Shown in pieces: positions 1 through 29,346 of a stretch of 29,346 bases of DNA. Numbering within the stretch: position 1 is the stretch's first letter; the number at the start of each line of letters is the position of its first letter. A program made the position numbers and the translations under genes. Source of the DNA: a virus; the IMG/VR virus record IMGVR_UViG_3300024520_003630, positions 1 to 29,346 of that record, one strand, 5' to 3'. The notes beneath the pieces are model-generated. The model was not told where the DNA came from. It was given only the letters and a program-made list of their open reading frames with translations, and ran no database searches.

Positions 1-82
1 GAGACGTGACGCAGGTATGCGCGAACCCGTCCGGAAGGGTACGGAGGACGGTCAAGCAATCGCCTATGCGATACTCGTTCAC
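1..82 (-). CDS. DNA amino-methyltransferase (N4-cytosine or N6-adenine type), 5' end only
   Basis: Only the first 27 codons are in the window; the rest lies beyond the left edge. From a GTG at 82 the frame is open and reads VNEYRIGDCLTVLRTLPDGF, then AHTCVTS. The pattern GDC-x2-L-x2-LP followed by a short beta strand ending in TS is the typical N-terminus of amino-methyltransferases whose next residues are the catalytic S/D-PPY motif; that motif would come just past the edge. The GTG overlaps the stop of the upstream HTH gene (GTGA), and GGAGG sits about 10 bases upstream, so it is probably translated as the third gene of a leftward operon. The expected role is AdoMet-dependent methylation of phage DNA, for example to evade host restriction. 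Family call from a short fragment; target base and specificity cannot be read. Confidence 0.72.
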   Translation of the reverse strand, partial: MNEYRIGDCLTVLRTLPDGFAHTCVTS

Positions 83-312
83 GTCGCCACAACCTCCGAC
101 GCTCGGATGATGGCATAGGCCACCCATAGAGCGGACGGGATCCCGGTCAACCGTTCAATCGCGAGGGTATGCTCGATCGACGGGACCTTCGATCCGTCCG
201 TCCAGTTGTAGATCGTCTGTCGAGACACATCGAGCCGCCTAGCGGTCTCCGCGACGTTGCTCTCGTCGTCGATCCATCGGCGCAACCTCTCGGTCGGCAT
301 CTTGCTGGTCAT
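79..312 (-). CDS. Small Cro/XRE-like helix-turn-helix DNA-binding protein
   Basis: A 77-residue protein. Residues about 19-40 (NVAETARRLDVSRQTIYNWT) form a clear helix-turn-helix: an alanine in the first helix, the turn at LDVS and the recognition helix RQTIYNW. The following KVPSIEHTLAIERLTGIP is the standard continuation of the XRE/Cro fold. I chose the ATG at 312 because AAGGTGG lies just upstream and because its ATGA overlaps the stop of the SLT-like gene; longer upstream reading is an Arg-rich shadow frame. The protein lies between a lytic enzyme and a methyltransferase in one leftward operon, close to the inverted repeat at 873-891, which is a plausible binding site. A Cro-like repressor or controller role is inference. 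Confidence 0.85.
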   Translation of the reverse strand: MTSKMPTERLRRWIDDESNVAETARRLDVSRQTIYNWTDGSKVPSIEHTLAIERLTGIPSALWVAYAIIRASEVVAT

Positions 313-842
313 TGTTTCCACCTTCTGAGTAGCTTCAACCCCGCGGGGTGTGTCCCGTGACAACGCGGCTCGCCTTTCCGGTCCTCGCGTCGCCAGAACG
401 GCCCGCGATTGACCCGAATCCACGCAAGCCGGAAGAGGCGTCGCTTGACCTTCGGACAGTAGCGTCGAGCGCGACGCAACCCGTCGAAGAGCGCGCCTAA
501 GAAGACGTAAGCGGACGCGATCGGGTCGGTCCTGGTCGTGATGTACTCGTCCGCCCATCCCCACAACTGGAGCAACCCGACAGCCTTCGCGACGCGACGC
601 CCGCGGACGGTTCGCCAGTCTCCGAGCGCGTTCGTGTTGCCTTTCGATTCCTGACAAGCCTTCGCGACGAGCATCCCGCGATGCTCGGTGAGACCCGCGA
701 GGTCCTCGACGTGTAGGAGCTCAAGACCAAGCCACGGATCAACGCCGCATTCCGCGCCTCGCTCGACGATGCGCCGGTCCTGGTCGTGCAGGTCGGCGGG
801 AGCATAGAGGGACATCGCGACGATGACGGAGCGGGTGAACAT
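309..842 (-). CDS. SLT/lysozyme-like putative lytic transglycosylase
   Basis: A 177-residue protein from the ATG at 842. Residues 60-94 read as a lytic transglycosylase core: AKACQESKGNTNALGD has the candidate catalytic Glu (E65) followed by N-x-N-A, and AVGLLQLW (87-94) matches the G-L-x-Q element of the SLT fold. The C-terminal 50 residues are very basic and Trp-rich, which could help bind cell wall or DNA. The start is supported by AAAGG 6 bases upstream; an in-frame TTG at 878 would fall inside the inverted repeat and lacks a ribosome site. The N-terminus (SVIVAMSLYA) is weakly hydrophobic and could be a short export signal. It overlaps the HTH gene by ATGA. Its place next to regulators rather than the lysis block suggests a role in entry or a second lysin; the assignment rests on short motifs. 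Confidence 0.62.
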   Translation of the reverse strand: MFTRSVIVAMSLYAPADLHDQDRRIVERGAECGVDPWLGLELLHVEDLAGLTEHRGMLVAKACQESKGNTNALGDWRTVRGRRVAKAVGLLQLWGWADEYITTRTDPIASAYVFLGALFDGLRRARRYCPKVKRRLFRLAWIRVNRGPFWRREDRKGEPRCHGTHPAGLKLLRRWKQ

Positions 843-872
843 GACGACCTTTGTCGTCGAAGCGAGCGCGAG

Positions 873-891
873 TGTCAACCGATAGTTGACA
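873..891. promoter_or_regulatory. 19-bp operator-like inverted repeat in the divergent control region
   Basis: TGTCAAC-CGATA-GTTGACA is a perfect 7-bp inverted repeat with a 5-bp centre. Each arm ends in a consensus -35 hexamer (TTGACA), one on each strand, pointing outward to the two divergent operons. A clear -10 at 17 bp is lacking on either side (the best are TAGCGT at 909 on the plus strand and GACAAA at 855-850 on the minus strand). It is therefore best read as a dimer operator that may also contain -35 boxes. The nearest candidate regulators are the HTH protein at 79-312 and the winged-helix-like protein at 1640-1864. Confidence 0.6.
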
Positions 892-950
892 GGTCTGATA
901 ACGTCCCTTAGCGTTCGGGCTCAAGACCTCCGAGAACCGGAGAAGGGTGC

Positions 951-1643
951 ATGGATGAGCTGGCATTATTTGCAGGAGCAGGAGGAGGCTTGTTGGCTTC
1001 CCGCTTGCTTGGATGGCGCACCCGATGTGCTGTCGAGCTTGATCCCTACGCTCGACGAGTCCTCCTCGCGAGACAACGCGACGGATGCCTCGAACGCTTC
1101 CCCATATGGGATGACGTCTCGACCTTCGACGGTCGACCGTGGCGAGGGATTCTTCGCGAAGGGGTCATCAGCGGGGGATTCCCGTGTCAGGCTCATTCAA
1201 CCGCTGCGCGAGGACGGAACAACGCGCCGGACCTATGGCCGGAGATGCTCCGAGTCGTCTCCGAAGTCGAGCCTCGATTCGTCTTCGCGGAGAATGTCCA
1301 GCGAAAGCCCATCCGACGCGCAGCCGAAGACCTGCTCGCGCTCGGTTATCAGAGAGTATCAATCGCCCGTGTTGGAGCCTCCTCCGTGGGTGCGCCGCAT
1401 GACCGGCCGCGCTGGTGGCTTCTTGCCGACGCCAACCGCGAAGTCGAATGCCTTCGCTCCGTCGATGCGAAAATGGCCCGCTTACGCGACGCTTCAAAAG
1501 CACTTTGGACCGAACCAGGGCCCGAGGTTTTGGGAATGGATGATGGGTTGGCCGGTCCAGTGGTCCGACGTCGAGCCATTGGAAACGGACAGGTTCCGAT
1601 CGTGGCTGCTCTCGCATGGAACATTCTAAGGGGGACTACATGA
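951..1643 (+). CDS. C5-cytosine DNA methyltransferase (Dcm family), compact
   Basis: A 230-residue enzyme predicted to methylate cytosine C5 in DNA with AdoMet. Motifs appear in order: I FAGAGGG (7-13), the AdoMet-binding acidic motif VELDPYA (28-34), GGFPCQ with catalytic Cys79 (motif IV), FAENV with Glu114 (VI), GAPHDRPR (147-154, VIII) and AIGNGQVP (209-216, X). It is short for the family, which usually exceeds 300 residues: only about 45-50 residues separate motif VIII from X, so the target-recognition domain is minimal. ATG 951 has GAGAAGGG just upstream. It ends with an ATGA overlap onto the next gene. No restriction endonuclease is recognisable beside it, so it looks like an orphan phage methylase used for protection or regulation. 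The recognition sequence is unknown. Confidence 0.93.
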   Translation: MDELALFAGAGGGLLASRLLGWRTRCAVELDPYARRVLLARQRDGCLERFPIWDDVSTFDGRPWRGILREGVISGGFPCQAHSTAARGRNNAPDLWPEMLRVVSEVEPRFVFAENVQRKPIRRAAEDLLALGYQRVSIARVGASSVGAPHDRPRWWLLADANREVECLRSVDAKMARLRDASKALWTEPGPEVLGMDDGLAGPVVRRRAIGNGQVPIVAALAWNILRGTT

Positions 1644-1864
1644 AGACAACGCTCGACCTGATAGGCGCGACGCTCCGAGAGCGGAGGCGCGAATGGATGC
1701 CGGCTAGCGCTCTCGCGAAGCGGGTGAAGGTCTGCCACGGGACCGCCCACAAGTGCGCGAAGCGATGGGTTGAGCTTGGTCAAGCCGAGACCCGGTTCGA
1801 GGACTCGCCCAACCCGCCATGGTGCAACCGTCGCAGGGTCTACCGATGGATAGGCAAGCGATGA
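1640..1864 (+). CDS. Small winged-helix-like DNA-binding protein
   Basis: A 74-residue basic protein (MKTTLDLIGATLRERRREWM at the N-terminus). The order helix (TLRERRREW), PASALAKRVKVCHGTAHKCAKRWVELGQAE, then a basic strand RRRVYRWIGKR resembles a MarR/GntR-like winged helix: an HTH followed by a hairpin. I chose ATG 1640 rather than the in-frame ATG at 1616 because AAGGGGG sits a few bases upstream and because it gives an ATGA overlap with the methyltransferase stop. Its stop in turn overlaps the ATG of the nuclease gene. It is likely co-expressed with the methylase. The fold is inferred from pattern only, and no specific family is recognised. Confidence 0.68.
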   Translation: MKTTLDLIGATLRERRREWMPASALAKRVKVCHGTAHKCAKRWVELGQAETRFEDSPNPPWCNRRRVYRWIGKR

Positions 1865-3429
1865 AACACGTATCCGCCTCGCAGGTTAAAGCGTTCCGCC
1901 GATGCCGCTCTCGCTGGTATCACGAGAAGATCGACGGACACGTCGAACCGCCGTCCGAAGCCATGAAGCGCGGGACGCGGATCCATGCCTTGCTCGAGGC
2001 GTATCTCGTCGACGGGACCCCGCTACCCGATGACGCCGACGGACGCATCGCGCGGCCGGCTTTGACCCGGCTCCCTCCGGCCGGTTCGGTCCCGCGGGAC
2101 CAAGTCGAGAGCCGCTTCGAGACGCCTGCGGAGGTCTACGGGATCCCGTTCGTCGGGATCATTGACCTGCTCGAGCCGGACATCATCACCGATCACAAGA
2201 CGACGTCGGACTTCAAGTATACGAAGACCGAAGAAGAGCTTCGCGCCGACCCACAAGCACAAGCCTACGCCATCGCAACGCAGAAGGACGGAGACGACGT
2301 CGTCCGCTTCCGGCATCTCTATATCCGGACGTCCGGCGCGCCGCAGTCCAGGGAGACGATCGTCGACTTCAGCCGCGACGACCTCGCGCACGCCTTGACC
2401 CGGCTCCGAGCGACCGTCGCGAGCATGGTCGAGACGTCTCAGGTTGACGACGTCGCGGACGTCGGACACAACCTCGAAGCCTGCGGCGATTACGGGGGAT
2501 GTCCCCATCGCGCCCGTTGCGCCTCGCTCGGACGACACACGCTCGGAGTGATCTCTAGCCTATTCTCTAACCGAAAGGACCGACCCATGGATACGAACGA
2601 CCCTCTCGCGGCGATGCTCGCCGCTCGCAACCCGGCAGAAGCCATCAACCCGCCCGACGGGACTCCGGAGATGCAGACGCCGGAACCCGATCCGCAAGGT
2701 GAGCTTGAAGACCTCGAGCCGGAGAAGGTGACCCGCAAGCGTCGCGCGATGCGCCTTCCGGACGTCTTCGACGATGACGGACACGCGGTCCTGGTCTCGC
2801 GTGCATCTAAGCCGGAGCTCATCGTGTTCGCGACGGCTAACAAGATCCTCGTGGAGCCCCCGGAGGGACGCTCGAAGCCGGGGATCCGCGAGTACCGCGC
2901 CGCGGTCGAGGCGTTCGTCGCGTTCGTGGAGCCGGAGGACGCGCCGGAGCAGGTCGCCGAGACCTGGACGGAGCCTGCGCCGGTCATCGAGCCGACCATC
3001 GCGGGGACGGGGACGGGCTACGTCGAGACGCCCGCGCCGACCGCGGCGGATGTGATGGCGAAGCTCGAGGCGGTCGACGAGTTCACGCGCGAGGCTGCTC
3101 GGATCGTCGGCGCGACGCCGAAGCCGAAGACGAACGGCGACCTGTTGACGGTCTACCTCAACTGCTGCCCTCGCGGACCCGTCCGCTACCTCGAGGAGCT
3201 GCTCGCGCCTATCACCCGCGAGGTCGAGAAGGAGTCCGGCGCGCCTCACTACCTCGCGATCCCGTACAACAACGGACCGAAGAGGGTCGCGGGTGTCTTC
3301 GCTCACCAGATCCGGAGCGGTCTCGTCGACGTGACCGGAGCGATCGTCGCTGACCTGCGTCTCCCTGCTAGCGAAGCCGCGGTCGAGGTCCTCCTCCAGT
3401 ATGCCGACGAAGTCGTCCGTCGTTTCTAG
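1861..3429 (+). CDS. PD-(D/E)XK (RecB/Cas4-like) nuclease with long C-terminal extension
   Basis: A 522-residue product. Residues 1-225 are a RecB-family nuclease: VSASQVKAFRRCRSRWYHEK (4-23), GTRIHALLEAYL (38-49, the G-x-x-H-x-x-x-E element), FVGIIDLL with Asp102, DHKT with Asp111 and Lys113 (the D-x-K catalytic pair), and PQAQAYA (131-137, the Q-x-x-x-Y helix). Cys15 with Cys208, Cys214 and Cys220 could hold an iron-sulfur cluster, as in Cas4/AddB. Residues 243-522 are a different, acidic Pro/Glu-rich linker and an alpha/beta domain (DLLTVYLNCCPRGPVRYLEE) that I do not recognise. ATG 1861 overlaps the previous stop (ATGA). The gene opens a replication block (helicase, SSB-like, polymerase), so a role in recombination or end processing is likely. 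The join near residue 240 looks like a former gene boundary. Confidence 0.88.
   Translation: MKHVSASQVKAFRRCRSRWYHEKIDGHVEPPSEAMKRGTRIHALLEAYLVDGTPLPDDADGRIARPALTRLPPAGSVPRDQVESRFETPAEVYGIPFVGIIDLLEPDIITDHKTTSDFKYTKTEEELRADPQAQAYAIATQKDGDDVVRFRHLYIRTSGAPQSRETIVDFSRDDLAHALTRLRATVASMVETSQVDDVADVGHNLEACGDYGGCPHRARCASLGRHTLGVISSLFSNRKDRPMDTNDPLAAMLAARNPAEAINPPDGTPEMQTPEPDPQGELEDLEPEKVTRKRRAMRLPDVFDDDGHAVLVSRASKPELIVFATANKILVEPPEGRSKPGIREYRAAVEAFVAFVEPEDAPEQVAETWTEPAPVIEPTIAGTGTGYVETPAPTAADVMAKLEAVDEFTREAARIVGATPKPKTNGDLLTVYLNCCPRGPVRYLEELLAPITREVEKESGAPHYLAIPYNNGPKRVAGVFAHQIRSGLVDVTGAIVADLRLPASEAAVEVLLQYADEVVRRF
2572..2589 (+). promoter_or_regulatory. Internal ribosome binding site and start inside the nuclease ORF
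   Basis: GAAAGGA lies about 7 bases before an in-frame ATG at 2587, exactly where the nuclease domain ends and the unrelated C-terminal domain begins. Translation from here would give a separate 280-residue protein ending at 3429. The preceding 25 bases carry stop codons in both other frames (TGA at 2549, TAG and TAA further on), as expected for an old intergenic junction. Confidence 0.5.
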
Positions 3430-5234
3430 TGGATCTCGTTAAACTACTAGAACAACGAGCGGATCGCTTCCTTCCCATTGAGCGGTCCGTTCGGGTCGGT
3501 CGGCGTAGGTGCCACAATCAAACAACCTCATCGACGCCGACCGACCATCTTCTCGCATCCGCCAAGCGGAGACAGAGCGACACGGAGCGAGCCGTCGCGG
3601 TTCCCGTAGTTCAAGACGGGTACTTCGACGACGCGCTCGAGGAGATCGAGCGCTTGCATCGTCCGGGCGCGACCATGCGCCTGCGCCCCATTCAATCCCT
3701 CGCTCTCGCAGTCCTCAAGACCTGTCGAGGCTTGCTCGGTTCGATTGGCGTCGGACACGGGAAGACGCTGGTCGCCATTCTCGGAGCGAAGGTCGTCGGC
3801 GCGAAGCGTCCCGTCGTCATGGTCCCGCCATCGCTGCGCGAGACCTTCTTCGTCGAGTTCGACAAGTTCTCGACGTCGTTCGACCTCCCGCGGGTTGAGC
3901 TCCTCGCGTACTCCATGCTGTCCCGGCCGGAAGGAACCGACCTCCTTCGCCGGATGGCTCCGGACTACATCTTCGCCGACGAGGCTCACTCCCTGCGCCA
4001 TCCAGGGAGCGCTAGGACGCGACGCCTCCTCCGCTACCTCGAAGAGAACCCGTCGACGGTCTTCGCGGCTGCGTCGGGGACGCTCACGTCGAGGTCCCTG
4101 CGTGATTACGCGCACCTATCACGGCACGCGCTCGGAGAGGGTTCGCCGCTTCCCCTGCTCGAGTCGCATCTCGACTCCTGGTGTAACGCGATCGACGTTG
4201 ACGGTCGCCCCTCACCTACCGACTGGGCAACCGTCGAGCCGCTGGTCGATGCGTTCGGCGAGGGCCCTCTCGCCTTTATGACCGGAGCCGCTCGCGTCGA
4301 GGCTGTCCGCGAAGCGTTCCTCGCGAGGCTCGAGAGCGCGCCGGGTGTCGTCATTACCGAAGACGAGTCCGCTCCCTGCTCGCTTGTGATTCACACGCTC
4401 CGGACGCCTCGACCTCCCGGCGACATCATCGAGGCTATCGCGGTCGTGAGGTCCGGCGAGAGCCCGAACCGGGAGGAAGTCTACGAGGACGACGTCGCGG
4501 TCTGGCGCGCGGCGCGACAGGTCTCCGCCGGCTTCTTCTATCGGTGGGATTGGCCGGACGGGATTGTCGATGATCAATGGCTCGAAGCGCGGTCTCGCTG
4601 GTCTCGATGGGTCCGGCGTGAGCTCGAGACCGGGTCAGCGGAGGCTTATGACTCGCCCGCCCTCGTCGCGAGGCGCACCCGGGAAGAGATGGACGGGGAT
4701 CCGCGTCTCGCTCGACGCTCGTCTCGTCACGCCGCTCTATGCGAATGGGAGAGGGTATCGGGTCGGCCGGTCCCGCCGACCGTCGCGGTCTGGTTGTCGG
4801 ACTATCTCGTCGACGAGCTCGTCGCCCTGGTCGAGCGCCTTCGCGAGCCTGTCCTCGTATGGTACGAATCCAAGGCTCTCGGAGAGCGTCTCGCCGCGGT
4901 AGGCGGGTGGCGCCTATGCGGACCCGGCAACCCGCCGAAAGGCGAACCGGAGACGTGTGTCGTTAGCATCTCGGCGCACCATCACGGGTTGAACCTTCAA
5001 GGATGGCGGCTCTCGGTCGTCGTCGAGCCTCCGAGCTCCGGTCAGAAATGGGAGCAGATGATCGGGCGCACGCATAGAGCAGGACAGTTAGCCGACGAGG
5101 TCCACGTCTTTACCTTCGTCGGTCCCGAACCTTTCGCGAGCGCGTTCGCGTCCGCGAGAGAACAAGCCGCGTATCAAGCGGAGACAACCGGCGGGAGGAT
5201 GAAGTTGGTCTTCGCTCCCGTCATTCAGGATTAA
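3429..5234 (+). CDS. SF2 (SNF2/DEAH-like) DNA helicase/ATPase
   Basis: Predicted ATP-dependent helicase or translocase. From a GTG at 3429 it is 601 residues: LRPIQSLAL (85-93, Q-like element), Walker A GVGHGKT (107-113), VVMVPPSLRETF (motif Ia region), Walker B FADEAH (182-187), motif III ASGT (215-218), and C-terminal motif VI QMIGRTHRAGQ (543-553), the form typical of SNF2-like proteins. The C-terminal VVVEPPSSGQKWEQ also fits the second RecA lobe. The GTG overlaps the nuclease stop by one base but has no visible ribosome site. Residues 20-55 are encoded by a repeat-rich segment and do not look like folded protein. A TTG at 3654 with GAGGAG upstream, or ATG 3675, are alternative starts. 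It works with the adjacent SSB-like protein and polymerase. Confidence 0.9.
   Translation: MDLVKLLEQRADRFLPIERSVRVGRRRCHNQTTSSTPTDHLLASAKRRQSDTERAVAVPVVQDGYFDDALEEIERLHRPGATMRLRPIQSLALAVLKTCRGLLGSIGVGHGKTLVAILGAKVVGAKRPVVMVPPSLRETFFVEFDKFSTSFDLPRVELLAYSMLSRPEGTDLLRRMAPDYIFADEAHSLRHPGSARTRRLLRYLEENPSTVFAAASGTLTSRSLRDYAHLSRHALGEGSPLPLLESHLDSWCNAIDVDGRPSPTDWATVEPLVDAFGEGPLAFMTGAARVEAVREAFLARLESAPGVVITEDESAPCSLVIHTLRTPRPPGDIIEAIAVVRSGESPNREEVYEDDVAVWRAARQVSAGFFYRWDWPDGIVDDQWLEARSRWSRWVRRELETGSAEAYDSPALVARRTREEMDGDPRLARRSSRHAALCEWERVSGRPVPPTVAVWLSDYLVDELVALVERLREPVLVWYESKALGERLAAVGGWRLCGPGNPPKGEPETCVVSISAHHHGLNLQGWRLSVVVEPPSSGQKWEQMIGRTHRAGQLADEVHVFTFVGPEPFASAFASAREQAAYQAETTGGRMKLVFAPVIQD
3435..3546. 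repeat. Cluster of inverted and direct repeats at the helicase 5' end (possible origin or regulatory element)
   Basis: A perfect 13-bp inverted repeat GGTCGGTCGGCGT (3494-3506) / ACGCCGACCGACC (3534-3546) flanks a 27-base, A-rich loop. Just upstream are a 6-bp inverted repeat CTCGTT (3435-3440) / AACGAG (3454-3459) and two copies of a 10-mer GAGCGGWYCG at 3457-3466 and 3480-3489. A short TCCGC/GCGGA hairpin follows about 10 bases after the second arm. The segment opens the helicase reading frame, where the encoded protein looks unstructured. Confidence 0.6.
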
Positions 5235-5246
5235 GGAAGATGTATC

Positions 5247-5765
5247 ATGTCAGCATTTGCAGGTATTGAGAACGCATCCATCGCGGGCGGAAGCTCGCGG
5301 AACTTCGAGCCGGGGACCTTCCGGCTTCGTCTCGACGGCTTGAAGGTCGTCGACTCCAAGCGCAACCCGGGGACGCGATACGCGGTCGTCGAGTGCTCGG
5401 TTCTCGCTTACGAGCCGGGCGTTCGTCCCCATCTCGACGAGACCCTCCCGCCGACGCCGATGGCGGCGGAGACCTTCAAGTCCGGAGACATCGTCGCCTG
5501 GAAGGTGAACATGGGTCTCGCGAGCGCGCTCGACAACCTCAAGGGGTTTGGGCTCGCGGTCATGCAGTCCGTCGCCATCGAGAACGGGACGGACCCGACC
5601 GGGATCGTCGAGGCGCAGATCACGCCGCCCGTGATGGACACGCTCTTCGCCCCGAACGGGTCGCCTGCTATCGGGCTGACCATCGACGCGACGGCGTTTG
5701 TCATCTTCACCCGGGCGAACAACCCCTTCACGAAGGTGACTTGGTCGCCTGTCGCGGCTAGCTAA
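5247..5765 (+). CDS. Possible single-stranded DNA-binding protein (DUF669/SSB-like)
   Basis: A 172-residue protein with no clear catalytic motif. Residues 20-55 (FEPGTFRLRLDGLKVVDSKR, then NPGTRYAVVECSVL) follow the pattern of phage OB-fold proteins, where an xxGxYxxxVxxxKxxxSRxGNxxxxVEFxVL run forms the first strands. The middle has KSGDIVAWKVNM, another strand-rich stretch. ATG 5247 is preceded by AAGGAAG at about 8 bases. It lies 12 bases after the helicase and its stop shares a base with the polymerase start (TAATG). In many siphophages a small SSB-like or DUF669 protein sits at exactly this place between helicase and polymerase. The role is inferred from position and a loose pattern. Confidence 0.6.
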   Translation: MSAFAGIENASIAGGSSRNFEPGTFRLRLDGLKVVDSKRNPGTRYAVVECSVLAYEPGVRPHLDETLPPTPMAAETFKSGDIVAWKVNMGLASALDNLKGFGLAVMQSVAIENGTDPTGIVEAQITPPVMDTLFAPNGSPAIGLTIDATAFVIFTRANNPFTKVTWSPVAAS

Positions 5766-7750
5766 TGGCGAGCGGCCCGACGCGATTCGTCTTCGACTGC
5801 GAAACATGGCTGATCGCGCCGGGTCGCCTCGCTCCTCGCTTGGTCTCTGTCGCCTATCAGAAGGGAGGCGACCTCGTCCGAGTCCGTCATCGCTTCGACG
5901 ATTGGCGCACACCCGTCCGAGACGCGCTCGAGACCTGCGAGGTCATCGGGCATAACGTCGCTTATGACCTCGCGGTCCTGGTGAACGAAGAGCCGGAGCT
6001 TGAACACGTAGTCTGGAAAGCCTACGAAGAGGGACGCATCTTCGACACGATGATCCGGGCGCAGCTCATCGCGATTGCGCTCGGTCGGTTCAAGTTCGAC
6101 GCGACCATCGGAGACAAGGGATCGCGCCCTCGCTGGTCCCTTGCCGCCCTCGTCGGGAAGTATCTAGGCGAAGAGGTCACAGGGAAGCATGGTCCGGACG
6201 TCTACCGGCTCCGGTTTCACGAGCTCGACGAGGTCCCCGTCGCGGATTGGCCGGACGCCGCTCGCGCTTACGCGATGGCGGACGTCGACTATACCGCTCG
6301 CCTATGGGGGAGGCTCGGAACCTACGCGACCGAAGTCGGTATCCCGCGGATACCGGACGAGGCGAACCAAGTCCGCGCCGCTTGGTCTCTACATCTCGCC
6401 GCGTGTTGGGGGATACGGACGGACGAGCCCGCGGTCGACGCGCTCGAGGCTCGGCTTCGCGAGTCCGTCGCTGCTGTCCACGACGACGCGGTCGCGGCCG
6501 GTCTCATCCGGAGCAACGGGACGAAGAACGTCGGAGCGATTCGCGCCCGGGTCGACCTCGCCTTCGAGGACGGCTCACCGAAGACCGCGAAAGGCGCGAC
6601 CAGGACGGACACGGCGACGCTCGCAGGGACGGGCGACGACCTGCTCGTCCGGCTCTCGGAGGTCGCAGCGGATGAGAAGGAGCTCGCCGCCTTCGTCCCG
6701 ACGCTCCGAGCGGGTGTCGACCTCCCTATCAACCCGCGATGGAACACGCTTGTAGAGTCCGGCCGCGTGTCCTGCTCGAAGCCGAACCTCACGCAGCAAC
6801 CACGCCGATCCGGCGTCCGCGAGTGCTACGTCCCGCGCCCTGGATACTGGTTCGCGACGGCGGACTACGCCTTCGCGGAGCTTTGCACGCTCGCGCAGAC
6901 CTGCGTCGACTGGTTCGGCGAGTCCGCCCTCGCGGACACGATCAACGCAGGTCGAGACCCGCACAAGGCGACCGGCGCGAATCTGCTCGGTCTCGATTAT
7001 GACACCTTCCTCGAGCGATTCCTCGCGGGAGACCCCGACGCGAAGCAGGCTCGACAGCTCGCGAAGGCGCTTAACTTCGGCTATCCGGGAGGACTCGGCG
7101 CGTCGACGTTCGTCGAATATGCGTCCGCGACCTACGGACTCGAGATCGACGAGGACCAAGCTCGCGAGCTCAAGCGGACCTTCGTCGCGACCTATCCGGA
7201 GATGTCGCGCTACTGGCGCAAGATAACCGACAGCCTCTCGGACGGTGGCGGGTCGTTCACGGCTGCGCTGGTTCGGTCCGGTCGCATCCGCGGGGGTCTC
7301 GGCTTTCCGAACGGGTGTAACTACTTCTTCCAGGGTCCCGTCGCGGACGGCGCGAAGCGTGCGTTTTACCTACTGACCAAGGAGAGCCGCCTCGAGCCGG
7401 ACTCGCCGGTCTACGGGTCGAAGCCTCTCATCCTTATGCACGACGAGATCATCTCCGAGGTCCCGGTCGACCTCGCCGCAGAAGCCGCGCAGCGGGTCGC
7501 GGACGTCATGGTCGAGACCTTGTCCGAGGTCTGTCCCGACGTGAAGATAAGCGCGGAGCCTGCGCTAATGCGCCGATGGTACAAAGGCGCCGCGCCGACC
7601 TACGTCGACGGGCGCCTCGTTCCGTGGGAGCCTTCGCGCCCGGGTGAATTGACAAGCGACGGGGCCCTCCGCTTCTGCTCGGTCTGCGGTAGGGTTCCCG
7701 TCGCGAAGAATCACGCCGAGACTCGTTGCTTCGCTTGCGCTAGCGGTTAG
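5765..7750 (+). CDS. Family A DNA polymerase with 3'-5' exonuclease and C-terminal zinc ribbon
   Basis: A 661-residue replicative polymerase. Exonuclease motifs: Exo I FDCET (Asp11, Glu13), Exo II GHNVAYD (Asn64, Asp68), Exo III YAMAD (Tyr169, Asp173), all intact. Polymerase motifs: A ADYAFAELC (Asp367, Glu372), B RQLAKALNFGY (Arg430, Lys434, Phe438), C MHDE (His559-Asp560-Glu561). Motif A has Cys374 where most family members have Arg. The position equivalent to E. coli Phe762 is Phe438; published surveys of viral family A polymerases associate Phe here with virulent phages. No 5'-3' exonuclease domain is present. An extra tail ends in CSVCGR...RCFAC (C-x2-C-x13-C-x2-C, Cys638-658), a likely zinc ribbon. 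The start overlaps the upstream stop, and the stop overlaps the stop of the convergent HTH gene. Confidence 0.96.
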   Translation: MASGPTRFVFDCETWLIAPGRLAPRLVSVAYQKGGDLVRVRHRFDDWRTPVRDALETCEVIGHNVAYDLAVLVNEEPELEHVVWKAYEEGRIFDTMIRAQLIAIALGRFKFDATIGDKGSRPRWSLAALVGKYLGEEVTGKHGPDVYRLRFHELDEVPVADWPDAARAYAMADVDYTARLWGRLGTYATEVGIPRIPDEANQVRAAWSLHLAACWGIRTDEPAVDALEARLRESVAAVHDDAVAAGLIRSNGTKNVGAIRARVDLAFEDGSPKTAKGATRTDTATLAGTGDDLLVRLSEVAADEKELAAFVPTLRAGVDLPINPRWNTLVESGRVSCSKPNLTQQPRRSGVRECYVPRPGYWFATADYAFAELCTLAQTCVDWFGESALADTINAGRDPHKATGANLLGLDYDTFLERFLAGDPDAKQARQLAKALNFGYPGGLGASTFVEYASATYGLEIDEDQARELKRTFVATYPEMSRYWRKITDSLSDGGGSFTAALVRSGRIRGGLGFPNGCNYFFQGPVADGAKRAFYLLTKESRLEPDSPVYGSKPLILMHDEIISEVPVDLAAEAAQRVADVMVETLSEVCPDVKISAEPALMRRWYKGAAPTYVDGRLVPWEPSRPGELTSDGALRFCSVCGRVPVAKNHAETRCFACASG

Positions 7751-8073
7751 TCGTCACAATGACAGACAAGCGGCTGCTTGCCGCAGTCACGACAGACCTT
7801 CCAAGGCGCGCAGGGATCCCCGCTCTCGACGTATCGCGACTCCGTAACCCTCTCATAAGGGGCCATCAGGCGGAGGAACGTCTTCGTCGCTTGCTTCATC
7901 TTCCGCAGAATCGCCAGCTCAACGACGAACGCTCGCGCGTCGAGGTCGGGGAAGGCTTCGAGGATGCGCGCGAGGTCGACGACGTTCGGAGAGCGGTCGC
8001 CGCGGAGCCAATCCCCCGCCTTCCTAGCGGTCACATCGGGGAGCGCGGCTGCTATCTGTCTCGGCTTCAACAT
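7747..8073 (-). CDS. HTH protein with C-terminal cysteine (zinc-knuckle-like) tail
   Basis: A 108-residue protein. Residues 1-45 (MLKPRQIAAALPDVTARKAG, DWLRGDRSPNVVDLARILEA) have the XRE pattern: a short helix, then recognition helix TARKAGDWLRGDRSP, then a packing helix ending in AFPDLD. A middle helix (ARAFVVELAILRKMKQATKT) could dimerise. The end CAPWKVCRDCGKQPLVCHC carries five cysteines spaced like a small zinc knuckle. I chose ATG 8073 because GGGGTGAT lies about 7 bases upstream and because the HTH starts there; ATGs at 8121 and 8133 have poorly spaced sites. The stop overlaps the polymerase stop tail to tail. It is probably a phage transcription regulator; its target is unknown. Confidence 0.78.
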   Translation of the reverse strand: MLKPRQIAAALPDVTARKAGDWLRGDRSPNVVDLARILEAFPDLDARAFVVELAILRKMKQATKTFLRLMAPYERVTESRYVESGDPCAPWKVCRDCGKQPLVCHCDD

Positions 8074-8228
8074 GAGATCACCCCGTATAGTCGGATCAAT
8101 TGCCAGAGTGTCGACTCCCATGTCGCGAGCCATCTCTTCCGGTCGTTGCTGGAAGGTTGTCCCTTCCAATACGCGACGCGCTCCCGCGCTATGCGTTGCG
8201 CCTTCTTCCCTCTCGCGAGCGTCAACAC
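8067..8228 (-). CDS. Small basic Trp-rich protein (53 residues), overlapped at both ends
   Basis: A short frame starting at GTG 8228 that fills the gap between two neighbours. The start overlaps the stop of the upstream gene (GTGTTGA) and its TGA lies in ATGTTGA at the next gene's start, the coupling pattern used throughout this phage. GAGG lies about 8 bases before the GTG. The product (LARGKKAQRIARERVAYWKG, then QPSSNDRKRWLATWESTLWQ) is basic with four Trp and predicted helical; no family is recognised. A competing reading in the frame of the HTH gene is also open here, so expression is likely but not certain. Confidence 0.5.
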   Translation of the reverse strand: MLTLARGKKAQRIARERVAYWKGQPSSNDRKRWLATWESTLWQLIRLYGVISC

Positions 8229-8467
8229 GGGTCGACCTCATCAGGTCGAAAGGTGACCGAGACCGCGTCGATGTCGAACCAAGGGACGGCGAAGTCGTCG
8301 TCGCTGTCATCGATCGCGTACCATTCCGGCTTGACCTGAAGTCCGGAGCCGTGTCCCTCGACAGGTCGGAGGGTAAGCGCGTCGATGTCGATCCCCGCGG
8401 TCTTCGCCTTCGCCTTCGCGATGGCGACGAGGTCTTCCTTCGTGATGCTGATCTTGATTTCGGTCAT
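8222..8467 (-). CDS. Hypothetical small acidic protein
   Basis: An 81-residue protein from ATG 8467, with AAGGAG 8 bases upstream (strong site). The N-terminus TEIKISITKEDLVAIAKAKA forms a strand and an amphipathic helix; the C-terminal half is acidic (AIDDSDDDFAVPWFDIDAVS). I do not recognise a family. It belongs to a leftward set of small genes between the replication and lysis blocks, a usual place for early host-takeover or regulatory proteins; that role is only positional. Confidence 0.78.
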   Translation of the reverse strand: MTEIKISITKEDLVAIAKAKAKTAGIDIDALTLRPVEGHGSGLQVKPEWYAIDDSDDDFAVPWFDIDAVSVTFRPDEVDPC

Positions 8468-8532
8468 TGTCTCTGCTCCTTGGCTTATCGCCGTCTGGAC
8501 TGTCGACCATGCGTCGACGGTCCTTTGTGTCT

Positions 8533-8790
8533 CTAGCTGAGGTCCCATCCGAACGCGGCGACCATGTCGGCTTGGACGTCGGCGGGTCGCGGGATCCCGA
8601 ATCCGCCCGCGTTTGCGATCTCGCTCTCCGTCCAATCGGAGAGGGGCATCGTCTGCATACCGAACTTGCCTCCGAAGGTGCGACCCTTGATCGAGCGCTT
8701 CAGGCTCGCGGTCGCGGCGCGCTTCGAGGTTGCGTGAGTGAAGCCGAAGATGCGACCGGACTTGATATCGTATGCGATGAAGGTCTTCAT
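8533..8790 (-). CDS. Hypothetical small basic protein
   Basis: An 85-residue protein from ATG 8790 (MKTFIAYDIKSGRIFGFTHA). It starts with a beta strand and a glycine turn, then a basic helix TSKRAATASLKRSIKGRTFG and a Trp-containing C-terminus. The alpha/beta pattern recalls small nucleic-acid-binding or single-domain phage proteins, but no family is recognised. The in-frame ATG at 8820 coincides with the predicted transcription start and has no proper ribosome site, whereas 8790 has GGGAG upstream. It is the first gene of the small leftward set and probably the first read from the promoter at 8827-8832. Confidence 0.72.
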   Translation of the reverse strand: MKTFIAYDIKSGRIFGFTHATSKRAATASLKRSIKGRTFGGKFGMQTMPLSDWTESEIANAGGFGIPRPADVQADMVAAFGWDLS

Positions 8791-8826
8791 GGTCTCTTCT
8801 CCCTGTGTGTTCGTCTTCATGCCCTA

Positions 8827-8832
8827 AGTATA
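8827..8832 (-). promoter_or_regulatory. Candidate leftward promoter -10 box (TATACT)
   Basis: In the 92-base gap 8791-8882 the minus strand has TATACT at 8832-8827, five of six matches to TATAAT. No good -35 is present at 16-18 bp (CTCGTG or TCGTGT), so it may need an activator. The start site would be near 8820, giving a leader of about 30 bases to the ATG at 8790. Confidence 0.4.
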
Positions 8833-8882
8833 CGCGCGAAGCGTAAGAACACGAGCGAATAAACGCAGAGAGCGGAAGAAAG

Positions 8883-9245
8883 TTACTCGGACAGTTTGTC
8901 GAGACGCTCAAGAGCCGTGTCGATCTTCCGGTTGGAGTCGTTCACGATGCCGACTAGGTCCGCCTGGAGCGCGTCGCGTTGCGCGGCGACCTTGTCTTCG
9001 GCCTCGCGACAGTCCGCGCGTATCGAGATGATGACCGCGTCATAGCGTGAGCGCATGAGCTCGACCCGGTCGTCGAAGGTCGCGTCGATGCGGTCGATCT
9101 GTTCCTGGAAGGACGAGACGAGCGCGTCGAGCCGCTTCTGCATGCCGAGATGTTGCCAGAGCAGGACACCCGCGAGGATGCCCAAAGCCCCATAGTCGAG
9201 GAGACCCCGACCTAGCTCATCCGGCAACAACCTCGACGCCCTCAC
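8883..9245 (-). CDS. Membrane-anchored coiled-coil protein, possible inner-membrane spanin
   Basis: A 120-residue protein. One transmembrane segment near the N-terminus (YGALGILAGVLLWQHLG, about residues 18-34) is followed by a long, highly charged coiled-coil stretch to the end (RLDALVSSFQEQIDRIDATF and so on). This is the layout of i-spanins (Rz type), which bridge the periplasm at lysis, but no sequence match is claimed. It begins at GTG 9245, inside the upstream gene (29-base overlap); GAGGGG lies a little far upstream, so the start is uncertain. It is the last gene of the lysis block. Confidence 0.66.
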   Translation of the reverse strand: MRASRLLPDELGRGLLDYGALGILAGVLLWQHLGMQKRLDALVSSFQEQIDRIDATFDDRVELMRSRYDAVIISIRADCREAEDKVAAQRDALQADLVGIVNDSNRKIDTALERLDKLSE

Positions 9246-9453
9246 CGACGGTCATCGACCCCTCGTCGATGTCGATGCTATCGGTCCGGAGCTTGCCGAG
9301 GGTCGCGCCGATGAGCTCGACCGGGACCTTCGAGAGAGCAGTCGCGGCGATGTCGAAGCCATCGTCGCCGGTCGCGTCACCGATGGCGCGGAGCAACCCG
9401 GGGACGAGCGAAGCCCATTCGAGAGCGGTCTTGTCGTCGTCGGAGAGAGCCAT
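9217..9453 (-). CDS. Hypothetical small protein in the lysis block
   Basis: A 78-residue acidic protein (MALSDDDKTALEWASLVPGL) with mixed helices, no transmembrane segment and no recognised family. The start ATG shares bases with the stop of the membrane protein upstream (TGATG), and AAGG sits about 7 bases before it. Tight coupling on both sides suggests it works with the membrane proteins around it, possibly as a lysis-timing factor such as an antiholin; that is positional inference only. Confidence 0.75.
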   Translation of the reverse strand: MALSDDDKTALEWASLVPGLLRAIGDATGDDGFDIAATALSKVPVELIGATLGKLRTDSIDIDEGSMTVGEGVEVVAG

Positions 9454-9926
9454 CAGTTAGCCTTGCAGAGAGCGGCGCGGACCTTCGGACCGACCTTCAA
9501 CGGGGCAGCGTCCGCAATGCAAATGATCGAGACCTCCGGGTCGCCGTCCCCATACACGGTGAGCTTGGTACCGCAGTCGGCTTTCTCGAGGTTCCATCCG
9601 CCCGCCTTGAGATGGTAGTTCGCTCCGCACCCGCCGAAGGTCATCATAAGCAGGATGCCGAGCGCGCCGACCAGGGGGATCAACGCGACGGCGGCGAACC
9701 CCTTCTCCTCCGACGGGGGATTCTCGTCGGGTATTGGAGCGAGGGAACGGTTCGCAAACCGGATCGCCGCCATCGCGAGAGGGAGGAGGACCGCGGTCAT
9801 CATCGCGCCGACGACTTCCGGCGTCAGCTCGTAGTGTCCGCCGAAGTGCATTAGCAAGGCGACGACGCCGGAGAGCCACGTCCCGACTTCGGCCGGGTCG
9901 GCTAGCTTTGAATGGATCTTCTTCAC
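9453..9926 (-). CDS. Three-segment membrane protein, holin-like with a lipoprotein-like tail
   Basis: A 157-residue protein. Two hydrophobic segments (about 15-29 and 36-57) separated by a short polar turn, then a Pro/Glu linker, match small class II-type holins. A third segment (77-99) ends in MMTFGGCGANYH, where Cys100 follows two glycines as in a lipobox, and the remaining 57 residues (LKAGGWNLEKADCGTKLTVY) resemble a periplasmic domain with three more Cys. It starts at GTG 9926 with AAGGGG 6 bases upstream and overlaps the previous stop (GTGA). Gene order (endolysin, coiled-coil membrane protein, this gene) supports a role in membrane permeabilisation. Whether Cys100 is lipidated is unknown. 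Confidence 0.7.
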   Translation of the reverse strand: MKKIHSKLADPAEVGTWLSGVVALLMHFGGHYELTPEVVGAMMTAVLLPLAMAAIRFANRSLAPIPDENPPSEEKGFAAVALIPLVGALGILLMMTFGGCGANYHLKAGGWNLEKADCGTKLTVYGDGDPEVSIICIADAAPLKVGPKVRAALCKAN

Positions 9927-10237
9927 TTGTTCCCCTTTTGGGCCATGGCGCGAAGCTCGGCTGTCACCTGCTCGAGAGCGCGGAGACCCTCGTCGGTCCT
10001 CTCGATGACTTCGATCGCCCGCTGTTGGCTCTCTGCGAGCGAGCGGACGTCGCCGCGGATGAGGGTCAAGGCGTCCTCGTGTCCCTCGACAGCCGTGTCG
10101 ATGAGCGCGATCTTCTCTGCGGTCGCTTCATGCTCGACCTGAAGCAATGTCCAGTGAGAGCCGACCGAGATCAGCAAGGTTGCGACCATGCCTAGCCAAG
10201 CGGCGACGACTGCGACGTGTTCCTTGACCCATTTCAT
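9923..10237 (-). CDS. Membrane-anchored coiled-coil protein, possible holin or spanin
   Basis: A 104-residue protein: basic start MKWVKEH, one transmembrane helix (VAVVAAWLGMVATLLISVG, about 8-27), then a charged coiled coil (EHEATAEKIALIDTAVEGHE and onward) ending KGNK. ATG 10237 shares a base with the endolysin stop (TAATG) and has GAGGG 8 bases upstream. Its layout closely resembles that of the 8883-9245 product, though I see no clear sequence identity. Next to an endolysin, such proteins are usually holin or spanin components; which one cannot be decided from sequence. Confidence 0.72.
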   Translation of the reverse strand: MKWVKEHVAVVAAWLGMVATLLISVGSHWTLLQVEHEATAEKIALIDTAVEGHEDALTLIRGDVRSLAESQQRAIEVIERTDEGLRALEQVTAELRAMAQKGNK

Positions 10238-10824
10238 TAGACGACCCTCACAAACCCGACGACCCGATCCCATTGGGGCGAGTCCTTCTCGATGACTTCA
10301 TCTGCTACCGCGCCTGTCCCGCTTGCGTGACCCCCGCCGGAGGAGTTGCCCGCGATGCAATGGATCGCGGACCCCTCTACTTTGACCACGATACCCGTAT
10401 GACCCTGCGTCTTGATACCTTCAAGCGCCCGGGTTCGCTGGCTCGCGTCCTTCGACAGCCGGGTCCGGACGAAGACGAGACCCCGCGGGTCCTTCTCCTT
10501 GAAGATGTCATCGCGCGCGACATGCTGGTCAGGCTCCGCCTTCTGCCATAACGCGACGGCGCGGCCGGTCGGGCCAGGGTTACGGACAGTAAAGCCGCAG
10601 CGGGATAGGGTCCTGAGACAGCTCGAGACGAAGAGCGCGCACCACGGGGCGGGTTTGCCGGTGCCGCCTCCGTCCCGCTGGAAGAATTCGACCATGGGTC
10701 CTTTGTTGGATCCATGCTCGACGATATCTTGCTCGAGGTAGGACTCGACCAGGGAGACGAGCGCCGACTTCGCGTCCGGCGAGCCGATGCCTCGTCGGAT
10801 TAGTGGGGCGAGCGACTTCAGCAT
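10237..10824 (-). CDS. CHAP-like cysteine peptidase/amidase endolysin
   Basis: A 195-residue protein predicted to cut peptidoglycan. GKPAPWCALFVSSCL (56-70) is the CHAP/NlpC-type nucleophile motif with Cys62, and GHTGIVVKVEGSAIHCIAGN (141-160) supplies His142 and a polar third residue (Asn160), with the GNSSGGG turn typical of CHAP domains. The N-terminal helix (ALVSLVESYLEQDIVEHGSN) is also usual. The domain fills the protein, so there is no separate cell-wall-binding domain. ATG 10824 has GTAGG about 8 bases upstream. It is followed at once by membrane proteins, the usual endolysin-holin-spanin order. No signal peptide is seen, so holin-dependent release is expected. Confidence 0.85.
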   Translation of the reverse strand: MLKSLAPLIRRGIGSPDAKSALVSLVESYLEQDIVEHGSNKGPMVEFFQRDGGGTGKPAPWCALFVSSCLRTLSRCGFTVRNPGPTGRAVALWQKAEPDQHVARDDIFKEKDPRGLVFVRTRLSKDASQRTRALEGIKTQGHTGIVVKVEGSAIHCIAGNSSGGGHASGTGAVADEVIEKDSPQWDRVVGFVRVV

Positions 10825-10832
10825 TCACGCGC

Positions 10833-11168
10833 CTACCGTTGACCCATGCCGGGACGGTTCAACGCCATCACGAGGATCGTCGCGTCCGTGGGTGTGCCTC
10901 CCGTGAACGCTACCTGGAGTTCGCCCACGTTCGCGACGTGATTCGGGCCGATGACGACGGACCCGGGGATCGGAAGGGTCGTCGATGGTCCGTCGATGGC
11001 GGCATATTGACCCCCGCCCGGGACCTGGCATTTGACCTGCCATGTCTCCGTGTCCGCGCCGAGGACTTGGATATAGAAGAAGGAATAGGGAGTCGGGTCG
11101 AAGCCGAGCGTCGCCTCGCTCAACACCTGAGTTGTCGCCGCGACGCCTGTGAATGCTTTCGTTTGCAT
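10833..11168 (-). CDS. Small beta-rich virion-associated protein
   Basis: A 111-residue protein made almost entirely of predicted beta strands (FFYIQVLGADTETWQVKCQV, then ATILVMALNRPG), with many Gly/Pro turns. This looks like a small jelly-roll or tail-fibre tip protein. It starts at ATG 11168 with AAGGTGAG upstream and lies 8 bases before the endolysin. It is the last of three successive beta-rich genes after the tail hub, so it likely belongs to the tail tip or fibre complex. No family is recognised. Confidence 0.7.
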   Translation of the reverse strand: MQTKAFTGVAATTQVLSEATLGFDPTPYSFFYIQVLGADTETWQVKCQVPGGGQYAAIDGPSTTLPIPGSVVIGPNHVANVGELQVAFTGGTPTDATILVMALNRPGMGQR

Positions 11169-11214
11169 GGTCTCACCTTAGCCGAGCGGACCCACCGAGG
11201 GTGTCCGCGAGTGA

Positions 11215-11751
11215 TCATGTCGCTTGTGCTTCCCAGATAGGATCGAACGCCATCCCATATAGAAACCCGGTCTCGCCTGACAGCGCCGAGCTGGTCGCGA
11301 AGGTCACGGTCACGGCTTCCGTTGTCCATGTCCAAGCTGCCGAGCTCCGAACCTTCAACGGAGAATTGAACAGGTCCCCCGGGATGTTCGTCGTCCCGTA
11401 TTGCTTCGCGGATTGAACAGCGTCGACCTCCGCCTCTAGGGCCTCGAAGGTCTTCGCCGTCCCGTTGTTGGTCGAGTCGATGCTGATATCCGCAGCGCCC
11501 GAACACATAAAGGAGATCCGCATATAGACGACCGAAGGAGGGACGGGGACGAGGATCGTCGCGGTTGTATTGTTCGGGACGAAGAGCCCGACACACATCC
11601 CGCCCTGGTGTTTCCCCGCGGTCGCTAGCGCATGCTGGACACTGTCGACGGTCTGCGGGATGGACGGGGACGCAGGGACAGGATCGACCGGCGCAGCGAA
11701 GCCGATCGCGGTCGTGATCATGTCGATGAATTCGGGTGCTCGCTTCGCCAT
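11215..11751 (-). CDS. Beta-rich tail-tip or fibre-associated protein
   Basis: A 178-residue protein with a short helical start (MAKRAPEFIDMITTAIGFAA), a Pro-rich linker and then a beta sandwich (SVVYMRISFMCSGAADISID, AVTVTFATSSALSGETGFLY). ATG 11751 has GAGGAG upstream, embedded in the end of the previous gene (stops and start 3 bases apart). Composition (Ala, Ser, Thr, Val) is that of virion surface proteins. Position after the hub suggests a receptor-binding accessory; function not established. Confidence 0.7.
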   Translation of the reverse strand: MAKRAPEFIDMITTAIGFAAPVDPVPASPSIPQTVDSVQHALATAGKHQGGMCVGLFVPNNTTATILVPVPPSVVYMRISFMCSGAADISIDSTNNGTAKTFEALEAEVDAVQSAKQYGTTNIPGDLFNSPLKVRSSAAWTWTTEAVTVTFATSSALSGETGFLYGMAFDPIWEAQAT

Positions 11752-11754
11752 GGA

Positions 11755-12729
11755 TTAAGGCTCCTCTAAGATCTGAAGAGTCCGAAGCGCTACCGCGCCG
11801 GTCCCGCTCCCGCCCGTGATGCGAAGGAACACTGTCACCCACGGCTCCGCGCCGACCGATTGCCCTTGCAGGAAGAATGTCGTCTGTGCGATGCCGCTCG
11901 CTGCTCCGATCACGATCTGCTGCGGGCCGAAGGAGAAGTTGACGTCCGCGGTCGGCGTGCCCGATGCCGTGTAGGTCTCGATGTAGATCCAGACACGGAG
12001 CTTCCGCGGTCCCGATGTCTTCGCGTTCCCCACTGCGATCGGGAACTTCAATACGGGTTGCCATGCCGTCGACGTGTTCGTGAAGATGCCGTCCCGCGCG
12101 CCCTCCTCCTGTTGGATGATGGACACCAGCGCGTTGAGGCGATCCTTCGCGATCTTGTAGGGGTTGTTCCGGAGAACATGAACGATCGCAGAAGGGACGG
12201 GCGCGCTCCCCGTGTACCAGGATGCGGCGACGGACTCGAAGCCGGAGTCGAGGACACCCGCCGCGGCGCTCTCTCCGAGAACGGAGACGAAGATCGATCC
12301 CAGTGTGATGTTGTAACCCGCGGTCGCTTCTAGCGTTATGTAGGCATACCGCGGAGTCGACGAAGCCGCGCTCGACGAAGGCGAGACGGTGACCGACCCG
12401 ATCCCGCTCGAGGCGGTCTCGGTCGTCGTGTCCGTGTCCGTCCCCGACCCGTCTGTTAGGGAGAGGGTGACGTCCGCGGTCGGTCCCGATTGCGAAAACG
12501 TGTAATCAAGCCGGACGTCCAGGTCGTCATAGTTCCCCGGGATGGCGAAGCGACACATCACCGTCGCGGTCCCTGTCGAAGTAGACAGGAACGGCCCGTA
12601 AGCGCTCACCGGATATGAGTCGCACTCCTGGTAGAGCTGCGCGTCGTTTGTGATGAGCGACGTCCAGTCCGCGGAATTGCCCGCGATGTCGGGGACCCAT
12701 GCGTCCGCGTCGTTGGGGGCGTATGCCAT
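11755..12729 (-). CDS. Tail fibre or receptor-binding-like protein with two beta-sandwich modules
   Basis: A 324-residue Ser/Thr/Ala-rich protein. A first beta module (about 57-151: VMCRFAIPGNYDDLDVRLDY, then SGPTADVTLSL) and a second (about 225-320: PVLKFPIAVG, then SGTPTADVNFSF) look alike, sharing P-T-A-D-V in the same strand position. A central segment (about 180-215) is helical (YKIAKDRLNALVSIIQQEEG). ATG 12729 has GGAGGAT upstream. Such repeated jelly rolls are common in carbohydrate-binding tail proteins. Placement just after the large hub gene supports a role in host recognition, but no family match is claimed. Confidence 0.72.
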   Translation of the reverse strand: MAYAPNDADAWVPDIAGNSADWTSLITNDAQLYQECDSYPVSAYGPFLSTSTGTATVMCRFAIPGNYDDLDVRLDYTFSQSGPTADVTLSLTDGSGTDTDTTTETASSGIGSVTVSPSSSAASSTPRYAYITLEATAGYNITLGSIFVSVLGESAAAGVLDSGFESVAASWYTGSAPVPSAIVHVLRNNPYKIAKDRLNALVSIIQQEEGARDGIFTNTSTAWQPVLKFPIAVGNAKTSGPRKLRVWIYIETYTASGTPTADVNFSFGPQQIVIGAASGIAQTTFFLQGQSVGAEPWVTVFLRITGGSGTGAVALRTLQILEEP

Positions 12730-12732
12730 CGG

Positions 12733-15420
12733 CTAGATCCTCCAAAACTTGTCACCGCGGACATACATAAACGGGTTTTGCTGGTCCGTCGACCCGCTCG
12801 CGTATGCCGGGTGAGTGACCTTCGTCGGGTGCGGACCGGACGCGGTCGATTCAAACCACGCAGGAGGAGAGGACGCCATCGTGAGTACGTTTCCGCTCAC
12901 GGTCGTGACGACCAGATCCGCGCTCTCGGTTGCCTCCTTCCCGCGATTGTAGAAGCGGAGGGTCTCCCCGCTTTGGAACCATTCCCCGCGGACGACCGTG
13001 ACGTCGTTACCGGAGATCGAGGCGATGTGAGTCGTCGGACAAAGCCAGAAGCCCGAAGCGAGGATCCCGTCGAGGAGGATCGTCAAGGTCTGCTCGCCGG
13101 TCTTCATGTTCTTAGACCAGCCGAGAACGCGCCCGGGTACGTTCGACGGAGCTCGCGTCCCGTCCGACCAATCGTAAAGCAGCGGATGCGCAACCGTGAC
13201 GGAGATCGCGTCGCCCACCTCCGCGTCGATCCAGGGGGCGACCTCGAACTTGATTATCGACTGACCAAGCCCGCGGGACATGATCGAGATGACACCCGCT
13301 GAGATGATCGCGGAGTGACCTCCCGGGACCGCAATCGCTTTGTTGTAAACGCCTTCCGCCTGGATGCGTCCGATCGCGTTGTAGGAATACTGCGCCGACT
13401 GGTAAGGCCCCGGGGACGTGTCAACGTCGATCTGATTCGGCGCGACGACGAGGTTCGGGACGCTCGTCCCGCCGACGACGACGTCGGGCTTGCCTAGCGC
13501 TTGTCCAAGGAACCCCGCGCCGCTGGTACTAATGACCATCGACGGGACGACGTTCACGAGCTGGAATTGTAGAACGCCGCTCGAGCTTCGACGCATCGCG
13601 AGGCAAGCGTTCGATATCTGATACCAACCGGAGAAGAGGTCCGCGAACGATTGCTTCCCTGGAGTGAGCATCGGAACGTCGCCGGACGTGGCGGGGACCG
13701 AGCCGGTCGCCTCTAGGTCGATCCATTCCTCCGGGATCCCCATCCCATGTCCGAGAGGGAGCGTGTCGAAGTCGCCGCGGGTGCCTCCTCCGCTAGACTG
13801 TAGGAAGGTATTTGCGACCGTGTTCAAGTCGTCGATGAGCCCGGTCGCGACGACGAAGGTCCCGTCCTCGTTAAGATCCGCGGGGATCTGTGGGATGGAA
13901 CAATACTGCGCGCCGATCATGCGCTCGCCTAGTAAGAGCAGCGCCCGCGGGGACAGCGACTCCCCATAGGCGTCTTCCTCGATCTTGTCCGTCCACCGGA
14001 TGACCTCGCCCTCGTTCATCTCGATAACGCCCATGCCGGTGTCTTCGAGCGCGAAGTCGAGGATCCCCGCACCTTCGACCTGCTGTAAGGAGAGATAAGG
14101 GGACAGGCTTATGTTGAGTTCGAACCGGACATATAAGTCGGTGTAGGACCAATTGGGCGTCGATTCAATGTAGAAGCCGGCGAACGAAAAGTAAGGCGGA
14201 TAATTCGTGATGGGCTTTAGCCAATAGACGCTAGACGGGATGGCGAAGTCGACCTTCCACGGGTGATCGTGCCCGCCCGTACCCGAAGACATATCTACAG
14301 CGATGACGATCGCCGCCATGGGCGCATCGCTCTTCGTGTTCACCGCATAGTTACTCGGACCCGTGTCGTCGTATCCGTTACCCGCGACCGACGAGGTCGC
14401 CTTGATATCGACATATCCCCCATCCGTGAACACATCGAGGACGGTCTTCGCGAGCGCATCCATGTAGGTCTTCAGTACATGAATGCCGGGCGGGATGGTC
14501 GGCCAGTCGCCCGCGTCCGCTCCCGTTTCGATCGCCGGACCTGTAACGACGACCGTGTCCCCGTCGTCCATCAGAAAAGAGAGGGTCACTTCCGCGCCTA
14601 TCTGCACGTCGACAGGGGTAGATCCCCAGTATCCGTCGCTTGCCATGCCGATCACTTTGGCGCGAATCTCGGAGCCTAGAGGCATCGTCGCCAAACGGAC
14701 AAGGGGGAGAGCCTTCAAGGTCATACCTAGCTGACCAGGGACGGGCGCCTCTTCAATGTATCCCTTCCAGATCTCGCGCTGGTAGTCCCCAGTGCAAAGT
14801 GTCGAGGACAGGATCCGACCCTCCGGAGAGAGTAGGTGTTCGTGGATGGTAACGAATCGCCCCTTCCACTGGTGGGGAGTCGGCGTAATGATCCCGTAAG
14901 ACCCCGGATCGTCTTTGTTAAAGACGTAAGCGTTAGAGATATATCCGCGCTGGCCTCCTTCCCCAATGATGAAGGCGTTCGAGGTCTTGCTCGTGTACTT
15001 GACCAGCTCGCGCCCGATGTAGATCAGACCGGAATCAGGGAAGCCGACCGTTGTGTCGGCCGCGGGGATGATCGCTGAGGTCGCGTTGACGTCCGCGGTT
15101 AACGTCGTGAAATACTCCGGACGCCGGAAGAGGTTATCGAGGATGCCCTCGTCTTCGAGTATCTCCCACGAGAGAACGATCGACAGGGACTTCCCTCGAG
15201 CGACCGCAGCGTCTCTGTCGAGCTCCTGATCAATCGTCATGCTGTCCACGACCATGAACGATTCCGAGCTAGTGTAGCCAGCGCCCGCGCCTGGGACCGC
15301 TTCGGCATCGACCCGAAAGGGAAGCGGCCCTTCGTGGAAGGTGTACGGGATCCCTTCCATCCGGATCGCGTAGAAGGTCCCGTAGCCGCGTTGACGTAAT
15401 GTTGAAAAGCTAGACGCCAT
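12733..15420 (-). CDS. Large tail hub/baseplate-like protein
   Basis: An 895-residue protein, the largest in the window. Residues about 105-165 (TTLTADVNATSAIIPAADTT, GFPDSGLIYIGRELVKYTSK, then RGY) follow a pattern frequent in phage tail and baseplate proteins: tandem strands, G-F-P-x-S-G, I-G-x-E, Y-T and R-G. Near 730-800, EVGDAISVTVAHPLLYDWSD and GRVLGWSKNMKTGEQTLTIL read like the hub barrel of Tal/gp27-type proteins. A C-terminal beta module follows. ATG 15420 has GAAGGC upstream. It comes fourth after the tape measure gene start, where the tail-tip hub is expected. No peptidase motif is evident. The role is likely hub and scaffold for the fibres at the tail tip. Confidence 0.78.
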   Translation of the reverse strand: MASSFSTLRQRGYGTFYAIRMEGIPYTFHEGPLPFRVDAEAVPGAGAGYTSSESFMVVDSMTIDQELDRDAAVARGKSLSIVLSWEILEDEGILDNLFRRPEYFTTLTADVNATSAIIPAADTTVGFPDSGLIYIGRELVKYTSKTSNAFIIGEGGQRGYISNAYVFNKDDPGSYGIITPTPHQWKGRFVTIHEHLLSPEGRILSSTLCTGDYQREIWKGYIEEAPVPGQLGMTLKALPLVRLATMPLGSEIRAKVIGMASDGYWGSTPVDVQIGAEVTLSFLMDDGDTVVVTGPAIETGADAGDWPTIPPGIHVLKTYMDALAKTVLDVFTDGGYVDIKATSSVAGNGYDDTGPSNYAVNTKSDAPMAAIVIAVDMSSGTGGHDHPWKVDFAIPSSVYWLKPITNYPPYFSFAGFYIESTPNWSYTDLYVRFELNISLSPYLSLQQVEGAGILDFALEDTGMGVIEMNEGEVIRWTDKIEEDAYGESLSPRALLLLGERMIGAQYCSIPQIPADLNEDGTFVVATGLIDDLNTVANTFLQSSGGGTRGDFDTLPLGHGMGIPEEWIDLEATGSVPATSGDVPMLTPGKQSFADLFSGWYQISNACLAMRRSSSGVLQFQLVNVVPSMVISTSGAGFLGQALGKPDVVVGGTSVPNLVVAPNQIDVDTSPGPYQSAQYSYNAIGRIQAEGVYNKAIAVPGGHSAIISAGVISIMSRGLGQSIIKFEVAPWIDAEVGDAISVTVAHPLLYDWSDGTRAPSNVPGRVLGWSKNMKTGEQTLTILLDGILASGFWLCPTTHIASISGNDVTVVRGEWFQSGETLRFYNRGKEATESADLVVTTVSGNVLTMASSPPAWFESTASGPHPTKVTHPAYASGSTDQQNPFMYVRGDKFWRI

Positions 15421-15423
15421 CGG

Positions 15424-16113
15424 TCATGCCTTCGAGACCAGGATCTCGGTCTGCCATAGGGTCTTGGTCGTGTCGATCCATTTACCCCGCTCGGTTCCTA
15501 GTACGTATCCCTGGATGTATCCGTCCGTGTTCGAGGGTGACCAGGGGGAATCGGTCGAGAAGTCCGCGGGGTTCTTCGTCGAGATGATGACTTGTCCGGA
15601 CAGACACCATCCCTCTCGGAACGAGCGCAACGCTTGGACGTGTAGCAGCATCCGGAACCGCATCACGTCGCCATCCCCGAATAGGTAACCGTGTCCACGC
15701 TGGTGTCTGTCGACCTGGACGATCGTCTCGACTGCGCGGTTGACGGTCTTCCACGATACAGACATGAGCGGGATCGCAGCGGGGGGAGGTCGGTCGCTCG
15801 TCCTAGTCGCGCTCGAGCCGGAGTCGTCTCCCGGCTTGACGTCGAGACCAATCATCCATCCAAGTTGGTCTGTCCAGGTCATAGGGGCAGATCCGGCGAT
15901 GACGACACGACCGAGCGCGTCCGTCGTCGCTGTCCCTCCGTCCGTCGCCATCTTGGTGTTGAGCTGGTCGATATACGCGGGGAAGTTGTAATAGCCGTCC
16001 GCGAGCTGGAGAGCCGTCCCGTCATTGTCGACGAGCCGGTAGCCGGGGACGCTGGTATCGATGAACCCGTAAAGCCATCCGCTAGGCGTCGGCCAGTCGT
16101 TGAGCGCGCTCAC
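15424..16113 (-). CDS. Tail-tip component, unrecognised
   Basis: A 229-residue protein. N-terminus SALNDWPTPSGWLYGFIDTS, then a beta-rich region with a helix (YNFPAYIDQLNTKMATDGGT) and strands RVVIAGSAPMTWTDQLGWMI. Trp and Tyr content is high, as in virion proteins. I place the start at GTG 16113, which overlaps the previous stop (GTGA) and has AAGGCG about 8 bases upstream; the longer ORF is an Arg-rich shadow. Position between tape measure and hub suggests a distal tail (Dit-like) or adaptor protein, without sequence proof. Confidence 0.75.
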   Translation of the reverse strand: MSALNDWPTPSGWLYGFIDTSVPGYRLVDNDGTALQLADGYYNFPAYIDQLNTKMATDGGTATTDALGRVVIAGSAPMTWTDQLGWMIGLDVKPGDDSGSSATRTSDRPPPAAIPLMSVSWKTVNRAVETIVQVDRHQRGHGYLFGDGDVMRFRMLLHVQALRSFREGWCLSGQVIISTKNPADFSTDSPWSPSNTDGYIQGYVLGTERGKWIDTTKTLWQTEILVSKA

Positions 16114-16766
16114 GCTGCGACGCCTTGAACGGTACAGATAACGCGAGCGCTCGACCCTAGCATCCCCCATCGACTAACCGCGGACGATCGGAGAATGAAC
16201 CGCTCGACGACCATCACGTTTGTAGTGTTGTCCGTCCTCATCACTCCGATGTCATAGGTCCCGCCATCCGCGAGTGTGTTCGCGAAGGTCGAGCTATTCA
16301 CGATCGTATCGTAGAGGACGACCCTCCCTCCGAGCCGGGCGGGTCCGAGCGTGAACCCCGCGCCGCCCGAATACATCGTCTTACCCTTTTGAACGCTCAC
16401 GACGGGGGACTTCAGGTGCGCCCCGTATGCGGGAAGGATTGCGGACGGGATCGCGGTCGGGAATGTGTAGGAGCTCGACCCGCTCTGGTCAGCCGTGAGA
16501 CCCGTCTTCGTGTCCGTCGTTCCCGTTGCAGCGATGGCGAAGGTCGACGGCATCTCGACGACGAACTTCGACGCGGAGTCCACGTACGCGATGAACGCCT
16601 CCCCGTGAACCCTGCGCGCTTCGTATACCATCCGCTCGAGGACACGGAGCGCAGACGTCCTACCTCGCGGGGTAACGGTAGCGACAGCGGCTCCGATGGT
16701 GACGGTGAGGGTTCCGGTCCACCCGTCGACGACCTTCGCCAGGAGGCTATAGTAAGGGTTCGCCAT
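16110..16766 (-). CDS. Tail-tip component, unrecognised
   Basis: A 218-residue protein following the tape measure gene. The start MANPYYSLLAKVVDGWTGTL is followed by a helix (ALRVLERMVYEARRVHGEAF) and then beta-rich sequence ending CTVQGVAA. ATG 16766 shares a base with the tape measure stop (TAATG) and has only a weak ribosome site, so it probably depends on translational coupling. A long upstream extension (Arg-rich) is a shadow of the tape measure gene. Dit-like by position; no family recognised. Confidence 0.75.
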   Translation of the reverse strand: MANPYYSLLAKVVDGWTGTLTVTIGAAVATVTPRGRTSALRVLERMVYEARRVHGEAFIAYVDSASKFVVEMPSTFAIAATGTTDTKTGLTADQSGSSSYTFPTAIPSAILPAYGAHLKSPVVSVQKGKTMYSGGAGFTLGPARLGGRVVLYDTIVNSSTFANTLADGGTYDIGVMRTDNTTNVMVVERFILRSSAVSRWGMLGSSARVICTVQGVAA

Positions 16767-19240
16767 TAGAACGCGGTCGACTCCATCCCGGTTCCAGCAA
16801 GGGAGTTGACCTGATCGCTGATAGCGCGGCCCAATTCTTGCGGCAAACCTAGGAGCATTCCGGGCCCGAAATTTATCTGTATTCTCTGCGCGACCTGCTC
16901 TTCTTGCTGGACCGCGGGAGTGACGAGCGACCCACCTCCGGCTGTCTCCTCTTCGGGTCGAGCGGACGTCGGCTGAGCAGCCGCGACTCCCGCCATCGCG
17001 AAGAACATCGTCGACGCGACGAGATGCCCTATTGATTCCGCGGGGTTGACCCACGCAGTAGCTACCGCCATCGCGGCTTCGAATGCCGCCATTACCAGTG
17101 CTTTATCCCTGGCGGATTCCACGAAAGCGGCCGTGGCTGGCCCGACAACGGAGAGCCCGGCCGCCATTCCTCCCGCTACCTTTTGTCCACTTGTCAGCGA
17201 AGCATCGCCGAGCGCCGCGAATTTCTCGGTCGCCTTCGGGACGGTGACACTCATCGAGTTAAAGCCCGCGATGATGTTCTTGTATCTCGCCGGCCGGTTG
17301 AGTCTCGCGAGGTCTGCGTCGAGCTGGCCCAGGATAGCAGCGCCGCCTGAGAATGCGCCGCCTATCCCTTCGCCTAGCGTCTGCGCGAAGGCTGCTCTCT
17401 CCGCTTGTGCGACTTCCGCTTTGGCTTTCTGCGCCTCGAGCCTTGCGAGGTCTATAGATAGACCCGCCTCCTCCACGCTTAGGGAGGACTCCCGGATCTC
17501 TCGCTCTCGCTGTAGGAGTTCGAGGTCGATCCGCTGCGTGTCCGTCTTGGCTTCCGCTAGTCCGAGCGCGTTCTTCGCGAGTGTGATCGCGTCCGCTTCG
17601 GCTTGCGCCTTCTCCTCGCTCTTCTTTGTAAGAGCGGCCTCGACCGCGTCGATCTCCTTCTTCAAGACGAGTCGAGCCTTCTGCTTTTGCACCGCCTCGA
17701 GATCAGTGGCGGTCGCCTTCTTCACGCCCTTGGCTATCGCCGCGACCTTCGCTGTTTCCGCTTTCGCGATGGCGTGACGATTCTTGATCCTTGCCTTGTC
17801 GAGCGCATCGACAGACTTCAAGATCTCAATCTCACGCTTCGCTGCTGCGATCCCTTTTTCCGTCGACGCTTGCGCCGCCTCGCGTGCCTTCTTCGCTGCG
17901 CGTATTCGGGCACTGCGTCGCGCCTTGTCCGCTTCGTCTATTTTCGCTTTCGATGCGGCCGCTTTGTCTTCCGCCGCCATCTGTAGCCGGGTCTGTTCGG
18001 CAGTCACCATCCCCGTCGCGCCGCCTGTAGGCGCCCCTTCTCCGAATCTTTGCACCGGGGACGGTGCTTCTGCCGCGTCTCTCGCGCGCTCGACCGCTTT
18101 GTATGCGGATTCCAGCTCGAACAGGCTCCGGATCTGCTCGTAGTTCTTCGCGGTGATGGTGTCGATCTGACTGCTGTACGCTTGCCACGCCGCGATCTTC
18201 TCTTCCGGTCTCAGAGACGCGAGACGCTTTCTCAATTCGTCGAGCGCCTTCGCCGCGCGCTTCGGTCCTTCCCCTTTGCGGAGAACGACGCCAGTCAGCG
18301 TGAAGTCGATCCCGTCAACCTTGTCTTTCAGACCGACCCAGTCGTCCGCCATCTCCTCCGTTGTCTTGCCTACAATCCCCCGCATGAATTCCATCGCTGT
18401 CAGGAATTCACCGGATGCGGCCGATTGCATGTCAGAGATGAAGTCGTCGAAGCTCGTCGACGCGCGCTGCATGTCGGTTTGAAACTGCTCGAGAGGGACG
18501 TCGTCGAACTGTTCGCCGAGCGCCTCGAGCGCAGCCGGTAAAGCAATCTCAAGACGTCGGGTCATCTCATCGACGGACCCGGCCGCGATGTTGTTCTCCT
18601 TCGCGTATTTCTTGGTCAGCCCAGTGATCTTGTCGAGGTTCACGCCAATATCAATGAGACCGGTCGTCCTCCCCTTTAGACTGGACTCGATGACCCTCGC
18701 GACGTCGATGACCTCGCGCCCCTGGTCGTGCGCCGCCTTCGTCGCTAGCTCGAGGAGGCGCGTCGTCTGTTTGATCGGAACGCCTAGCCGCTTGAATCGG
18801 TTCGCGATGATCTGGAGATCGGTCTCTGTGACGAGACCGCCCGTCGCTTTCTTCAGCTCGCCTAGAGCGACCGTCGCGTTCGGTATGGCTTGCGCAAACC
18901 GGATCGCGATGTTCGCAGCCTTCTCTCCCTCGACGATAAAGTCCTTCAAAGCCCGGAGAGCCAGCGCGCCCATAAACACGCCGACCGCAGCCTTCGCGTT
19001 CATGAACTTCTTTCGGAGATTACTCACGCCATCGGCGGTACGGATGAGGGTCGCCCGATACCTACTCTGTCCGCGGATGGACTTCGCGACCGCAGCGCCT
19101 AACTTCGTTTGTGCGACGCCTGCCTTCTTGAGCTCGTCGGAGGTCTGCTTGATAGCCGCGTTCGATTGCTTCAAGACGGCGCGGATATTCTCCTGCGCTC
19201 TCGCGATGACTTCTAGTTTTACCGCGCCCGCGACTGCCAT
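16766..19240 (-). CDS. Tail tape measure protein
   Basis: An 824-residue protein that sets tail length and is ejected with DNA. The N-terminus (MAVAGAVKLEVIARAQENIR, then AIKQTSDELKKAGVAQTKLG) is the Ala/Lys/Gln-rich helix typical of tape measures. Residues 85-110 have a hydrophobic stretch (AAVGVFMGALALRALKDFIV). The middle (about 420-600) is Ala/Lys/Glu-rich coiled coil (KAREAAQASTEKGIAAAKRE). Two hydrophobic helices occur near 700-770. At about 1.5 Angstrom per residue a tail near 120 nm is expected. ATG 19240 has AGGGG upstream. It follows the G/T-type chaperone genes, as in most siphophages. Confidence 0.94.
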   Translation of the reverse strand: MAVAGAVKLEVIARAQENIRAVLKQSNAAIKQTSDELKKAGVAQTKLGAAVAKSIRGQSRYRATLIRTADGVSNLRKKFMNAKAAVGVFMGALALRALKDFIVEGEKAANIAIRFAQAIPNATVALGELKKATGGLVTETDLQIIANRFKRLGVPIKQTTRLLELATKAAHDQGREVIDVARVIESSLKGRTTGLIDIGVNLDKITGLTKKYAKENNIAAGSVDEMTRRLEIALPAALEALGEQFDDVPLEQFQTDMQRASTSFDDFISDMQSAASGEFLTAMEFMRGIVGKTTEEMADDWVGLKDKVDGIDFTLTGVVLRKGEGPKRAAKALDELRKRLASLRPEEKIAAWQAYSSQIDTITAKNYEQIRSLFELESAYKAVERARDAAEAPSPVQRFGEGAPTGGATGMVTAEQTRLQMAAEDKAAASKAKIDEADKARRSARIRAAKKAREAAQASTEKGIAAAKREIEILKSVDALDKARIKNRHAIAKAETAKVAAIAKGVKKATATDLEAVQKQKARLVLKKEIDAVEAALTKKSEEKAQAEADAITLAKNALGLAEAKTDTQRIDLELLQREREIRESSLSVEEAGLSIDLARLEAQKAKAEVAQAERAAFAQTLGEGIGGAFSGGAAILGQLDADLARLNRPARYKNIIAGFNSMSVTVPKATEKFAALGDASLTSGQKVAGGMAAGLSVVGPATAAFVESARDKALVMAAFEAAMAVATAWVNPAESIGHLVASTMFFAMAGVAAAQPTSARPEEETAGGGSLVTPAVQQEEQVAQRIQINFGPGMLLGLPQELGRAISDQVNSLAGTGMESTAF

Positions 19241-19243
19241 CGT

Positions 19244-19609
19244 CTACCCCTGCGACGTCGAGTGTGATGTTCGCCGCGAACGAGCCTGTACGAGAAGAGA
19301 CCAGACGGACGGAACCCATGCCGCATAATCATCCGGCCACCCCGCAAGGGGTGACAGCTTCGCATGATGCTCGAGCGTCAAGACGTACCGGAGACGCTTG
19401 TCGTCGTTCATCGCAGCGACCGGACAGCGGTCCCAGGGTTGCCCTAGATAGAAGCCGGCGCGATGCTCGCATCGACCCTCACACCCGCTCGCGTCTCCGC
19501 TTGCGCATTTCAACCCGTGTGCATTCGCGAGAACGTCGAGCCATGCCGCGACTCTTACGCGCTCGCTCAGGTAGGGTCGGCGCCCATGCCTGACGCGTTC
19601 AGGACCCAC
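19244..19609 (-). CDS. T-like tail assembly chaperone ORF in the -1 frame of the upstream gene
   Basis: The frame overlaps the end of the G-like gene and lies in its -1 frame, the arrangement of the lambda G/GT pair. With a GTG at 19609 it is 121 residues; coding character is clear from about residue 14 (LSERVRVAAWLDVLANAHGL) to the end. It has four Cys (35, 43, 47, 62) in CASGDASGCEGRCEHR and DRCPVAAM, and WPDDYAAWVPSVWSLL near the end. The GTG lacks a ribosome site, which favours expression by frameshifting as a G-T fusion. I find no canonical X-XXY-YYZ slippery heptamer in the overlap. It would guide assembly of tube subunits on the tape measure and be absent from virions. Confidence 0.72.
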   Translation of the reverse strand: MGPERVRHGRRPYLSERVRVAAWLDVLANAHGLKCASGDASGCEGRCEHRAGFYLGQPWDRCPVAAMNDDKRLRYVLTLEHHAKLSPLAGWPDDYAAWVPSVWSLLVQARSRRTSHSTSQG

Positions 19610-19983
19610 GAGCCGAGAGAGATCAGCGGACCGAGCTTGATCGAATGAAGAACGACGTCGACGTCCTCGCAGGTCTCGCCGTTCTCTTCCGCCTTGACGA
19701 AGGCGAGCGCGATGATCCGCTCCATCGCCTCCGCTAGTTGAAGGGTCGAGGCTTCTCCGAGGTCCTCGAAGTCGATCTCCCGAAAGGCGGACGAGCATCG
19801 CATCACTTCGCGATCGTTCAGGGCGCGGACGGTGACGACCGTCGCTCCCTTCTTCTTCGCGCCTTTCGCCGCGCCTTTCGCTTTGTCGACCTCGACCCAT
19901 TCGTCGCTATCCTTGCCGATGGTCGGATCGCTATGACAAACGAGCTCCGCCCTTTCCGTTATCTTGATCAGTCCTAACGCCAT
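19567..19983 (-). CDS. G-like tail assembly chaperone
   Basis: A 138-residue protein between the tail tube and tape measure genes, the fixed place of the G chaperone in siphophages. It starts MALGLIKITERAELVCHSDP, includes a basic Ala/Lys linker (VDKAKGAAKGAKKKGATVVT), then helices (DLGEASTLQLAEAMERIIAL) and ends ASGMGADPT. ATG 19983 has GGGG about 6 bases upstream. The last 43 bases overlap the downstream -1 frame, so the longer fusion product is possible. The family is not recognisable by sequence alone; the call rests on position, size and frame. Confidence 0.78.
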   Translation of the reverse strand: MALGLIKITERAELVCHSDPTIGKDSDEWVEVDKAKGAAKGAKKKGATVVTVRALNDREVMRCSSAFREIDFEDLGEASTLQLAEAMERIIALAFVKAEENGETCEDVDVVLHSIKLGPLISLGSWVLNASGMGADPT

Positions 19984-20001
19984 GAATCCCCATCCGTCGG
20001 C

Positions 20002-21252
20002 CTACAGGAAAGCGAGACGGAAGGGAGTGTTCATTACTGCACCCGTCGACCCGTCCGTCGTGTCTCCGGAATACATAGCGCATTCGATGACGCTCGTCAC
20101 GCTGACGAGCGCGTCGGCATCTCCTAGCGCTTGCAGTTCTTTGAGCTGACCCGAAGGGATGAGAGCGGAGAAGGCGCGCCCGGGTGTCGTCCCCGCGTCG
20201 ATCTGAATGGCGCCGGCCGCCGTCCCCGGTGCGATCAGGCTCGCAGGGTTGTCCAGGTTAGAAGCGGACGACGCCGCAGCGGGGGAGACGATGGTCGTCT
20301 CTACGGTGCGCTTCGTCACGACGAACCGGGACAGTCCCTGTGGCGCGTCATAGTTGATCTCGTCCGCGACGTCGGTCGTGATGGCGATAGAGACCGATCC
20401 AGCCTTCTGCTCTGTGCTCGCATCGACGACGCGAGCTCCGTTGTCACTCAGGACAACCGGCATCTGCGGACGGTTAGCGAGCGCAGCCGCGGAGGGTCCC
20501 GCTCCGGATCCTCCCACGTTCGTCCAGTTCGCGGCCTTGATAGTGACCGCCAAGGTCGGCTGCTCGCGAGCGTTCAGGGTGATCGTTGCGGACGTCACGA
20601 CGCAGTCATAGAACAAGAAGTTCACGTTCCCGGAAGAGCCCAACCATTCGAACGTGAACGGCGTCGGCTGCGTCGCTGTCAGGTAGATCGAATTCGACCC
20701 GTAGACCGTCCCGCTCGAGTCCGGCGTCTGCTCTGCTCCGGCTGCGGTCAACGCCCATTTGTTCTGCATCGTGTAAGTATTCGACGCCTTCGTCTTGACC
20801 CATCCGACCGAGTATTCGGTCGGAGACGTCGCACCCATCGGAGCCATGACAGCGAAGCCACCGATGCCGCCCGCGCCGGTCGTCACGGTGAGCGTTGAAT
20901 GGGTCCCTCCGGTGACGTCGGTCGCGTATCCGTTCGTCGCGCTCCCTCCGAGAGCAGAGCGAAGGAGAAGCGCGTCGGGGGTCTCCGATGGATCTCCGGT
21001 CGGAGCCGCGGTCGCGAACCCGTGAAGAGGCATCGTCAAGGAGACCTCCGTCGGTCCCTTGCCACTAGCGACGCGGGTCGTCGCGAAGTAGCTAGCGCGC
21101 ATGACCTCCGCTTGGACCGACGCCTGCGCCGGAGTCGGGATCGTGATCTGGGCCTCGAGGAAGTTCGCATTCGCGAAGGAGGTCTCTGCTGTCCCCCATC
21201 CCGACGCCTGCTCCTTAACAGCGAAGCGCCCTGTACTAGTTGGGATGCCCAT
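20002..21252 (-). CDS. Major tail (tube) protein
   Basis: A 416-residue Ala/Thr/Ser/Gly-rich protein with a beta-dominated pattern. The N-terminus MGIPTSTGRFAVKEQASGWG, TETSFANANFLEAQITIPTP resembles other long tail-tube proteins that begin with a short arm and 'extended' strands. ATG 21252 follows AGGGG and is tightly packed against the upstream stop. It comes after the terminator and before the chaperone pair, where the tube gene is expected. It is longer than lambda V or HK97 tube proteins (about 230-250 residues), so it may carry an extra surface domain. Confidence 0.82.
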   Translation of the reverse strand: MGIPTSTGRFAVKEQASGWGTAETSFANANFLEAQITIPTPAQASVQAEVMRASYFATTRVASGKGPTEVSLTMPLHGFATAAPTGDPSETPDALLLRSALGGSATNGYATDVTGGTHSTLTVTTGAGGIGGFAVMAPMGATSPTEYSVGWVKTKASNTYTMQNKWALTAAGAEQTPDSSGTVYGSNSIYLTATQPTPFTFEWLGSSGNVNFLFYDCVVTSATITLNAREQPTLAVTIKAANWTNVGGSGAGPSAAALANRPQMPVVLSDNGARVVDASTEQKAGSVSIAITTDVADEINYDAPQGLSRFVVTKRTVETTIVSPAAASSASNLDNPASLIAPGTAAGAIQIDAGTTPGRAFSALIPSGQLKELQALGDADALVSVTSVIECAMYSGDTTDGSTGAVMNTPFRLAFL

Positions 21253-21254
21253 TT

Positions 21255-21677
21255 CTAAACCCCTGTTCTACGGTAGGTGACTGCGATCGGGAGACTCGCC
21301 TCGAGCATCCCATCCATAAATCCGGAAGGCGCGACGTCTACTCCGTCGAAGCCTGCTCGGAAGATGTCCCCGTCTTGTTCGTGTAGCTGAGTCATTGCCT
21401 TAATAATGCGCTCCGCGTCGTCCGCGATACGGTCTTCGACGAGTGCGTAAGCAGCGTAATAGACTGTAATGGCAAACGTCACGATCTGCGCGGTCTCTGT
21501 GATCAGAATCGAAGGGGTCACACCGACGAGCTCGACCTCGAAGCAGCGCTCGGAGATGGCGCCCGGCTCACGACCTCCCAGGTCGACGTGATTAAACGCC
21601 TCGCCTCCGACGTTCGAGTCTAGCGAGATGGCTTCGATCGCTGTCACGATCGCCGCCTTGACTCCGCTCGCTCTCAC
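21255..21677 (-). CDS. Tail terminator / completion-like protein
   Basis: A 140-residue alpha/beta protein: an N-terminal helix (GVKAAIVTAIEAISLDSNVG), strands CFEVELVGVTPSILITETAQ and IVTFAITVYYAAY, a second helix DDAERIIKAMTQLHEQDG and a terminal strand ASLPIAVTYRRTGV. This order matches the tail terminator fold (lambda U type) and is found just before the tube gene. It starts at GTG 21677, overlapping the previous stop (GTGA), with only a weak ribosome site, so coupling is likely. Function inferred from fold pattern and position. Confidence 0.72.
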   Translation of the reverse strand: MRASGVKAAIVTAIEAISLDSNVGGEAFNHVDLGGREPGAISERCFEVELVGVTPSILITETAQIVTFAITVYYAAYALVEDRIADDAERIIKAMTQLHEQDGDIFRAGFDGVDVAPSGFMDGMLEASLPIAVTYRRTGV

Positions 21678-22579
21678 GTCCGCCCGGCCGGGATGATCAC
21701 GAGCTGACGAACGTCGCCAGAGACGACCGAGTCCGTGTCCCCGCGATCGACGTAGGTGTTCGCGAGAGCCTCTCTCACGGCGCGCAGAAGCTCGCCGGTC
21801 GTTAGCTCGACATAGGACGCGACCTCATAGTCTCCGGGGACAAGATTCTGGTGGGCGAGCTCGATACGAACCGCGGCGAGACCTGCTCCGGAGTCGACGA
21901 AGACGCTCGGCGCGCCGACGAGGTTTGGGAAGTCCCCGCTCGCCTGGATGAGTGTGCGGACCCGGTTATTCGCTCGCGTCGCGATGGTGCGAAACCATCC
22001 CGCGGTCTTGGCTGCGGCGAGTCCCGGCCAGTTAGCGGCGACGTATCGCTTGACCTCCGTCGCGTTGATCGGGTCGGCGAACTGCGTCCGGACAACGTGA
22101 GCGATCTCGCGGATGACCGCGACCGTCGAGTCGTCGCTCGTGATCGTCCATTCGAGCCGATACCATTTATCCCGGGTGATGGTCCCGGCTGTCGAGATGG
22201 TCGCGGACAAGCCGAGACCGTAGAAGGTCGCCGCGGTCGTGAGGGTCCCGGGCGGAGCGCTCTCGAGCGTGATGGTCGTCGACTCGACCTCGTCGACCAT
22301 GACAGGACCCTTCCACCCGTCCGCGGTCTCGAGCCATACCGGCGCGCCTGGTGTGAACCCGGTCGCGTTGTCGACGACGACGACGACCTGAGACGTCACC
22401 GAAGAGACGCCCGCAGACCCCGCAGCGCCGACCGACGTCAACGTGACCGTCGGCGACTCCTTCGTCGTCCCTCCCGGGTCCTTGAAGGCTAGGGTCGCGG
22501 ACGCCGGGCGAGACGCGAGCGACGTCGGAAAGAAGCTAACCGGCGCCGCTCGGTCCTCGATGAGTTCGAGAGCCGGCAT
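21674..22579 (-). CDS. Head-tail adaptor-like protein with N-terminal beta domain
   Basis: A 301-residue protein. Residues 1-160 form a beta-rich domain (PTVTLTSVGAAGSAGVSSVT, SQVVVVVDNATGFTPGAPVW). Residues 160-245 form helices (DPINATEVKRYVAANWPGLA, TIATRANNRVRTLIQASGDF) in the manner of head-tail connector adaptors (gp6/gp15-like), which attach under the portal; an extended C-terminal helix follows (TGELLRAVREALANTY). ATG 22579 has AGGGGGG about 7 bases upstream. It directly follows the capsid gene. The N-terminal beta domain is unusual for such adaptors and could decorate the head or neck. Confidence 0.65.
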   Translation of the reverse strand: MPALELIEDRAAPVSFFPTSLASRPASATLAFKDPGGTTKESPTVTLTSVGAAGSAGVSSVTSQVVVVVDNATGFTPGAPVWLETADGWKGPVMVDEVESTTITLESAPPGTLTTAATFYGLGLSATISTAGTITRDKWYRLEWTITSDDSTVAVIREIAHVVRTQFADPINATEVKRYVAANWPGLAAAKTAGWFRTIATRANNRVRTLIQASGDFPNLVGAPSVFVDSGAGLAAVRIELAHQNLVPGDYEVASYVELTTGELLRAVREALANTYVDRGDTDSVVSGDVRQLVIIPAGRT

Positions 22580-22591
22580 GGACGAACCCCC

Positions 22592-23500
22592 CTAGCTAAC
22601 CGCCGCGCCCCAAATACCATCAGGCTGCGGACCGCTCTGCGCCTTGGAAGCCCACGTCACCCGGAGCTTCGTCTTGAGGTTGTCCTGGTCCTGCACGACG
22701 ACCTTGAAGTCGACAGCGGCTCGGTCCCAGAAGTTCAGCGGGTTGCCGAAGGACGGGTCTGCGCAGAGGATCCAGTCGTTTGCGTCGCTTGCGTAGGGGT
22801 TGATCACCAGGGTCGTGTTATAGAGACCCGACGTGTTGACCAGTCCCTGCGCGGGTGCGCCGGAGGTTGTGACCGTCGTCAGCGTGAACGGAGAGCCGAG
22901 GATCTGACGAGCGGTCTGCTCGAGAGCAGGGGGGACGATGAGGAACTTCGGCTGGTCAGCCCAGTCCATCACCTGCGTCTGGTAGTTCTGCCACCCGCGA
23001 ATCGCGGTGATCGCCGCCTGAAACGCCGAGATGTCGAGCGCGCTCGATCCACGGTTCGAGCGCGTTCCGCTCGTCATCGTGTGATCGGTCGCACAGACCG
23101 AGGCGCCGTCCGCGGTCGCGTCCGTGAAGACGGCGGCGATATTCGCGAAGGCGAGGTTCGCGCGCTTCGATGTCACGGAGCGGCCGAGCTTCATCGCGGC
23201 GAGCGACAAAATGTTGGGCACATCTCTGAGATCGTAAGGGTTGATCTCGACGCTCACGCCGTAGGCGTCATACGCCATCGTGTTAGCGCCGGTCGAGTCG
23301 ATGGTCGCGACGGTCAAGTCGTCACCGGACGCCCACGCTCCCGGGTCGGGGATGCCCGTCAGAGCGGCAATCCGCAGGCTCGCGACGTCCTCGTTGTGGT
23401 AGGTCATCACCTTCGTGATGACCGAATCGTCCGCCTGGAGCATTCCCTCGAAGAAGCTACGTACGGCAATTGCCTTGACATTTGAGGTAGTTAGAGCCAC
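22592..23500 (-). CDS. Major capsid protein (HK97-fold, Mu gpT-like pattern)
   Basis: A 302-residue protein. Order and motifs fit an HK97-fold head subunit: N-arm (TTSNVKAIAVRSFFEGMLQA), E-loop/P-domain region with NPYDLRDVPNILSLAAMKLG, an ATADGASVCATDH segment, then KFLIVPPALEQTARQILGSP (the A-domain strand-helix common in Mu gpT-like heads), and a C-terminal strand DFKVVVQDQDNLKTKLRVTW. It starts at GTG 23500 with GAGAGG 6 bases upstream. It is preceded by the only long gap of the virion operon, which may hold its own promoter. Gpt family assignment is tentative; the role as major head protein is well supported by position and pattern. Confidence 0.86.
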   Translation of the reverse strand: MALTTSNVKAIAVRSFFEGMLQADDSVITKVMTYHNEDVASLRIAALTGIPDPGAWASGDDLTVATIDSTGANTMAYDAYGVSVEINPYDLRDVPNILSLAAMKLGRSVTSKRANLAFANIAAVFTDATADGASVCATDHTMTSGTRSNRGSSALDISAFQAAITAIRGWQNYQTQVMDWADQPKFLIVPPALEQTARQILGSPFTLTTVTTSGAPAQGLVNTSGLYNTTLVINPYASDANDWILCADPSFGNPLNFWDRAAVDFKVVVQDQDNLKTKLRVTWASKAQSGPQPDGIWGAAVS

Positions 23501-23603
23501 GTCGCCTCTCAGGTATTAGGATGCCGTCGGGTGTTTCTCGGTTCTAACGGCGTGACCAATCATAGAACAAAAGAACGAACGCGCCCGTCCGAGTGATCAG
23601 AGT
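23501..23603 (-). promoter_or_regulatory. Leader of the major capsid gene with a candidate -10 box and hairpin
   Basis: This 103-base spacer is the longest in the virion operon. The minus strand has TATGAT at 23564-23559 (five of six to the -10 consensus) without a matching -35, and an inverted repeat GTTCTA (23541-23546) / TAGAAC (23563-23568) with a 16-base loop. A TTTTGTT run lies just upstream. These could set a separate promoter or a processing/regulatory hairpin raising capsid output. No U-tract follows the hairpin on the minus strand. Confidence 0.4.
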
Positions 23604-24152
23604 CTAGCGGACGATGTTCGCCGTCCGCATAGCCTCGCGCATATCGCCATCGCTCCCGCGTCCGGAGCCTCCGACGACCTTGACCTCGCCGTGAGTCCCG
23701 ACGGCTGCGGCGACCTCACCGAACGAGTCCTTCAAGGACGCGCCGATCTTCTGTTTCTCGATGGCTTTGATTCGGCGCATGTTCATCCGCGTTTCCTGCG
23801 GCGCGCACATTACGAGGATGTTGTCGCCGTCGCCCTCGAAGCCGACGCAGCGGATCCCCTTCGGCGCGGGTTGATATCCGAACTGACGAAGGCGCGAGGC
23901 GAGAGCGAGAGCTGCGTCGGCGCGAGCCAGTCCGCAGCGAACGAAGTGCCATTTTTTCAGACGCTCGTCCGGCCACCCGTTCGGGAAATACCAGGAGCCG
24001 ATCGACATTCGCTCGGACGTCTCGACGAGCTCGATCATCCGGCTGGACGCGAGGACGCTCTTCGCTCGAGCCGCCTCGAAGTCGAAAGCCTCTCCGCTCG
24101 GAGTCGCCTGTCCTCTCGACGCTGCGTCGATCGTCTTCTTCTTCCCGGCCAT
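23604..24152 (-). CDS. Hypothetical head-assembly-region protein
   Basis: A 182-residue protein between scaffold and capsid genes. It starts MAGKKKTIDAASRGQATPSG (ATG 24152, TGATG overlap; AGGGGG upstream; a GTG one codon earlier is possible), has a Trp-rich stretch (SIGSWYFPNGWPDERLKKWH), an alpha/beta core (GIRCVGFEGDGDNILVMCAP) and a helix MNMRRIKAIEKQKIGASLKD. No protease motif is visible. I recognise no family. Position suggests a head decoration, assembly or minor capsid role. Confidence 0.75.
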   Translation of the reverse strand: MAGKKKTIDAASRGQATPSGEAFDFEAARAKSVLASSRMIELVETSERMSIGSWYFPNGWPDERLKKWHFVRCGLARADAALALASRLRQFGYQPAPKGIRCVGFEGDGDNILVMCAPQETRMNMRRIKAIEKQKIGASLKDSFGEVAAAVGTHGEVKVVGGSGRGSDGDMREAMRTANIVR

Positions 24153-24784
24153 CACGCGCCCCCTAGATTGTCCTTCAGAAGCTTCGCGAGATACGCCTCG
24201 TCATGTAGACCCGACGCCGACCGCTTGACGGTCAAGTGTCCAATCATCTCCGCTGGCGTAGGTATTCGAGGAACCTCCTCGACATGGAACAGACCTGCAT
24301 TCCGTTCCCGCCATTCGTCGAGTTGTGCCTTCCCGCCCGGTGCGTGCGGATCGACGTCAGGTGTGATGGCGAGCAATTGCTCGTCCGTGAGCGAGCCGAC
24401 CGCGCCCATCCCGCGCAGCGCGGAGATCCGGTCTCGCTCGCGTTCGCGACGAAGCCGGAGGTCGTACTCGTTACCGAGAGCCTGCAACCGGTCGCGCTCC
24501 GCTTCGGCTTGCGCTCGGAGCTCGGTCGCTTCGGTCATTACCCCGCGGGTCTGCTGCGTGACCGCTTCGGGTCGGGCTTGCGCCTGCTCCGCGATGGCGC
24601 GCTCGCGAGCTTGTCGGGCTTGCTCGACCTCACGTCTCGCGGCTTGCGCCTTGTCTTTCGCGGACTGCTCTTCGGCTGTCCTGAGAGCGTCGACGATCGC
24701 GGCTTGCTTCTGCGCCTCGACCGCTTGCGCGGCATCTTCCGCGGTCACTGCTTCGACCGGCGCGGCTGGTGTCTCGCTTGCCAT
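24152..24784 (-). CDS. Capsid scaffolding protein
   Basis: A 210-residue protein dominated by a long charged Ala/Gln/Glu/Arg helix (about 20-120: AQAVEAQKQAAIVDALRTAE, RREVEQARQARERAIAEQAQ) that would form a coiled coil, followed by a shorter C-terminal region (LTDEQLLAITPDVDPHAPGG, AEMIGHLTVKRSASGLHDEA) that could bind the capsid. This is the classical shape of an HK97-type scaffold and it sits upstream of the capsid gene. I chose ATG 24784 because AAGG stands 6 bases upstream; a GTG at 24790 is possible. No fused protease domain is present. Confidence 0.84.
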   Translation of the reverse strand: MASETPAAPVEAVTAEDAAQAVEAQKQAAIVDALRTAEEQSAKDKAQAARREVEQARQARERAIAEQAQARPEAVTQQTRGVMTEATELRAQAEAERDRLQALGNEYDLRLRRERERDRISALRGMGAVGSLTDEQLLAITPDVDPHAPGGKAQLDEWRERNAGLFHVEEVPRIPTPAEMIGHLTVKRSASGLHDEAYLAKLLKDNLGGA

Positions 24785-24786
24785 CG

Positions 24787-25014
24787 TCACGCCTTATAGG
24801 ACGCATATGCGATAGCGTCCGCGTGAAGATGGAACCCGTCCGCGTCCTCGCTCGAGACGCGGAAGCCATGAGAGCCGACGAGGTCCGCAGCCTTCGAGCG
24901 GTCATCGGTCACGACCGAGAAGACCGTCGCACCGTAGACCCGGGTCGGGTTCGGAGGGATGGTCGCCGCCTTCGGCGCGGCCGTTGTCTTCTTCGCCTTC
25001 TTCTTGACCGTCAT
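24787..25014 (-). CDS. Small Lys-rich alpha/beta protein, paralog of its neighbour (copy 2)
   Basis: A 75-residue protein: MTVKKKAKKTTAAPKAATIP, then VYGATVFSVVTDDRSKAADL, SHGFRVSSEDADGFHLHADA. It shares with the 70-residue product at 25016-25228 the MTxKKKAKK start, an IP-x-N...R-x-x-G step, the KA-x-x-L-V helix and the D-x-DG-[FY]-HL-x-x-DA end. ATG 25014 has GGGG about 7 bases upstream; the stop overlaps the scaffold start region. The core may be a small ferredoxin-like fold. Role unknown; likely in head assembly given its place. Confidence 0.82.
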   Translation of the reverse strand: MTVKKKAKKTTAAPKAATIPPNPTRVYGATVFSVVTDDRSKAADLVGSHGFRVSSEDADGFHLHADAIAYASYKA

Positions 25015-25015
25015 C

Positions 25016-25228
25016 CTAAACCCCGCAGGCTTCGCGAGCTTCTGCGTCAAGCTCGAGATGGTATCCGTCCAGGTCTTGACGGACGCAACGCGCGCCCGCT
25101 TCGACGAGGCTAGTCGCCTTCGCTTCGTCCTCGACACGGAGACGCATCACAATCGGACCGAAGTCGCGCTCGACGTTGGCGGGGATCTCCGCCTTCTTCA
25201 CCTTCTTCGCCTTCTTCTTCTCGGTCAT
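25016..25228 (-). CDS. Small Lys-rich alpha/beta protein, paralog of its neighbour (copy 1)
   Basis: A 70-residue protein: MTEKKKAKKVKKAEIPANVE, then GPIVMRLRVEDEAKATSLVE, RQDLDGYHLELDAEAREACG. It is clearly related to the next gene downstream (see copy 2). ATG 25228 has GGGAGGGTGAG just upstream, a strong site. The poly-lysine N-terminus suggests binding to DNA or to an acidic partner such as the scaffold. No family recognised. Confidence 0.82.
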   Translation of the reverse strand: MTEKKKAKKVKKAEIPANVERDFGPIVMRLRVEDEAKATSLVEAGARCVRQDLDGYHLELDAEAREACGV

Positions 25229-25232
25229 GATC

Positions 25233-25829
25233 TCACCCTCCCCGCAAATCCCGGATCGCGATCTTCGCTCTTCGCTGCGCGGAGCGCGCCCGGCGCGCAA
25301 TCTGAAAAGCAGATTCTTCGAGACTTTGCGCGGTTAGGATCTCGGTTGTCAAGCGGTCGGCAAGGTAGCGGGAGAGCAGTCCGACCTCCGCGTCGGACGG
25401 GGAGAAGATCGACTCGGCCTCCTTCGCGTTCAACATTCGCGCGAGAGCCGCGTTCGTCTTCAATACTCGCTTACCTTTCTTCGTCCGCTTCCATGCGTCC
25501 CGCGAGCCTCTCGATACTTTACCCGTGAAGACGACCGCGGCCTTCGTCGGCGACTGTAGCTTCGCCTGCATGCTTCGCCAGAATGTACCTGTCCTCGTGA
25601 AGTTCTTATGCGACGACTGGAGTCCGAGCTTCGCGCGGATCTGCTTGGTCCTCTTGACGTACGGGCGGAACCTTTGACCCGTTCCGCTCTTCCCCGTCTT
25701 CTGGATGCGGTCGCGGGTCCTGACCGCTTGCAGCGCGATAGCCTCGAGCAACGGTTGAGCGAGGCTGATCGCTTCTGTCCGAATGTTGCTCTGCGCCGTC
25801 CATTCGAGCCCAATCTCCGGCATGATCAC
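25233..25829 (-). CDS. Basic minor virion protein (virion-morphogenesis-like)
   Basis: A 198-residue very basic protein between portal and scaffold genes. The core RIQKTGKSGTGQRFRPYVKR, then FTRTGTFWRSMQAKLQSPTK, resembles phage virion-morphogenesis or HK97 gp10-like neck proteins (a K-rich loop, then T-G-x-[LF]-x-x-S-[IM] and a beta strand such as AAVVFTGKVSRGSRD). The start is GTG 25829, with AGGAG 8 bases upstream and a GTGA overlap with the portal stop; ATG 25823 is the alternative. It may join head to neck or be a minor capsid protein. Family call is tentative. Confidence 0.68.
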   Translation of the reverse strand: MIMPEIGLEWTAQSNIRTEAISLAQPLLEAIALQAVRTRDRIQKTGKSGTGQRFRPYVKRTKQIRAKLGLQSSHKNFTRTGTFWRSMQAKLQSPTKAAVVFTGKVSRGSRDAWKRTKKGKRVLKTNAALARMLNAKEAESIFSPSDAEVGLLSRYLADRLTTEILTAQSLEESAFQIARRARSAQRRAKIAIRDLRGG

Positions 25830-27241
25830 GGCTGCGGCTCCTGCTCCGGCGCGGCCGGCGTCAACGCTCGCGTGTCCGCGAGGTTTCTCTCGACGCGCCG
25901 CATCGCCTCATCGAAGGTCAATCCCTCTTGTTTCATCAGCTCGCGAGGCGCGCTCGAGAGACCGAGCCGGATACGGAGTTCGCTGCTCTGCGCGCTATGA
26001 AGCGGGTCCGTCGGCGGCTCGCTGAAACGGTACGAGACGCGGACGTTGGCCGGGGGGATCAAGTCCTCCTGTCCGCGGAGATGGTTAAGCCATTTGCCGG
26101 TAAGGCGGAGGAGTCGTTGTTCAGCTCGGCGGAACTGGGTTTCATTTCGAGCGCGTTCCGCCTCTCTGTCCTGGAGCTCGACCAACTTCGACAGAGCGGT
26201 CGCCCCTGCTGACTTGTTCATCAGCGACGACGGGTTGAGGCTGTTAACGCTCGTCACCGTCTTCACGTAGCTTTCGACCTGATCAAGATATCCCTTCAGG
26301 TCTGGCGACGGCGAAGCGAAGCCTAGCTCCGCCTCCTCCCACAAGCCTACGAAGCTATTCGGACCGAGACCCTGAAGGTTCGCAACGCTCTCGTGATCCA
26401 TCCCCTTGATAAACCCCTGCGCGAAACCCTGGAGCCTCGAGATCGTTCCGAGATCCGTGTAGTCGTGATTCAATGCGCGTTGCGCGTCGAGCAGGTCGAG
26501 CGGTTCCGCAGAAAACCAACGACCAGGCTGCGCGGGAGACCTCCGAAGTTGAATCAACGGGACCTCTCCGATCGGGTTCGATCCGTCTTCCATGAAGAGC
26601 CCGCGACCCTTTAGCGGACCGTCGACCCATGTCGCGGTCTCCCGCGTCATCTCCGCAACGCCAAAGGTCGTGATGTTGCTGATCGGGTCACGACCTAACG
26701 GGATCCGGAACCATGCCGCGGAGATGTCGAGCTCGCTGGTCGAGAAGGGATCATCGAGCGCGACGTCGACGTTGTGAATCGGCGGACAGACGAGCCGGAT
26801 CCCTTTGACGGACGGAAGCGGGAGGACGAAGATCGCAGCGTTCCCCGTCGCGATGGTCAGCTCGTGGCTATGCTTGAACCATGAGTTCACATCCGCGCCG
26901 CGATAGACCCGATCCAATAGAGCGAAGGTCGCGTCGGGGAGCGGCTCGCCTGCGACGCCTCCTCCGTCCGAACGCTTGAAGGTGAAGTCCCTCGAAGGCT
27001 CGCGGAGGTAGAGCGACCCGCCGAGCTCGCGTGCGACGCGCCAGACCCACGGGACCGTACGGGCTACGTGATTCTGATAATTCGTCGGATACATCTTCTT
27101 CTGTTGGTCGCGATGATCCTTCGTCGATCGCGAATACATCTTGAAGAGGATCTCGGAGTTCGTTCGCCAGTCCGACCCGCCCGGGACGCCTGCGTCGTCG
27201 GTTATCTGTGGGCCGGTCTGAAGACCTGAAGGGACAGCCAT
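25826..27241 (-). CDS. Portal protein
   Basis: A 471-residue protein forming the dodecameric DNA gate at one head vertex. It starts MAVPSGLQTGPQITDDAGVP; WRTNSEILFKMYSRSTKDHR and YQNHVARTVPWVWRVARELG fit the wing and clip of SPP1/HK97-like portals. A central part (NPIGEVPLIQLRRSPAQPGR, LDLLDAQRALNHDYTDLGTI) is the usual portal stem-clip sequence. The C-terminal third is helical (SLMNKSAGATALSKLVELQD, RARNETQFRRAEQRLLRLTG) as expected of the crown. ATG 27241 has GAGAGG upstream. It is the first gene of the long leftward virion operon and is divergent from the large terminase. Confidence 0.9.
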   Translation of the reverse strand: MAVPSGLQTGPQITDDAGVPGGSDWRTNSEILFKMYSRSTKDHRDQQKKMYPTNYQNHVARTVPWVWRVARELGGSLYLREPSRDFTFKRSDGGGVAGEPLPDATFALLDRVYRGADVNSWFKHSHELTIATGNAAIFVLPLPSVKGIRLVCPPIHNVDVALDDPFSTSELDISAAWFRIPLGRDPISNITTFGVAEMTRETATWVDGPLKGRGLFMEDGSNPIGEVPLIQLRRSPAQPGRWFSAEPLDLLDAQRALNHDYTDLGTISRLQGFAQGFIKGMDHESVANLQGLGPNSFVGLWEEAELGFASPSPDLKGYLDQVESYVKTVTSVNSLNPSSLMNKSAGATALSKLVELQDREAERARNETQFRRAEQRLLRLTGKWLNHLRGQEDLIPPANVRVSYRFSEPPTDPLHSAQSSELRIRLGLSSAPRELMKQEGLTFDEAMRRVERNLADTRALTPAAPEQEPQP

Positions 27242-27308
27242 CCGCTACCTCTCTCAATGCCGGGGGTTTATCACCTGTGCGCGTTATAGCATAAGGTTCG
27301 GGGGATTC
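27242..27308. promoter_or_regulatory. Divergent promoter region between portal and terminase large genes
   Basis: The 67-base gap contains TTATAGCATAA (27284-27294), nearly self-complementary (TTAT/ATAA arms), which offers -10-like hexamers on both strands (TATAGC plus, TATAAC/TATGCT minus). No clear -35 is present on either side. GAGAGG for portal and GGGGG for terminase are the ribosome sites at its edges. It likely carries the late promoters for both transcripts. Confidence 0.45.
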
Positions 27309-28805
27309 ATGGACGACGTAACCGTAAAGCCTTGGGAGGACCTCCGGCGCGAGCTAGGGGACAGCCGAGACCGAGCCGCGCTTCTGCGCTTCTTCTGCGC
27401 GGTCTCCGGATACGATCCGTTGCCTCACCAGATCCGGGCGCATCTCGCAGGGGTCAGCGAGCGCGGAGAGATAACCGCGAAGATGCTGTTAGGCGGAATC
27501 GGCGCGGGCAAAACCTATTTCGCGGCTGCGGAATCCATGATGCTGTTCATCGTCGCGGAGGTTGGTCGAGGCGCGTCGGCCGCTGTCGTCGCACCCACGT
27601 TCGATCAATGTATTCACTCAGTCGTACCGGCCATAAGACACTTCGGTGACGCCATGTCAGCAAATGGCTATCCAATTTTTAAGCGCTGGAAGCACTCGAC
27701 CGCGACCTTCGAGGGTGTGTCCGGAGGTCGGCTTTTCGTGCGTTCGGCGGACCGTATCGACTCGCTCCGCGGCTTCTCGTTCTCGTTCGTACACGTCGAC
27801 GAATCAGAAGCAATGCGCCGCCCTGGCTATGTCTTCGACACTCTGCTCGGACGTATCCGAGACACGTCGGCGCCGTTTCTGCAAATGCACGTCACGACAA
27901 CCCCGCGGGGGATGGGGGGAGTCGTCGGTCGGTTCTTGGATCGGCGTACCTTCGCGGACACGCTCCCTCCCGACGAGGCGTCGAGGGTCAAGCGCCAATG
28001 GTGGATCGGTCGAGCTCCCACGTCAGCGAACCCGCATCTCCCCCCCGGCTATCTGCATAGCCTCCGAGCGGGGTACTCGAAACGCCAATGGGAGCAGGAG
28101 GTCGAAGCGAAGATCCTCCGGCCAGAAGGCGCTGTCTTCCCGATGTTCGATCGCCTCACGCACCTTCGCCCATGGCGATACGACTCGACCATCTCCGCGT
28201 ATACGATGGCGGTTGATTGGGGACACTCGCATCCTCACGCTCTCTTCATGCAGGAGACGCCGGACGGGTCCGTCATCATCTTCGACGAGTTCTGCGAGGA
28301 CAACGTCCCGCGGGATCACTTCCGTGACTATCTCCTCCGGACCGTCAAGCGGCTCGGTCGACCTCCGACAGATATCGCGGCGGATCGAGCGGTCAAGTCC
28401 GAAAACCAATGGTGTAAGTCCGCCTTCCCGAAGAGCCGCGTGCATACCATGAGGACGAGACACGACCAGGACATCCGGACGGGTCTTCAAATCATCGAAG
28501 CCGCGCTCGAGCCTGTCGACGCTCCGCCTCGTCTCTACATCGCGGACCATCTAGCGAGGGACGCTCCGCCTCGAGGGATCGTCCGATGCTTCGAGGGTTA
28601 CCGTTGGGCGAAGCTCGCGAACGGCGCGACCAGTGACAGACCCATGAAGTGCGGGAGATTCGACCACGGGATCGACGCGCTACGATACGCGGCTGTCGCC
28701 TTCCTCTTCGAGCAACAATCCGCCTATGTCGTTGGCCGCGTTCACGGAGCAGGCAATCGGCCCGACGATTGGCTTCGTCGCCAGTCGCGACGCCTCAACC
28801 GCTAG
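27309..28805 (+). CDS. terL: Terminase large subunit (ATPase-nuclease packaging motor)
   Basis: A 498-residue protein that pumps DNA into the head and cuts it. ATPase: Walker A GGIGAGKT (62-69), Walker B VHVDE (161-165), coupling motif TTTPRG (196-201), plus an adenine-binding-like PLPHQIRAHL (37-46). Nuclease: AVDWG with Asp303, FDEF with Glu327, AADR with Asp359, and FDHGIDALRY with Asp456. The start ATG 27309 has GGGGG 5 bases upstream. It is alone on the plus strand, divergent from portal, and its stop overlaps that of the converging gene at 28802-29236 (CTAG). All catalytic residues seem intact, so it is expected to be active. Confidence 0.96.
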   Translation: MDDVTVKPWEDLRRELGDSRDRAALLRFFCAVSGYDPLPHQIRAHLAGVSERGEITAKMLLGGIGAGKTYFAAAESMMLFIVAEVGRGASAAVVAPTFDQCIHSVVPAIRHFGDAMSANGYPIFKRWKHSTATFEGVSGGRLFVRSADRIDSLRGFSFSFVHVDESEAMRRPGYVFDTLLGRIRDTSAPFLQMHVTTTPRGMGGVVGRFLDRRTFADTLPPDEASRVKRQWWIGRAPTSANPHLPPGYLHSLRAGYSKRQWEQEVEAKILRPEGAVFPMFDRLTHLRPWRYDSTISAYTMAVDWGHSHPHALFMQETPDGSVIIFDEFCEDNVPRDHFRDYLLRTVKRLGRPPTDIAADRAVKSENQWCKSAFPKSRVHTMRTRHDQDIRTGLQIIEAALEPVDAPPRLYIADHLARDAPPRGIVRCFEGYRWAKLANGATSDRPMKCGRFDHGIDALRYAAVAFLFEQQSAYVVGRVHGAGNRPDDWLRRQSRRLNR

Positions 28806-29236
28806 CCGAGCAGGTCGTCGCCTTCGTCCGGAGGCGGGAGGATCCGCAGACCTTCCGGAACCCTCACGGGTTGCGCCGAGACTCCTCCACCGTCGCCGAG
28901 CGATTCGACCAGGCTCCGGAGGTTCTTGCGCGACTGCAGCATGAGCGACTCGAGCCGCTCGATCACCCGGTCGCCCGGATCGGCCAGGCTCGCAAGCGCA
29001 TCCTGCAAGCTCAACAGCTCCGCGAGCTCCAAAGCGATCAAGTCGCGGAACGAGATCCCGCCGTCGCTCTCGATGGCGTCGACCGTGTCTCGGACGTTCT
29101 TCGTGTAGCGCGACCGAAGCCTCTTCCACGCGCGGCCGGTCTGCTTCGTGATGTCTTGCTGCTGCTGCTTCTGCGCGTCTCGCTCGGCGCCTCGACGCTT
29201 CGGTGCGCGCTTCTTCGTTGTCTTCGTCGTCGCCAT
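28802..29236 (-). CDS. Probable terminase small subunit
   Basis: A 144-residue protein with a very basic N-terminus (MATTKTTKKRAPKRRGAERD) and a helical core (ALELAELLSLQDALASLADP, RVIERLESLMLQSRKNLRSL) whose last part, R-x-x-L-x-x-L-x-x-x-LG, is like the end of many small terminases; a Pro-rich tail follows. ATG 29236 has GAGGAGGT 7 bases upstream, one of the best sites in the window. It sits beside TerL but on the opposite strand. No HTH is evident, which lowers confidence; it could be another DNA-binding packaging or regulatory protein. Confidence 0.6.
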   Translation of the reverse strand: MATTKTTKKRAPKRRGAERDAQKQQQQDITKQTGRAWKRLRSRYTKNVRDTVDAIESDGGISFRDLIALELAELLSLQDALASLADPGDRVIERLESLMLQSRKNLRSLVESLGDGGGVSAQPVRVPEGLRILPPPDEGDDLLG

Positions 29237-29346
29237 CGCGCGGACCTCCTCGCCTATTTGACCGAACCGGTTCGGCTAATTGCCATTTGCAAGTTGTTAA
29301 TATCGTTGGACAATACTTTACACGTAGAAAAAGGGAACGTTGGGAC
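29237..29346. promoter_or_regulatory. AT-rich leader with a 14-bp perfect palindrome
   Basis: The last 110 bases contain no convincing gene. CCGAACCGGTTCGG (29262-29275) is a perfect 14-bp palindrome lying about 26 bases upstream of the ATG at 29236, followed on the plus side by an AT-rich stretch (29277-29330) unlike the rest of the window. The stretch has TTGTTA, TTGCAA and TTGGAC hexamers, but no well-spaced -10 partner. It is likely a control region for the leftward gene, or for a gene beyond the edge. Confidence 0.5.

Follow-up and report, generated by a model that had tools for sequence, protein, structure and literature searches.

We found that two adjoining predicted hairpins within the first 40 codons of a phage DNA helicase gene are kept as base-paired shapes in three diverged phages, while both their sequence and the residues they encode vary. 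The gene lies on IMG/VR virus record IMGVR_UViG_3300024520_003630, and by "the window" we mean the whole stretch of DNA that was analyzed (29,346 bases, i.e., 29.3 kb). Its plus strand carries a replication operon composed of a C5 methylase, a small ORF, a PD-(D/E)XK exonuclease, the DNA helicase, an ssb-like gene, and a family A DNA polymerase. The TAG stop codon of the exonuclease gene and the GTG start codon of the helicase gene overlap as TAGTG (UAGUG in the mRNA) at positions 3427-3431, and the predicted fold of the helicase start is a row of three hairpins (P1-P2-P3). The genes and hairpins concerned are as follows:

1864-3429, + strand: exonuclease gene, PD-(D/E)XK (Pfam PDDEXK_1, phrog_69)
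3429-5234, + strand: phage DNA helicase gene, GTG start without a Shine-Dalgarno (SD) sequence (phrog_62, DNA helicase)
5247-5765, + strand: ssb-like gene, named from context (no family match)
5765-7750, + strand: polA, family A DNA polymerase gene, two genes downstream of the helicase gene (TAATG overlap with the ssb-like gene)
3424-3432/3444-3452, + strand: P1, predicted 9-bp hairpin holding the stop and start codons (pair probability 0.92)
3456-3469/3480-3493, + strand: P2, predicted 14-bp hairpin, codons 10-22 (pair probability 0.97; covariation with L004 and L005)
3494-3506/3534-3546, + strand: P3, predicted 13-bp hairpin, codons 22-40 (pair probability 0.99)
3558-3570, + strand: small predicted 5-bp hairpin (no counterpart shown in L004 or L005)
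5767-5833, + strand: polA-start hairpin directly after the TAATG start, a probable second example in the operon

Folding and covariation of the helicase start

The arms of P3 form the perfect 13-bp inverted repeat with a 27-base loop that an earlier note on this DNA had described, and the other repeats it listed were likewise found, namely, a 6-bp inverted repeat (CTCGTT/AACGAG, 3434-3439/3453-3458) and a small hairpin (TCCGC/GCGGA, 3558-3570). Both of its GAGCGGWYCG repeats are also present (GAGCGGATCG at 3457-3466 and GAGCGGTCCG at 3480-3489), but what had been taken for direct repeats are the two arms of the imperfect hairpin P2, and P3 begins at the base right after P2 ends. Across the 29,346 bases, no other perfect inverted repeat reaches 13 bp with a loop of 3-60, and when the window was dinucleotide-shuffled, 4 of 40 shuffles contained any such repeat. 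The P2 loop (CTTCCTTCCC, 3466-3476) is anti-SD-like and complements 7 bases of the ssb-like gene's ribosome site (AAGGAAG, 5238-5244), and the P2 loop of L005 is likewise pyrimidine-rich.

Among 584 sliding 150-base segments, 3401-3550 displayed the lowest dinucleotide-controlled folding z-score (z = -6.9). When synonymous codons were shuffled with the protein kept, helicase codons 1-40 ranked first and polA codons 1-40 third among 408 coding segments; gene starts of the window were on average unstructured (mean z about 0), and no significant structure was seen in helicase codons 41-63 of the window. For codons 9-40, the observed energy was reached by 0, 0, and 1 of 400 synonymous shuffles in the window, L004, and L005, respectively.

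The latter two are the only close relatives (63% and 61% identical helicases, respectively) among the 66 helicase loci recovered by protein searches of IMG/VR. Alignment scans with polA, the exonuclease, the ssb-like gene, and the helicase found no close relative besides the same two contigs, and GTDB yielded no close relative for polA and, for the helicase, distant matches only, mostly from Myxococcus. The element is, accordingly, described from three sequences, in all of which P2 and P3 sit at the same codons. Specifically, counted from the first base of the start codon, P2 spans offsets 27-64, 27-61, and 27-64, and P3 spans offsets 65-117, 62-117, and 65-114 in the window, L004, and L005, respectively. 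In codon register, 71 of the 75 P2 and P3 base-pair cells are held across the three phages, with double-sided changes at 13 of 25 pair positions; the P2 register is identical between the window and L005, with six double changes. Within each gene, the arm geometries of P2 and P3 rank at or near the top of all sites. Plain MAFFT alignments, made without fitting to the structure and giving counts independent of the codon-register ones, showed 82% pairing for P2 (versus 31-49% when slid) and 94% for P3 (versus 27-51%). Covariation in the 13-bp stem, which the earlier note had proposed to look for, is present between the window and both L004 and L005. P1 has a similar counterpart in L004 and a different hairpin over the start in L005, and support for a start hairpin is weak for P1 alone (p = 0.09, 0.007, and 0.017 in the window, L004, and L005).

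A chance or composition effect could draw on the high G+C content of the genome and on the other hairpins that occur in these genomes; same-codon covariation in three phages and z-scores controlled for dinucleotides and codons make it the least probable of the explanations weighed here. Family-wide conservation of the structure was considered and dropped: elsewhere in the helicase family the excess of 5′ structure is only mild (p = 0.003 with dinucleotide shuffles and p = 0.02 with synonymous shuffles; p = 0.056 with synonymous shuffles once the three close members are left out), and a covariance model scan of 673 kb yielded no further copy. Some distant family helicases have strong, unrelated N-terminal coding hairpins of their own (L064, 3824-3943; L022, 1025-1144; L040, 3872-3991; L047, 3857-3976).

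Coding status of the helicase N-terminus

The earlier note had suspected that this segment is noncoding, citing a GTG start without a ribosome site and an unstructured-looking protein. The first point was borne out: the duplex energy with the anti-SD is +1.1, -0.9, and +1.1 in the window, L004, and L005, respectively, and we attribute the missing site to the overlap of the GTG with the upstream stop codon. The N-terminus also proved poorly conserved as protein over residues about 9-46, where third-position bias is lacking. Between the window and L004, differences at codon positions 1/2/3 are even in codons 9-46 (0.35/0.39/0.42), versus 0.30/0.22/0.60 across the remainder of the gene, which is a normal coding pattern, and amino-acid identity is 24-48% in codons 9-46 versus 59-66% in the gene body. 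This is the opposite of the outcome that the note had named as contradicting its view, i.e., residues 1-75 kept as protein and the stem not kept. Taken together, even codon-position change, low identity, and kept pairing suggest that codons 9-46 are constrained more in their fold than in their protein, as it appears from the three sequences compared.

A noncoding segment (a small RNA or an attenuator), with the helicase starting further downstream, would accommodate the absence of third-position bias in codons 9-46. Against it, aligning the N-terminus with relatives revealed that the start within a stop-start overlap is common to both close relatives (TAGTG in the window and L004, TAATG in L005), that all three helicases open with MD..LL.(K/Q)R and run to the family motif SDTERAV at residues 50-56, and that N-terminal length differences among relatives are whole codons and the frame is kept. 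In the window, no alternative in-frame ATG, GTG, or TTG occurs until codon 76, and since the motif lies upstream of that codon, the segment must be translated. There is also no promoter-like site and no match to an Rfam family at threshold in the window, and no U-tract follows P3 (the next bases are ATCTTCTC), which disfavors an attenuator. The noncoding reading is thus largely refuted, and we regard it as highly improbable. One terminator-like site (3405-3422) lies upstream of P3 and is at chance level. The best sub-threshold Rfam likeness, that of P2-P3 to EcpR1 (RF02500; 23.8 bits, E = 0.14), falls far under the gathering score of 60 and is regarded as chance. A mobile palindromic insertion of ~105 bases, hinted at by the shorter N-terminus of L002, was rejected: the helicases of L003, L006, and the close relatives are all extended at the N-terminus.

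The helicase start offers a clear case in a double-stranded DNA phage of a replication-gene stretch apparently constrained as folded nucleic acid over protein, located at an SD-less stop-start junction. It also serves as a warning that an RNA fold can lie behind a variable N-terminus in a phage protein.

RNA or DNA as the constrained molecule

We favor RNA over DNA as the molecule under constraint, judging from strand comparisons of the sequences. Against synonymous shuffles, the mRNA strand folds with z = -4.1 in the window and -3.3 in L005, versus -1.4 for the complement in each case; L004 folds equally well on both strands. Family helicases are slightly more structured on the sense strand in their 5′ regions (p about 0.02-0.04), an excess not shared by gene bodies. 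Non-Watson-Crick cells in P2 and P3 comprise 7 G-U versus 4 A-C, a wobble count that is not decisive as evidence for RNA versus DNA.

A DNA-level element, in which single-stranded or cruciform DNA hairpins serve to start replication or to bind a protein, would agree with palindromes at a replication gene, with the behavior of L004, and with the complementary strand being able to pair too in most base-pair cells. However, stem sequences that are free to vary with pairing kept speak against a double-stranded DNA binding site, arm sequences that a sequence-specific or nick site would need are not kept, folding is much stronger on the mRNA strand in the window and L005, and the family 5′ excess likewise points to the sense strand. 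The candidate origin of the earlier note gained no positive support: GC skew, which it had suggested checking, does not switch at 3.4 kb, the element is flanked on both sides by genes of the same orientation, and 3300-3700 contains no family of iteron-like direct repeats. We therefore consider a DNA-level element improbable. Elsewhere in the window, the tape-measure region (17001-20000) displays strong AT skew together with GC skew; skews of such strength are common in long late genes.

Proposed translational coupling and competing functions

We tentatively propose, as a model that falls somewhat short of an even chance, that a cis-acting array of mRNA hairpins in the first 40 helicase codons controls helicase translation, most likely through coupling to the exonuclease gene by termination-reinitiation. 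In this model, the structure would keep ribosomes from initiating independently on the helicase gene; ribosomes completing exonuclease synthesis would unfold P1 and begin again at the overlapping GTG/AUG, with this restart being limited or positioned by the stacked P2-P3 immediately downstream. Helicase output would thereby be tied to, and held below, exonuclease output, and the N-terminal linker of the helicase would be free to take on any sequence that the RNA shape imposes. All three phages have the stop-start overlap expected for coupling and lack a strong independent ribosome site. A counterpoint to direct blocking is the location of P2 and P3 at +27 to +117 inside the gene, as 27 bases in is beyond where a hairpin directly blocks initiation. 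If coupled translation is indeed tuned here, the junction would represent a natural, evolution-tested design for protein ratios within an operon. A more general rule, that an SD-less overlap goes with a downstream hairpin, appeared as a trend in a first set of junctions and then failed, there being no link between a weak SD and downstream structure in 92 independent overlap junctions of other phages; the coupling claim is therefore limited to this lineage.

Precedents exist for parts of this arrangement, the nearest being termination-reinitiation at overlapping stop and start codons within bacterial operons. In E. coli, a URAUG within a stem of at least 6 bp gives coupled reinitiation, there with a ribosome-binding site (RBS), in the synthetic synTCE system (PMC11602170). 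The helicase junction resembles it in having a stop-start overlap of the URAUG type in a predicted stem of at least 6 bp, with upstream translation proposed to open the start, whereas it differs in lacking an RBS and in having two covarying in-gene hairpins. The UAAUG of the SART1 retrotransposon requires structure downstream of the overlapping stop-restart site (PMC5972666), and a similarly placed secondary structure is seen here; SART1, however, relies on a eukaryotic ribosome and is unrelated in sequence, and the function of the phage element is putative.

The main rival to coupling is a translational operator, in which a phage protein (helicase, polymerase, ssb-like protein, or another repressor) would bind P2-P3 and shut off helicase translation once abundant. 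By analogy with phage T4, where gp43 and gp32 repress their own messages via hairpin or pseudoknot operators (PMC3014915), such a role would suit an element within a replication operon whose polA start is structured too, and the P2 loop is alike in the window and L005 (CUUCCC.UU). That likeness, however, falls where the protein has a conserved Leu-Pro; in P3, conservation of the loop between the window and L004 does not exceed that of the arms, and the L005 loop differs. The T4 gene 43 and gene 32 operators likewise place structured RNA at the start region of phage replication genes, but they lie upstream of the start codon, at the ribosome site, and bind a known protein, whereas P2 and P3 lie inside the gene. 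We consider an operator unlikely, though it would be the first alternative to turn to.

An element acting on mRNA stability, processing, or elongation, such as an RNase III substrate or an early-translation pause, could make use of the abutting P2-P3, which might stack into a near-continuous helix of about 27 bp, and would be compatible with a position within the coding region. Cutting of the RNase III type at this site would, however, destroy the helicase message, and we judge this class of element to be quite improbable. It is also doubtful, if a shade less so, that codons 9-40 work as an RNA device and thereby set the protein sequence, with the helicase and polA starts using embedded hairpins as dosage control and the helicase or another replication protein sensing the structure of its own message; a stronger version, in which ribosomes skip part of the folded segment, is less likely.

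The polA-start hairpin has a counterpart at the corresponding position in L004 (2496-2555) and L005 (6324-6383), and the TAATG stop-start overlap of polA is found in the window and L005. Covariation at this hairpin is slight because the protein is conserved there. The ssb-like gene of the window, which has its own AAGGA, shows no excess structure at its start, and this pattern of structured helicase and polA starts versus an AAGGA start without excess structure, together with the SD-less helicase start, fits coupled termination-reinitiation.

Further structure was noted in the 3′ part of polA. L005 carries an 18-bp perfect hairpin at 8086-8138 (AAGGCGCTCTCCGCGGTA / TACCGCGGAGAGCGCCTT) that was not seen there in the window or L004. 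In the window, the end of polA (7501-7750) shows above-average structure (z = -3.2 at 7501-7650), and its 3′ end meets a convergent gene on the minus strand (7747-8310) with zero gap.
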